DNA from: an uncultured Erysipelotrichaceae bacterium
GTDB lineage: Bacteria > Bacillota_I > Bacilli_A > Erysipelotrichales > Erysipelotrichaceae
DNA length: 43,810 nucleotides
Assembly (NCBI GenBank): GCA_902786245.1
Contig: CADABS010000013.1
Span: 1 to 43,810 of the forward strand
Direction: 5' to 3'
This document shows positions 1-43,810 of this stretch, piece after piece; positions within the stretch are counted from its first letter, which is position 1, and every line of letters starts with the position of its first letter. The notes under the pieces were generated by a model, which saw only the letters and a list, made by a program, of their open reading frames with translations, did not search any database and was not told the origin of the DNA. The position numbers and the translations under genes were made by a program.

Positions 1-498
1 TACCGGCTCATGGCGGATGCAGCGCCGAAGTATGCGCACCTTTACCGGGCCGGGATCTTCGGCTATATCTGGCTGGCTCCGGTCGGCTGCCATCTGAACA
101 TGGGCATCCTGAACCTGGCCTATAAATATCTGCTCCGGGCAGATGAGGCGCTTGCGGCGAAGACAGCGGACCTGCTGTTTTACGGCTTCAGCCTGCCTGT
201 ATATCTGCTGCTCGTGATCTTCTGGCTGCCGATGATGATCATCCAGTTTAAAGCATTTGCCAAGGAGCTGACGCCCTATCCTAAGAAGGCCAAATGGTTC
301 TGCGTGCCGATCGGCGCGGTCCCGGCGCTGGTGTTGGCTGTGATCCTTGGTCCAGACACTGCTCTCGGAGCGGGAATCGGAACGATGTTTTTGAGCTTCG
401 GAAACGCCTTCATGTTCGGCGGACTTTCAGCAACGCTTCCGAGTGCAGAGCAATTTAAAGCATTTGAAAACTCCCTGCGGCAGTCATCGGAGGAATGA
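1..498 (+). CDS. Multi-pass membrane protein, 5' end outside window (partial)
   Basis: The frame is open from base 1, so the first ATG (base 10) is probably internal and the N-terminus lies outside the window. The visible 162 residues hold several hydrophobic segments (around residues 13-40, 48-75, 95-115 and 120-140) and end in a charged tail. The pattern resembles the C-terminal half of the gene at 3689-4408: an opening aromatic/basic segment of the LYRAGIFGYIW / LYIAGLIWGCM type, a long segment near the middle and a basic stretch before the next helix. I therefore read the two as paralogs. The stop overlaps the next start (ATGA), so the genes are co-translated. I do not recognise a function. 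Confidence 0.7.
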   Translation, partial: YRLMADAAPKYAHLYRAGIFGYIWLAPVGCHLNMGILNLAYKYLLRADEALAAKTADLLFYGFSLPVYLLLVIFWLPMMIIQFKAFAKELTPYPKKAKWFCVPIGAVPALVLAVILGPDTALGAGIGTMFLSFGNAFMFGGLSATLPSAEQFKAFENSLRQSSEE

Positions 499-944
499 AA
501 CAAATGATCGTCCAGAAAACTTCCGTCTTTCCGGCGGGCAGAGATTTTGTCTTTCAGAAGCTGCAGCAGCTTAAAACGCTTCAGTATATTACCTGGCCTT
601 ATGCAACCTTTGAATCGATTGGGGAAACGGTCTCCACATGGGAGGCCGGCAGCACATCTGCATATAGGTTCCGGCTCTTTGGCATGATCCCATTTGGAAC
701 TCACACAATTCATATCGTGCGTTTCGATCCGGACAGCGTCAGCAGCCGGGAGGGAAATGAACATGTACCGGTATGGAATCATGATATTCAGCTGATCGAG
801 AAGGATGAAACCCATACCCGGTATACGGATCGGGTGGAGATCCACGCAGGCTGGAAGACCGTTTTCATCTGGCTGTGGGCAAACGCTTTCTATGCACACA
901 GGCAGAGAAAGTGGATTCGGCTGTTAAACAGATCGGAGAGGTGA
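495..944 (+). CDS. SRPBCC/START-like small protein
   Basis: A 149-residue soluble protein whose start overlaps the preceding stop (ATGA). The layout is typical of the SRPBCC (Bet v1/START) fold: an N-terminal beta strand followed by a helix (VFPAGRDFVFQKLQQL), antiparallel strands with alternating hydrophobics, a late strand (TRYTDRVEIHAG) and a C-terminal amphipathic helix rich in aromatic and basic residues (FIWLWANAFYAHRQRKW). Proteins of this fold bind hydrophobic ligands in a cavity; no ligand can be named here. The fold call is my inference from the pattern. Its stop lies inside the ribosome binding site of the next gene, which fits one transcript for this block. Confidence 0.7.
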   Translation: MKQMIVQKTSVFPAGRDFVFQKLQQLKTLQYITWPYATFESIGETVSTWEAGSTSAYRFRLFGMIPFGTHTIHIVRFDPDSVSSREGNEHVPVWNHDIQLIEKDETHTRYTDRVEIHAGWKTVFIWLWANAFYAHRQRKWIRLLNRSER

Positions 945-950
945 CAGCCC

Positions 951-1808
951 ATGAGGATCTTGATTTTTGGCGCCGGCGTGATCGGCAGCCTGTACGGCGC
1001 GATGCTTGCGGAGGCCGGATACGATGTATCCGTTTATGCGCGGGGATGCCGCCTGGAAAGCCTGACGCGGGATGGACTGCTGTATAAGAGAAAGGGCAAG
1101 ATACGAAAGGCTCCCGTGAACATACTGTCAAGGCTGGAAGCGAAAGACTGCTATGATCTTATTCTGCTGACCGTTCGGGAAAACCAGCTGCACGCCGCGC
1201 TGGAAGAACTTCGGCAAAACATCAGCCCGACCATTGTCACCATGGTCAATTCCCTGGAGACCTATGATCAATGGGAGGCGATTTGCGGGGAGGGACGGAT
1301 TACTCCCGCTTTCCCCGGCGCGGGAGGCGGCTTTGACGGAAACGTGCTGGACGCAGCCTTGACCCCGCGGCTCATCCAGCCGACAACTTTCGGGAAAACC
1401 GACGGAAGAGAAAGAGTTCTTGCCCGTGTTTTTCACCGGGCGAAAATCCCCTGTCAGATCGTATCGGATATGCACGCATGGCGGCTGTGTCATCTGGCTA
1501 TGGTCGTGCCGATCGCCGACGCATATTATGAGGCGGCGGATCCCGGGCACGCAGGAAGAGACGCAGCGCTCATGAGAAAAACCGCAAAGCAGATCCGGGA
1601 TAACCTGGACGTAATCGCAGCCCGGAAGATCCGGCTGTCACCGGGGAAAATGCAGGCCTTCCGCCTGCTGCCCATGCCGCTCGTGGGATGGATACTCGGC
1701 TTTGTGTTTCAAAGTTCCTTCGGGGATCGGTTCATGTACCGGCATTCGATGAAAGCGTCGGATGAGATGCGTCAGCTGCACGAGCAGTTATATCGATGGC
1801 TTGAGTAA
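951..1808 (+). CDS. Ketopantoate reductase family (PanE/ApbA-like) oxidoreductase
   Basis: A 285-residue protein opening with a Rossmann dinucleotide-binding motif, ILIFGAGVIGSLYGAMLAEAG (GxGxxG at residues 7-12), followed by an acidic/aromatic strand (VSVYARG). This is the usual start of the 2-dehydropantoate 2-reductase family, which reduces ketopantoate to pantoate with NADPH. The middle NSLETYDQW stretch sits where family members carry the conserved Asn loop (usually N-G), and the C-terminal half is helical as in the ApbA_C domain. The sequence diverges from housekeeping PanE and sits among accessory genes, so the substrate may differ. The start is supported by GGAGAGGTGA seven bases upstream. 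The CoA genes coaBC and coaX lie far away at 38-40 kb, so no operon link to CoA synthesis is visible. Confidence 0.82.
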   Translation: MRILIFGAGVIGSLYGAMLAEAGYDVSVYARGCRLESLTRDGLLYKRKGKIRKAPVNILSRLEAKDCYDLILLTVRENQLHAALEELRQNISPTIVTMVNSLETYDQWEAICGEGRITPAFPGAGGGFDGNVLDAALTPRLIQPTTFGKTDGRERVLARVFHRAKIPCQIVSDMHAWRLCHLAMVVPIADAYYEAADPGHAGRDAALMRKTAKQIRDNLDVIAARKIRLSPGKMQAFRLLPMPLVGWILGFVFQSSFGDRFMYRHSMKASDEMRQLHEQLYRWLE

Positions 1809-1854
1809 GAGGGCAATCAAAAAAAACATTATTTTTCACAATCAGGAGGGCAGT

Positions 1855-2352
1855 ATGCTTTTGACAATATTTCTGACGGTCGTCTTCTGCGCAGCGATGG
1901 CAATGATGCTGATATCCTGCGTGGCATTTATACAGGACAATAAGTTCTTCGGCTCGGCCCCGAAGGAAGCGCGGGAAGTGATCATCCAGAAAGAACACGA
2001 ACTCTTCTACGGGGCCAGGGCGATCGGATGGACGCTGTTTATCATCAGCGTTCTGATGATCCTCGGGGTGGGTGTGATCGCCATCTGGGACGGATTCAGA
2101 AGCGGCTTTACATTTTGGCAGTTCTTTTTGCGGTTTGTGCTGATCTTCACGATCTATAAGATCTGCGACATGACCCTCATCGACAACTTCCTGCTTCTGA
2201 AATTCCACTTCTTCCAGCATTATTACCCAGAGGCGGCACAGGTGATGGAGGGAAGAAAGTATGGTTTCAACATTGTGAGCCAACTGCTCAAACTGTTTGT
2301 GATCTTCCCTGCGGTTTCGGCGCTGGCAGCGTGGATCTGTACTCTGTTTTGA
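1855..2352 (+). CDS. Small multi-pass membrane protein, family member A
   Basis: A 165-residue protein with about four hydrophobic segments (residues 1-23, 57-80, 85-105, 140-160). I chose the ATG at 1855 because AGGAGG lies just upstream; an in-frame ATG at 1762 would overlap the preceding gene. A cytoplasmic-looking segment with the core SAPKEAREVIIQKEHELFYGARAIG separates the first two helices, and a conserved-looking D-x-x-[LF]-[IL]-D motif (CDMTLIDNFLL) ends the third. The same layout appears in the proteins at 2377-2850 (broken), 4405-4899 and, truncated, at 4915-5117. The function is unknown. Confidence 0.72.
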   Translation: MLLTIFLTVVFCAAMAMMLISCVAFIQDNKFFGSAPKEAREVIIQKEHELFYGARAIGWTLFIISVLMILGVGVIAIWDGFRSGFTFWQFFLRFVLIFTIYKICDMTLIDNFLLLKFHFFQHYYPEAAQVMEGRKYGFNIVSQLLKLFVIFPAVSALAAWICTLF

Positions 2353-2376
2353 TGGCATTTATACGGAGGTCTGAAT

Positions 2377-2850
2377 ATGAGTATCCGGGTTATTCTGATA
2401 GAAATTGCCGTCTTTTCAGCCATATGTACAGCGATCGTTTTCTTTGCCGCCAGCGGCGGCAGAAAGCACTCTCCCGCGGCGGTCCATCTGATATACAGGA
2501 GGAATACTTTAAAACCCATGAGCGGATTGACGTGAGTTGCAAGTCAAAGAATGTGATTCTGACGAAAGGTTCCGGTGTATTGCTTTTTACATGTATCCTG
2601 CCGGTCTGCTCGCTTATTGCCATAGCGAAAACCTTCTGGCAGAGTTTTGGACTCACTTTCGGCCTGATGGCGTGGATCAGCATCTATGACACCTGCTTCC
2701 TTGATTGGGTGCTGTCTGCCGATGTTCCGACTGGAGGGTACCGGGCATATGGACAAAGCCTATCACCAGAAGTGGTTCCACGCGAAGGGCATGCTGTTTC
2801 CCGGCATCATCTTCGCACTGATCCCTGCCGCTTTGGCGGATGGATTGTGA
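2377..2850 (+). pseudogene. Small multi-pass membrane protein, family member B, with two compensating frameshifts
   Basis: Three adjacent reading segments together make one protein of the local membrane family. The N-terminal part (from ATG 2377, MSIRVILIEIAVF...) ends at a TGA at 2533. The middle part, with the family core FWQSFGLTFGLMAWISIYDT and DWVL, runs in the next frame from about 2500 to 2730. The last part (HMDKAYHQKWFHAKGMLFP...) returns to the first frame and stops at 2848-2850. Removing one base near 2730 (ccgActgg) restores the second junction, and the first lies near 2490-2510. The frames are 1, 0, 1, so the overall length (158 codons) is preserved. It is either a pseudogene or two indel errors in the assembly. 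Confidence 0.68.
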
Positions 2851-2894
2851 CATTGATCCGATAAGACGATCAACAGGAGAGGATTGACTTACCA

Positions 2895-3692
2895 ATGAAA
2901 TATTTTGAATTTGGCAAAGAGAACGGGGAATTGATGGTCCTTCTGCATGGCGGCGGGACCAGCTATCTCGGCGTTCTTCCTACCGCCAGGAAGATTGCGG
3001 AGAAATACCATGTCGTACTGCTTGCCTACGACGGCTTCAACCCGTCCGAACCGGAGACGGAATTTCAGTCATTGGCCTATGAAGCACAAGGTCTGGAAGA
3101 CTATCTCATAGAGAATTACGGCGGCAGGGTCGATATCCTCTATGGTCTTTCCTATGGCTGCCGTACATTGATGCAGGTGCTGGAGGACAACCGGCTGGAG
3201 ATCACTACAACGATCGCTGACGGTATGTCTCTGCGGGATTATCCCGATATCAAAAGCGGTTTCTGGAAAGAAGTCTATCTCTTTTTCTTCACGGGAACGT
3301 TCTTCGTTATCATGGGCAGAGCAGGAAAGCTGCGCAAACGGTTTCTGGCAAAGATCACAGGGCGAAGCATTGAAGAAGCTGACCGGATCCTCTATACCAA
3401 AGCCAGCTGGAAAAGCTGGAAGAACCAGGATAGGTGTCTGATCGGCAAAAAGACCGATTACAGTGTTTTCAAAAATACCGATATGCATATCTGGTATGGA
3501 ATCAAGGGAACTGTGGACAGAAAACTTTCGGCCAATCTGGAAGAACTGAAAGCAAAGGGCTATCCCTTCACCTGTAAGATCTTTGAAGACATGGGCCACG
3601 GCGGCCTGATCGGCGAAAACACGGAACGCTTTATCGAAGAGGTGGACGCTGTACACCTGCAATCGAAGAGGAAAACGGAGAAAAGAGTATGA
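2895..3692 (+). CDS. Alpha/beta hydrolase
   Basis: A 265-residue alpha/beta-hydrolase-fold protein. The oxyanion-hole motif HGGG is at residues 18-21. The nucleophile elbow GLSYG is at 84-88 with Ser86 as the expected nucleophile. A late His in DMGHGG, near residue 235, completes the likely triad. Between them lies a helical cap with hydrophobic stretches (LFFFTGTFFVIMGRAG) that could bind lipid or sit near the membrane. The substrate cannot be told. The ribosome binding site AGGAGAGG lies about 11 bases upstream. Its 3' end overlaps the next gene by four bases (ATGA), which places it in the same transcript as the membrane proteins. Confidence 0.85.
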   Translation: MKYFEFGKENGELMVLLHGGGTSYLGVLPTARKIAEKYHVVLLAYDGFNPSEPETEFQSLAYEAQGLEDYLIENYGGRVDILYGLSYGCRTLMQVLEDNRLEITTTIADGMSLRDYPDIKSGFWKEVYLFFFTGTFFVIMGRAGKLRKRFLAKITGRSIEEADRILYTKASWKSWKNQDRCLIGKKTDYSVFKNTDMHIWYGIKGTVDRKLSANLEELKAKGYPFTCKIFEDMGHGGLIGENTERFIEEVDAVHLQSKRKTEKRV

Positions 3693-4408
3693 CAGGAAAA
3701 CAACGCGCAAAGATATGCAAAAGGATGCTTTGGATCATTCCCGGTATGATTCTGGCAATCATCGGCGACTACTGCATGGGAATCGAGCCGAAAGACAGCA
3801 CAGGCATTTCCTTTATGATTTCTTCCGGCTGGCTCACAATTGCCGACTGGCGCATTGCGCTTTCCAATATCGGCGGCCTGATCGGAACGGTTTTCTATGC
3901 GGTTGCGGCTCTGAGTTTCATGGAATATCTGAAATACAGGCTCTCTCAGTGCAGCGGAAAATGGGACAGACGATTCCTGAAGCTCTATATCGCAGGACTG
4001 ATCTGGGGCTGCATGGTTTTCATCTATTTCCACCTGGCCTGCGGAACGCTGATCCACAATTACAACGTTCTTTATGAAGCGGCCCAGGGCGATACAGCGC
4101 GGGCTGCGGCAGCCTGGAACCGTTCCTACGCGGTGCAGGCTTTTCCATACTGGGTATCGTTTGCTGTGCTGGGGATCACCTCCACCGGCGGCTGGATCGC
4201 TCTTGTTCTAAGGGAAATTCTGCCGCTGAAAAAACACTGGGTACTGGCGGCTCCGCTTCTGGTTGCCGGAATCGGATTTCTGCTGGAAATGATCCTTCCG
4301 CTGCCCTTCAGCGGCTTTGCGTCCGGCTTTGAAAGCTTTGGCTGGATCGTGATGTTCCTCGGGGGAATCCGGGCCATCAGAAATGACGGAATGGAGGCTT
4401 ACGGATGA
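3689..4408 (+). CDS. Multi-pass membrane protein (DUF6796-like)
   Basis: A 239-residue protein with about seven hydrophobic segments. The order is a short basic N-terminus, a helix at 14-30, a glycine-rich segment (ALSNIGGLIGTVFYAVAALSF), a helix beginning LYIAGLIWGCMVFIYFHLACG, a soluble loop with NYNVLYEAAQG, and three more helices ending in GWIVMFLGGIRAIRNDG. The overall pattern matches what I recall of DUF6796 membrane proteins of Bacillota, an assignment made from memory. The partial gene at the window start looks like a paralog. The start overlaps the upstream stop and the end overlaps the next start, so translation is probably coupled. Confidence 0.75.
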   Translation: MTGKQRAKICKRMLWIIPGMILAIIGDYCMGIEPKDSTGISFMISSGWLTIADWRIALSNIGGLIGTVFYAVAALSFMEYLKYRLSQCSGKWDRRFLKLYIAGLIWGCMVFIYFHLACGTLIHNYNVLYEAAQGDTARAAAAWNRSYAVQAFPYWVSFAVLGITSTGGWIALVLREILPLKKHWVLAAPLLVAGIGFLLEMILPLPFSGFASGFESFGWIVMFLGGIRAIRNDGMEAYG

Positions 4409-4899
4409 TTGCGCTGAAGCTCATTCCGGAAGGCCTCGGACTGGGCTTTCTGCTGTATCTGATCTGTGCTGTCGGCATCCGGAACGGCGCAGTCGGTATG
4501 GTCCATCTGTATGATCAGAAGGTGCAGGAGCGCGTCGTTCAGCTCGGCCTGACGACCGCGGAGGAGATCCGGAAACGAAGCGTGCGTTTCAGAAGTCTGT
4601 GTATTCCGGGGTATCTGATCTATGTGCTGATCTGTGTGTACGTAATCAACGGCGCAGGAGGCTTCTTTGAAGGCTTTTGGCAGGGCTTTGCAATCCTGTC
4701 CATGATGAATCTGATCGACCGTTTTCTGATCGATGGTTACTGGGTCGGTCATACGAAAGCCTGGATCATCCCGGGTACGGAAGACTTAAGGCCGTATATC
4801 ACGGCAAAAGACAAGAAGAAAAAATGGATCATGGGAACCGTGGGCATGGCGCTTATTGCCGCCATTCTCTCCGGAATCATGGCCCTGATGCTGAAATGA
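4405..4899 (+). CDS. Small multi-pass membrane protein, family member C
   Basis: A 164-residue protein with four hydrophobic segments (residues 8-25, 68-85, 92-110, 140-160). It is the best-preserved member of the local family. The third helix ends in a LIDRFLIDGYWVGHTKAW motif, followed by a soluble IPGTEDLRPYI segment and a basic KDKKKKW patch before the last helix. This corresponds to DWVL...GTGHMDKAYHQKW in the broken copy at 2377-2850. GGAGG lies seven bases before the ATG, inside the preceding gene. The function is unknown; repeated copies suggest related subunits or diversified versions of one component. Confidence 0.75.
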   Translation: MIALKLIPEGLGLGFLLYLICAVGIRNGAVGMVHLYDQKVQERVVQLGLTTAEEIRKRSVRFRSLCIPGYLIYVLICVYVINGAGGFFEGFWQGFAILSMMNLIDRFLIDGYWVGHTKAWIIPGTEDLRPYITAKDKKKKWIMGTVGMALIAAILSGIMALMLK

Positions 4900-4914
4900 G
4901 AAAGGAGCGGAAGA

Positions 4915-5117
4915 ATGGTCACCCTGATTCTGACGCTGACAATGTACGCTTTGCTGTTCCTTATGATCCGGCCGGCGGCGTACTTCTGTCCCTGGACGGG
5001 ACTGCTTCGGTTTATTCCAAAGGATATCGAAGAAAAAGCCAGGCTGCACCGGTGCTGCAGGCAATCGGCGGGTTTATGGAAAGTCCCGCAAATCAAAAAG
5101 GAGCTGTGAATCAATGA
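4915..5117 (+). pseudogene. Truncated remnant of the small multi-pass membrane protein family
   Basis: A reading frame from ATG 4915 gives one transmembrane segment and then RFIPKDIEEKARLH, which matches the inter-helix segment of family member A (SAPKEAREVIIQKE). The frame then degenerates and stops at 5109. In the overlapping +1 frame the sequence continues as APVLQAIGGFMES and ends at 5117, like the ARAIGW start of the second helix in member A. I read this as a frameshifted and truncated copy missing its last two or three helices. It could still be expressed as a 64-residue single-pass protein, since a reasonable ribosome binding site (AAAGGAG) precedes it. Confidence 0.5.
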
Positions 5118-5737
5118 AACTTGGAATCATAGGAAAACTGTTTCCCCTCATGTTCCGCAGGACGGTCTACGGATATACGGCGAAGGCTGTCCCGGGACTG
5201 GACATGCATGCATTTCAGAAGAAACACAAAAAAGAGTACGAAGCGATGGTGAAAAGAACGCCTTCCGTCGGCTCATTGAAGGACAATATGTTTGCAGCCG
5301 TGATGTATATGGCCTGCTACGGATTCTCTTATTACAAGGCGGATCCGGAGCATATCACAATGGAAGTTTTTGACGGTATGATCGATGCGCTTTGCAAAAG
5401 CGACATGATGAAGCGTTTCTATCAGGGGAAAAACTGCTTTGACCAAAAAGAGATCGATAAATATATCCGCGGTGCAGAACGCTCGAAGAAACGGGAATAC
5501 CCGATGGACTGGGTCTTTGATTTTTCCTGTGACCTGTCGGTTCCCGAATACTATGTCACGCACCGGGAATGCGGTGTGTGCAAAATCGGGCAGCAGGAGA
5601 ATCTTTCATTTCTGACACCGCACATGTGCGTTATGGATTATCCGACGATTGAGTATAAGGGCGGAAAGCTGCTGCGCACAAAGACACTCGGTGCCGGCGG
5701 CGACTGCTGCGACTTTCATGTCGTCAAAGGGGGATGA
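5114..5737 (+). CDS. L-2-amino-thiazoline-4-carboxylic acid (ATC) hydrolase family protein 1
   Basis: A 207-residue protein of the ATC-hydrolase family. The family is named for the enzyme that opens L-2-amino-thiazoline-4-carboxylate during cysteine formation in Pseudomonas, but most members have no tested activity. The N-terminal half is helical. The C-terminal domain carries ECGVCK (about residues 150-155), then PHMCVMDYP, and ends in TKTLGAGGDCCDFH. This gives a spaced C-x2-C, C, CC set plus Asp and His residues that could bind a metal or form an active site. AAAGGAG lies ten bases upstream. The gene overlaps or abuts a second family member, forming a tandem pair. Confidence 0.8.
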   Translation: MKLGIIGKLFPLMFRRTVYGYTAKAVPGLDMHAFQKKHKKEYEAMVKRTPSVGSLKDNMFAAVMYMACYGFSYYKADPEHITMEVFDGMIDALCKSDMMKRFYQGKNCFDQKEIDKYIRGAERSKKREYPMDWVFDFSCDLSVPEYYVTHRECGVCKIGQQENLSFLTPHMCVMDYPTIEYKGGKLLRTKTLGAGGDCCDFHVVKGG

Positions 5738-5742
5738 GTAAC

Positions 5743-6375
5743 ATGAAATACACTGGAATGCCAATGGGCATGTGGGCTCTGTTCGGCAGATCGTTTCAGA
5801 AGCACTTAGCATCCGTTTGCGGATATGATCCTGAAACTGCGAGAATGATCGCCGCAAAAGCAAAACTGAAATATAAAGAAATCATCGGCCGGCTTCCGGA
5901 ATTCGAGAAAGCAGACCGGTTCAGAATGAATATTGTCAGCTGTGCGATGCTTTCTGCGTTTCTTCTGCATATGCCGGAAAGACCGACGGTGGAAAAGGCA
6001 ACAGAGTATTATCGGCTGTCCATGATGACTGCTCCCATGAAATGGTTCTGCCGGATGAGCGGAAAGAGAAAATTCACGGAAAAGGATCTTCAGGGAATGC
6101 AGGATACGGCAGCTTTGAAAGCCGCTGACCGGAATCCTTATTCCTGGAACATGGAATATCTTCCTTATCCGGACGGCAGCGGCTATGAGGCGAGGTTCAC
6201 AGCCTGCGGCATCTGTACATTGATGAAGGAGTTAGGTATTTACGAACTGGTTCCTGCGATGTGCCGTCTGGACTACACGATGAGCGAAGCAGGCGGTGCA
6301 TCGGAGTTCGTACGGGAATATACACTGGCTTCCGGCGGCCCGTACTGCGACTGCGGATATAAGAAGAAAACATAG
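5743..6375 (+). CDS. ATC hydrolase family protein 2
   Basis: A 210-residue second member of the ATC-hydrolase family, immediately after the first. It keeps the C-terminal signature: ACGICT, PAMCRLDYT, then LASGGPYCDCGYK, so the C-x2-C, C and C-D-C positions correspond to the neighbour. ATG 5734 overlaps the previous stop but abuts the AAAGGGGG ribosome site, so I favour ATG 5743, nine bases downstream of that site. The two proteins are clearly diverged paralogs and may form a heteromer. This is an inference from adjacency and similar length. The substrate is unknown. Confidence 0.78.
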   Translation: MKYTGMPMGMWALFGRSFQKHLASVCGYDPETARMIAAKAKLKYKEIIGRLPEFEKADRFRMNIVSCAMLSAFLLHMPERPTVEKATEYYRLSMMTAPMKWFCRMSGKRKFTEKDLQGMQDTAALKAADRNPYSWNMEYLPYPDGSGYEARFTACGICTLMKELGIYELVPAMCRLDYTMSEAGGASEFVREYTLASGGPYCDCGYKKKT

Positions 6376-6547
6376 GCACTGAAAAACCAAGACCGGAAAA
6401 GAACAGTATAAATGTCTCTGCAGGCTCTGCGGTCACCGGCCATGCCGCTATGATCCTTGAAGACAGAAAACGGTCCTCTGGGCAGTGCAGGAAAGGATGA
6501 TACAGAAGAAAATGCAGGAAAGTATTTCTCAGAAAGGGGAAAATCAG

Positions 6548-7342
6548 ATGAAACCGGATTATAAGAATTGGGTACCGAAAAGCATGGTATACGGACTGGC
6601 AGGCGGAACCGCTGCGTCTTTTGCGGCATTTGCGGTGCTTGGAGTGTCAGATCAGGTGATGCATGGTACATCAAGACGGATCTGCAGGATTGCTTTCGGA
6701 ACCGGTACAATGGTCATGCTGTTTTTCACAGTATGGATGGGCGCCCTGCACAGGACGTTCGATTACAGCGGGAAACGGAAGCTGGCGAAGACGATCATTG
6801 AAGGCACTGCGGAATATGTAACGATACCGGAAGGAGGAACCGGACTGGATGTGGGCTGCGGCAGCGGTGCTCTGACCATTGCCTGTGCAAAGCGCAATCC
6901 CAATGCATCCATGACCGGCTGCGATATCTGGTCAGGCGCATACAGAGCAGTGTTCACAAAGAAACGCTGTCAGGACAATGCAGAGGCAGAAGGTGTACAC
7001 AACGTCCGTTTTGAAGAAGGCAATGCCATTCATCTGCCGTTTGCGGATGAAAGCTTCGATGCGGTCACCAGCAATTACGTTTATCACAATATCAGCGGAC
7101 ATGATAAACAGAAGCTTCTTCTGGAGACACTGCGGGTATTGAAAAAAGGCGGGACCTTTGCGATTCATGATCTGATGAGTCCTGTCCGCTATGGCGATAT
7201 GAATGCTTTTGTGAAGAAACTGAAAGACAGCGGCTATGAAGATGTGCGTCTGATCGATACGGCAGACGGCATGTTCATGCGCAGAAAAGAAGCCGTGCTG
7301 CTGGGACTTGCCGGCTCAAAACTGCTGACCGGGCGGAAATGA
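6548..7342 (+). CDS. Membrane-anchored SAM-dependent methyltransferase
   Basis: A 264-residue protein with two N-terminal hydrophobic segments (about residues 13-33 and 48-66) followed by a class I methyltransferase domain. Motif I is DVGCGSG (101-107). The acidic end of strand 2 is GCDIW, an HLPFADESFDAV stretch follows, and the motif after strand 4 is SNYVYHNISG. These are the usual UbiE/Methyltransf_11 features. The catalytic domain should lie in the cytoplasm, tethered to the membrane by the hairpin. The start at 6548 has AAGGGGA seven bases upstream; an upstream in-frame ATG at 6485 lacks this. It is the last gene of the plus-strand accessory block; the acceptor may be a lipid or membrane-associated compound, which cannot be decided here. 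Confidence 0.85.
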   Translation: MKPDYKNWVPKSMVYGLAGGTAASFAAFAVLGVSDQVMHGTSRRICRIAFGTGTMVMLFFTVWMGALHRTFDYSGKRKLAKTIIEGTAEYVTIPEGGTGLDVGCGSGALTIACAKRNPNASMTGCDIWSGAYRAVFTKKRCQDNAEAEGVHNVRFEEGNAIHLPFADESFDAVTSNYVYHNISGHDKQKLLLETLRVLKKGGTFAIHDLMSPVRYGDMNAFVKKLKDSGYEDVRLIDTADGMFMRRKEAVLLGLAGSKLLTGRK

Positions 7343-7377
7343 TCAGAAGCAGACTGCCGTTCTGCGGATGCTGTACA

Positions 7378-7690
7378 TTATTTCAGATGTGCAGGAAAAT
7401 CCGAAGGAACATGCAACAGCACATCTGTCAGAAGAACAGCGGCATCTTCCTTTGACAGTCCGCTGTCCAGGATACACCTGATCATGAAGGCAGCCATTCC
7501 GGCAGACCGGAATTCATACTAGAGACGCAGTTTCACGGAATCCCGAAGATCAGATCCGTCAGCTGCTTCAGAAATCTGCCGTCATCGCCTTTGAACATGA
7601 CATAAATCAGATCTCTGACTTCGGAAATGCCTTCGATGATGCGCTTTGCGTATAAAGGAATGCCCGCGCTGCCGCAAAGGAAAAGACCGG
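7378..7690 (-). pseudogene. Decayed TetR-family regulator, C-terminal half
   Basis: On the minus strand, pieces in different frames read as a TetR-type ligand-binding domain. They are CGSAGIPLYAKRIIEG, then ISEVRDLIYVMFKGDDG and RFLKQLTDLIFGIP, and after a frameshift and an in-frame TAG (7519-7521) YEFRSAGMAAFMIRC and ILDSGLSKEDAAVLLTD, ending at a TAA at 7378-7380. The pattern of an acidic helix, a phenylalanine/glycine stretch and a D/N-x-G-L loop near the end is typical of TetR C-terminal domains. At least two frameshifts and one stop break it. The N-terminal helix-turn-helix is absent; the minus strand upstream shows nothing TetR-like before the ZIP gene. This covers most of the gene-poor stretch 7343-7794. 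Confidence 0.62.
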
Positions 7691-7703
7691 TTCAGACCGG
7701 TCT
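7684..7703. repeat. Tandem 10-bp repeat AGACCGGTTC/AGACCGGTCT
   Basis: Two back-to-back copies of AGACCGGTYY lie between the dead TetR gene and the ZIP transporter gene. The second copy is itself a perfect palindrome. A third copy (AGACCGGTCC) lies at 8604-8613, just after the ZIP gene. It could be an operator left from the lost regulator; no promoter is clear next to it. Confidence 0.35.
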
Positions 7704-7794
7704 GGGGCTGCAGCTGAAGAAAATGCCTGACAGGCAGCAGCCAGGCTCCTCACTGATCAGTTTCGGCGGGGAGCTGTTTGTTAAGGAGTAAATG

Positions 7795-8574
7795 ATGAAT
7801 ACACAGGTTTTGACAGGTATTCTGCTGCCGTTTCTGGGAACCAGTCTCGGTGCAGGTATGGTGTTTGTGCTGAAGGATAAGATATCCGACGGTGTGCAGC
7901 GGATGCTGACGGGATTTGCAGCCGGCGTGATGGTGGCTGCTTCTTTCTGGAGTCTGCTCGCACCGGCTCTGGAGAGTTCCGAAGGCATGGGAAAATTTGC
8001 TTTTGTACCGGCTGCCGTGGGATTCCTGATCGGCATCGGCTTTCTGCTGTTTCTGGATACAGTCACGCCGCATATGCACATGGATGAACAGGCGGAAGGT
8101 CCGAAAAGCAATCTGAAGCGTACGACAAAACTGATTCTTGCCGTGACGCTGCATAACATTCCCGAAGGAATGGCAGTCGGTGTGGTATATGCCGGCTGGG
8201 TTGCCGGCGGTGCAGGTGTCAGCCAGGCAGCAGCGCTGGCACTGGCATTGGGTATTGCCCTGCAGAATTTTCCTGAAGGTGCGATCGTATCCATGCCGCT
8301 GCGGGCTTCCGGTATGCCCAAGATGAAAACATTCTGGTACGGGGTACTGTCAGGGGCAGTCGAGCCGGCTGCTTCCCTGGTCACCATCGCAGCCGCAAGT
8401 GCGGTGACATCCGTGCTGCCGTACATGCTGGCATTTGCGGCCGGTGCGATGTTCTATGTCGTTGTCGAGGAACTGATTCCGGAGATGTCCGAAGGAGAGC
8501 ATTCCAATATCGGAACGATCGCATTTGCACTCGGCTTTGTGCTGATGATGATTCTGGATGTCGCACTGGGCTGA
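7795..8574 (+). CDS. ZIP family metal transporter
   Basis: A 259-residue polytopic protein of the ZIP family, which brings zinc and other divalent metals into the cytoplasm. The two hallmark metal-site helices are present: HNIPEGMAVG (helix IV) and QNFPEGAIVS (helix V). The loop between helices III and IV carries the His-rich HMHMDE segment that is variable in ZIP loops. Eight hydrophobic segments are visible. Length and motifs fit the bacterial ZupT/GufA-like branch. Two adjacent ATGs exist (7792 and 7795); AAGGAG at 7783-7788 is better spaced for 7795. It appears to be a single-gene unit closed by a terminator at 8611-8643. Confidence 0.9.
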   Translation: MNTQVLTGILLPFLGTSLGAGMVFVLKDKISDGVQRMLTGFAAGVMVAASFWSLLAPALESSEGMGKFAFVPAAVGFLIGIGFLLFLDTVTPHMHMDEQAEGPKSNLKRTTKLILAVTLHNIPEGMAVGVVYAGWVAGGAGVSQAAALALALGIALQNFPEGAIVSMPLRASGMPKMKTFWYGVLSGAVEPAASLVTIAAASAVTSVLPYMLAFAAGAMFYVVVEELIPEMSEGEHSNIGTIAFALGFVLMMILDVALG

Positions 8575-8610
8575 AACAGAAAAACAGCCGGAATCTGCCG
8601 TTCAGACCGG

Positions 8611-8643
8611 TCCTCTTCTGCTTTGCAGGAAGGGGATTTTTTT
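8611..8643 (+). terminator. Rho-independent terminator after ZIP gene
   Basis: The arms TCCTCTTCTGC and GCAGGAAGGGGA pair around a short TTT loop and are followed by seven T. It stops transcription of the ZIP gene before the convergent XRE-REC gene, whose stop lies at 8645. Confidence 0.65.
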
Positions 8644-8644
8644 G

Positions 8645-9295
8645 TCAGAAAGGATGCAGAAATCCGGCGATTGTTTCATACAGCTGATCGATCATGACCG
8701 GTTTTTCTTCAAATGCATTCATGCCTGCTGCGTATGTGGCATCCCGGTCTTCGGCAGAATTATTCGTAGTCATGGCGATGATCGGAATTGCGGCTTTTTC
8801 CGGATCCTGAAGCTGACGGATTTTCCGTGCTGCTTCAAGACCGTCCATGACCGGCATCGTGATGTCCATCAGAATCAGGTCATAGCGGCCGGGCGGAGCG
8901 TTTTTTATCTTTTCCAGACAGATCTGTCCGTTTTCGGCAAATTCTGTTACGGCACCGGTCTGCTTCAGTATTTCTGCGGCGATACGGCGGTTGATTTCCA
9001 TGTCATCCGCTACCAGGATCCGGCGGCCGGCGAAACTGTAATTTTCTGTCCGCATCTTTTCCTGTGCGTTCCTTGCAAGGACAGACTGCATATATTCCCG
9101 CAGCAGTCCGTCTCTGTCTGTTTTGAGTATGCCGGCGAGTTTCGGAAATAAAGCAATGTCCGGATATGAAAGACCGTTCTCCCACCCGGATACGTCTCTG
9201 TCTGAAACGCCAAGCAATTCAGCCAGCCGGGCCTGCGTCATATTGTTCTGCATCCGCAGGGCACGGATACAGGTGCCAAGTGTAGATTGTTTCAC
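8645..9295 (-). CDS. XRE helix-turn-helix protein with C-terminal response-regulator receiver domain
   Basis: A 216-residue protein with an XRE-type helix-turn-helix at residues 5-60 (NMTQARLAELLGVSDRDVSGWENG) and a receiver domain at about 92-213. The receiver has the acidic pair Asp97/Asp98 (VADDME), the phosphoacceptor Asp144 (LMDITMP), the Thr/Ser switch in AMTTN and the invariant Lys in FEEKP. The order, DNA-binding domain first, is the reverse of ordinary response regulators. I take GTG 9295 as start because GGAGGT (9303-9308) sits seven bases upstream; an ATG at 9310 would contain that site. No histidine kinase is adjacent. The gene is divergent from the c-di-GMP gene at 9517, so it could control that promoter. 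Confidence 0.82.
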   Translation of the reverse strand: MKQSTLGTCIRALRMQNNMTQARLAELLGVSDRDVSGWENGLSYPDIALFPKLAGILKTDRDGLLREYMQSVLARNAQEKMRTENYSFAGRRILVADDMEINRRIAAEILKQTGAVTEFAENGQICLEKIKNAPPGRYDLILMDITMPVMDGLEAARKIRQLQDPEKAAIPIIAMTTNNSAEDRDATYAAGMNAFEEKPVMIDQLYETIAGFLHPF

Positions 9296-9445
9296 TGCAT
9301 ATACCTCCATGTGCCAAAACTAACATGCCGAAAAACAGCAGACAACCGACTGTTGGTTTACATGGCATCGTATCTTCGGACGGACCGGATTTTCTTCCTG
9401 ATACAGTCATCTGGAAAATGCGCATACGCAGGGACGCCGATCCCT

Positions 9446-9454
9446 TGCTATAAT
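9446..9454 (+). promoter_or_regulatory. Extended -10 promoter for the c-di-GMP protein
   Basis: TGCTATAAT is a perfect extended -10 element in the 220-bp divergent region, about 63 bases before ATG 9517. No good -35 is seen 17 bases upstream, as is common for extended -10 promoters. The rest of the 9296-9516 intergenic region shows no gene. Confidence 0.6.
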
Positions 9455-9516
9455 AAAGACAATGGTAAAAACCGTCCTGCACCACATCATGAAATATTTG
9501 CAGAGAGGATACGTGT

Positions 9517-12500
9517 ATGCTTCAAAGTCATAAAAAATTTCATTCTTCCAACGGGAAAAGACAGATTCTGATTGCTGAAGATGAACTGATCAACCGGCAG
9601 ATTCTCAAGGTCATGCTTGAAAATGACTATGAGCTTGTATTTGCGGAAAACGGAATCCAGACACTGGAACAGATGCGGGAGAACCAGGGTACGCTTTCAC
9701 TGGTTCTGCTGGATATACTGATGCCGGAAATGTCCGGCATGGATGTGCTCAGAGCCGTCCGTTCAGATCCGTTTCTTTCCAATATTCCGATTATCGTAAC
9801 GACTGCCGAAACCGAAACCGAAGTAGAAAGTCTCAGGCTCGGCGCCATTGACTTTATTCCGAAACCGTATCCTGCATCGGATGTCATCCAGGCCAGAATT
9901 CTGCGTACGATCGAGCTTTCGGAAGACCGGGACATTATTCAGTCGACGGAACGGGATGCATTGACCGGACTCTATAACCGTGAGTATTTCTACCGCTATG
10001 CCGAGCAGTTTGATGCCTTTCATAAAGAACAGGCAATGGATGCGATCATCGTCGATGTCAATCATTTCCGGATGATCAATGAGCGCTATGGCAAAGCCTA
10101 CGGCGATGAGGTTCTCCGCCGGATCGGTGAGCAGGTGCGTCTGATGGTTGCGGATTCAGGCGGCATTGTCTGCCGCCGGACAGCGGATACATTCATGGTC
10201 TACTGTCCCCACCGCGAGGACTATCAGGAAATCATGGACAAAGCCTCTGTATATCTGCAGGATGATGAATCCGGCGAATACAGAGTCCGTCTGCGCATGG
10301 GCGTTTATTCAAATGCGGATAAGTCCATCGATATCGAAAGACGTTTTGACAGAGCGAAAATGGCAGCGGACACTGTCAAAGGCAGTTTTGCCAAAACAAT
10401 CGGCTTTTATGACAACAGCCTGCACGAAAAGCAGCTGTATGCAGAACAGCTGATTGAAGATTTCCCGGCAGCGATTGCCGAAAACCAGTTCAAGGTATTC
10501 TATCAGCCGAAATTCGATGTCAGACCGGATACACCGGTTCTCACGAGCGCAGAAGCGCTGGTGCGCTGGTTTCATCCGCGCCTGGGAATGATCAGCCCCG
10601 GGGTATTCATTCCTCTGTTTGAAGAAAACGGCCTGATCCGGCAGCTGGATATGTATGTCTGGAAAGAAACTGCCCGGCAGATCCGGGAATGGAAAGACCG
10701 GCTGGAATATTCGATTCCCGTATCCGTGAATGTTTCCCGGGTCGATATGTATGATCCCAATCTGAAGGATACGCTGCTGGATATTCTGAAGGAGAATGAT
10801 CTCAGCGGCAGAGACCTTCTGCTGGAAGTGACGGAATCCGCATATACACAGGATTCCAATCAGATCATCGAAACAGTCGAAAATCTGCGCAGCCTCGGCT
10901 TCCAGATCGAAATGGATGATTTCGGCACCGGCTATTCATCGCTGAATATGATTGCGAATCTGCCGATCGATGCACTGAAACTGGATATGCAGTTTATCCG
11001 CAGTGCCTTTGCGGAGGGCGGCAATACACATATGCTGGAAGTCATCATCGGTATTGCGGACTATCTGTCCGTGCCGGTCATTGCCGAGGGTGTGGAAACA
11101 GAAGCGCAGCTCCATGCGCTGAAACTGCTGGGATGCGATATCGTACAGGGCTATTTCTTTTCAAGGCCGGTCAATTCCGATGAATTCGAGCCGTTTATCC
11201 TGCAGAAAAAACAGGCGGATATCGCTGAAGCGAAAAGAACAGAAGCGGAATTCAACAATCCGGAAGAAGATATGGCCCGCCAGGCAAAACTGAATGCCCT
11301 GAAAGAAAAAACAGAGCCGGAACAGACAGAGCAGAACACCCTGCAGGTGCCGGAGGAACCGGCGGGCAGGGGAATCTATCTGCGCCGGGTGACATATTTC
11401 TTTGCCGTGCTTGCTCTGATTGCGTCAGCTCTTCTGATGTATCTGGATATTGCGGTAACTTCCGGGTATCAGAGGATGGAAAAAGCCAGCAGCAGCTATA
11501 TTGCCGCACAGAATGCCGCAGCCGATATGCAGACAGGTTCCGATTATCTGACAGACCGGGTGCGCTGCTTCGTCGTGACCGGGGATATCCGCTATCTCAC
11601 GGATTTCGTGACGGAAGTCGAAACGACCAGGCGCCGCGACAATGCGGTCGAGCGTCTGGCAGATCTGCTTGGAGACAGAAACAGCTATGTGCTGGACAGT
11701 CTGAATACCGCGCTCGATCTGTCCAATGAACTTGTGAAAACGGAAAACCTCTCCATGCGTCTGATGCTGGAAACAGACGATTATGACTTAAGCAATGTGC
11801 CGGCGGATATCAGAAACATACCGCTGGGTGAGAAATATCAGAACATGTCTGCGGAAGAACTGAAACAGACAGCGCAGGATATGGTTTTCAATGACCAGTA
11901 TATGTCCTACAAAGACCGCATCAGTGACAATGTCAGTCTATGCACAAAGGAACTGATCCGGATTTCTTCCCAGGAACTTGAACAGGCTTCGGAGCGGCTT
12001 GCCGCAATGGTGCGCGCGCAGACCGCGGTCACTGTCATATTCCTGCTGATCATTCTGACGGTTGTACTGATCATATCGAGAATGATCCGCATTCCTCTGT
12101 CCCGGATGGTCAGACATATGGAAAATCAGGAAATGATCCCGCCGACCGGTGTCGAGGAACTCCGTTTCGTCACCCGGACGTACAACAATATCCTGCGGGA
12201 GAATTATGAAGCGCGTGAAAAACTGAGCCATGAGGCATCCCATGACGCTCTGACCGGCCTGTTCAACCGGGGTGCCTATGATCTTCTGATGGAAAGCGCA
12301 GATGCCGATCATATGGCGCTGATCCTGATCGATGTGGACTATTTCAAGGAAGTCAATGATACATACGGACATGCGGTCGGAGACAGGATCCTGAAGAAAG
12401 TAGCAGATATCCTGAAGCACAGTTTCCGTTCCGTAGATATTCTCTGCCGTATCGGCGGCGATGAATTTGCGGTCGTGATGACCCGTGTCACAAGTGCGAT

Positions 12501-12702
12501 GAGTCAGATCGTCCTGTCCAAAATGAACCGGATGAATGATCTTCTTCAGCATCCCACCGATGACCTGCCGGCGGTATCCATCAGTGCCGGTGTAGCTTTC
12601 TCCGACCGGAAGAATCCCCGCGGAGATATTTATCAGGATGCCGACAGAGCGCTGTACAAAGTCAAGGAAGCAGGCCGCAAGGGCTGTTCCATCTATGAAT
12701 AA
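9517..12702 (+). CDS. Multidomain c-di-GMP turnover protein: REC, degenerate GGDEF, EAL, TM-sensor-TM, GGDEF
   Basis: A 1061-residue protein. The receiver domain (about 16-135) has acidic Glu21/Asp22, phosphoacceptor Asp66 (LLDILMP) and Lys116 (IPKPY). A GGDEF-like domain follows (146-300) in which the active motif has become RTADTF (221-226), so it is probably inactive. The EAL domain (about 310-560) keeps EAL (346-348), the Asn in SVNVS, Glu437, the Asp pair in MDDFG, Lys488, AEGVE and VQGYFF, so a c-di-GMP phosphodiesterase is expected. A charged linker leads to membrane segments at 626-645 and 835-856, flanking about 190 mostly helical extracytoplasmic residues. A C-terminal GGDEF domain with intact RIGGDEF (978-984) should be a diguanylate cyclase. 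Opposing activities and a cytoplasmic receiver in one chain imply switching. Confidence 0.88.
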   Translation: MLQSHKKFHSSNGKRQILIAEDELINRQILKVMLENDYELVFAENGIQTLEQMRENQGTLSLVLLDILMPEMSGMDVLRAVRSDPFLSNIPIIVTTAETETEVESLRLGAIDFIPKPYPASDVIQARILRTIELSEDRDIIQSTERDALTGLYNREYFYRYAEQFDAFHKEQAMDAIIVDVNHFRMINERYGKAYGDEVLRRIGEQVRLMVADSGGIVCRRTADTFMVYCPHREDYQEIMDKASVYLQDDESGEYRVRLRMGVYSNADKSIDIERRFDRAKMAADTVKGSFAKTIGFYDNSLHEKQLYAEQLIEDFPAAIAENQFKVFYQPKFDVRPDTPVLTSAEALVRWFHPRLGMISPGVFIPLFEENGLIRQLDMYVWKETARQIREWKDRLEYSIPVSVNVSRVDMYDPNLKDTLLDILKENDLSGRDLLLEVTESAYTQDSNQIIETVENLRSLGFQIEMDDFGTGYSSLNMIANLPIDALKLDMQFIRSAFAEGGNTHMLEVIIGIADYLSVPVIAEGVETEAQLHALKLLGCDIVQGYFFSRPVNSDEFEPFILQKKQADIAEAKRTEAEFNNPEEDMARQAKLNALKEKTEPEQTEQNTLQVPEEPAGRGIYLRRVTYFFAVLALIASALLMYLDIAVTSGYQRMEKASSSYIAAQNAAADMQTGSDYLTDRVRCFVVTGDIRYLTDFVTEVETTRRRDNAVERLADLLGDRNSYVLDSLNTALDLSNELVKTENLSMRLMLETDDYDLSNVPADIRNIPLGEKYQNMSAEELKQTAQDMVFNDQYMSYKDRISDNVSLCTKELIRISSQELEQASERLAAMVRAQTAVTVIFLLIILTVVLIISRMIRIPLSRMVRHMENQEMIPPTGVEELRFVTRTYNNILRENYEAREKLSHEASHDALTGLFNRGAYDLLMESADADHMALILIDVDYFKEVNDTYGHAVGDRILKKVADILKHSFRSVDILCRIGGDEFAVVMTRVTSAMSQIVLSKMNRMNDLLQHPTDDLPAVSISAGVAFSDRKNPRGDIYQDADRALYKVKEAGRKGCSIYE

Positions 12703-12733
12703 AAACCGGGTTCATTCCGCATAAAACCAATGA

Positions 12734-12763
12734 CTGCCTGTCATACCGACGGGCAGCCTTTTT
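12734..12763 (+). terminator. Terminator after the c-di-GMP gene
   Basis: The arms CTGCCTGTC (12734-12742) and GACGGGCAG (12748-12756) form a nine-pair stem with one G-T pair, followed by CC and five T. It separates the c-di-GMP gene from the MBL-fold gene. Confidence 0.7.
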
Positions 12764-12811
12764 ACACCAGCCGGGTGTTTTCTGCTTTGACGGAGGCAGA
12801 GAATCTTTTTG

Positions 12812-12820
12812 TGCTATGCT
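12812..12820 (+). promoter_or_regulatory. Possible extended -10 for the MBL-fold gene
   Basis: TGCTATGCT resembles an extended -10 and lies about 40 bases before ATG 12860. TTGACG occurs upstream but with a 22-bp spacer, too long for a normal promoter, so the -35 is not assigned. Confidence 0.35.
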
Positions 12821-12859
12821 GAAAACAGATGAGCCATGACGGCAGGAGGGACAGAACGG

Positions 12860-13627
12860 ATGGAGAACGGATGGTTTACAGTTGAAACGATCGATGCGCA
12901 GACCTTTGCCATCAGTGAATACCGCCACTGGGAGGAAACGCACTGCTATCTGCTGCTGGGACAGGACAGCGCAGTCCTGATCGATACCGGTATGGGAATA
13001 GCGGATATCACTCCGGCGGTAAGATCACTGACGTCACTGCCGGTCATGGCAGTCCTGACGCATGCGCATTGGGATCATATCGGCGGACTTAAGCATTTTG
13101 AGGAAACCGCTGTGCATGAAGCAGAAAGAAGCTGGCTGGAGGAACGGTTTCCGCTGCCGGATGCAGCCGTCATTGAAAACCTGACGCGTATGCCATGTCT
13201 GTTTCCTGCTGATTTTGATATCCATGCATATCATGTGTTTCAGGGCAGACCGCAGATCATCCTGCATGACGGCGATACAATTGATCCGGGCGGCAGGGAG
13301 ATCCGTGTCATCCATACACCGGGCCATTCGCCGGGGCATTGCTGTCTTTACGAGCCTGAACGGAAATATCTGTATTCCGGGGACCTGATCTACAGCGGCT
13401 GCCTGGATGCTTTTTATCCTACGACAGATCCCGTCCTGTTTTACGATTCGATCAGAATAATACGGGAATACAGAATCGGAAAGATCCTGCCCGGACATCA
13501 CCGGCTTGATGTGCCTGTGTCACTGGCTGAGGACATTGAAGAAGGATTCCGGCAGATCGAAGAGAAAGGTCTTCTGAAACACGGCAGCGGCCGCTTTGAT
13601 TTCGGGAACTTTCAGATCAGACTATGA
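12860..13627 (+). CDS. MBL-fold metallohydrolase
   Basis: A 255-residue metallo-beta-lactamase-fold protein. The signature THAHWDHIGG (residues 67-76) supplies the H-x-H-x-D-H ligands. HTPGHSPGHCC supplies the next His, YSGDLIY the bridging Asp and PGHHR the final His. These are complete for a dinuclear metal centre, as in glyoxalase II-like hydrolases. The substrate cannot be read from sequence. AGGAGGG lies about ten bases before ATG 12860, which I prefer over an in-frame ATG at 12836. The GH3 gene follows after only 15 bases, so the two are likely co-transcribed. Confidence 0.85.
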   Translation: MENGWFTVETIDAQTFAISEYRHWEETHCYLLLGQDSAVLIDTGMGIADITPAVRSLTSLPVMAVLTHAHWDHIGGLKHFEETAVHEAERSWLEERFPLPDAAVIENLTRMPCLFPADFDIHAYHVFQGRPQIILHDGDTIDPGGREIRVIHTPGHSPGHCCLYEPERKYLYSGDLIYSGCLDAFYPTTDPVLFYDSIRIIREYRIGKILPGHHRLDVPVSLAEDIEEGFRQIEEKGLLKHGSGRFDFGNFQIRL

Positions 13628-13642
13628 AGTACGGGAGATCTT

Positions 13643-15577
13643 ATGAAAAAGAGCAGCATGATCAGAGGGCTGCTGGCAGCGGTGCTGGCGGGATGCCTTG
13701 GCTGCAGGGCCGCAGCACCGGAAACAGCACCGGAAACAGCACCGGAACCGGAAGAACAGGAAACCGATGACAGCAGGATCAGGGAAATGATCAGCCGGAT
13801 GACGCCGGAACAGAAACTGACCCAGATGATGATCGTCGGACTTCGTTCGGATGCCTCCAACAGCAGAACAGCCGCGGAACTGGATGACAATTACAGAGTA
13901 TTTCTGCAGAAATACGATTTCGGCGGAATCATTCTGTTCGGCGGCAATATACAGGATATTGAACAGACCGTAAAACTGATCCGGGACTGCCAGACCGCAG
14001 CCATGCAGTCTGAAAACGGCGTTCCAATGTTTATCTGCACCGATCAGGAAGGCGGTGCGGTCAGCCGGGTCGGATTCGGGACGATCGGTCCGGGAAACAT
14101 GGCACTGGCTGCCGCCGGAGATACCGCATTGACCGAAGAATGCGCGGATATTCTGGGACAGGAAATTGCGTCATTGGGATTCAATATGGACTTTGCGCCT
14201 GTATCCGATGTCAACAGCAATCCCAACAACCCGGTCATCGGCGTCCGTTCGTTTTCGGATGATCCGCAGCTTGTGTCTGAACACATAAAGGCATTTATCC
14301 GCGGTCTGCGGAAAAACGACATTTCGGCTGCGCTGAAGCATTTCCCAGGCCATGGCAATGTCTCGGAAGACAGCCATACCGGACTTCCGTGTTCGGATAT
14401 GACGCTGGCAGAGCTGAAGGAATGCGACCTTGTGCCGTTTGCGGCGGGCATTGAAGAAAATGCGGAAATGATCATGACCGCGCATATTCAGTATCCGTCC
14501 ATCGAGACAGGTACCTATACATCTGTACAGGATGGAAAGGAAATCTCTCTGCCGGCAACGCTGTCCGCAGCGGTCATCCGCGATCTTCTGCGGGAAGATA
14601 TGGGATATGAAGGAATCGTCATCACCGATGCGATGGGAATGGATGCGATCGCAAAGCATTTCGATCCTGTCGATGCCGGTGTTCTTGCCATCAATGCCGA
14701 TGTCGATATCCTGCTGGAGCCGGTGGATCTCTATAAAGATGATGAAATCGATACATTCCCCGTTTTCGAAGCATATCTGCAGGGAATGGCAGAAAGAATC
14801 GGATCCGGAGAAATCAGTGAAGAAGAACTGGATAATTCCGTTTACCGCATCCTGAAACTGAAAATGGAAAGCGGCATTCTGGATAATACGCCTGCGGCTT
14901 CTGAAGAAGAAATGATTGCGGCTGCACAGCAGACCGTCGGCACTGCGGAACATCATCACCGTGAATGGGAACTGACCCAGCAGGGACTGACATTGCTGAA
15001 AAACGAAGGAAACGTTCTGCCGGCGGACGGAAACAATGAGAAAACGCTGATCCTGTATCCGAGCGAATACCGCCGTCCGGCTGCCGATTATGCACTGCAG
15101 CGTCTGGCCAAAGAAAACCTGCTGGATCCGGCTTTGGTCAGTCTGCTCTGCTATAACGGCATCACGGCGGATGATCCGCAGCTGCAGAATGAACTGCAAT
15201 ATGCCGATAAAGTACTGATCCTTTCCCAGGCAGCTTTCCGCAATGAAGAAATCGCTGAGATCATTGATCAGCTGCATGAGGAAAGCAGGCAGTGTGCTCT
15301 GATCAGTCTGAATCTGCCGTATGACGCAGCCTGCTATGAAGAGGCCGATGCGGTGCTGTGTGCGTTCAATTCCTTCGGCAGTGCGTATGATGCGGAAGGA
15401 AACGGACCGTTCAATCTGAATGTGGCGTCAGTTCTCTGTGCGGCATTCGGCGAATCCGTACCGCAGGGCATCCTGCCGGTGAATGTGCCGAAAGTCACCC
15501 AAAGCGCAGAAGGCACGGTATTCAGTGATGAATGGCTGTATGAAAGAGGCTATGGCCTGCAGAACTGGGGCAGATAA
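13643..15577 (+). CDS. Glycoside hydrolase family 3 lipoprotein (beta-N-acetylhexosaminidase-like)
   Basis: A 644-residue exported protein. The N-terminus is a lipoprotein signal: basic MKKSSMIRG, a hydrophobic core and the lipobox LAGC with Cys18. A short Ala/Pro/Glu/Thr linker encoded by a 12-bp tandem repeat follows. The GH3 domain starts at about residue 45 and contains TDQEGGAVSR, KHFPGHG followed by DSHTGLP (the His-Asp pair typical of GH3 N-acetylglucosaminidases of the NagZ type) and ITDAMGMDAI, where the Asp is the expected nucleophile. A C-terminal domain of about 200 residues follows, as in the two-domain B. subtilis enzyme. The likely role is trimming GlcNAc from muropeptides or glycans outside the cell. 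Confidence 0.86.
   Translation: MKKSSMIRGLLAAVLAGCLGCRAAAPETAPETAPEPEEQETDDSRIREMISRMTPEQKLTQMMIVGLRSDASNSRTAAELDDNYRVFLQKYDFGGIILFGGNIQDIEQTVKLIRDCQTAAMQSENGVPMFICTDQEGGAVSRVGFGTIGPGNMALAAAGDTALTEECADILGQEIASLGFNMDFAPVSDVNSNPNNPVIGVRSFSDDPQLVSEHIKAFIRGLRKNDISAALKHFPGHGNVSEDSHTGLPCSDMTLAELKECDLVPFAAGIEENAEMIMTAHIQYPSIETGTYTSVQDGKEISLPATLSAAVIRDLLREDMGYEGIVITDAMGMDAIAKHFDPVDAGVLAINADVDILLEPVDLYKDDEIDTFPVFEAYLQGMAERIGSGEISEEELDNSVYRILKLKMESGILDNTPAASEEEMIAAAQQTVGTAEHHHREWELTQQGLTLLKNEGNVLPADGNNEKTLILYPSEYRRPAADYALQRLAKENLLDPALVSLLCYNGITADDPQLQNELQYADKVLILSQAAFRNEEIAEIIDQLHEESRQCALISLNLPYDAACYEEADAVLCAFNSFGSAYDAEGNGPFNLNVASVLCAAFGESVPQGILPVNVPKVTQSAEGTVFSDEWLYERGYGLQNWGR
13714..13749 (+). repeat. 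Three tandem 12-bp repeats in the lipoprotein linker
   Basis: AGCACCGGAAAC occurs twice and AGCACCGGAACC once, head to tail, coding for Ala-Pro-Glu-Thr repeats. The unit is a multiple of three, so changes in copy number would lengthen the linker without breaking the frame. Confidence 0.85.
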
Positions 15578-15583
15578 AAAACG

Positions 15584-15610
15584 AAGGAACTGCAGCAGTT
15601 TCTTGTCTTT
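15584..15610 (+). terminator. Weak terminator-like hairpin after the GH3 gene
   Basis: AAGGAACTG and CAGTTTCTT pair around CAG (nine pairs, one G-T). Only TCTTT follows directly, with a longer T run at 15642-15648, so termination efficiency is uncertain. Confidence 0.4.
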
Positions 15611-15724
15611 AGGCTGATTAGTGCATTTCTGCTTTTCTGTCTTTTTTTGAGCATTGCGTCGAATTAATACGGAATCTGAGATACAATAGGAATTGATTTG
15701 AGAGTATCGGAGGATTATCTAATT

Positions 15725-16780
15725 ATGACTGCAAAAACACCCTTATATGATGAACATGCGGCTCTGAACGGCAGAATCGTAGACTTCGCAGGGTATTTTC
15801 TTCCTGTGCAGTATCCGACCGGTGTCATTCAGGAACATATGGCTGTGCGTGAAAAAGCCGGACTGTTTGATGTCTCACACATGGGCGAAGTGACATTCAG
15901 CGGCAAAGATGCGCTGGCAAACCTGAATTACATTCTGACCAATGACTATACGAATCTGAAGACGGGCCGGGTACGCTATGGCGTCATGTGCTATGAAGAC
16001 GGCGGATGCGTCGATGACCTGATTGTCTACCGGATGGGTGAAGAGGACTTCTTCGTCGTTGTCAATGCATCGAACCGGGAGAAAGATGTTGCCTGGATGA
16101 AGGAACATCTGCAGGGCGATGTCACATTCAAAGACGTATCGGATGAATATGCCGAACTTGCACTGCAGGGACCGCTGTCCGGTGAAATTCTCGGAAAGTA
16201 TACGGAACTGCCGCAGAAGTACTACAGCTTTATCAAAACGACGATCCTGGGAAAGGATGTCATCGTATCCCAGACCGGCTATACCGGCGAATACGGCTTT
16301 GAAATCTACTGTGCACCGCAGGATGCGGTGGAAATCTGGCGGGAGCTGCTCAAAGATGAGCGGGTCATTCCGTGCGGTCTCGGAGCCAGAGATACGCTCC
16401 GTCTGGAAGCGTCCATGCCGCTGTACGGACATGAAATGGATGAAACCATCAGCCCGCTTGAAACAGGTCTGGACTTCGGCGTGAAGATGAACAAAGACTT
16501 CATCGGCCGCGATGCGATCGCATCGAGAACCAACCGCCACCGGATCGGCATCAAGATCACCGGCAGAGGCATTGCCCGCGAACACTGCGATGTATATATC
16601 TCAGATGCATGTGTCGGCCATACCACATCGGGTACGCACTGCCCGTATCTCAAGGGGGCTTATGCAATGGCGCTGGTCGATCAGGCATATGAACCGGGCA
16701 CACCGGTGCTGGTCGATGTCAGAGGCAGAAAAATCGAAGGCGTTGTAACGGAACTTCCGTTCTATAAAAGAAGCAAATAA
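15725..16780 (+). CDS. gcvT: Glycine cleavage system T protein (aminomethyltransferase)
   Basis: A 351-residue T protein. It transfers the methylene group from the aminomethyl-lipoyl arm of GcvH to tetrahydrofolate and releases ammonia. Conserved features include the opening LYDEHAALNG and VDFAGYFLPVQY, the SHMGE segment, LALQGPLS in the middle, SQTGYTGEYGFEIY, GARDTLRLEA with PLYGHEMD, and GLDFGVK. Length matches the family. ATG 15725 is chosen because the sequence before it is not GcvT-like and GGAGG (15709-15713) lies 11 bases upstream. It opens the gcv operon. No glycine riboswitch is apparent in the 147 bases before it, so control is not evident; a TACAAT at 15682-15687 may be its -10. 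Confidence 0.95.
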   Translation: MTAKTPLYDEHAALNGRIVDFAGYFLPVQYPTGVIQEHMAVREKAGLFDVSHMGEVTFSGKDALANLNYILTNDYTNLKTGRVRYGVMCYEDGGCVDDLIVYRMGEEDFFVVVNASNREKDVAWMKEHLQGDVTFKDVSDEYAELALQGPLSGEILGKYTELPQKYYSFIKTTILGKDVIVSQTGYTGEYGFEIYCAPQDAVEIWRELLKDERVIPCGLGARDTLRLEASMPLYGHEMDETISPLETGLDFGVKMNKDFIGRDAIASRTNRHRIGIKITGRGIAREHCDVYISDACVGHTTSGTHCPYLKGAYAMALVDQAYEPGTPVLVDVRGRKIEGVVTELPFYKRSK

Positions 16781-16794
16781 AGGAGATCAGAGAA

Positions 16795-17175
16795 ATGAAA
16801 ACACCTGCTGAATTAAAGTATGCAAAAACACATGAATGGGTCAGATTCACATCTGAAACGGAATGCGAAGTCGGCCTGAGCGACTATGCCCAGGATGCAC
16901 TGGGCGACCTGGTATTCGTCAACCTGCCGGAAGTCGATGCGGCAGCTGTCAAGGGTGAAACCATCTGCGACGTCGAATCCGTCAAGGCTGTATCCGATGT
17001 ATATGCACCTGTATCCGGCACTGTCTGCGAAGTCAATGAAGAACTGCTCGACAGCCCGGAAAAGATCAACAGCGATCCGTACGGCGCATGGCTGTTCAGA
17101 CTGACAGACGTAACGGATACCGATGACCTGATGGATGCCGAGGCATATATCAGCTGCTGCGAAGAAGAGGCATAA
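16795..17175 (+). CDS. gcvH: Glycine cleavage system H protein
   Basis: A 126-residue lipoyl carrier protein that shuttles the aminomethyl intermediate between the P, T and L proteins. The lipoylation site is Lys64 in DVESVKAVSD, preceded by the conserved GETICDVES and followed by VYAPVSG. THEWV near the N-terminus and the NSDPYG-x-WLF motif near the C-terminus are standard for the family. AAAGGAG lies eleven bases upstream, in the 14-base gap after gcvT. The lipoate-protein ligase in the same operon is the likely enzyme that attaches its cofactor. Confidence 0.96.
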   Translation: MKTPAELKYAKTHEWVRFTSETECEVGLSDYAQDALGDLVFVNLPEVDAAAVKGETICDVESVKAVSDVYAPVSGTVCEVNEELLDSPEKINSDPYGAWLFRLTDVTDTDDLMDAEAYISCCEEEA

Positions 17176-17179
17176 GGAT

Positions 17180-18475
17180 ATGGGCAGCTATATTCCTTCA
17201 ACATCTGCGCAGCGGGAAGAAATGCTGAAGGAAGCAGGCTTCGAAACGATCGATGACCTGTACCGGGATATACCGGATGATCTGAAAGTCAGAGGCGGTC
17301 TGCAGCTGCCGGAAGGCTGCAGCGAACTGGAAACAGACCGGATCATGCGTTCCCTTGCGCGGAAAAATGTTGTCTATGACTCTGTATTCAGAGGTGCCGG
17401 TGCCTATCGGCATTACATCCCGGCAATCGTGAAGAGCGTTGTATCCAAGGAAGAATTCGTCACGGCATATACACCGTATCAGGCGGAAATCTCACAGGGT
17501 GTTCTTCAGTCGATTTTCGAATACCAGACGATGATCTGCGAACTGACCGGCATGGATGTATCCAACGCATCTGTCTATGACGGCGCAACTGCAGCCGCAG
17601 AAGCGGTATCGATGTGCCGTACACCGAAGAAGACAAAGGTGCTCGTATCGGAAGCCGTGCATCCGGATGTGCTCAAAGTCATCCGTACATACTGCTGGGC
17701 AGCCGGTGACGAAGTTGTCACGGTACCGGTATGCGATGGAAAGACAGCGGTTCCTGATTTCAGCGATCCCGCAGTTTCCTGCATCTATCTGCAGCAGCCG
17801 AATTTCTTCGGTGTCATCGAAGATGCCAAAGAGATCGGAGCAGCTGCCCATGAAGCAGGTGTGAAGATGATCCTCGGCATGGATCCCTTTGCCATGTGCC
17901 TGCTGCCCTCACCGGCAGAATACGGTGCGGATATCGCCGTCGGCGAAGGACAGCCGCTGGGCATGCCTCTTTCCTATGGCGGACCGTATCTCGGCTTCAT
18001 GGCCGCATCGGAAAAGATGATGCGTAAGCTGCCGGGCAGAATCGTCGGCAGAACAGCGGATGATCAGGGCAGAACTGCATATGTACTGACACTGCAGGCC
18101 CGTGAACAGCATATCCGCCGTGAAAAGGCATCTTCCAATATCTGTTCCAACGAAGCACTGTGTGCGCTGACCGCAGCTGTCTATCTCAGCGCGATGGGAC
18201 CGGAAGGTATGAAAGAAGCGGCTTCCCAGTGCTATGCGAAGGCGCATTATCTCGCATCCGAACTGGAAAAAGCAGGACTGAAGAGAAGATACAGTTCCGA
18301 CTTCTTCTGCGAGTTTGTCACGGAATGCAGCGATCCGGAAGGACTCAATGCAAAGCTTGCGGAAAAGGGCATTCTGGGCGGTCTGCCGGTTGACGGCGGC
18401 ATCCTGTGGTGCGTTACGGAAATGAATACAAAAGCAGAGATGGATCTGCTCGTAAAGGAGGCAGCAGCTGTATGA
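17180..18475 (+). CDS. gcvPA: Glycine dehydrogenase (decarboxylating) subunit 1
   Basis: A 431-residue first subunit of the split P protein. With GcvPB it decarboxylates glycine using PLP and passes the aminomethyl group to GcvH. Typical features are YIPST near the N-terminus, the Y-x-PYQ-x-E-x-SQG segment (YTPYQAEISQG), ITELTG-like ICELTGMDVSNAS, and GRIVGRT-x-D with LTLQAREQHIRREKASSNICSN near residue 310. Length is right for the subunit. GAGG in the end of gcvH serves as the ribosome site. The 3' end overlaps gcvPB by four bases (ATGA). Confidence 0.95.
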   Translation: MGSYIPSTSAQREEMLKEAGFETIDDLYRDIPDDLKVRGGLQLPEGCSELETDRIMRSLARKNVVYDSVFRGAGAYRHYIPAIVKSVVSKEEFVTAYTPYQAEISQGVLQSIFEYQTMICELTGMDVSNASVYDGATAAAEAVSMCRTPKKTKVLVSEAVHPDVLKVIRTYCWAAGDEVVTVPVCDGKTAVPDFSDPAVSCIYLQQPNFFGVIEDAKEIGAAAHEAGVKMILGMDPFAMCLLPSPAEYGADIAVGEGQPLGMPLSYGGPYLGFMAASEKMMRKLPGRIVGRTADDQGRTAYVLTLQAREQHIRREKASSNICSNEALCALTAAVYLSAMGPEGMKEAASQCYAKAHYLASELEKAGLKRRYSSDFFCEFVTECSDPEGLNAKLAEKGILGGLPVDGGILWCVTEMNTKAEMDLLVKEAAAV

Positions 18476-19899
18476 AAACACTGTTTGAACGCAGCGTAAG
18501 CGGCAGACGCTGCTCAATTCTTCCGGCCTGCGATGTACCTGCATGCGCACCGGAACAGACAAGAGAAAAACAGCTCCGGCTGCCGGAACTGTCGGAAACC
18601 GATATCAGCCGCCATTATACGGAACTGGCGAAGCAGACATTCGGTGTCAATGACGGTTTCTATCCGCTGGGAAGCTGTACGATGAAGTACAATCCCAAGA
18701 TCAATGAGACCGCAGCCGGCCTGCCGGGATTCACAGATGTGCATCCGACGCAGGATGATGCCCAGGGCAGCATGGAACTGCTGGCGGAAGCAGAAAAGAA
18801 ACTGTGCGAGATCACCGGCATGGACGCAATGACATTCCAGCCCGCAGCCGGTGCCCATGGCGAACTGACCGGTCTGATGCTGATCAAGAGATACCATGAA
18901 CTGCACGGCAATACGGAAAGAAATGTCATCATCGTTCCGGACTCTGCCCATGGAACCAATCCGGCAAGTTCGGCAATGTGCGGTTTCAAAGTCGTCAATA
19001 TTCCTTCCGCTCCGGACGGATGCGTCGATCTGGAAAAACTGAAAGAAGCATGCGGCAGCGATACTGCCGGCCTGATGCTGACGAATCCGAATACACTTGG
19101 CATCTTTGATAAAAACATCAAAGAAATCACCCGCATCGTGCATGATGCAGGCGGATTATGCTATTACGACGGTGCCAATCTGAACGCTGTCATGGGTATT
19201 GTCAGACCGGGTGACATGGGCTTTGACTGCATCCATCTCAACCTGCATAAGTCATTCTCGACACCGCACGGCGGCGGCGGTCCGGGCAGCGGTCCGGTCG
19301 GCTGCAAATCCTTCCTGGAGCCGTATCTGCCGGATGCGAAGATCGTCTGTGAAAACGGAAAATATGCATGGCAGGCAAGAGGCGAAGAAAGCATCGGCGC
19401 AATGCGCAGCTTCCATGGAAACTTCCTGGTTGTCGTCAAGGCATTTACCTATCTGACGATGCTGGGCAGAGAAGGCGTACCGGAAGTTGCCCGCAATGCC
19501 GTGCTGAATGCGAATTACCTCAAGCATCTGCTGGAAGGCACATATGAGACCGCAACAGAAGGAACATGCATGCACGAATTCGTTCTGACCTTGGAAAGTC
19601 TGAAGAAGGAAAACGGCGTCAGTGCCATGGATATTGCCAAAGCCCTGCAGGACTGCGGCATCCATCCTCCGACAATGTACTTCCCGCTGAATGTGCATGA
19701 AGCGCTGATGGTCGAACCGACCGAAACAGAATCGAAAGAAACGCTGGACAATGCCGCAAAGGCATTCCTGGATGTATACGCGAAAGCGCTGGAAGATCCG
19801 GAATACATGCATCATACCCCTTACAATTCACCGATCAGCCGTCCGGACGAGGTCACAGCGGCCCGCCATCCGGTTCTGCGCTGCCAGATCGATGATTGA
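18472..19899 (+). CDS. gcvPB: Glycine dehydrogenase (decarboxylating) subunit 2
   Basis: A 475-residue second subunit of the P protein, carrying the PLP site. Lys260 in NLHKSFSTPHGGGGPGSGP is the expected Schiff-base lysine followed by the glycine-rich loop. Upstream are FYPLGSCTMKYNPK, QPAAGAHGE and DSAHGTNPASS, all standard for GcvPB. AAAGGAGG lies about ten bases before the ATG, inside gcvPA. The gene overlaps the lipoate ligase start at its 3' end by eight bases, so translation of all six genes is probably coupled. Confidence 0.95.
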   Translation: MKTLFERSVSGRRCSILPACDVPACAPEQTREKQLRLPELSETDISRHYTELAKQTFGVNDGFYPLGSCTMKYNPKINETAAGLPGFTDVHPTQDDAQGSMELLAEAEKKLCEITGMDAMTFQPAAGAHGELTGLMLIKRYHELHGNTERNVIIVPDSAHGTNPASSAMCGFKVVNIPSAPDGCVDLEKLKEACGSDTAGLMLTNPNTLGIFDKNIKEITRIVHDAGGLCYYDGANLNAVMGIVRPGDMGFDCIHLNLHKSFSTPHGGGGPGSGPVGCKSFLEPYLPDAKIVCENGKYAWQARGEESIGAMRSFHGNFLVVVKAFTYLTMLGREGVPEVARNAVLNANYLKHLLEGTYETATEGTCMHEFVLTLESLKKENGVSAMDIAKALQDCGIHPPTMYFPLNVHEALMVEPTETESKETLDNAAKAFLDVYAKALEDPEYMHHTPYNSPISRPDEVTAARHPVLRCQIDD

Positions 19900-20887
19900 A
19901 CATCTGCGGGTATTCACTGCCGCAGGATTTGATCCCGTGATCAATCTCGCGGCGGAAACTGCTCTGATGGAATCGGTCAGAGAAGGGGAGATGATCCTGT
20001 ATCTCTGGCAGAATGACCATACGGTCGTCATCGGCAGAAATCAGAATATTTACAGAGAATGCAGCCTCGCTGCCATGGATGCGGACGGTATTACAGCCGT
20101 CCGCCGTCCTTCCGGCGGCGGTGCTGTTTATCATGATAAGGGGAATCTCAATTTCACATTGATCACCGCTTCAGCGGATCACTCGATTGCCCGCCAGACC
20201 GAAACGATTATCAAAGCGCTGAAAGACTGCGGCATCGATGCGCAGCGGTCCGGCCGCAATGATATTCTCGTGCAGGGCAGAAAGGTATCCGGCAATGCCT
20301 ATTTCAATTCGCATGGCCACTCTCTGCACCATGGCACGCTGCTGCTCAGCTGCGATCTTGCGGTACTGGGCAGATATCTGAAGCCTTCAGCGGAGAAACT
20401 GAAGTCCAAAGGCGTGGATTCTGTCCGCAGCCGGGTCATGAATCTGCAGGAAATACTGCCGCAGATCAGTGTACCGATAATGCATCAGCGCATCATTCAT
20501 GCCTTTGAACAGGAATACGGCTGTACGGCAGAAGAGCACCCGGGACCGGATGCGGAGCGATGGAAAGAACTTTCCCGGCTGTACGGGAGTCCGGAGTGGA
20601 TCTACGGGATGAATCCGACATTCACCCATGAGGTATCCGGACGGTTTGCCTGGGGCGGTGCGGAAGCAGGCTTCACATTGAAAGACGGAATGATGCACAA
20701 TGTGCATATCTGGTCGGATTCCATGGAACCTGCGCGCATTGAAGCAGTCAGAAACATACTGGAAGGACATCTGCTGGATGCGGAAAGCCTCAGAAAAACA
20801 GCAGAAACCTTCAATGACAATACGATAGAAAAAGATATCATTCATCTGATACTGAAAGAGGAACGGATATGGCAGAATATGATCTGA
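19892..20887 (+). CDS. lplA: Lipoate-protein ligase
   Basis: A 331-residue lipoate-protein ligase that activates lipoate with ATP and attaches it to a lysine of carrier proteins, here presumably Lys64 of GcvH. The key motifs are VVIGRNQN, RRPSGGGAVYHD and the ATP-site lysine Lys131 in GRKVSGNAYF. The C-terminal domain of about 90 residues (from about 240) resembles the accessory domain of LplA, which supports the first half-reaction. The start at ATG 19892 lies inside the end of gcvPB, and the last 19 bases overlap lpdA. Placement within the gcv operon suggests dependence on scavenged lipoate; no lipoate synthase is seen in the window. Confidence 0.93.
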   Translation: MIEHLRVFTAAGFDPVINLAAETALMESVREGEMILYLWQNDHTVVIGRNQNIYRECSLAAMDADGITAVRRPSGGGAVYHDKGNLNFTLITASADHSIARQTETIIKALKDCGIDAQRSGRNDILVQGRKVSGNAYFNSHGHSLHHGTLLLSCDLAVLGRYLKPSAEKLKSKGVDSVRSRVMNLQEILPQISVPIMHQRIIHAFEQEYGCTAEEHPGPDAERWKELSRLYGSPEWIYGMNPTFTHEVSGRFAWGGAEAGFTLKDGMMHNVHIWSDSMEPARIEAVRNILEGHLLDAESLRKTAETFNDNTIEKDIIHLILKEERIWQNMI

Positions 20888-22230
20888 TCATCATCGGCGG
20901 CGGACCGGCCGGATATGCGGCTGCTTTTGAGGCAGCTGCCAGCGGTCTGAAAACATGCATTGCGGAAAAAGCGGAAACCGGCGGCACCTGTCTGAACCGG
21001 GGCTGTGTACCGACCAAGACACTGGTCCATACAGCCGATCTGTACCGCGATCTCTGCCATGGCAGCGACATCGGCATCATCGCCGATCATATGGAAATCG
21101 ATACAGAAGCGCTCCTGCAGAAAAAAGAAGCAGTCGTATCGCAGCTGCGGGACGGTCTGGAAAAACAGATCAGAGCCGCAAAGATCGGCCTGATCCATGA
21201 GAAGGCTGTCATCACCGGCAGCCATACGGTACGGATCGGTGAAACAGAGCATACGGCAGAGAATATTCTCGTCGCCGGCGGCAGTGTTCCTCTGGTTCCG
21301 CCGATCGATGGCAGCGGTCTGCCAGGTGTCATTACCAGCGATGACATTCTCAGAGATCTGCCGTCCTATAAAGAACTCGTTATTATCGGCGGCGGCGTCA
21401 TCGGCTGTGAAATTGCCGGCATCTATGAATCGCTCGGTACGAAAATAACGGTCATCGAAGCACTGGATACGCTTCTTCCTTCCCTCGACAGCGAATGCGG
21501 CAGAAGCCTCGCAATGCAGTTCAAGAAAAGGGGCATCGACGTTCACTGCAAGGCAAGGGTACAGAAGATCGAACCGGCGGAAACAGGTCTGTGTGTGACC
21601 TATACGGAAAAAGATACGGAAAAGAATATCACTGCGGATGCGGTCCTGATGGCTGTCGGCAGAAAAGCCGTGACCGACATGTTTGAAATTGAACCGCCGC
21701 AGATGGAAAGGGGCAGGATCATCGTTGATGAAAACTGTGAGACTTCCATCAAAGGCATCTATGCGGCCGGTGATGCGGCTGCCGGATATCCCCAGCTGGC
21801 CCATGCGGCCATGGCAATGGGTGTCAATGCGGTATGTGCCATGCGCAGAGTCCCGGCGAAGCGGGATCTCTCGCTGATTCCTTCCGGTGTCTATGTATCG
21901 CCGGAAATCGCTTCTGCCGGCATGTCTGAGAAAGAAGCGGCAGAAAAGGGAATCGAAGCATGCACTGCCAAGGCTAATACAATGGCAAATGCCCGTTCGC
22001 TGATTGCCTCGGGTGAAAGAGGATTCATCAAGGTGACCGCTGAAAAGGGAACCGGAAGGCTGCTGGGGGCGGTCATGTACTGCGAAAGAGCGACCGATCT
22101 GATCCAGGAAGCGGCTGCGGCGATCGCGGCGGGAATGACGGTTTCACAGCTTCTCTCGCTGATCCACGGGCATCCGACGTTCTCGGAAATCTTTGTCAGT
22201 GCACTGGAAGCAGCGGAAAAGAAGATCTGA
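20869..22230 (+). CDS. lpdA: Dihydrolipoyl dehydrogenase (L protein)
   Basis: A 453-residue FAD-dependent disulfide oxidoreductase that reoxidises the dihydrolipoyl arm of GcvH with NAD+. The FAD-binding motif IIIGGGPAGYAA is at 7-18. The redox disulfide is Cys41/Cys46 in GGTCLNRGCVPTK. The NAD-binding motif is VIIGGGVIGCE, the second FAD motif is GIYAAGDAA, and the catalytic His-Glu region is HGHPTFSE near the C-terminus. It completes the glycine cleavage set, and it is the last gene of the run. A weak GACCG/CGGTC hairpin lies just after the stop, without a T run. Confidence 0.94.
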   Translation: MAEYDLIIIGGGPAGYAAAFEAAASGLKTCIAEKAETGGTCLNRGCVPTKTLVHTADLYRDLCHGSDIGIIADHMEIDTEALLQKKEAVVSQLRDGLEKQIRAAKIGLIHEKAVITGSHTVRIGETEHTAENILVAGGSVPLVPPIDGSGLPGVITSDDILRDLPSYKELVIIGGGVIGCEIAGIYESLGTKITVIEALDTLLPSLDSECGRSLAMQFKKRGIDVHCKARVQKIEPAETGLCVTYTEKDTEKNITADAVLMAVGRKAVTDMFEIEPPQMERGRIIVDENCETSIKGIYAAGDAAAGYPQLAHAAMAMGVNAVCAMRRVPAKRDLSLIPSGVYVSPEIASAGMSEKEAAEKGIEACTAKANTMANARSLIASGERGFIKVTAEKGTGRLLGAVMYCERATDLIQEAAAAIAAGMTVSQLLSLIHGHPTFSEIFVSALEAAEKKI

Positions 22231-22289
22231 TGTCTTTGTGCCTGACCGTCCGGTCATTATGGAAATGTGCTGAAAACCCTGATTCGGGG

Positions 22290-22295
22290 TATAAT
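22290..22295 (+). promoter_or_regulatory. -10 element for the zinc-ribbon gene
   Basis: A perfect TATAAT lies 34 bases before ATG 22330. The -35 is poor. It indicates that the next gene has its own promoter rather than only read-through from lpdA. Confidence 0.5.
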
Positions 22296-22329
22296 AATTC
22301 TGCAGGTCATATACCTGCCGGAGAGTCAT

Positions 22330-22749
22330 ATGGCAAAAAAGAAAAAAATGAAAAAGGGCAAAGGACTGCGCCGGCTGCCTGCAGAAACACAGCCGGCTGT
22401 GCAGGAAACAGAGACGTTTACAGATGCTCTGTTTGAAGGTGAAGCAGATGCGCCGGATTATGCGGAAGAACCCGCAGTTATTGAACCGGAGACGGTTTCT
22501 GAAGAACCGGCGGCAGCTGCAGAAGAACCGGAAATCACGGAAACAAAGCCTGTTTCCGTCACAGAGGATTTCATAGAAAAACATCAGGTCCGCTTTGAAG
22601 AAGCGCCGCACTGGATCCATGAACAGGTGGAGGACCCTTCCTATATCGGAGGTGTCCGCTATCTGCGCAACTGCCGGTGCAGTGTATGCGGAAATGAAGT
22701 CAATATGGAAAAGCCCGTCTGTCCGGCCTGCGGGGCAAAAATGGCATAA
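22330..22749 (+). CDS. Small acidic protein with lysine-rich N-terminus and C-terminal zinc ribbon
   Basis: A 139-residue protein I do not recognise. The first 20 residues are strongly basic (AKKKKMKKGKG), the middle (about 25-85) is low-complexity, rich in Glu, Ala and Pro and probably disordered, and the last 50 residues are ordered. That end contains two C-x2-C pairs (CSVCGNE and CPACGAK) preceded by another Cys in RNCRC, which forms a zinc ribbon. ATG 22330 has GGAGAG upstream; an earlier in-frame ATG at 22267 precedes the -10 and cannot be used from that promoter. A basic tail plus a zinc ribbon suggests contact with nucleic acid or ribosomes, which is an inference only. Confidence 0.75.
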   Translation: MAKKKKMKKGKGLRRLPAETQPAVQETETFTDALFEGEADAPDYAEEPAVIEPETVSEEPAAAAEEPEITETKPVSVTEDFIEKHQVRFEEAPHWIHEQVEDPSYIGGVRYLRNCRCSVCGNEVNMEKPVCPACGAKMA

Positions 22750-22750
22750 A

Positions 22751-22764
22751 AGGACTGCAGTCCT
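22751..22764. other. 14-bp perfect palindrome after the zinc-ribbon gene
   Basis: AGGACTGCAGTCCT is a perfect palindrome two bases after the stop codon. It has no T run, so it is not a standard terminator, but it lies just before the insertion-sequence remnant. Confidence 0.5.
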
Positions 22765-22802
22765 GATCTGAATCATCCGGGAAAGAAGATCCTGTATTCT
22801 TC

Positions 22803-22820
22803 CAATGTCATTAAGTTAAG
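22803..22820 (+). repeat. Terminal inverted repeat, left copy
   Basis: An 18-bp sequence (CAATGTCATTAAGTTAAG) identical to the reverse complement of 23318-23335. It marks the end of the element downstream of the transposase stop. Confidence 0.85.
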
Positions 22821-22851
22821 GACGGCATTGTAAAGTGAAAGATCTGAAAAG

Positions 22852-22904
22852 AAAAAGAATCAGGAAGTTTGAGAATAGAGACTCAGAAAATCCTGATTCT
22901 TTTT
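22852..22904. terminator. Long-loop 14-bp hairpin inside the IS remnant
   Basis: The arms AAAAAGAATCAGGA (22852-22865) and TCCTGATTCTTTTT (22891-22904) are perfectly complementary, with a 25-base loop. The A run on one side and T run on the other let it work as a terminator in both directions; this is common near IS ends, where it blocks transcription from outside. Confidence 0.6.
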
Positions 22905-23013
22905 TTGAAAAGAATAACGATCAATCAGACATTCATACACGCCAAAAAGAACAGCGCACGCTGAAATGATTAAAAACAGTTGTAACTGATGGAACACTGA
23001 TATATTGTGTTTG

Positions 23014-23317
23014 TTAAGCAGTATAGTATGAGGACGTCTTGGTCGACCGGGACCTCACATTACGACTATAAGATCTTCCTGGGCTGATTGGGATCAGGAA
23101 TTTTTTTATCCGCAATATCAGTTCACACTCATCCATCTCACCTTTCAGATATCTGTGTGCATTGGTCACGGCTGCTTTGAAACTGGATTTATATCTCCAT
23201 CTCCATTTGTCTTTACAGTCTGGCGGATTGTTGTTTGTGATCAGCTGACAGAAATTATAGAGAATCAGAGAGCCATTGTTTGGTTGAAAGTTTTTCATAC
23301 GGTAATCATTGCAATGT
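23014..23317 (-). pseudogene. Transposase C-terminal fragment
   Basis: About 100 residues in one frame ending at TAA 23014-23016. The visible pattern is SLILYNFCQLIT, then a basic/aromatic YKSSFKAAVTNAHRYLKG, and near the end FLIPISPGRSYSRNVRSRS. This tail is what I know from IS4-type transposases (the LP-x-RPGR...PR ending). There is no DDE catalytic region and no start codon of its own; the fragment joins almost directly to the terminal repeat at 23318. Confidence 0.65.
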
Positions 23318-23335
23318 CTTAACTTAATGACATTG
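23318..23335 (-). repeat. Terminal inverted repeat, right copy
   Basis: The reverse complement of the 18-bp repeat at 22803-22820, with no mismatch. It lies directly against the transposase fragment, which shows that the deletion removed everything between this end and the transposase C-terminus. Confidence 0.85.
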
Positions 23336-23372
23336 CTCCGTGAATCTTCTTTTTTATGGTGCAGAACAGCAG

Positions 23373-23378
23373 TATAAT
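23373..23378 (+). promoter_or_regulatory. -10 element almost touching the gtrA-like start codon
   Basis: TATAAT ends only eight bases before ATG 23387, so transcription would begin about at the start codon. No Shine-Dalgarno sequence is present. This implies a leaderless or nearly leaderless transcript. Confidence 0.5.
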
Positions 23379-23386
23379 AGCGCCGT

Positions 23387-23788
23387 ATGAAAGAATTCCT
23401 GCGTTTTGCAAAGTTTACATTCTTCTCCATCAGTGCCGGACTGATCGAAATTGCCACATTCACGGTGCTGAATGAGTTCATCCGTGCCCCGTACTGGATA
23501 TCCTACCTCTGCGGTCTGGTCCTTTCCGTGCTCTGGAATTTTACCCTGAACCGGAAATTTACCTTCCAGTCGGCCGGAAATGTTCCGGAAGCCATGATGA
23601 AGGTTGCGCTGTACTATCTGGTATTCACACCGGCTTCGACGATGCTGGAACACTGGCTGACGGCGGGTCTTGGCATCAATGAGTATATTGCGACAGCGGT
23701 CAATATGATATTGAATTTCACGACGGAATTTCTCTATCAGCGCTATTACGTCTTTGCTTCGACTATCGATACGGGAAAGAAACAGTAA
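23387..23788 (+). CDS. GtrA family membrane protein
   Basis: A 133-residue protein with four transmembrane segments (about 7-27, 35-52, 72-92, 98-118) and the GtrA features: FAKFTFFSISAGLIE at the start, a WNFTLNRKFTF motif after the second helix and a C-terminal NFTTEFLYQRYYVF motif that mirrors it. GtrA proteins are thought to flip lipid-linked sugars or to assist cell-surface glycan assembly. No glycosyltransferase is adjacent. There is no ribosome binding site before the ATG; the promoter -10 is eight bases upstream. Alternative internal starts would remove the conserved first helix, so I keep this start. A terminator follows at 23788-23809. Confidence 0.87.
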   Translation: MKEFLRFAKFTFFSISAGLIEIATFTVLNEFIRAPYWISYLCGLVLSVLWNFTLNRKFTFQSAGNVPEAMMKVALYYLVFTPASTMLEHWLTAGLGINEYIATAVNMILNFTTEFLYQRYYVFASTIDTGKKQ

Positions 23789-23809
23789 GCTGCTCCGGCG
23801 GCTTTTTTT
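23788..23809 (+). terminator. Terminator after the GtrA gene
   Basis: AGCTGC and GCGGCT pair (one G-T) around TCCG and run straight into seven T. It overlaps the last base of the stop codon. Confidence 0.65.
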
Positions 23810-23905
23810 CTTTGCGCACTGCAAAACCGGACCCGATTGCGGTCATGGCCGGTGCCGGTGCAGCCGGAATCATATTGCTTGGGATTTTCTGAAAGGGGAC
23901 AGAAA

Positions 23906-24373
23906 ATGACGGACTACAGAATTATGGGCGGTACAATCTACAGTACGGACAACAGACCGCTCGCTTCGATCAGAGGAGAGTTTTTTTCACAGGAAAAAAG
24001 ATCTATTCGGCAGCCGGTTCACTGGCGCTGAAGACAAATGTCATAGCAGAAGGAAATGATGAAAGTGTCCGCGGACACAGATATGTTGTCGAATCGCAGG
24101 ACAGCAGCGAAAAGATCATTGCCTGTCCGGAATATGCGGAAGACAGCGAGCCTGCTTCACATGGATGGGCATCCGTGCCGGCTGATCATGGAGAACAGCC
24201 AGAACTATGTCCTGGTCAATGAGAACGGAAGAGACCTGGTCCGGATCATCCGCCGCGGGCTGACCGGGGGCTGGAATGTCTCAGCCAGCGGACGTTTCCG
24301 TCCCGAGATGCTGTGCGGTCTGTTCGCACTGTGCCGCTATATGGAACAGGAAAATGAAATGATTCTTGTCTGA
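23906..24373 (+). pseudogene. Frameshifted small protein, possibly of tubby/LURP-one-like fold
   Basis: A coding sequence from ATG 23906 (MTDYRIMGGTIYSTDNRPL), with AAAGGGGAC upstream, breaks at a run of seven T (23981-23987) and stops at 24031. Sequence continuing in another frame (GKKIYSAAGSLALKTN, then VRGHRYVVESQDSSEKIIAC) runs to about 24160. It then returns to the first frame (HMDGHPCRLIMENSQNYVLV...) and ends at 24373. An eighth T would restore the first junction, and the second shift cancels it, giving one protein of about 155 residues. The alternation of short strands suggests a tubby C-terminal-like beta barrel; this is a weak inference. Confidence 0.6.
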
Positions 24374-24385
24374 CATGCATTGCGC

Positions 24386-24417
24386 TTGACTGTTCCCGTG
24401 AGGAACAGATTTACAAT
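24386..24417 (+). promoter_or_regulatory. merR-type promoter with 20-bp spacer
   Basis: TTGACT (24386-24391) and TACAAT (24412-24417) are separated by 20 bp, longer than the normal 17. Over-long spacers are the mark of promoters activated by MerR-family proteins, which untwist the DNA to realign the two elements. Confidence 0.75.
24390..24408. promoter_or_regulatory. MerR operator dyad
   Basis: CTGTTCC-CGTGA-GGAACAG is a perfect dyad with seven-base arms and lies in the spacer between the -35 and -10. It precedes the MerR gene by about 35 bases, so the regulator probably controls itself. Confidence 0.75.
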
Positions 24418-24442
24418 GGACACCACGGGGTAGTCAGGCGCG

Positions 24443-24781
24443 ATGAAAACAGTACACGAAGTATGCGAATCAACAGGTGTTACAAGAAAACGCCTGTTTT
24501 ACTATGACCGCATCGGTCTGCTCAAGCCGAGCCGCCGCGACGGTCCGCAGAAATCCAAGCTGTACAGCGAAAAAGCAGTGGAACAGCTGAAGCAGATCCT
24601 TGTGTACCAGGATGCCGGCCTGCGTCTTGCGGAGATCCGCGAGATCCTGACGGCGGATCATGACCGGCGTAGAGAAATCCTGGAAGATGTACTGGCCCGC
24701 CTCCATGTGGAACATGCCCGCAAAGAAGAAGAAATTAGGGCAGCAGAGTCGCTGCTGCGCGCATATGCGGGAAAAGAATGA
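24443..24781 (+). CDS. MerR family transcriptional regulator
   Basis: A 112-residue regulator with a MerR winged helix at residues 1-70 (TVHEVCESTGVTRKRLFYYDRIGLL, then KLYSEKAVEQLKQI) and a short coiled-coil dimerisation helix rich in Arg and Glu to the end. There is no C-terminal effector domain and no metal-binding cysteine cluster after the coil. It therefore looks like the short MerR class that senses through partners or has a minimal effector site. Upstream is a promoter with a 20-bp spacer holding a perfect dyad, consistent with autoregulation. A terminator follows at 24788-24814, so any other targets must lie elsewhere. Confidence 0.88.
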   Translation: MKTVHEVCESTGVTRKRLFYYDRIGLLKPSRRDGPQKSKLYSEKAVEQLKQILVYQDAGLRLAEIREILTADHDRRREILEDVLARLHVEHARKEEEIRAAESLLRAYAGKE

Positions 24782-24787
24782 CACATA

Positions 24788-24814
24788 ATGGGCTCTATGT
24801 CAGAGTCCATTTTT
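24788..24814 (+). terminator. Terminator after the MerR gene
   Basis: ATGGGCTCT (24788-24796) pairs with AGAGTCCAT (24802-24810) around ATGTC, with one mismatch or wobble, and is followed by TTTT. Confidence 0.65.
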
Positions 24815-24827
24815 ATCATGCGTGAAT

Positions 24828-24833
24828 TATAAT
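24828..24833 (+). promoter_or_regulatory. -10 element for the HD-domain gene
   Basis: TATAAT lies 25 bases before ATG 24859. An ATG at 24832 overlaps this element and so cannot be the translated start of this transcript. No convincing -35 is visible. Confidence 0.5.
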
Positions 24834-24858
24834 GAACACGGAAACCGGAGGTGAACCG

Positions 24859-25440
24859 ATGCACATAGTGGAAAGAGCGTTGATCTTTGCGGCAGAAGCG
24901 CATCAGGGGGCATTCAGGAAACAGACGACAATACCGTATATTCTCCATCCGGCGGAAGTGTGCGCGATCGCAACGACGATGACGCAGGATCCTGAGATCC
25001 TGGCGGCGGCACTCCTGCATGATGTGGCAGAAGACACAGAGTATTCACTGGAAGATATCCGCCGTATCTTCGGCAGCCGGATCGCTGATCTCGTCGAAGC
25101 GGATACGGAAAAAAGCTATCCGGATCAGAAGAAATCAAAGACATGGCAGAAACGGAAGGAAGATTCGCTCGCGGTACTGAAGGACAGCAGCGATATCGCC
25201 GTCAAGATTCTCTGGCTTTCCGATAAGCTTTCGAGTCTGCGCGGCATCTATGCAAGATATGTCGAAGTCGGCGATGCGGTATGGAAGTCGTTCAACCAGC
25301 AGAATCCGGAAAAGCAGTACTGGTATTACAGTACGGTTCTGAAATATGTCAGCGTACTGAAGGAATATCCGGTCTATGACGAATACCGGACGCTGCTGCG
25401 CAGAATATTCCGCAGCAAACAGGCAGAGGGAAGCAAATGA
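24859..25440 (+). CDS. HD-domain protein, small alarmone hydrolase-like
   Basis: A 193-residue single-domain HD phosphohydrolase similar in layout to the hydrolase half of RelA/SpoT. The opening ALIFAAEAHQGAFRK and YILHPAEVCAI provide the first His. ALLHDVAEDTEYSLEDI provides the HD pair and ED motif, and a later KILWLSDKLSSLRG provides the distal Asp. Free-standing proteins of this type (MESH1-like) hydrolyse (p)ppGpp. I infer the same substrate, but other nucleotides are possible. The start is fixed by GGAGGTGA just upstream. Transcription has its own -10 and its own terminator, so it is a single-gene unit despite sitting behind the MerR gene. Confidence 0.83.
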   Translation: MHIVERALIFAAEAHQGAFRKQTTIPYILHPAEVCAIATTMTQDPEILAAALLHDVAEDTEYSLEDIRRIFGSRIADLVEADTEKSYPDQKKSKTWQKRKEDSLAVLKDSSDIAVKILWLSDKLSSLRGIYARYVEVGDAVWKSFNQQNPEKQYWYYSTVLKYVSVLKEYPVYDEYRTLLRRIFRSKQAEGSK

Positions 25441-25465
25441 CATCAGCACGGTCAGTGTAAAAGAT

Positions 25466-25497
25466 GCGGGGAACCGGAAGGATTCCCTGCTTTTTTT
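25466..25497 (+). terminator. Terminator after the HD-domain gene
   Basis: GCGGGGAA and TTCCCTGC pair (one G-T) with a nine-base loop and run into seven T. Confidence 0.75.
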
Positions 25498-25521
25498 GCA
25501 CTATACGCATTGCATTGTTGG

Positions 25522-25527
25522 TACAAT
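25522..25527 (+). promoter_or_regulatory. -10 element for the flavodiiron gene
   Basis: TACAAT lies 38 bases before ATG 25566. Upstream TTGCAC has a 20-bp spacer, so the -35 is uncertain. Confidence 0.45.
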
Positions 25528-25565
25528 AGAGGTAACGGATTGTTTGCTTCAAGGAGGTTAATAGC

Positions 25566-27563
25566 ATGCATTGTACAAGACAGGTTTTAAGCGACTTGAT
25601 TTATGTCGGCGCAGATGACCGGAGACTGACATGCTTTGAAGGCGTATACGGTGTTCCGGAGGGAGTTTCCTACAACTCCTATCTGCTGCTGGATGAAAAG
25701 ACGGTACTGTTCGATACCGTGGACAAAGCAGTCGCGCATACTTTTTTCGATAATGTCAGATATGCCCTGAACGGCAGAAATCTGGATTATCTGGTCATTC
25801 ATCATATGGAGCCGGACCATGCGGCGACGATCGAAGATCTGATCTACCGCTGCCCGGAAACGCAGATCATCTGCAATTCCAAGATCAAAACGATGCTGGC
25901 ACAGTTCTTTGACTATGACATGAGCGGCCGCATCATCGAAGTGAAAGAAGGGGATACCTTCAGCACCGGAAAACATGAACTGACATTTATCAATGCGCCG
26001 ATGGTGCACTGGCCGGAAGTCATGATGACCTATGACAAGACGGCAAAGATCCTGTTTACGGCAGATGCTTTCGGTGTATTCGGAGCGCTGAACGGCAGAC
26101 TCTTTGCGGATGAAGTCGACTTCATGCATGACTGGCTGGATGAAGCGAGAAGATACTATACCAATATCGTCGGCAAATACGGTCCGCAGGTACAGATGGT
26201 TCTGAAAAAGGCGGCGGCGCTGGATATTGCGTATGTCTGCCCGCTCCACGGCTTTGTCTGGCGCAGCCACTTCGGCGATTTCCTCGACAAATACAATAAA
26301 TGGAGCACCTATGAGCCGGAAGTCAAAGGCGTATGTCTGGCGTATGCATCGGTCTACGGGCATACCGAAAACATGGCCAATATCCTGGCGGCGAAGCTGT
26401 CCGAACGCGGTGTTCCGGTCGAGATGTTCGATACATCGGTCATTCCGGCCAGCTATATCGTATCCAGCGCATTCAGGAACAGCCATCTCGTGTTTGCGGC
26501 AACGACATACAACGCCGGTGTATTTGTGACGATGGAGAACCTGCTCCACGATATCGCGGCACATAATCTGAAGAACAGAAAGGTGGCGCTGCTGGAAAAC
26601 GGCAGCTGGGGTCCGACCGCCGCAAAGGTCATGAAGGAAATCCTCTCGCCGCTGGCCGGTACGGAATTCATCGGCGACACGATTACGATCCGTTCCTCCA
26701 TGAAAGAAGGAACAAACGAATCGCTGGATGCACTGGCAGATTTGATTGCTTCCCAGATCGTCGTACAGAAGCCCGTGACCGCTGCAGAGCCGGTGACACA
26801 GGCAGTTGTCGAGCCGACCGCATTCTTCAAATTCAGCTACGGCGTCGAGATCCTGACGGCACAGGAAGACGGGAAAGACTATGGCTGTGTCATCAACAGC
26901 GCAATGCAGGTATCGGAAGGCGAATACAAGAAAGTCGCTGTATCCGTGATCAATGCGAACCATACCTGCGATGTCATCAAGCGTACGGGACGGTTCAATG
27001 TATCGGTTCTGAGTGAAGATGCACCGTTTGCTCTGTTTGAGCAGTTCGGCTTCCAGTCCGGCAGGGATGTCGATAAATTCCGGGATGTTACCTATACGGA
27101 ACGTCTCAGCAACGGCATCCGCTACATACCTGTCTATACGAATGCGGCATTTGCCTGCGATGTCATCGAGTCGATCGATCTGGGCAAGTCGACGCTGTTT
27201 ATCGCCAATGTCATGGAGGCAAAAGAAATCTCTTCGGCACCGAGCTGCACATATGCCTATTACCATGCCCATATCAAGCCGAAGAAGAAGCCGGAAACGG
27301 AACAGAAGGAAGGCTACAGATGCACGGTCTGCGGCTACTTCTATGAAGGAAGCGAGCTGCCGGAAGACTATGTCTGCCCGCTGTGCAAGCACGGACCGGA
27401 TGCGTTTGAATATGTACCGGCGGTAACAGTAAAGAAAAAGAAGGGATTCATCTGCCGGATCTGCGGATACTTTGAACCGTTTGAAGGCGATGAACTGCCG
27501 GAGGACTACACATGTCCGATCTGCAAGCACGGCAGAGATGATTTTGAACCTGCAGAAATGTAA
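25566..27563 (+). CDS. Flavodiiron protein with flavin reductase and two short rubredoxin domains
   Basis: A 665-residue protein. The N-terminal MBL-like diiron domain (1-250) has the full ligand set: H80-x-E82-x-D84-H85, H148, D167 and H228. A flavodoxin domain (about 255-395) follows. A flavin reductase-like FMN-binding domain (about 425-575) and two tandem rubredoxin-type domains (about 588-620 and 628-663) follow. Each has CxxCGY, then LPEDYxCPxCKHG, with a shorter gap between the cysteine pairs than classical rubredoxin. Flavodiiron proteins reduce O2 to water or NO to N2O in anaerobes. The added domains let one chain carry electrons from NAD(P)H or a reductase to the diiron site. AAGGAGG lies ten bases before the start. 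The Gln-rich gene follows after 17 bases. Confidence 0.93.
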   Translation: MHCTRQVLSDLIYVGADDRRLTCFEGVYGVPEGVSYNSYLLLDEKTVLFDTVDKAVAHTFFDNVRYALNGRNLDYLVIHHMEPDHAATIEDLIYRCPETQIICNSKIKTMLAQFFDYDMSGRIIEVKEGDTFSTGKHELTFINAPMVHWPEVMMTYDKTAKILFTADAFGVFGALNGRLFADEVDFMHDWLDEARRYYTNIVGKYGPQVQMVLKKAAALDIAYVCPLHGFVWRSHFGDFLDKYNKWSTYEPEVKGVCLAYASVYGHTENMANILAAKLSERGVPVEMFDTSVIPASYIVSSAFRNSHLVFAATTYNAGVFVTMENLLHDIAAHNLKNRKVALLENGSWGPTAAKVMKEILSPLAGTEFIGDTITIRSSMKEGTNESLDALADLIASQIVVQKPVTAAEPVTQAVVEPTAFFKFSYGVEILTAQEDGKDYGCVINSAMQVSEGEYKKVAVSVINANHTCDVIKRTGRFNVSVLSEDAPFALFEQFGFQSGRDVDKFRDVTYTERLSNGIRYIPVYTNAAFACDVIESIDLGKSTLFIANVMEAKEISSAPSCTYAYYHAHIKPKKKPETEQKEGYRCTVCGYFYEGSELPEDYVCPLCKHGPDAFEYVPAVTVKKKKGFICRICGYFEPFEGDELPEDYTCPICKHGRDDFEPAEM

Positions 27564-27580
27564 AAGGAAAGAGGAAGACG

Positions 27581-28495
27581 ATGGAAAAGAAATATGTTGA
27601 TCAGGTTTTTGACACATTCACCGAAAATCCGCAGAAACTGAATGAAATGCTCAAAGGCGATGACAGACAGGTCATCCGCGGCATCCTCAAGGATACGGAT
27701 ATCACCGACCAGGAAATCGATGAAGTTACAAAAGAAGTCGAGCAGAATGCGGTCATGCGTCTGTACCAGGGCGCCGGCGGCGGGATCGATGCGGGTCAGC
27801 TGATGGATATGACCGGCGGATTCACACCGGAAAGAGCAAAGGGCAAGGGCTCCGGCATCGCGGCACTGCTGGACGGCAAGTTCGATATCAATGATATTCT
27901 CGCACTGGCATCTCTGATGGGAGCGGGTTCTTCCCAGCAGCAGACCCAGAATACTTCTTCCTCTCTGCTCGGCAGTCTGTTCGGCATGGGCGGCAGTTCC
28001 CAGCCCCAGCCGCAGGCGCAGCAGAACAGCATGAATTCTCTGCTTTCGGCACTGCTCGGAGGCGGTCAGCCGCAGGTACAGCAGCAGCCGCAGAATACAC
28101 AGAGTTCTCTGTTCTCGGCACTGTTCGGCACACCCCAGCAGCCCCAGCAGGTACAGCAGCCCCAGGCCCAGGCAGTGGATATCAATGCACTGCTTTCCCA
28201 GCTGATGGCGCAGCAGAATGCCCAGCCGCAGCAGACCCAGCAGACCCAGCAGGTCCAGCAGACGCAGCCGGGCGGACTGAACAGCCTTCTCGGTTCTCTG
28301 CTTTCCGGCGGAACTGCTTCTTCGGGCTCGCAGATGTTCACCGAGTCCTCCACACCGCCGTCCCCGCAGGTAACTACCAACAGCACCACATTCAACAATC
28401 TGCTCAACGGTACAGCCCAGGCGACCAATTCCAACGGAACGGTCAACCTGAATTCGCTGTTCGGCGTTCTCAACGATCTGATGGGCAAGAAATAA
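27581..28495 (+). CDS. Gln-rich low-complexity protein with repeated Leu-Leu motifs
   Basis: A 304-residue protein I do not recognise. Residues 1-110 are an ordered-looking helical head (YVDQVFDTF, then MLKGDDRQVIRGILK). From about 118 on it is rich in Gln, Pro, Ser, Asn and Gly. Within it a short hydrophobic motif of the form [SN]-[LA]-[LF]-x-x-L recurs at about 127, 152, 176, 202, 234, 272 and 291 (SSLLGSLFG, NSLLSALLGG, SSLFSALFG, NALLSQLM, NSLLGSLL, NNLLNG, NSLFGVL). No signal peptide or membrane segment is seen. It may assemble or condense; the sticker-and-spacer layout suggests this. It is 17 bases after the flavodiiron gene, with AGAGGAAG upstream, so it is probably co-transcribed. Confidence 0.78.
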   Translation: MEKKYVDQVFDTFTENPQKLNEMLKGDDRQVIRGILKDTDITDQEIDEVTKEVEQNAVMRLYQGAGGGIDAGQLMDMTGGFTPERAKGKGSGIAALLDGKFDINDILALASLMGAGSSQQQTQNTSSSLLGSLFGMGGSSQPQPQAQQNSMNSLLSALLGGGQPQVQQQPQNTQSSLFSALFGTPQQPQQVQQPQAQAVDINALLSQLMAQQNAQPQQTQQTQQVQQTQPGGLNSLLGSLLSGGTASSGSQMFTESSTPPSPQVTTNSTTFNNLLNGTAQATNSNGTVNLNSLFGVLNDLMGKK

Positions 28496-28502
28496 AAACG
28501 TA

Positions 28503-28530
28503 TTGAAAGCGGCGGAAGTTGTGATATAAC
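28503..28530 (+). promoter_or_regulatory. Promoter for the YdbC-like gene
   Basis: TTGAAA (28503-28508) and TATAAC (28525-28530) with a 16-bp spacer and a TG just before the -10. It is one of the clearest promoters in the window and lies 25 bases before ATG 28555. Confidence 0.7.
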
Positions 28531-28554
28531 TTTGTACTGCAGAGAGGAACTATA

Positions 28555-28809
28555 ATGCCAAGAGAGTTTAAATACGATGTAGTTGAAGAAATCGCAACAC
28601 TGAGCTGCAGAGAAGCGAGCACCGGTACGATTTACAGCAAGGAAATCAACCTGATCTCCTATAACGATGCACAGCCTGTGTATGACATCCGCAACTGGAC
28701 AGAAACAGCCAATGATGAGATCCGCATGGGCAAGGGCATTACACTGAATCTGGAAGAGCTGAAAGAACTGAAAAAAGCTCTGGACCGGATGGAAGCGCTG
28801 AAAGACTGA
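28555..28809 (+). CDS. YdbC/PC4-like single-strand DNA-binding family protein
   Basis: An 84-residue protein matching the PC4/YdbC family of small bacterial homologs of the eukaryotic PC4 coactivator. The strand pattern at the start (FKYDVVEEIATLS), the KEINLISYNDAQPVYDIRNW core and the MGKGITLNLEELKELKKAL C-terminal helix are all family features. YdbC of Lactococcus binds single-stranded DNA as a dimer. It has its own promoter and terminator. The role in the cell is not known; single-strand nucleic acid binding is inferred from the family. Confidence 0.85.
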   Translation: MPREFKYDVVEEIATLSCREASTGTIYSKEINLISYNDAQPVYDIRNWTETANDEIRMGKGITLNLEELKELKKALDRMEALKD

Positions 28810-28823
28810 TGCATGTTCAAAAG

Positions 28824-28859
28824 ACCGGCACGGGAAAGATTCCCGCAGCCGGTTTTTTT
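28824..28859 (+). terminator. Strong terminator after the YdbC-like gene
   Basis: ACCGGC-A-CGGGAA pairs with TTCCCG-CA-GCCGGT around AGA, followed by seven T. Confidence 0.88.
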
Positions 28860-28946
28860 CATCGGCGGAAAACGGCTTCTGCGTCCTTTTTCTGTTATTA
28901 TGGGACGGATTTTCTGTCTGAAATTCCGTCATAAACGCACAGTTTC

Positions 28947-28955
28947 TGCTATGAT
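28947..28955 (+). promoter_or_regulatory. Extended -10 promoter for sepF
   Basis: TGCTATGAT lies about 28 bases before ATG 28983. No good -35 is seen. Confidence 0.5.
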
Positions 28956-28982
28956 TAATATAACCGAATCGAGGTGACCAGA

Positions 28983-29318
28983 ATGAACATTAAAGAATTC
29001 TTTGCCGGTGAAGATACAGAAAATACATACGAGGCACCGGCGACAAGGACAGCAGCGCCCGGCGATACAAGGATTTCACTGTATGAGCCGCGGACATTCG
29101 ATGAAGCGACCGAAATCGCGGAGAAGATCAAAAGAGGAAACGTGGCCGCAATCAATCTGCACCGCCTTTCCAAGGACTTCGCGCAGCGGACGATCGATTT
29201 TCTGACCGGTGTTGTCTATGCCCTGGACGGCAGAATCGAAAAAGTCGGACATAATCTGATCCTGTGCATGCCGAATTCGGTACAGCTGAGCGGCCAGATC
29301 GACATGAATGCGGATTGA
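28983..29318 (+). CDS. sepF: Cell division protein SepF
   Basis: A 111-residue SepF, the membrane anchor and bundler of FtsZ in Gram-positive bacteria. The core (about 30-105) is clear: EPRTFDEATEIAEKIKRGNVAAINLHRL, then RTIDFLTGVVYALDGRIEKVGHNLILCMP. The N-terminal linker is short, making it smaller than the 150-residue Bacillus protein; the first residues MNIKEFFAG could be the membrane-binding helix. GAGGTGA lies five bases before the ATG. It is not beside the usual yggS/ylmG neighbours here. The next gene starts ten bases after its stop, suggesting a short operon. Confidence 0.88.
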   Translation: MNIKEFFAGEDTENTYEAPATRTAAPGDTRISLYEPRTFDEATEIAEKIKRGNVAAINLHRLSKDFAQRTIDFLTGVVYALDGRIEKVGHNLILCMPNSVQLSGQIDMNAD

Positions 29319-29328
29319 GGAACGGTTC

Positions 29329-29823
29329 ATGAATACAACAGTTATCTACAAATGCGCGCGTACCGATCTGATCGAATGCGTTACTTTTCAGGACGGCAAG
29401 GTGCAGTGCCGTACGTATATGGCCAGAACACCTTCGGCTTCCGCCTATATCGATACAGCCAATATTCATCTCAGCAGCGCCTATGATGCGGAACAGACGC
29501 TGATTCCCGGCGTGACAAAGAGAGTCATCCGCTATGCCGGGCGCGATCTGGAATTCGGAGCGATCCGGATGAACGATGATGATACCTATTCATTCCTTTT
29601 CCGCGATGAGGAAATCACGGTCGTACCGCTGGACAAACGTTCTTTCGCTTTCCGCAAAGATGATGAGACACTGGCGACGATCGCCCGTTTCCGCAGCAGC
29701 GAATCGGTCAGCGATGACCAGTACCGGTATGATCCGGTCTATCAGGTAACTTATACGGATACGATCAGCCAGCAGGCACTGATCCTGGTGCTGTCGTTCC
29801 CGATGCTTTATTTCGGATTCTGA
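29329..29823 (+). CDS. Protein of unknown function, beta-rich
   Basis: A 164-residue protein I do not recognise. It is made of short alternating hydrophobic strands (TTVIYKCA, IECVTFQDG, KVQCRTYMA, KRVIRYAGRDLEFGAI, YSFLFRDEEITVVPL, RSFAFRKDDETLATI) and ends in a hydrophobic helix (QQALILVLSFPMLYF). A beta barrel with a buried C-terminal helix is the tubby/LURP-one arrangement, so this fold is possible but not shown. GAGGAA is six bases upstream. It is ten bases after sepF, and a terminator follows at once (29825-29847), so the pair forms one transcript. Confidence 0.68.
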   Translation: MNTTVIYKCARTDLIECVTFQDGKVQCRTYMARTPSASAYIDTANIHLSSAYDAEQTLIPGVTKRVIRYAGRDLEFGAIRMNDDDTYSFLFRDEEITVVPLDKRSFAFRKDDETLATIARFRSSESVSDDQYRYDPVYQVTYTDTISQQALILVLSFPMLYFGF

Positions 29824-29824
29824 G

Positions 29825-29847
29825 AATGTGCTGTTCAGCACATTTTT
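29825..29847 (+). terminator. Terminator after the sepF pair
   Basis: ATGTGCTG and CAGCACAT are perfectly paired around TT and followed by TTTT. It starts two bases after the stop codon. Confidence 0.8.
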
Positions 29848-29868
29848 ACAAAGGAGATACCACCAGTT

Positions 29869-30183
29869 ATGACTGAGACAGAAGAAATCACAAGAGCTTC
29901 AGCGTCAAAGAAAAAAACAACCTCAAGCACCACAAAGAAGAAGACATCTTCCACAACTGCAAAGAAAAAGACATCTTCCTCTACTGCAAAAAAGAAAACT
30001 TCCGCCGCAAAGAAGAAGACATCCTCTTCAACAAGTCTCAAGCTGACGGCTGCGGAAAAGAAGCTTGTACAGGATTACCGCAAGTGCAATGCCCTGGAAA
30101 AGAAGATTATTGCGCTGCTTACGGAAAAGGCGGCCGGCGGCATTACCCGTCTGGATGGAATGGCAGATCTGCTGAATCAGTGA
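29869..30183 (+). CDS. Lys/Ser/Thr-repeat basic protein
   Basis: A 104-residue protein. Residues 12-56 form a tail of KKK blocks at 14, 23, 32, 41 and 48, each followed by a Thr/Ser/Ala stretch, a nine-residue period close to perfect for four units. The remainder (57-104) is a small folded helical domain (LTAAEKKLVQDYRKCNALEKKIIALLTEKAA). Such tails resemble eukaryotic histone H1-like and bacterial AlgP/Hc1 tails that bind DNA without sequence preference. Nucleic-acid binding is therefore an inference. AAAGGAG lies about ten bases upstream. The first residues are acidic (MTETEE). Confidence 0.75.
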   Translation: MTETEEITRASASKKKTTSSTTKKKTSSTTAKKKTSSSTAKKKTSAAKKKTSSSTSLKLTAAEKKLVQDYRKCNALEKKIIALLTEKAAGGITRLDGMADLLNQ

Positions 30184-30200
30184 TGAACGGCATGGAAACA

Positions 30201-30209
30201 TGCTATAAT
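30201..30209 (+). promoter_or_regulatory. Extended -10 promoter for the small membrane protein
   Basis: TGCTATAAT lies 22 bases before ATG 30232 and just after the stop of the preceding gene. The -35 is not evident. Confidence 0.6.
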
Positions 30210-30231
30210 CATTTCGTTTCGGGGAGGTACC

Positions 30232-30642
30232 ATGGGAATTTTTGTCAATCTGATCGGTCTGTGCATCGGCTGGGTCCTGGCGATTGCGGCTGCCGGTCAT
30301 ATCATGAAATGTCTGACGGAGTACAGACAGAATAAAAACAGTACAATGCTTGTTCATATCGCGCTGTGTGCAGCTGCGATGATCGTCTATATTGCATTGC
30401 TGAGACTGTATTCGGCCCAGGCGATGTTCTTTGCGATGGGCGGCATCGGCGGCGGTATCCTGATGGTTGCCGATCCGTTTGAGATGACGGAGAAACAGGC
30501 AAAGGAAATCGGCGAGAAGGCAGCCCGGGAAAAAGCGATCAAAGATCAGCAGGATGAGCAGAAACGAAGGGACAGCTTCGAGCAGAAAGAAAATGCCCGG
30601 ATCTATCACGAAGAAAAAGCAAAACTGAAACGGAAGAAATGA
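30232..30642 (+). CDS. Small membrane protein with charged coiled-coil tail
   Basis: A 136-residue protein. Three hydrophobic segments (about 5-25, 40-60 and 65-80) are followed by a strongly charged helical tail (about 82-136) rich in Lys, Glu, Gln and Arg with coiled-coil spacing. The glycine-rich FFAMGGIGGGILM segment is the last helix. I do not recognise the family. GGGGAGG lies just upstream. It has its own extended -10 and a terminator that begins in its stop codon, so it is a single-gene unit. Confidence 0.7.
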   Translation: MGIFVNLIGLCIGWVLAIAAAGHIMKCLTEYRQNKNSTMLVHIALCAAAMIVYIALLRLYSAQAMFFAMGGIGGGILMVADPFEMTEKQAKEIGEKAAREKAIKDQQDEQKRRDSFEQKENARIYHEEKAKLKRKK

Positions 30643-30668
30643 CGGTGTGAAAACTGTCATTTTGTTTT
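30638..30668 (+). terminator. Terminator overlapping the stop of the small membrane protein
   Basis: AATGACGGT (30638-30646) pairs with ACTGTCATT (30653-30661) with one G-T pair and is followed by TTTGTTTT. The stop codon TGA is part of the left arm. Confidence 0.65.
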
Positions 30669-30750
30669 ATTAATATTCCGTTAATTTATGAAGGCAGACG
30701 GAAAAAAACCTGTGCAGGTGATAAAATAGACAATAATCGGGGGTCATAAA

Positions 30751-32091
30751 ATGAAAAAATGGCTGATCGCCGCAATGGCAGTCTGTCTGGCAGCGGGCTG
30801 CACAGCGCACAAAACTGAAGAAACCGAACCGGAAGAACCCGTACCGGCAGAAAAACCGCTTGTGGTATGGGCCAGGGAACCGGGACTGACGATCGACAAT
30901 ATCAAGCTCATGGAGCCTTTTTCAAAGCGGGAAATCATCTATGAAAGTCCTGCCAACGGCACCCAGCATGTCCTTGCGGACATGGAACGGTGCGGCTATC
31001 CGCAGGAATGGAATGAATCGGGCTACGGCACCGATGCCATCATCGTCGAGAAGGACGGCAATCACGGTCTGTTTGATTACAACGGCAATGTCATCTATCC
31101 GACCACCGTCAGTGTTCATCAGGCACCGTTTGCCTCAGGCATCGATGCGGCCAGAATCGTAAACGAAGACGGAAGCGTGCGCTTCGGCTGGGGTACGGTC
31201 AATACCGCATCCGCAACAGCGGTCCTCTTCGATCCGAATCTGACGACGGTATCCGATGTGCCGTTTGCGTCCTATCAGTATGATCCATACGATGAAATCA
31301 ATAAATGGCCGTATTTTGCGGTGCAGGACGGTGTATTCGGGGTCGTGACACCGCAGCTGACACCGGAAGGCAAAATGACATACAAATATGCATTTGAAGC
31401 TTACCAGGGCAGTACGCTTCCCGGCAGTCTGATCGTTCCGGAAGTCGATCAGAATTTCAACCGGACCGGATATATTGTCTGCGATGCCAACGGCAGCCAG
31501 ATCATGCATACGATCGTGGCCCGGGGCACCTATAAAGAAGATACATATGTCAACGGCTATTATCTGATCGGCATGGACAATGAGGTGACGATCATTCATG
31601 CGATGAGCGGCATGCAGGTCGGCGCTTCCTATTTCGGCGCCAAGTATTTTTCCGACGGATACATTCCGGTCAGGAAATACGGCAAATGGGGATACATGGA
31701 TGAAGAAGGAAATGAGGTCACGGATTTCATTTTCGATGATGCTTCGCCGGTCGTTCACGGCAATGCCTATGTACGCCGCGACGGCAGCTGGGGCATTCTG
31801 AACATGCGGGAATATCTCAATGCCGGAAAGCAGATCACATTTGCGGCATGCTACGGGGAAAAGACACAGGATCCCTCAATCGGAACGATCACCGTCAACG
31901 TCAGCGAGCTCAATATCAGAGATGCGGCCAGTGTCTACGGAGCTTCTGTGGGCAATTCGATCGTCGGCTCCCGCTATGATGTCTATGAAATCACGGAAGC
32001 GGAAGGCTATACCTGGTACCGGATCGATGCGTCGCACTGGATCCCGGACAGCGGAGAATGGCTGACATTTGAAGAAACAAAACAGGAATAA
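30751..32091 (+). CDS. WG-repeat lipoprotein with C-terminal SH3-like domain
   Basis: A 446-residue exported lipoprotein. The signal is MKKWLIAAMAVCLAAGC with lipobox LAAGC (Cys17), followed by an acidic Pro/Glu linker. The body has WG-repeat-like units (DGNHGLFDYNGNVIYP; KYGKWGYMDEEGNEVTDFIFDDA; DGSWGILN), a surface beta module. The last 75 residues (from about 370) form a bacterial SH3 domain (VNVSELNIRDAASVYGASVG), which binds cell-wall or partner peptides. It precedes adaptor 1 of the exporter by seven bases, so it is likely part of the operon and could recognise a cell-wall or envelope signal. That role is inferred. Confidence 0.85.
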   Translation: MKKWLIAAMAVCLAAGCTAHKTEETEPEEPVPAEKPLVVWAREPGLTIDNIKLMEPFSKREIIYESPANGTQHVLADMERCGYPQEWNESGYGTDAIIVEKDGNHGLFDYNGNVIYPTTVSVHQAPFASGIDAARIVNEDGSVRFGWGTVNTASATAVLFDPNLTTVSDVPFASYQYDPYDEINKWPYFAVQDGVFGVVTPQLTPEGKMTYKYAFEAYQGSTLPGSLIVPEVDQNFNRTGYIVCDANGSQIMHTIVARGTYKEDTYVNGYYLIGMDNEVTIIHAMSGMQVGASYFGAKYFSDGYIPVRKYGKWGYMDEEGNEVTDFIFDDASPVVHGNAYVRRDGSWGILNMREYLNAGKQITFAACYGEKTQDPSIGTITVNVSELNIRDAASVYGASVGNSIVGSRYDVYEITEAEGYTWYRIDASHWIPDSGEWLTFEETKQE

Positions 32092-32098
32092 TACTAAG

Positions 32099-33181
32099 AT
32101 GAAGAAGAAAACCAAGATTATGATCGCTGCTGCCGCAGGGGCGGCAGTTCTTCTTGGCGGACTCTGGTTCTTTCTGAACCGGGCGTCTGCCGGGGAAAAT
32201 GCAGTATATGTACAGAAGATATCCCAGCTGACAGCCTCACCGGCGGCTCTCAGCCGTTTTTCCGGTGTCGTCGAAGCCCAGAAATCGCTCGATATCAAAA
32301 AGGACGGAGCCCGCGAAGTATCGGAAATCTACGTCAGCGAGGGACAGACCGTAGCTGAGAATACACCGCTGTTCCGCTATGATGTCCGGGATGCGGAGAA
32401 TCAGATCGCAACGGCATCTCTGGATATCGAAGGACTCAATAACCAGATCGCTGTCTATTACGGCGACAATTCCACGGAAGCACAGCTGGCAGTCGCAGGG
32501 CTGCAGCTGGAAATCAGACAGAAGGAAGCAGATATCGCCAGATACCAGCAGGAAATCAATCAGGCGGAAGTGCGCTCTTCGATTGCCGGTGTCGTCAAGG
32601 CGGTCAATGCGAACGGCGGCTATGACCAGAGCGGAGCGGAACTGCCCCTGATTTCGATCACCGAAACCGGTGAGTTCCGGGTCAGAGGCAAGGTATCCGA
32701 GCAGCTGATCGGTACGGTATCTGCCGGCATGAGCGTTATCGTACGCTCCCGGGTCGATGAGAAAAAGACATGGCCGGGACAGATCTCCGTCGTTGAAACA
32801 GAGCCTGCCCAGAACAATCAGAACGGCTATTACTATGGCGGCGGCGAACAGAGCACTTCCTATCCGTTCTATGTATCCATGGAAAATACAGAAGGACTGA
32901 TGCTCGGCCAGCATGTTCTGATCGAACCTGACTACGGCCAGGGAACGGCAAAAGAAGGTATCTGGCTGTACAGCGATTTCATCGCTTTTGATGATAACGG
33001 CGATCCTTTTGTCTGGGCATCGAAGAACGGAAAACTGGAGAAGAGAAAGATCGAAACCGGTGCGGTGGATCCGGATACCGGAGAAATCGAAATTACTGCC
33101 GGTCTTAGTACGGATGACAGTATTGCCTGGCCGGATGAGACACTCACCGAGGGTATGCGGGTCACGGAGGCTCTGCAATGA
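32099..33181 (+). CDS. ABC exporter adaptor protein 1 (HlyD/MacA-like)
   Basis: A 360-residue membrane-fusion-type adaptor with one N-terminal transmembrane helix (about 8-24). The lipoyl-like half motifs (DIKKDGAREVSEIYVSEGQTV and VRSSIAGVVKAVNANGG) flank a short coiled coil (about 105-155), and beta-barrel and membrane-proximal domains follow. In MacA-type systems the adaptor forms a channel above the MacB permease. An in-frame ATG at 32069 lies within the previous gene; ATG 32099 matches the basic-then-hydrophobic start. It overlaps the ATPase gene by four bases. The gene is part of the dual-adaptor operon. Confidence 0.86.
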   Translation: MKKKTKIMIAAAAGAAVLLGGLWFFLNRASAGENAVYVQKISQLTASPAALSRFSGVVEAQKSLDIKKDGAREVSEIYVSEGQTVAENTPLFRYDVRDAENQIATASLDIEGLNNQIAVYYGDNSTEAQLAVAGLQLEIRQKEADIARYQQEINQAEVRSSIAGVVKAVNANGGYDQSGAELPLISITETGEFRVRGKVSEQLIGTVSAGMSVIVRSRVDEKKTWPGQISVVETEPAQNNQNGYYYGGGEQSTSYPFYVSMENTEGLMLGQHVLIEPDYGQGTAKEGIWLYSDFIAFDDNGDPFVWASKNGKLEKRKIETGAVDPDTGEIEITAGLSTDDSIAWPDETLTEGMRVTEALQ

Positions 33182-33867
33182 TTCTCGATCTGCAGAATAT
33201 CAACAAGAATTACGGCACCGGACAGGTCGTGGTGTCTGCTTTGAAAGACGTCACCCTGCAGGCGGAAGAAGGGGAATATATCGCCATTATGGGACCGAGC
33301 GGTTCCGGCAAGACGACCCTGATGAATATCATCGGCTGTCTGGACAGAGCCGACAGCGGTACGTATATGCTTGACGGTGCGGATATCTCGGGACTGAACG
33401 AAAACGAGCTTTCCGATGTGCGCCTGCACAAGATCGGATTTGTTTTTCAGACTTTCCAGCTGCTGCCCGGGGAAACCGCCCTGGAAAATGTAGCCCTGCC
33501 TCTGGTCTATGCCGGCGTACCGAGAGCGGAACGTCTGGAAAGAGCCAGAGAGTCGCTGGCGCAGGTCGGACTGGAAGAAAGAACCTCTTTTCTGCCGGCT
33601 CAGCTTTCCGGCGGACAGAAACAGCGGGTTGCCATTGCCAGAGCGATGATCAACCATCCCAGGATCCTGCTGGCAGATGAGCCGACCGGTGCTCTGGATC
33701 AGGCCAGCGGCGCCCAGGTCATGGAACTGTTTCAGCAGCTGAATGACAGCGGTGTAACGGTCATTATGATCACCCATGATGCCGGTGTTGCCTCGCATGC
33801 AAAAAGAATACTGAAGATCATCGACGGATGTCTGATCGATCCTGCAAAGGAAGGTGATCAGGCATGA
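33178..33867 (+). CDS. ABC exporter ATP-binding protein (MacB/LolD type)
   Basis: A 229-residue ATPase of the MacB/LolD class. The Walker A motif is GPSGSGKTT (39-47), the Q-loop lies in FVFQTFQLLPG, the signature is LSGGQKQR, Walker B is LLADEPTGALD and the switch histidine is in MITHD. A full-length MacB fuses this domain to the permease; here the permease is a separate gene at 35510. It overlaps adaptor 1 and adaptor 2 by four bases each, so the complex is translated in coupled order. Confidence 0.94.
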   Translation: MILDLQNINKNYGTGQVVVSALKDVTLQAEEGEYIAIMGPSGSGKTTLMNIIGCLDRADSGTYMLDGADISGLNENELSDVRLHKIGFVFQTFQLLPGETALENVALPLVYAGVPRAERLERARESLAQVGLEERTSFLPAQLSGGQKQRVAIARAMINHPRILLADEPTGALDQASGAQVMELFQQLNDSGVTVIMITHDAGVASHAKRILKIIDGCLIDPAKEGDQA

Positions 33868-35510
33868 AAAAGCATATGAAGAAAATCATTGCGGCATTGA
33901 TTGCGCTGGCAGTCGGCACCGGCGGATTTTTCGGTATCCGTGCATACCGCCGGGCAACCGCAAAACCGAAAATGGTACAGGTCGGCATGATCAATGCCGG
34001 ATATTACGAAGATGCGCTTTCTGCCTATGGCTTTGTCTATGATTCCGACAGTCAGTCGGTCTATCCGGAAAGCACCCAGATCATTGCGGCGGTTTATGTA
34101 ACTCCCGGTCAGGAAGTACATGCCGGCGATGCCCTGATGGAATACGATCTTTCCTCGCAGCAGCTGACGCTGTCGATGAAGGAACTCTCCGTGCAGAAAC
34201 TGCAGAACCAGCTCAATAATGCCTATGCCGAACTGAATGCACTGCGGAATGCGAAGCCGTTTGTACCGCAGCCGGAGCCGGAACCGGAACCCGAGCCTGA
34301 ACCGGAACCGGAGCCGGAGCATCCGAAAGCGGAAAAGGAAAAGACCGAAGATGCCTGGAACTATCTCGATGATACAAGCATCGATGATTTCTGGCTGAAA
34401 GATGAAGATCCGGAGACAGCGGGAAATATGGAAAATCCGTACCGCTATCTGGTGATAAGACAGGGCAGGATCTACGGATCGTTCCTGCGGGCAGTCAAAG
34501 AAAAGTATCCGGATAAGATCATCCGGGTGGATATCACAGCAGATGACAAGAAAGACGGAAAGCCGGTCTGTGCCTGGCTCTTCAACACTTCCCAGGTGGA
34601 AATCGTGTTTGAGGACAGCGATTCATGGTATGTATTGAATCATGATCCCGGTGACGGCACCGGTTCGGCGATTTCCGGCGATATCAGCTACTGGTCGGAT
34701 CCGGCCGTTCCGGAGTTTATTCCGGCACCGCCCCCGACGGTCGTTCCGGGGGAAGCGGGTAACTATGACGGTATCTATACGGAACAGGAACTGGCACGGA
34801 TGATCATGGATGCGGAACGCAATGTCCGCGATCTGGACCTGGCCGTGCGCAGAGCCCAGCTGGAACTGCAGATCATGCAGGAAGACATGCAGGACGGTGT
34901 TGTCTATGCAAAGAAAGACGGTGTTGTGACAATCGTCAATGATCCTGCAGCGCCGCCCCAGGACGGTACGCCGTTTCTGCAGGTATCTGCCGGCAGCGGT
35001 GTCTATGTCAAAGGATCGGTTTCCGAACTTCTTCTTGACCGGGTCGCACCGGGGATGACGGTTACGGCAATGAACTGGGAAGACGGTTCAATGTATGAAG
35101 GCACAATTGTCTCCGTAGACAATTATCCGGATGGCTCCGGGAACTATTCCGGCGGCAATCCCAATGCGTCCTATTACAGTTTTGATGCCTATATGGAAGA
35201 ATCGGGAACGCTGCGGCCGGGCATGTATCTGCAGCTGAATTTCTCAGCGGATCCGGAAGCCATGAATAACCGGATCTGTCTTGAAAACGCATTTATCCGC
35301 AATGATGAAAACGGAAGCTATGTCATGGCCGATGAAAACGGCATTCTGACAAAGCGGTATGTCCGCTGCGGCAAAACGTACTGGGGACAGATCACGGAAA
35401 TCAAGGAAGGTCTTTCGGCCGAAGATTATATTACCTTCCCGTACGGCGCCGGGGCTGAAGAAGGTGCGCATACGGAAATCACGGAAGGCGGAACGGAGGT
35501 GTTCTGGTAA
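33864..35510 (+). CDS. ABC exporter adaptor protein 2 with large inserted domain
   Basis: A 548-residue adaptor with an N-terminal transmembrane helix (6-25), first lipoyl half-motif (IIAAVYVTPGQEVHAGDALM) and coiled-coil helix (about 95-125). Instead of a direct turn, a run of Pro-Glu pairs (about 132-150) leads to an inserted globular region of roughly 140 residues (about 155-295). The returning helix (ELARMIMDAERNVRDLDLAVRRAQLEL) and second lipoyl half-motif (VYAKKDGVVTIVND) then follow, and the barrel domains complete it. The insertion sits at the hairpin tip, where adaptors meet an outer partner. With no outer membrane here, it may reach into the cell wall. It follows the ATPase and overlaps the permease by one base. 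Confidence 0.84.
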   Translation: MKKHMKKIIAALIALAVGTGGFFGIRAYRRATAKPKMVQVGMINAGYYEDALSAYGFVYDSDSQSVYPESTQIIAAVYVTPGQEVHAGDALMEYDLSSQQLTLSMKELSVQKLQNQLNNAYAELNALRNAKPFVPQPEPEPEPEPEPEPEPEHPKAEKEKTEDAWNYLDDTSIDDFWLKDEDPETAGNMENPYRYLVIRQGRIYGSFLRAVKEKYPDKIIRVDITADDKKDGKPVCAWLFNTSQVEIVFEDSDSWYVLNHDPGDGTGSAISGDISYWSDPAVPEFIPAPPPTVVPGEAGNYDGIYTEQELARMIMDAERNVRDLDLAVRRAQLELQIMQEDMQDGVVYAKKDGVVTIVNDPAAPPQDGTPFLQVSAGSGVYVKGSVSELLLDRVAPGMTVTAMNWEDGSMYEGTIVSVDNYPDGSGNYSGGNPNASYYSFDAYMEESGTLRPGMYLQLNFSADPEAMNNRICLENAFIRNDENGSYVMADENGILTKRYVRCGKTYWGQITEIKEGLSAEDYITFPYGAGAEEGAHTEITEGGTEVFW

Positions 35511-36757
35511 TGCTTGAAAATATCAGACTTTCCTTCCGCGGCATTCTGTCGCATAAGATGCGTTCGTTCCTGACGATGCTGGGTATTATCATCGGTATCG
35601 CCGCAATCATCGCAATCGTTTCGACGATCCATGGAACCAATGAACAGATCAAGAAGAATCTGATCGGCAGCGGTGTAAATACGGTAACAGTCCGTCTGAC
35701 ACAGGGAGACTGGGATTATGATTATTCCGGCGGTGTGCCGGACGGTATCCCGATGATCGATGAGACGGTCCGCAGTGAACTGAAGGGCATCAGCCATGCC
35801 GAAGGGGTATCGCTGTACAGTATGAGACAGGACTATGACGGCGTCTATCACCTCAATGATTCGATCAGCGGCGGCTATGTCATCGGCGTCGAACCGGATT
35901 ATTTCGCAACGGTCGGTCTGACCGTGAAAAGCGGCCGTGGCATATCGAAGACGGATCTGCGGAAAGCGGAAAAGATCTGCGTGCTGGATGAAAGCAGCAG
36001 CCGGACCCTGTTTCAGGGAGAGGATCCGGTCGGCAGAACGATCGAGATCAGAACCGAGCCGTTTACGGTCGCCGGTGTCGTGACGGATAAAGAAAAATTC
36101 GAGCCGACGATCACAACGATGTCTGAATACTATACCTATTCCCAGGATCAGGCCGGCCGGGTCTATATTCCGATCAGTACCTGGCCCTCGGTCTATCAGT
36201 ATGATGAACCGCAGAACGTCGTGATCCGGGCAGACCGGACGGAATCCATGACCGATATCGGCAAGAGCGCAGAGTCCATTCTCAATGCGAATCTGTCTTC
36301 GACGGAAATGTATTCCTATAAGGCACAGGATCTGCTGGAACAGGCAAAGGAGATCCAGCAGCTCTCGGAAAGCACGAATATGATGCTGCTGTGGATCGCC
36401 GGGATTTCCCTGCTGGTCGGCGGCATCGGCGTCATGAATATCATGCTTGTCAGCGTCACCGAAAGAACCAGCGAGATCGGTCTGAAGAAGGCCATCGGCG
36501 CACCGAAAAAAGCAATCATGATGCAGTTTCTGACGGAAGCGGTCGTACTGACTTCAACCGGCGGTCTGCTCGGGGTGATCACGGGTATCATCCTGGCGGG
36601 GCTGATCTCGCAGATCAACGGCACGCCGGTGGCGATCTCCGGCACAGCCGCGCTGTTTGCGGTCGCTTTCTCCATGTTCATCGGTATCCTGTTCGGTTAT
36701 CTGCCTTCCCGCAAGGCAGCCAATCTGGATCCGATCGAAGCACTCAGACATGAATAA
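35510..36757 (+). CDS. ABC exporter permease (MacB/FtsX-like)
   Basis: A 415-residue permease of the MacB/FtsX family. A first transmembrane helix (LTMLGIIIGIAAIIAIVS) is followed by a large extracytoplasmic domain (about 50-280) of the MacB_PCD type. The C-terminal FtsX domain (about 285-410) holds three helices with GGIGVMNIMLVSVTERTSEIG and KKAIGA, and it ends in YLPSRKAANLDPIEALRHE, the characteristic MacB ending. MacB exporters move toxins, peptides or antibiotics. The substrate is unknown. It is the last gene of the operon; a terminator overlaps its stop region. Confidence 0.93.
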   Translation: MLENIRLSFRGILSHKMRSFLTMLGIIIGIAAIIAIVSTIHGTNEQIKKNLIGSGVNTVTVRLTQGDWDYDYSGGVPDGIPMIDETVRSELKGISHAEGVSLYSMRQDYDGVYHLNDSISGGYVIGVEPDYFATVGLTVKSGRGISKTDLRKAEKICVLDESSSRTLFQGEDPVGRTIEIRTEPFTVAGVVTDKEKFEPTITTMSEYYTYSQDQAGRVYIPISTWPSVYQYDEPQNVVIRADRTESMTDIGKSAESILNANLSSTEMYSYKAQDLLEQAKEIQQLSESTNMMLLWIAGISLLVGGIGVMNIMLVSVTERTSEIGLKKAIGAPKKAIMMQFLTEAVVLTSTGGLLGVITGIILAGLISQINGTPVAISGTAALFAVAFSMFIGILFGYLPSRKAANLDPIEALRHE

Positions 36758-36779
36758 GCCGCAGGCATCTGCGGTTTTT
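36758..36779 (+). terminator. Terminator after the exporter operon
   Basis: CCGCAG and CTGCGG pair around GCAT, followed by five T, directly after the permease stop. Confidence 0.82.
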
Positions 36780-36800
36780 CAGTATCAGAAAGGTTTGTAT

Positions 36801-37355
36801 ATGAATATTACGGTATTTCTTGCGTCGAATACGGGAAAGGATCCTTCCTATGCGGAAGCGGCCCGGGATTTCGGCAGATGGATCGCACAGCACGGGCACA
36901 AACTGATCTACGGCGGCGCCAATGACGGACTGATGACAGTGCTGGCCGACAGCGTTCTGGATCATGGCGGACAGGTCACCGGCATCATGCCTGCCTTTAT
37001 GGCGCAGAAGGGCAGAAACCACAGCGGACTGACATCGATGCGGATCGTTTCCGACATGGAAGAACGGAAAAAAGCACTCATTGATGCGGGTGATGCGTAT
37101 GTAGCACTGCCGGGCGGTCCCGGCACCCTGGAAGAAATCTCCCAGGCGATCAGCGCCGTGCGTCTCGGTCTGAACAGCGGTCCCTGTATCTTTCTCAATC
37201 TGAACGGATTCTATGAACCGGTGAAACAGCTGCTCGGACAGATGGAAGAACAGGAATTTGTCAGAGAAGGACAGTTTGACAATGTATATTTTCCGGATAC
37301 TGTCGAAGAACTCGGACAGATTCTGGAAGAAAAACACCGGATGAAAGACCGATGA
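36801..37355 (+). CDS. LOG family protein (nucleoside-monophosphate phosphoribohydrolase-like)
   Basis: A 184-residue member of the LOG family, which cleaves ribose-5-phosphate from nucleoside monophosphates (cytokinin activation in plants). The start MNITVFLASN, the YGGANDGLMTVLAD segment and the signature PGGPGTLEEI (with the catalytic Glu) are typical, as is the region with MRIVSDMEERK. The bacterial role is usually nucleotide salvage or is unknown. An in-frame open stretch extends upstream into the permease, but ATG 36801 has AAAGG seven bases before it and matches the family start. A bidirectional terminator separates it from the convergent yfcE-like gene. Confidence 0.9.
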   Translation: MNITVFLASNTGKDPSYAEAARDFGRWIAQHGHKLIYGGANDGLMTVLADSVLDHGGQVTGIMPAFMAQKGRNHSGLTSMRIVSDMEERKKALIDAGDAYVALPGGPGTLEEISQAISAVRLGLNSGPCIFLNLNGFYEPVKQLLGQMEEQEFVREGQFDNVYFPDTVEELGQILEEKHRMKDR

Positions 37356-37397
37356 GAAGTCCGGGAATCCGGTATCTGCTTCATTGATTTTCACAGC

Positions 37398-37442
37398 AAA
37401 AGAACCCACAGAGATCTTTCAAAAAGACATGCGGGTTCTTTT
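37398..37442. terminator. Bidirectional terminator between convergent genes
   Basis: AAAAGAACCC (37398-37407) and GGGTTCTTTT (37433-37442) are perfectly complementary, with A and T runs at the outer ends. It serves both the LOG gene and the opposing phosphodiesterase. Confidence 0.7.
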
Positions 37443-37465
37443 ACGGATGAATAGAGGGGCTGTCT

Positions 37466-38020
37466 TCAGCGCCAGCTGACGGACATGAACGGCTGATTCT
37501 GCAGATCAAAGACGGTAAATCCGCTTTCATCAATCACACCGTAGGAAGCCGGATAATTCTGTTTCGGCAGAGATACCGATCCGGGATTGAGCAGGCAGAT
37601 GCCGTCCCTGTAATAAGCGGTCGGTACATGGGTATGTCCGGAAAGGAAAATGTCTCCTTCCGAAAGGAAAGGCAGATGATCGGGCCCGTAGACGTGGCCA
37701 TGGCTCATGACAAGACGTCTGTTTCCAAGATACAGGGTATTGGTATCTGACATGACCGGGAAGGAAAGAACCATCTGGTCCACTTCCGCATCGCAGTTGC
37801 CGCGGACAGCGATGATCCTGTCTTTCAGGCTGTTCATGATCTCAATGACCTTTTTAGGCGCATAATCTGCCGGCACATCATTGCGCGGTCCGTGATAGAG
37901 AATATCGCCCAGGCACAGAATGCGCTCTGTCTGATGATGCTCTGCCGCCTCTATGACGGCCCGGGCACCGGAGAGGGCACCGTGGATATCTGAAACGACA
38001 AGCATTTTTTCAATTGTCAT
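37466..38020 (-). CDS. Phosphodiesterase YfcE-like (metallophosphoesterase)
   Basis: A 184-residue metallophosphoesterase of the YfcE family. Metal-site motifs appear in order: SDIHG (about 8-12), CLGDILYHG, RGNCDAEVD, MSHGHVYGP and SGHTHVPT. These give the Asp, His and Asn ligands of a dinuclear centre. YfcE of E. coli hydrolyses phosphodiesters such as bis-pNPP; the natural substrate is not settled. I use ATG 38020, since AGGAGG lies eight bases upstream and the earlier in-frame residues do not look conserved. The gene is divergent from coaBC, with 68 bases between the starts. Confidence 0.88.
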   Translation of the reverse strand: MTIEKMLVVSDIHGALSGARAVIEAAEHHQTERILCLGDILYHGPRNDVPADYAPKKVIEIMNSLKDRIIAVRGNCDAEVDQMVLSFPVMSDTNTLYLGNRRLVMSHGHVYGPDHLPFLSEGDIFLSGHTHVPTAYYRDGICLLNPGSVSLPKQNYPASYGVIDESGFTVFDLQNQPFMSVSWR

Positions 38021-38054
38021 ATGTATTGCCTCCTGCATGTTTCCTGCAGGACAA

Positions 38055-38063
38055 TGATATAAT
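38055..38063 (+). promoter_or_regulatory. Extended -10 promoter for coaBC
   Basis: TGATATAAT lies 26 bases before ATG 38089, in the divergent region with the yfcE-like gene. A palindromic CCTGCAGG at 38043-38050 precedes it. No strong -35. Confidence 0.6.
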
Positions 38064-38088
38064 GTTTTCATCAAAAAGAGGACGGCTT

Positions 38089-39279
38089 ATGAAAAATAAA
38101 TGTGTACTGGTCGGTGTGACCGGAGGTATCGCTGCGTATAAAATCTGTGCGCTTGTCTCATCACTGCGCAAAACAGGGAATGAAGTGCATGTTCTGATGA
38201 CAAAGGAAGCCCAGGAATTCGTCGGTCCGCTGACGTTTCAGACACTGAGCGGACAGCGGGTCATCACCGACATGTTCAGTATTGATTTTGTGCCGGATGT
38301 GCATCATATTTCCCTGGCGAAGAAGGCGGATCTGTTTGTCATCGCTCCGGCCAGCGCGAATATCATTGCTAAGGTATCGCACGGCATCGCCGATGATATG
38401 CTGACGACGACATTCCTTGCATCGGAATGTCCCAAGGTCATCGTACCGGCAATGAATACGCATATGCTGGAGAATCCGATCACCCAGGACAACATCCGCA
38501 GATGCGCATCCTACGGCATGCATATCATGGAAAGCGACAGCGGATATCTGGCCTGCGGCGACAGCGGCAGGGGCAGAATGCCGGAGGCGGACAGAATTCT
38601 CGATTTCCTTGAGGCGGTCATTGAAAAAGACAGATATCTGGAAGGCAGAAAAGTAATCGTCACTGCCGGACCGACACAGGAAAGCCTGGATCCGGTGCGC
38701 TATCTGACCAATCATTCTTCCGGAAAGATGGGCTATGCACTGGCCCGGGCTGCCCGCAATGCAGGAGCCGATGTCACCCTGATCAGCGGACAGTGCAGTC
38801 TGCAGACACCGGTGAACATGCAGTCTGTCAGCGTCACTTCGGCAGCGGATATGGCCGATGCGGTCCTTTCCCGCAGCGATGAAGCGGATATCGTGATCAT
38901 GGCTGCCGCAATCGCCGACTATACACCGGCAGAAGTTGCGGAAAACAAGATCAAGAAACAGGAAGGTGAATTTGCACTCGGACTGAAGCGGACAACGGAT
39001 ATTCTGCAGGAACTCGGCAGAAGGCGCAGAGATGATCAGATCCTGATCGGCTTTGCGATGGAAACAGAAAACCTGCTTGCCAATGCGGCAGAGAAACTGA
39101 AAAAGAAAAACGCGGATTATATCATTGCCAATTCCATCAATGAAGCCGGTGCCGGCTTTGCGGTCGATACGAATTCGGTAACGATCATTTCCGCAAAGGA
39201 ACAGAAAAAGCTCGGACTGCTGTCCAAGGATGAAACCGCGGAAAAGATTCTGGCATACTGTGTGAAAGGAGAAGAATAA
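38089..39279 (+). CDS. coaBC: Bifunctional phosphopantothenoylcysteine decarboxylase/synthase
   Basis: A 396-residue CoaBC. The N-terminal CoaC half is a flavoprotein that decarboxylates 4'-phosphopantothenoylcysteine. It has GVTGGIAAYK, the active-site His in DVHHISL, PASANIIAKVSHGIADDMLT, PAMNTHM and the catalytic-loop Cys in ACGDSGRGRMPE. The CoaB half joins cysteine to phosphopantothenate; it shows TAGPTQESLDPVRYLTNHSSGKMG and AAIADYTP followed by KIKK. Both activities belong to coenzyme A synthesis. The start is at ATG 38089 (GAGG upstream); the longer in-frame extension to 38014 contains the promoter -10. It overlaps coaX by one base. Confidence 0.95.
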   Translation: MKNKCVLVGVTGGIAAYKICALVSSLRKTGNEVHVLMTKEAQEFVGPLTFQTLSGQRVITDMFSIDFVPDVHHISLAKKADLFVIAPASANIIAKVSHGIADDMLTTTFLASECPKVIVPAMNTHMLENPITQDNIRRCASYGMHIMESDSGYLACGDSGRGRMPEADRILDFLEAVIEKDRYLEGRKVIVTAGPTQESLDPVRYLTNHSSGKMGYALARAARNAGADVTLISGQCSLQTPVNMQSVSVTSAADMADAVLSRSDEADIVIMAAAIADYTPAEVAENKIKKQEGEFALGLKRTTDILQELGRRRRDDQILIGFAMETENLLANAAEKLKKKNADYIIANSINEAGAGFAVDTNSVTIISAKEQKKLGLLSKDETAEKILAYCVKGEE

Positions 39280-40067
39280 TGCTACTGGCAATTGATGTTG
39301 GCAATACGAATATCAGTCTCGGCATCATGGACGGTGATACACTGATCGGCAGATACCGGCTGATGACAAAGACGACGAGAACTTCGGATGAATACGGATT
39401 CTTCCTGGTCAATTTTCTGACCCAGTCGAAGGTTGTACCGGAAGAAATCAGCGACATTATTATTTCATCGGTCGTTCCGAAGCTGATGTATTCTCTGACT
39501 TCGGCAATTATCAAGTATCTGAAGAAAGAACCGCTGATCATCGATCACCGCATGGATACAGGCATCAAAGTCATCACCGAGGCAAAATCCGCAGTCGGTG
39601 CCGACCGGATCGTCAATACTTCCTGGGCATGGAATACATATCATTCCTCAGCAATTATCGTGGATTTCGGTACGGCGACGACATTTGACTATGTAAACAA
39701 TGCAGGAGAGTTCCGCTACACGGTCATCATGCCGGGTCTGGAAACCGCTCTCCATGCACTGACATCGCAGACTGCCAAGCTGCCGGAAATCGAAATCGTC
39801 AAGCCGGCTTCGGTTCTCGGCACGAACACGATCGAAGGCATGCAGGCAGGTGCTGTCTACGGATATATCGGTTCCTGCGAATATATCATCCGGAAGATGA
39901 AAGAAGAACTGAATGATCCCGCATGCACCGTCATCGCTACCGGGGGTCTGGGCAGAGTCATTGCCAGAGAGACCGATACGATCGATTCCTATGATCCGGA
40001 TATTGCCTATAAAGGCATGAAGATGATCTATGACCGTCTCAAGGAGAAAAAAGATGAAAATATTTGA
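39279..40067 (+). CDS. coaX: Type III pantothenate kinase
   Basis: A 262-residue CoaX. It phosphorylates pantothenate, the first step of CoA synthesis, so it feeds the pathway served by CoaBC next door. Family motifs are DVGNTNISLGI at the start, GADRIVNTSWAW in the middle and IVDFGTATTFD (phosphate-binding acidic motif), then GLETALHALTSQTAKLP. AAAGGAGAAG lies just upstream. The start overlaps the coaBC stop (TAATG) and the end overlaps the dipeptidase gene, so three genes are coupled. Confidence 0.95.
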   Translation: MLLAIDVGNTNISLGIMDGDTLIGRYRLMTKTTRTSDEYGFFLVNFLTQSKVVPEEISDIIISSVVPKLMYSLTSAIIKYLKKEPLIIDHRMDTGIKVITEAKSAVGADRIVNTSWAWNTYHSSAIIVDFGTATTFDYVNNAGEFRYTVIMPGLETALHALTSQTAKLPEIEIVKPASVLGTNTIEGMQAGAVYGYIGSCEYIIRKMKEELNDPACTVIATGGLGRVIARETDTIDSYDPDIAYKGMKMIYDRLKEKKDENI

Positions 40068-40968
40068 TCTGCATGCGGATATCGCCTGCGCACTGCAGCC
40101 CTATGCAGGAGAAAAAGCCATATTGAAAAACCATTGGCAGAGCCGCCTTGCACAGGGAGAGATCGGTGTAACATCCGCAGCCTCCTTCTTCAGCGGCAGC
40201 CAGTCCTGGCAGCAGATGCAACAGACCGTGCAAGCGGTAAAGAAAGATATCGAAGAATCCGGATACAGACCGATCCTGACAAAAGAAGAACTGCCGGAAG
40301 ACCCTTCTGAACCGCAGTATCTGATGACCATTGAAGGCATGTGCGGCATTCACGAAGATCCGGAAGAAAAGATCAGCTGGCTGTATGCAATGGGCAACCG
40401 GATCGGATCGCTGTGCTGGAATGATCAGAATGATCTGGCAACCGGCAACAGCGGCAGCCCCGGCAGAGGCCTGACGGAACTCGGCCGCAGAGCCGTGCGG
40501 AAGATGAATGAACTGCACATGATCGTCGATGTATCCCACGCAAATGAAAAGACCTTCTGGGATCTTCTGGATGAAAGCAGTCTGCCGCTGATCGCGACCC
40601 ATTCCAATGCCAAGGCGCTGTGCTTTGTCGAAAGGAATCTGACCGACCAGCAGATCCGGGCACTGGCGGAAAAGGGCGGTCTCATCGGCATGAATGCCTG
40701 CGCAAAGTTCATCGATGCAGATCCGGAAAAACAGGACGGCCTGCATCTGGCAGAACATGCCCGCTATATTGCCGATCTTGCCGGTATTGAACACGTTGCC
40801 TGCGGCTTTGATTTCTCTGCCTATTACACAGAGGCATCGCATGATATGAGCGGACCGGAGAAAGCACAGAATTTCATTGAAGGACTGCGCCGCTGCGGGT
40901 TCAGCGAGGACGAAATAAAAGACATTGCTTACCGCAATGTCCTGAGATTCCTGCAGAAATATATGTAA
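40054..40968 (+). CDS. Membrane dipeptidase (peptidase M19)
   Basis: A 304-residue M19 family zinc dipeptidase. The DLHADIA motif at the N-terminus gives the H-x-D zinc ligands. MTIEGMCGI holds the bridging Glu. WNDQNDLATG, VDVSHAN and ATHSNAKAL supply the later His ligands and substrate residues, and CGFDFSA the late Asp. Bacterial members are cytoplasmic despite the family name. It may recycle dipeptides, for example from cell-wall or glutathione-like compounds. GGAGAAAAAAG precedes ATG 40054. The first 14 bases overlap coaX. Its stop codon abuts that of the convergent gene. Confidence 0.9.
   Translation: MKIFDLHADIACALQPYAGEKAILKNHWQSRLAQGEIGVTSAASFFSGSQSWQQMQQTVQAVKKDIEESGYRPILTKEELPEDPSEPQYLMTIEGMCGIHEDPEEKISWLYAMGNRIGSLCWNDQNDLATGNSGSPGRGLTELGRRAVRKMNELHMIVDVSHANEKTFWDLLDESSLPLIATHSNAKALCFVERNLTDQQIRALAEKGGLIGMNACAKFIDADPEKQDGLHLAEHARYIADLAGIEHVACGFDFSAYYTEASHDMSGPEKAQNFIEGLRRCGFSEDEIKDIAYRNVLRFLQKYM
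40912..40941 (-). terminator. Minus-strand terminator inside the 3' end of the dipeptidase gene
   Basis: On the minus strand, GACATTGC-GGTAA-GCAATGTC is a perfect eight-pair hairpin followed by TTTTATTT. It lies just downstream of the nucleotidyltransferase stop and within the coding region of the opposite gene. On the plus strand the hairpin has no T run. Confidence 0.6.
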
Positions 40969-41877
40969 TTACCACAGGACGTCGGGATAGATCCCGTCGT
41001 CTTTCATTTTCTGGATCCGTTCGACAACGACCGGCTTGTCTTCCTTATAGGTGACACCGAACCAGCTGTCGGTACTCGAGAGTACCTTGACCTTGCTCTG
41101 GCCGCTCTGGATCAGACCGCGTACCGTCGTCGGCAGCAGTGCTTCGCATTTCAGCGGATCGGTCTTGAGACCTTCCCGCAGTTCCTGGGCCATCAGATCC
41201 TGTGCTTCTTCAAAGATCTTCGGTGTGAATCCCCAGAAGTTCATCGATACCAGTGTATCTTCATCGAGTTCTTTCCATTCGCCGTTGTCTTTATAAGCAG
41301 CCTTGCCGTTGATTCTGGCGATTTCCTTGACTTCCCGGATACTGCTGAGATAGCCGTCCGCATCTTTTACGCATATACCGCGGGTAACTGTACCGTTGTC
41401 TGTCAGCGTCTTTCCGCACTGGTAGCCGACCATTGCATATTCATCGTCTTTGATTTCTTCGGACAGATACTTGTAGAGAACTCTGTAGGCGTCTTTGCCG
41501 TAGAAGTCATCTGCGTTGATGATGGCAAACGGCTCATGGACGACATTGCGCAGAGCCAGCAGGGCATGGGTCGTTCCCCAGGGCTTTTCGCGTCCTTCCG
41601 GAATGACGATGTCAGCTGGGATATCAGTCATGTCCTGGTAGGCAAAAGCGACTTCCATATGCGGTTCGATCTTATCGGTCAGTGCCTTCCGGAATGCTTC
41701 TTCGTGTTCTCTGCGGATGATCAGCACTACTTTCTCAAAGCCTGCTTCTTTTGCGTCGTAAATGGAAAACTCAATGATCGGTTCTCCGTGGCTGCCGACT
41801 CCGTCGATCTGCTTCATTCCGCCGTAGCGGCTTCCCATTCCGGCAGCGAGAATGGCAAGGGTTGGTTTTTTGTTCAT
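40969..41877 (-). CDS. NTP-transferase family protein (sugar-phosphate nucleotidyltransferase-like)
   Basis: A 302-residue protein of the nucleotidyl transferase fold. The nucleotide-binding motif LAILAAGMGSRYGGMKQI (the G-x-G-x-R...K signature) opens the protein. INADDFYG gives the metal-binding Asp pair. GVTYKEDKPVVVERI near the end resembles the UTP-glucose-1-phosphate uridylyltransferase-like proteins of gut Firmicutes. It should join NTP and a sugar phosphate to make an NDP-sugar; the sugar is unknown. Start ATG 41877 has AAGGAA upstream, and a -10 lies at 41905-41910. Its stop codon abuts the dipeptidase stop (TAATTA). Confidence 0.86.
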   Translation of the reverse strand: MNKKPTLAILAAGMGSRYGGMKQIDGVGSHGEPIIEFSIYDAKEAGFEKVVLIIRREHEEAFRKALTDKIEPHMEVAFAYQDMTDIPADIVIPEGREKPWGTTHALLALRNVVHEPFAIINADDFYGKDAYRVLYKYLSEEIKDDEYAMVGYQCGKTLTDNGTVTRGICVKDADGYLSSIREVKEIARINGKAAYKDNGEWKELDEDTLVSMNFWGFTPKIFEEAQDLMAQELREGLKTDPLKCEALLPTTVRGLIQSGQSKVKVLSSTDSWFGVTYKEDKPVVVERIQKMKDDGIYPDVLW

Positions 41878-41904
41878 TGAAAAATTCCTTTCATGTATAT
41901 TATC

Positions 41905-41910
41905 ATTATA
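41905..41910 (-). promoter_or_regulatory. -10 element for the nucleotidyltransferase gene
   Basis: On the minus strand TATAAT lies 28 bases before ATG 41877. The 55-bp region is shared with the divergent maf gene, and plus-strand TATTAT/TATCAT in the same place could serve maf. Confidence 0.5.
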
Positions 41911-41932
41911 CCGCCTGTGAGGAAGAGAGAGA

Positions 41933-42496
41933 ATGAAATCAGTCATACTTGCATCACAAAGTCCGAGAAGAAAAGAACTGCTGGAGAAATGCGGAATTCC
42001 GTTTTCCTGTGAACCGGCCGATATCAATGAAACGATCGATCCGGAAAAGAAACTGGAAACAGAAGTCATGCGTCTGTCCGAGCAGAAGGCAAGACACGTT
42101 CTGCGCCAGCATCCTTCTGCGGTGGTCATCGGCAGCGATACGACGGTCGCAATCCACGGCAGGCCGCTGGGCAAGCCACGCAGCCGCGAAGAGGCATATG
42201 CCATGCTGGAGGAACTCTCCGGCAATACCCATCATGTCATGACGGGTCTGTGCATCGTATCGGAAGAAAAATGTTTCCGGGGCATCAGTGTTTCGGAAGT
42301 GACATTCATGAAACTGACACCGGAAGAAATCAATGCATATATCGAAACAGGCGAACCGATGGACAAGGCAGGGGCCTACGGCATCCAGGGCGGTGCCGGC
42401 AGATTTATCACAAATATTTCCGGCGATTACTATGCAATCATGGGTCTGCCGTTAAATATGCTGTATCAGGAACTGAAACATATTGAAGAATATTGA
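41933..42496 (+). CDS. maf: Maf/YhdE family nucleoside triphosphate pyrophosphatase
   Basis: A 187-residue Maf protein. The opening LASQSPRRKELLEKCG (S-x-SPRR), GSDTTVAIHGRPLGKPR (Asp metal ligand plus GKP), SGNTHHVMTGL and GAYGIQGGAGRFI are all diagnostic. Maf proteins hydrolyse dTTP, UTP and modified nucleotides, and overexpression blocks septum formation in B. subtilis. GAGGAAGAGAGAG lies directly upstream, at a slightly irregular spacing. The gene is divergent from the nucleotidyltransferase and is followed 26 bases later by a tRNA gene. Confidence 0.93.
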   Translation: MKSVILASQSPRRKELLEKCGIPFSCEPADINETIDPEKKLETEVMRLSEQKARHVLRQHPSAVVIGSDTTVAIHGRPLGKPRSREEAYAMLEELSGNTHHVMTGLCIVSEEKCFRGISVSEVTFMKLTPEEINAYIETGEPMDKAGAYGIQGGAGRFITNISGDYYAIMGLPLNMLYQELKHIEEY

Positions 42497-42521
42497 AAAT
42501 CTGATATTATAAATAGGCTAA

Positions 42522-42592
42522 GCCGCTTTAGTATAGTGGTAATACGCAGCAATGGTAATGCTGAACGGGCAGTTCAATTCTGCCAAGCGGCA
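42522..42592 (+). tRNA. tRNA-Thr (anticodon GGT)
   Basis: A 71-base cloverleaf. The acceptor arm GCCGCTT/AAGCGGC is perfect. The D arm is GTAT/ATAC with a seven-base loop (AGTGGTA). The anticodon arm CAGCA/TGCTG encloses ATGGTAA with anticodon GGT at 42554-42556. A four-base variable loop and T arm GGCAG/CTGCC with loop TTCAATT follow. The discriminator is A92. No CCA is encoded. The short D arm resembles Gly-type tRNAs, but the anticodon is clear. The 3' end is the likely integration site of the element at its right. Confidence 0.85.
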
Positions 42593-42593
42593 T

Positions 42594-42619
42594 AAAGCCC
42601 TATTTCTAGGGCTTTTTTT
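42594..42619 (+). terminator. Terminator after the tRNA
   Basis: AAAGCCCTA and TAGGGCTTT form a nine-pair stem around TTTC, followed by seven T. Confidence 0.88.
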
Positions 42620-42642
42620 AACGTTTGGCTACTCTGTGGCTA

Positions 42643-43677
42643 CTATTTTTTCAAATTATTCAGAAAATCGACTGTTCTGGACTGCCCTTTATCGAAAATA
42701 TGCGAATAGTGTTCCATCGTGATTTTCGGGGAAGAATGACCGATTCTTTTGCTTATTTCGGGTACCGGAACGCCTGCATCCCACAGCATTGACACATGAC
42801 TGTGCCGTAAATCATGGATGCGCATGTCCGGCAGACCGGCGGCATTCAGGTTCCTCTTGAAGTGCCATGTAATGCTGTTGTTATCCAGAGGAGAATCATC
42901 ACCGAACAGCCATTCGCCTTCGCGCCGGCAAAGAGCAGCAACTTTTCTGTTTGTATCATCATCCAGCATGACCCAGCGTTCTGTTCTTGTTTTCGTTGTC
43001 CGCAGAGATGTTACATCCCTCCGCATGGATTTGAATATATGCACACGTTTTCCAACCGGATCGTAATCCGTCTTTCTGAGCGCTTTTGCTTCGCCTTTCC
43101 GGCATCCGGTCATGAACAGAAACTGAAAGAATGCTGCAAAGATAGGATTCTCTTCTTGCTCCAGGAACGAGGTGAACTGTCCGTAATTGAGCAATACCAT
43201 CTCATGGAAGTCGTCCAGTTCCAGCGGGAAAGTCTTCAGCACTTTGCATTGATCAGGTATGTCAAACGTTTCCCAGGCATATCTTCCGACCTGCTTCACA
43301 TAGCCGATAATATCGTTCTTTGTCCTGGTTGATATCGGCCAGTCATTTAAGGATTCGCGCCATTGGATCAGCTCCTGCTTTGTGATGGACCGCATGGAGC
43401 GGTTCATCAAAGACTTTGCGTATTTGTTCACCCGGGATCTGCGCTGCTGCGTAGTGGTCTCAGAAGCGCGGTTTGCCATCGCAAGAGATTCAAACATCGT
43501 TGCGAACGTGTCAGAGTCTGTCAGACTGGATTCATGCCGGTGGTTGATCTCATAGGATTGCGCCTGCTGCTTTGTGGCGAATCCGCGTTTCCTGGTCAAG
43601 TGCAGCTCTCCATCAGATCCGCGGACACGGAACTGACACTCCCACTTTCCGGTTTTCTTGTTTTTACTGACCGACAT
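42643..43677 (-). CDS. Tyrosine recombinase/integrase
   Basis: A 344-residue phage-type integrase. An N-terminal arm-binding region (1-50) with a three-strand pattern is followed by a SAM-like core-binding domain (about 55-155) and a catalytic domain. The catalytic set is Arg193 (TGCRKGEA), a Lys near 229, H288-x-x-R291 (IHDLRH), His314 (IGHSS) and Tyr324 (MEHYSHI). It reads towards the adjacent tRNA gene, the usual arrangement for an element inserted in a tRNA 3' end. AAAGGAG lies upstream of the ATG. It is likely the integrase of an element (prophage or ICE) that extends beyond the right edge of the window. Confidence 0.92.
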   Translation of the reverse strand: MSVSKNKKTGKWECQFRVRGSDGELHLTRKRGFATKQQAQSYEINHRHESSLTDSDTFATMFESLAMANRASETTTQQRRSRVNKYAKSLMNRSMRSITKQELIQWRESLNDWPISTRTKNDIIGYVKQVGRYAWETFDIPDQCKVLKTFPLELDDFHEMVLLNYGQFTSFLEQEENPIFAAFFQFLFMTGCRKGEAKALRKTDYDPVGKRVHIFKSMRRDVTSLRTTKTRTERWVMLDDDTNRKVAALCRREGEWLFGDDSPLDNNSITWHFKRNLNAAGLPDMRIHDLRHSHVSMLWDAGVPVPEISKRIGHSSPKITMEHYSHIFDKGQSRTVDFLNNLKK

Positions 43678-43689
43678 AATTTCTCCTTT

Positions 43690-43810
43690 CTATTTCAGTG
43701 CATATTTGTTTTCCGCCAGTGTCCTGATCACATCGGCTGCAACGACTCTGGGTATACCGATCTCGACAGCGACTTCGATCGGGTCCCGGTCACGCAGATC
43801 GATGTGCTGC
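43690..43810 (-). CDS. Partial gene upstream of the integrase, unknown function
   Basis: Only the last 40 codons lie in the window; the frame is open to the right edge and ends at TAG 43690-43692, just before the integrase ribosome site. The visible residues (IDLRDRDPIEVAVEIGIPR, then VAADVIRTLAENKYALK) look like a small helical, possibly helix-turn-helix, end. In integrative elements this position often holds an excisionase or regulator, but nothing in the sequence proves it. It is probably co-transcribed with the integrase. Confidence 0.55.
   Translation of the reverse strand, partial: QHIDLRDRDPIEVAVEIGIPRVVAADVIRTLAENKYALK

Follow-up and report, generated by a model that had tools for sequence, protein, structure and literature searches.

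A gene in the window, i.e. the whole 43,810-nt stretch of DNA analysed here, encodes a 1061-aa protein that is a real, conserved and probably functional fusion of a predicted phosphorelay-controlled phosphodiesterase and a predicted membrane sensor cyclase. We consider it rather likely that two proteins paired in relatives, a response-regulator phosphodiesterase and a membrane sensor cyclase, have been joined into a tethered push-pull enzyme. Such a gene bears on a question raised by bifunctional c-di-GMP proteins, namely why a maker and a destroyer should be joined.

Domain organization of the protein

The gene is a single uninterrupted ORF (Table 1), and the starts of its orthologues align at its M1. 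Besides the receiver (REC) and EAL domains, the Pfam search of the protein detected two GGDEF stretches (1.2e-57; the best at residues 907–1055). The EAL domain contains EALVRW, DDFGTGYSSL, EGVE and QGYFF, its catalytic set comprises E346, N405, E437, E440, D467, D468, K488, E524, E527 and Q544, and among PDB sequences it matches a motility-regulator chain (4rnh) best. In the C-terminal GGDEF domain (GGDEF2), the metal Asp (D939), the guanine-pocket residues (N947 and D956) and the GGDEF signature are all present. Apart from the folded domains, hydropathy shows only two strong membrane segments (approximately residues 629–647 and 836–854, with 188 residues between them), and the Arg-rich cytoplasmic flanks of both fit an N-in/C-in topology.

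An earlier reading made from the letters of the DNA (the sequence-only reading) had described an intact EAL and an intact C-terminal GGDEF in one protein, two membrane segments enclosing about 190 extracytoplasmic residues, and a degenerate first GGDEF (GGDEF1) with the motif RTADTF, which lies at residues 221–226. All of these observations were confirmed. Two details can be added: GGDEF2 carries an intact RxxD I-site (R971–D974), and GGDEF1 still has Asp at the metal position (D180) and Asn and Asp at the guanine-pocket positions (N188 and D197). The dead GGDEF1 thus keeps GTP-binding residues as FimX does, and GTP binding is predicted for it. The set D22/D66/T96/K116 in REC is that of a response-regulator phospho-acceptor, a role predicted here for D66.

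Table 1. Features of the fused gene and its divergent neighbour in the window (GGDEFd, degenerate GGDEF domain)
Feature	Position	Strand	Basis and remarks
CDS, REC-GGDEFd-EAL-linker-TM1-sensor-TM2-HAMP-like-GGDEF	9517..12702	+	1061 aa, ATG to stop; ORF, Pfam, 21 other complete orthologues
REC receiver, aa 17–125; predicted phospho-acceptor D66, K116	9565..9891	+	Pfam PF00072, E 2.1e-19; D22/D66/T96/K116 invariant in 21
GGDEF1, degenerate, aa 138–302; TADTF aa 222–226	9928..10422	+	guanine-pocket residues kept; xADTF-type in nearly all orthologues
EAL, putative phosphodiesterase domain, aa 314–551	10456..11169	+	Pfam PF00563, E 1.4e-63; catalytic residues invariant
Flexible linker, aa 557–620	11185..11376	+	poorly conserved, 50–105 aa in orthologues; pLDDT <50 at 579–619
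TM1, aa 629–647	11401..11457	+	hydropathy; RR precedes, positive-inside
Extracytoplasmic four-helix sensor domain, aa 648–835	11458..12021	+	predicted model; no significant Pfam family
TM2, aa 836–854	12022..12078	+	hydropathy
HAMP-like segment and signalling helix, aa 858–904	12088..12228	+	sequence pattern; helix 880–906 in model
GGDEF2, putative diguanylate cyclase domain, aa 907–1055; GGDEF aa 980–984, I-site RSVD aa 971–974	12235..12681	+	invariant in 24/24
HTH-REC protein, 221 aa, divergent neighbour	8645..9310	-	not found adjacent to the gene in relatives

Distribution and conservation

One scan of genome contigs, together with relatives of the window genome, yielded 22 complete genes with this domain order, the window gene among them (55–71% identity to it for the 20 aligned). 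Because these are 22 complete orthologous ORFs with the same order and conserved domains, the arrangement is not a product of chance. Four additional fused genes are cut by contig ends and one is interrupted. The interrupted copy (L030, 5905–9131) is broken around TM2 into an ORF of 842 aa and, downstream of it, a GGDEF ORF of 221 aa, which may be a true split or an assembly error. The hosts are mostly ruminant-gut Clostridia MAGs; within the window's genus, the full form was found in only two of 70 genomes at the threshold used, and the distribution is therefore patchy.

Mean majority-residue frequencies are 0.75–0.86 for the four cytoplasmic domains, 0.73 for the extracytoplasmic domain and 0.45 for the linker. 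The ten EAL catalytic residues checked and the RxxD I-site of GGDEF2 are invariant across the orthologues examined, and all 24 membrane forms examined retain the GGDEF2 signature, metal Asp and guanine Asn/Asp. The signature of GGDEF1 is GGDEF in no orthologue; D180 and N188 are kept there, and the D197 position is occupied by N in two orthologues. These conserved motifs indicate that selection maintains EAL and GGDEF2, and that GGDEF1 has not acted as a cyclase for a long time and is probably a GTP-binding module.

Separate halves and origin of the fusion

Both halves also occur as independent genes. The cyclase half (TM-sensor-TM-GGDEF) stands alone as a protein of 446–490 aa at 13 loci, with an intact GGDEF in all 13, and REC-GGDEFd-EAL proteins of about 570 aa stand alone at many loci. 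The two halves are adjacent on the same strand, cyclase first and about 30–200 bases apart, at five loci (L051, L053, L054, L057 and L075) and adjacent but divergent at two (L120 and L121). The occurrence of the separate halves as neighbours in relatives, often beside pilus genes, suggests a deliberately paired on/off switch.

In the unrooted cyclase-half tree, the 26 fused rows fall on one side of a branch with a support of 100/99, which was present in 100% of bootstrap trees; a single fusion is therefore the simplest account, with no root inferred. In the phosphodiesterase-half tree, 24 of the 26 fused rows are grouped together with a contig-cut copy (L037; SH-aLRT 94), and L046 and L030 lie outside this main group. 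Simple stop-codon fusion of an operon was rejected, as the operons have the order cyclase-phosphodiesterase and the fusion the reverse; a rearrangement was therefore needed.

Several other architectures surround the same REC-GGDEFd-EAL core (PAS-GGDEF, soluble GGDEF and TM-sensor GGDEF), as would be expected if the core picked up many C-terminal modules by neutral domain shuffling and the fusion had no special function. This explanation is very improbable, given a single cyclase-half clade, spanning more than 20 species, in which neither active site varies, and given that the same two halves exist as independent side-by-side genes.

Relatives without the membrane part and other formats

Seven relatives have the form REC-GGDEFd-EAL-GGDEF without membrane segments, one of them in the window genome (contig C12; L009, 4070–6298). 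The signatures of their last domains are KEDEF, QKDEF, QEDEF, SNDEF, KEDEF, GEGMF and GDHTF; the C-terminal active site and the guanine Asn are lost in all seven and the I-site RxxD is kept in all seven, so that this domain looks like a c-di-GMP binder. In the GGDEF tree, the seven form one clade (100/99). Close to this clade lie the fused forms and L048, a protein with two adjacent TMs, no extracytoplasmic domain and an intact GGDEF. The fused, hairpin and soluble forms are grouped at 85/85 in the C-terminal-GGDEF tree, which is short and noisy, with two long-branch rows also inside the group; a clade of these three forms alone was not rejected (AU p 0.34). As the soluble forms are dead and the membrane forms intact, a live cyclase is found in this lineage together with membrane segments. 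The PAS-type forms are an exception to the contrast: their C-terminal GGDEF, which is soluble and belongs to another lineage, is intact.

Many GGDEF-EAL proteins are functionally one-sided, and the soluble relatives demonstrate that the last domain can persist with only its I-site. The window protein might likewise be a net one-way enzyme, acting mainly as a phosphodiesterase in the cell, with the C-terminal GGDEF serving chiefly as a product sensor through the I-site or as a regulatory dimer module. The retention of the GGDEF signature, metal Asp and guanine Asn/Asp in all 24 membrane forms and all 13 stand-alone forms argues against this alternative, which we regard as unlikely.

The sequence-only reading had also called the domain order unusual, with EAL on the N-terminal side of the membrane anchor and the active cyclase at the C-terminus. 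To place it, 296 genomes of the class were surveyed, and 38 EAL loci with frames of at least 850 aa were fetched, giving 57 EAL proteins; this is a small sample, and it favours long frames and high EAL scores. GGDEF follows EAL in 8 of these 57 proteins, as it does in several forms of the same family, so this part of the claim did not stand. A membrane segment after EAL, and hence a membrane sensor between EAL and GGDEF, was found in none of the 57, and all cases found belong to a single clade in the cyclase-half tree. Placing EAL before GGDEF is thus recurrent, and the distinguishing trait is the intervening membrane sensor, which appears restricted within this limited survey. Another membrane fusion was seen at three loci (L016, 9227–12028; L036, 3550–6384; L130, 2948–7312), where Pfam identifies AA_permease_2 domains joined to hybrid histidine kinases or to GGDEF-REC-GGDEFd-EAL; amino-acid-permease-like folds are apparently used as sensors there. 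A related protein of 740 aa with a GGDEF domain is encoded in the window genome (L009, 9733–11955).

Sensor, HAMP-like segment and linker

Searches of the sensor against Pfam and PDB sequences gave nothing significant. Among CHASE3 and 4HB_MCP, the best Pfam match was to CHASE3 (E 0.0032, below criterion) in 4 of 38 members, with none for the window protein. With a mean pLDDT of 90, the predicted model shows four helices in a long bundle between the two TMs. It matches the sensor of Rhodopseudomonas palustris HK9 (3va9) with Z 13.6 and an rmsd of 2.1 over 127 residues, chemoreceptor ligand-binding domains with Z of about 10–12.8, and NarQ (with TM and HAMP) with Z of about 10–11, although helical bundles score high generally. 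Because the Foldseek E-values exceed 0.001 and bundles score well by default, the match concerns the fold class and not the ligand: the modelled domain resembles ligand-binding four-helix sensors. Two cysteines in the sensor, C684 (11566–11568) and C809 (11941–11943), are present in 19 and all 21 of the 21 fused orthologues, respectively, and are a possible thiol or ligand site. Behind TM2, a HAMP-like pattern (PL..M and E..L....N with a short connector) is recognizable; the Pfam HAMP match is weak (E 0.059 in 2 of 38 members).

The full-length model (pTM 0.41) does not fix the relative placement of the domains. The linker between EAL and TM1 is long, variable and, with pLDDT below 50, disordered, so that tethering is favoured over rigid coupling. 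In Lpl0329-type proteins, which are soluble, a single GGDEF directly abuts EAL. Since bifunctional REC-controlled GGDEF-EAL proteins of this kind exist (Lpl0329, cited in PMC11841396), REC and the sensor might act on one rigid dimer whose activity flips between phosphodiesterase and cyclase, instead of the two being set independently. A disordered, unconserved linker of 50–105 residues, the direct abutment of the domains in the Lpl0329 type and the persistence of the halves as separate proteins in relatives make such an allosteric switch quite improbable.

Gene neighbourhoods

In nine relatives (L016, L017, L019, L020, L022, L026, L028, L029 and L036), the gene immediately upstream of the fused gene (overlapping to 72 bp away) is hybrid-kinase-like. 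An Hpt gene is present in the fused-gene cluster at six loci (L016, L019, L020, L026, L028 and L032) and adjoins all five tandem split pairs, following the pair in each. For those members that were scanned, Pfam verified HisKA/HATPase/REC or Hpt domains. Together with the invariance of the REC acceptor set, the nine upstream kinases support the earlier proposal that two inputs, phosphorylation and an outside signal, could act on opposing enzyme activities, both of which are live by motif.

The five tandem split pairs end operons with T2SSF, pilin-like, DUF4860 and T2SSE ATPase genes upstream. The clusters at L016, L019, L026 and L028 comprise pilin-like genes, T2SSE, a BTAD regulator, Hpt, a hybrid kinase and the fused gene, and L020 contains the 3' part of the corresponding pilus cluster, including the T2SSE gene. 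Two of the BTAD regulators (L016, 2055–3254; L075, 4640–5869) end in a region with weak similarity to GGDEF (Pfam E 0.004 and 0.0016, neither passing the cut-off), and it is possible that such proteins are c-di-GMP-responsive regulators.

In the window genome, no kinase or Hpt gene adjoins the fused gene, and we therefore infer its phosphodonor from relatives; the only Hpt found in this genome is on contig C7, beside a REC-GGDEFd-EAL paralogue. The pilus operon of this genome lies away from the window gene, on contig C10 (TGase, T2SSF, pilin-like, DUF4860, T2SSE and BTAD genes; L148, 6643–14298, reverse strand). This pilus/T2SS-like operon ends with a different small GGDEF gene (233 aa, two TMs). 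The divergent HTH-REC gene was considered as a cognate partner and dropped, as it does not accompany the gene in relatives; it is probably not part of the system.

PilZ, MshEN and the c-di-GMP-I riboswitch were searched for in the window genome and not found; the c-di-GMP-II riboswitch search had no match in this genome, and its control also matched nowhere. No riboswitch or other RNA was seen near the gene, the window showing only a tRNA (42522–42592, forward strand). This tRNA adjoins a phage-type integrase gene (42643–43677, reverse strand), and the right end of the window is likely an integration site of a mobile element. The window also encodes a MacB-type ABC exporter and two HlyD-like proteins (32069–36754).

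Proposed mechanism

In the reading that we favour, the tethered push-pull enzyme, a hybrid kinase, probably acting through an Hpt protein as in relatives, would phosphorylate D66 and change the REC dimer. The dead GGDEF1 would bind GTP and gate EAL, which would hydrolyse c-di-GMP. An independent outside signal would be transmitted by the four-helix sensor through TM2 and the signalling helix, bringing two GGDEF2 domains together to make c-di-GMP, which may feedback-inhibit GGDEF2 at the RxxD site. With both enzymes kept together in a single dimer and at a single membrane site, local c-di-GMP would reflect the balance of the outside signal (synthesis) and the phosphorelay signal (breakdown). 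The nearby output in relatives is a type-IV-pilus/T2SS-like machine, the presumed target.

A broader version, which is more tentative and perhaps somewhat doubtful, is that fused cooperating genes have formed a self-contained, membrane-tethered push-pull device at the pilus machine and that, once without its sensor, the maker degenerates into a c-di-GMP receptor, the paralogue on contig C12 supplying the receptor missing from this genome.

To our knowledge, c-di-GMP and pili have hardly been studied in these uncultured ruminant-gut Clostridia. The relatives provide a natural series, i.e. separate adjacent halves, fused forms, fused forms without the extracytoplasmic domain, and fused forms without the membrane part in which the cyclase is dead and the I-site kept, and this comparative series makes the idea of local push-pull control testable.

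Comparison with known systems

Precedent exists for each step of the mechanism; the combination itself, a REC-GGDEF-EAL-TM-GGDEF protein, was not found described among the open-access papers searched, subscription papers being outside this search. FimX has the layout REC-PAS-GGDEFd-EAL with a degenerate EAL (PMC10333796), its REC lacks the phospho-Asp, and GTP stimulates its EAL through the GTP-binding degenerate GGDEF; PdeR is a phosphorylation-activated REC/EAL protein in pilus control (PMC11656802). The window protein shares with FimX and PdeR the combination of REC, a degenerate GGDEF and EAL and an association with pilus machinery (PMC10333796, PMC11656802). Unlike in FimX, D66 and the EAL catalytic residues are intact, and both FimX and PdeR are without a second, live, membrane-anchored GGDEF.

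Lpl0329, a bifunctional response regulator as cited in PMC11841396, and Lpg0277 of Legionella likewise combine a response regulator with cyclase and phosphodiesterase domains, according to that citation; in the window protein, however, the GGDEF adjoining EAL is the dead one, and a membrane sensor precedes the live one. The REC-EAL phosphodiesterases RocR and PvrR, which operate with hybrid kinases, resemble it in having a phosphorelay-controlled EAL but possess neither GGDEF domains nor a membrane part. The C-terminal half has the TM-sensor-TM-HAMP-like-GGDEF layout with an I-site of membrane sensor cyclases (CHASE3/4HB_MCP-like, DgcN/YfiN-type layout), but here it is fused behind a complete response-regulator phosphodiesterase, and its sensor has no significant Pfam match. 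The REC-GGDEFd-EAL-(PAS)-GGDEF proteins of Clostridia (L033, L077 and L121; outside the genus, L154 and L157) share the same core and a C-terminal GGDEF; they differ in their soluble middle part and, in the family members checked, in a C-terminal GGDEF that lacks the I-site and is of a separate lineage.
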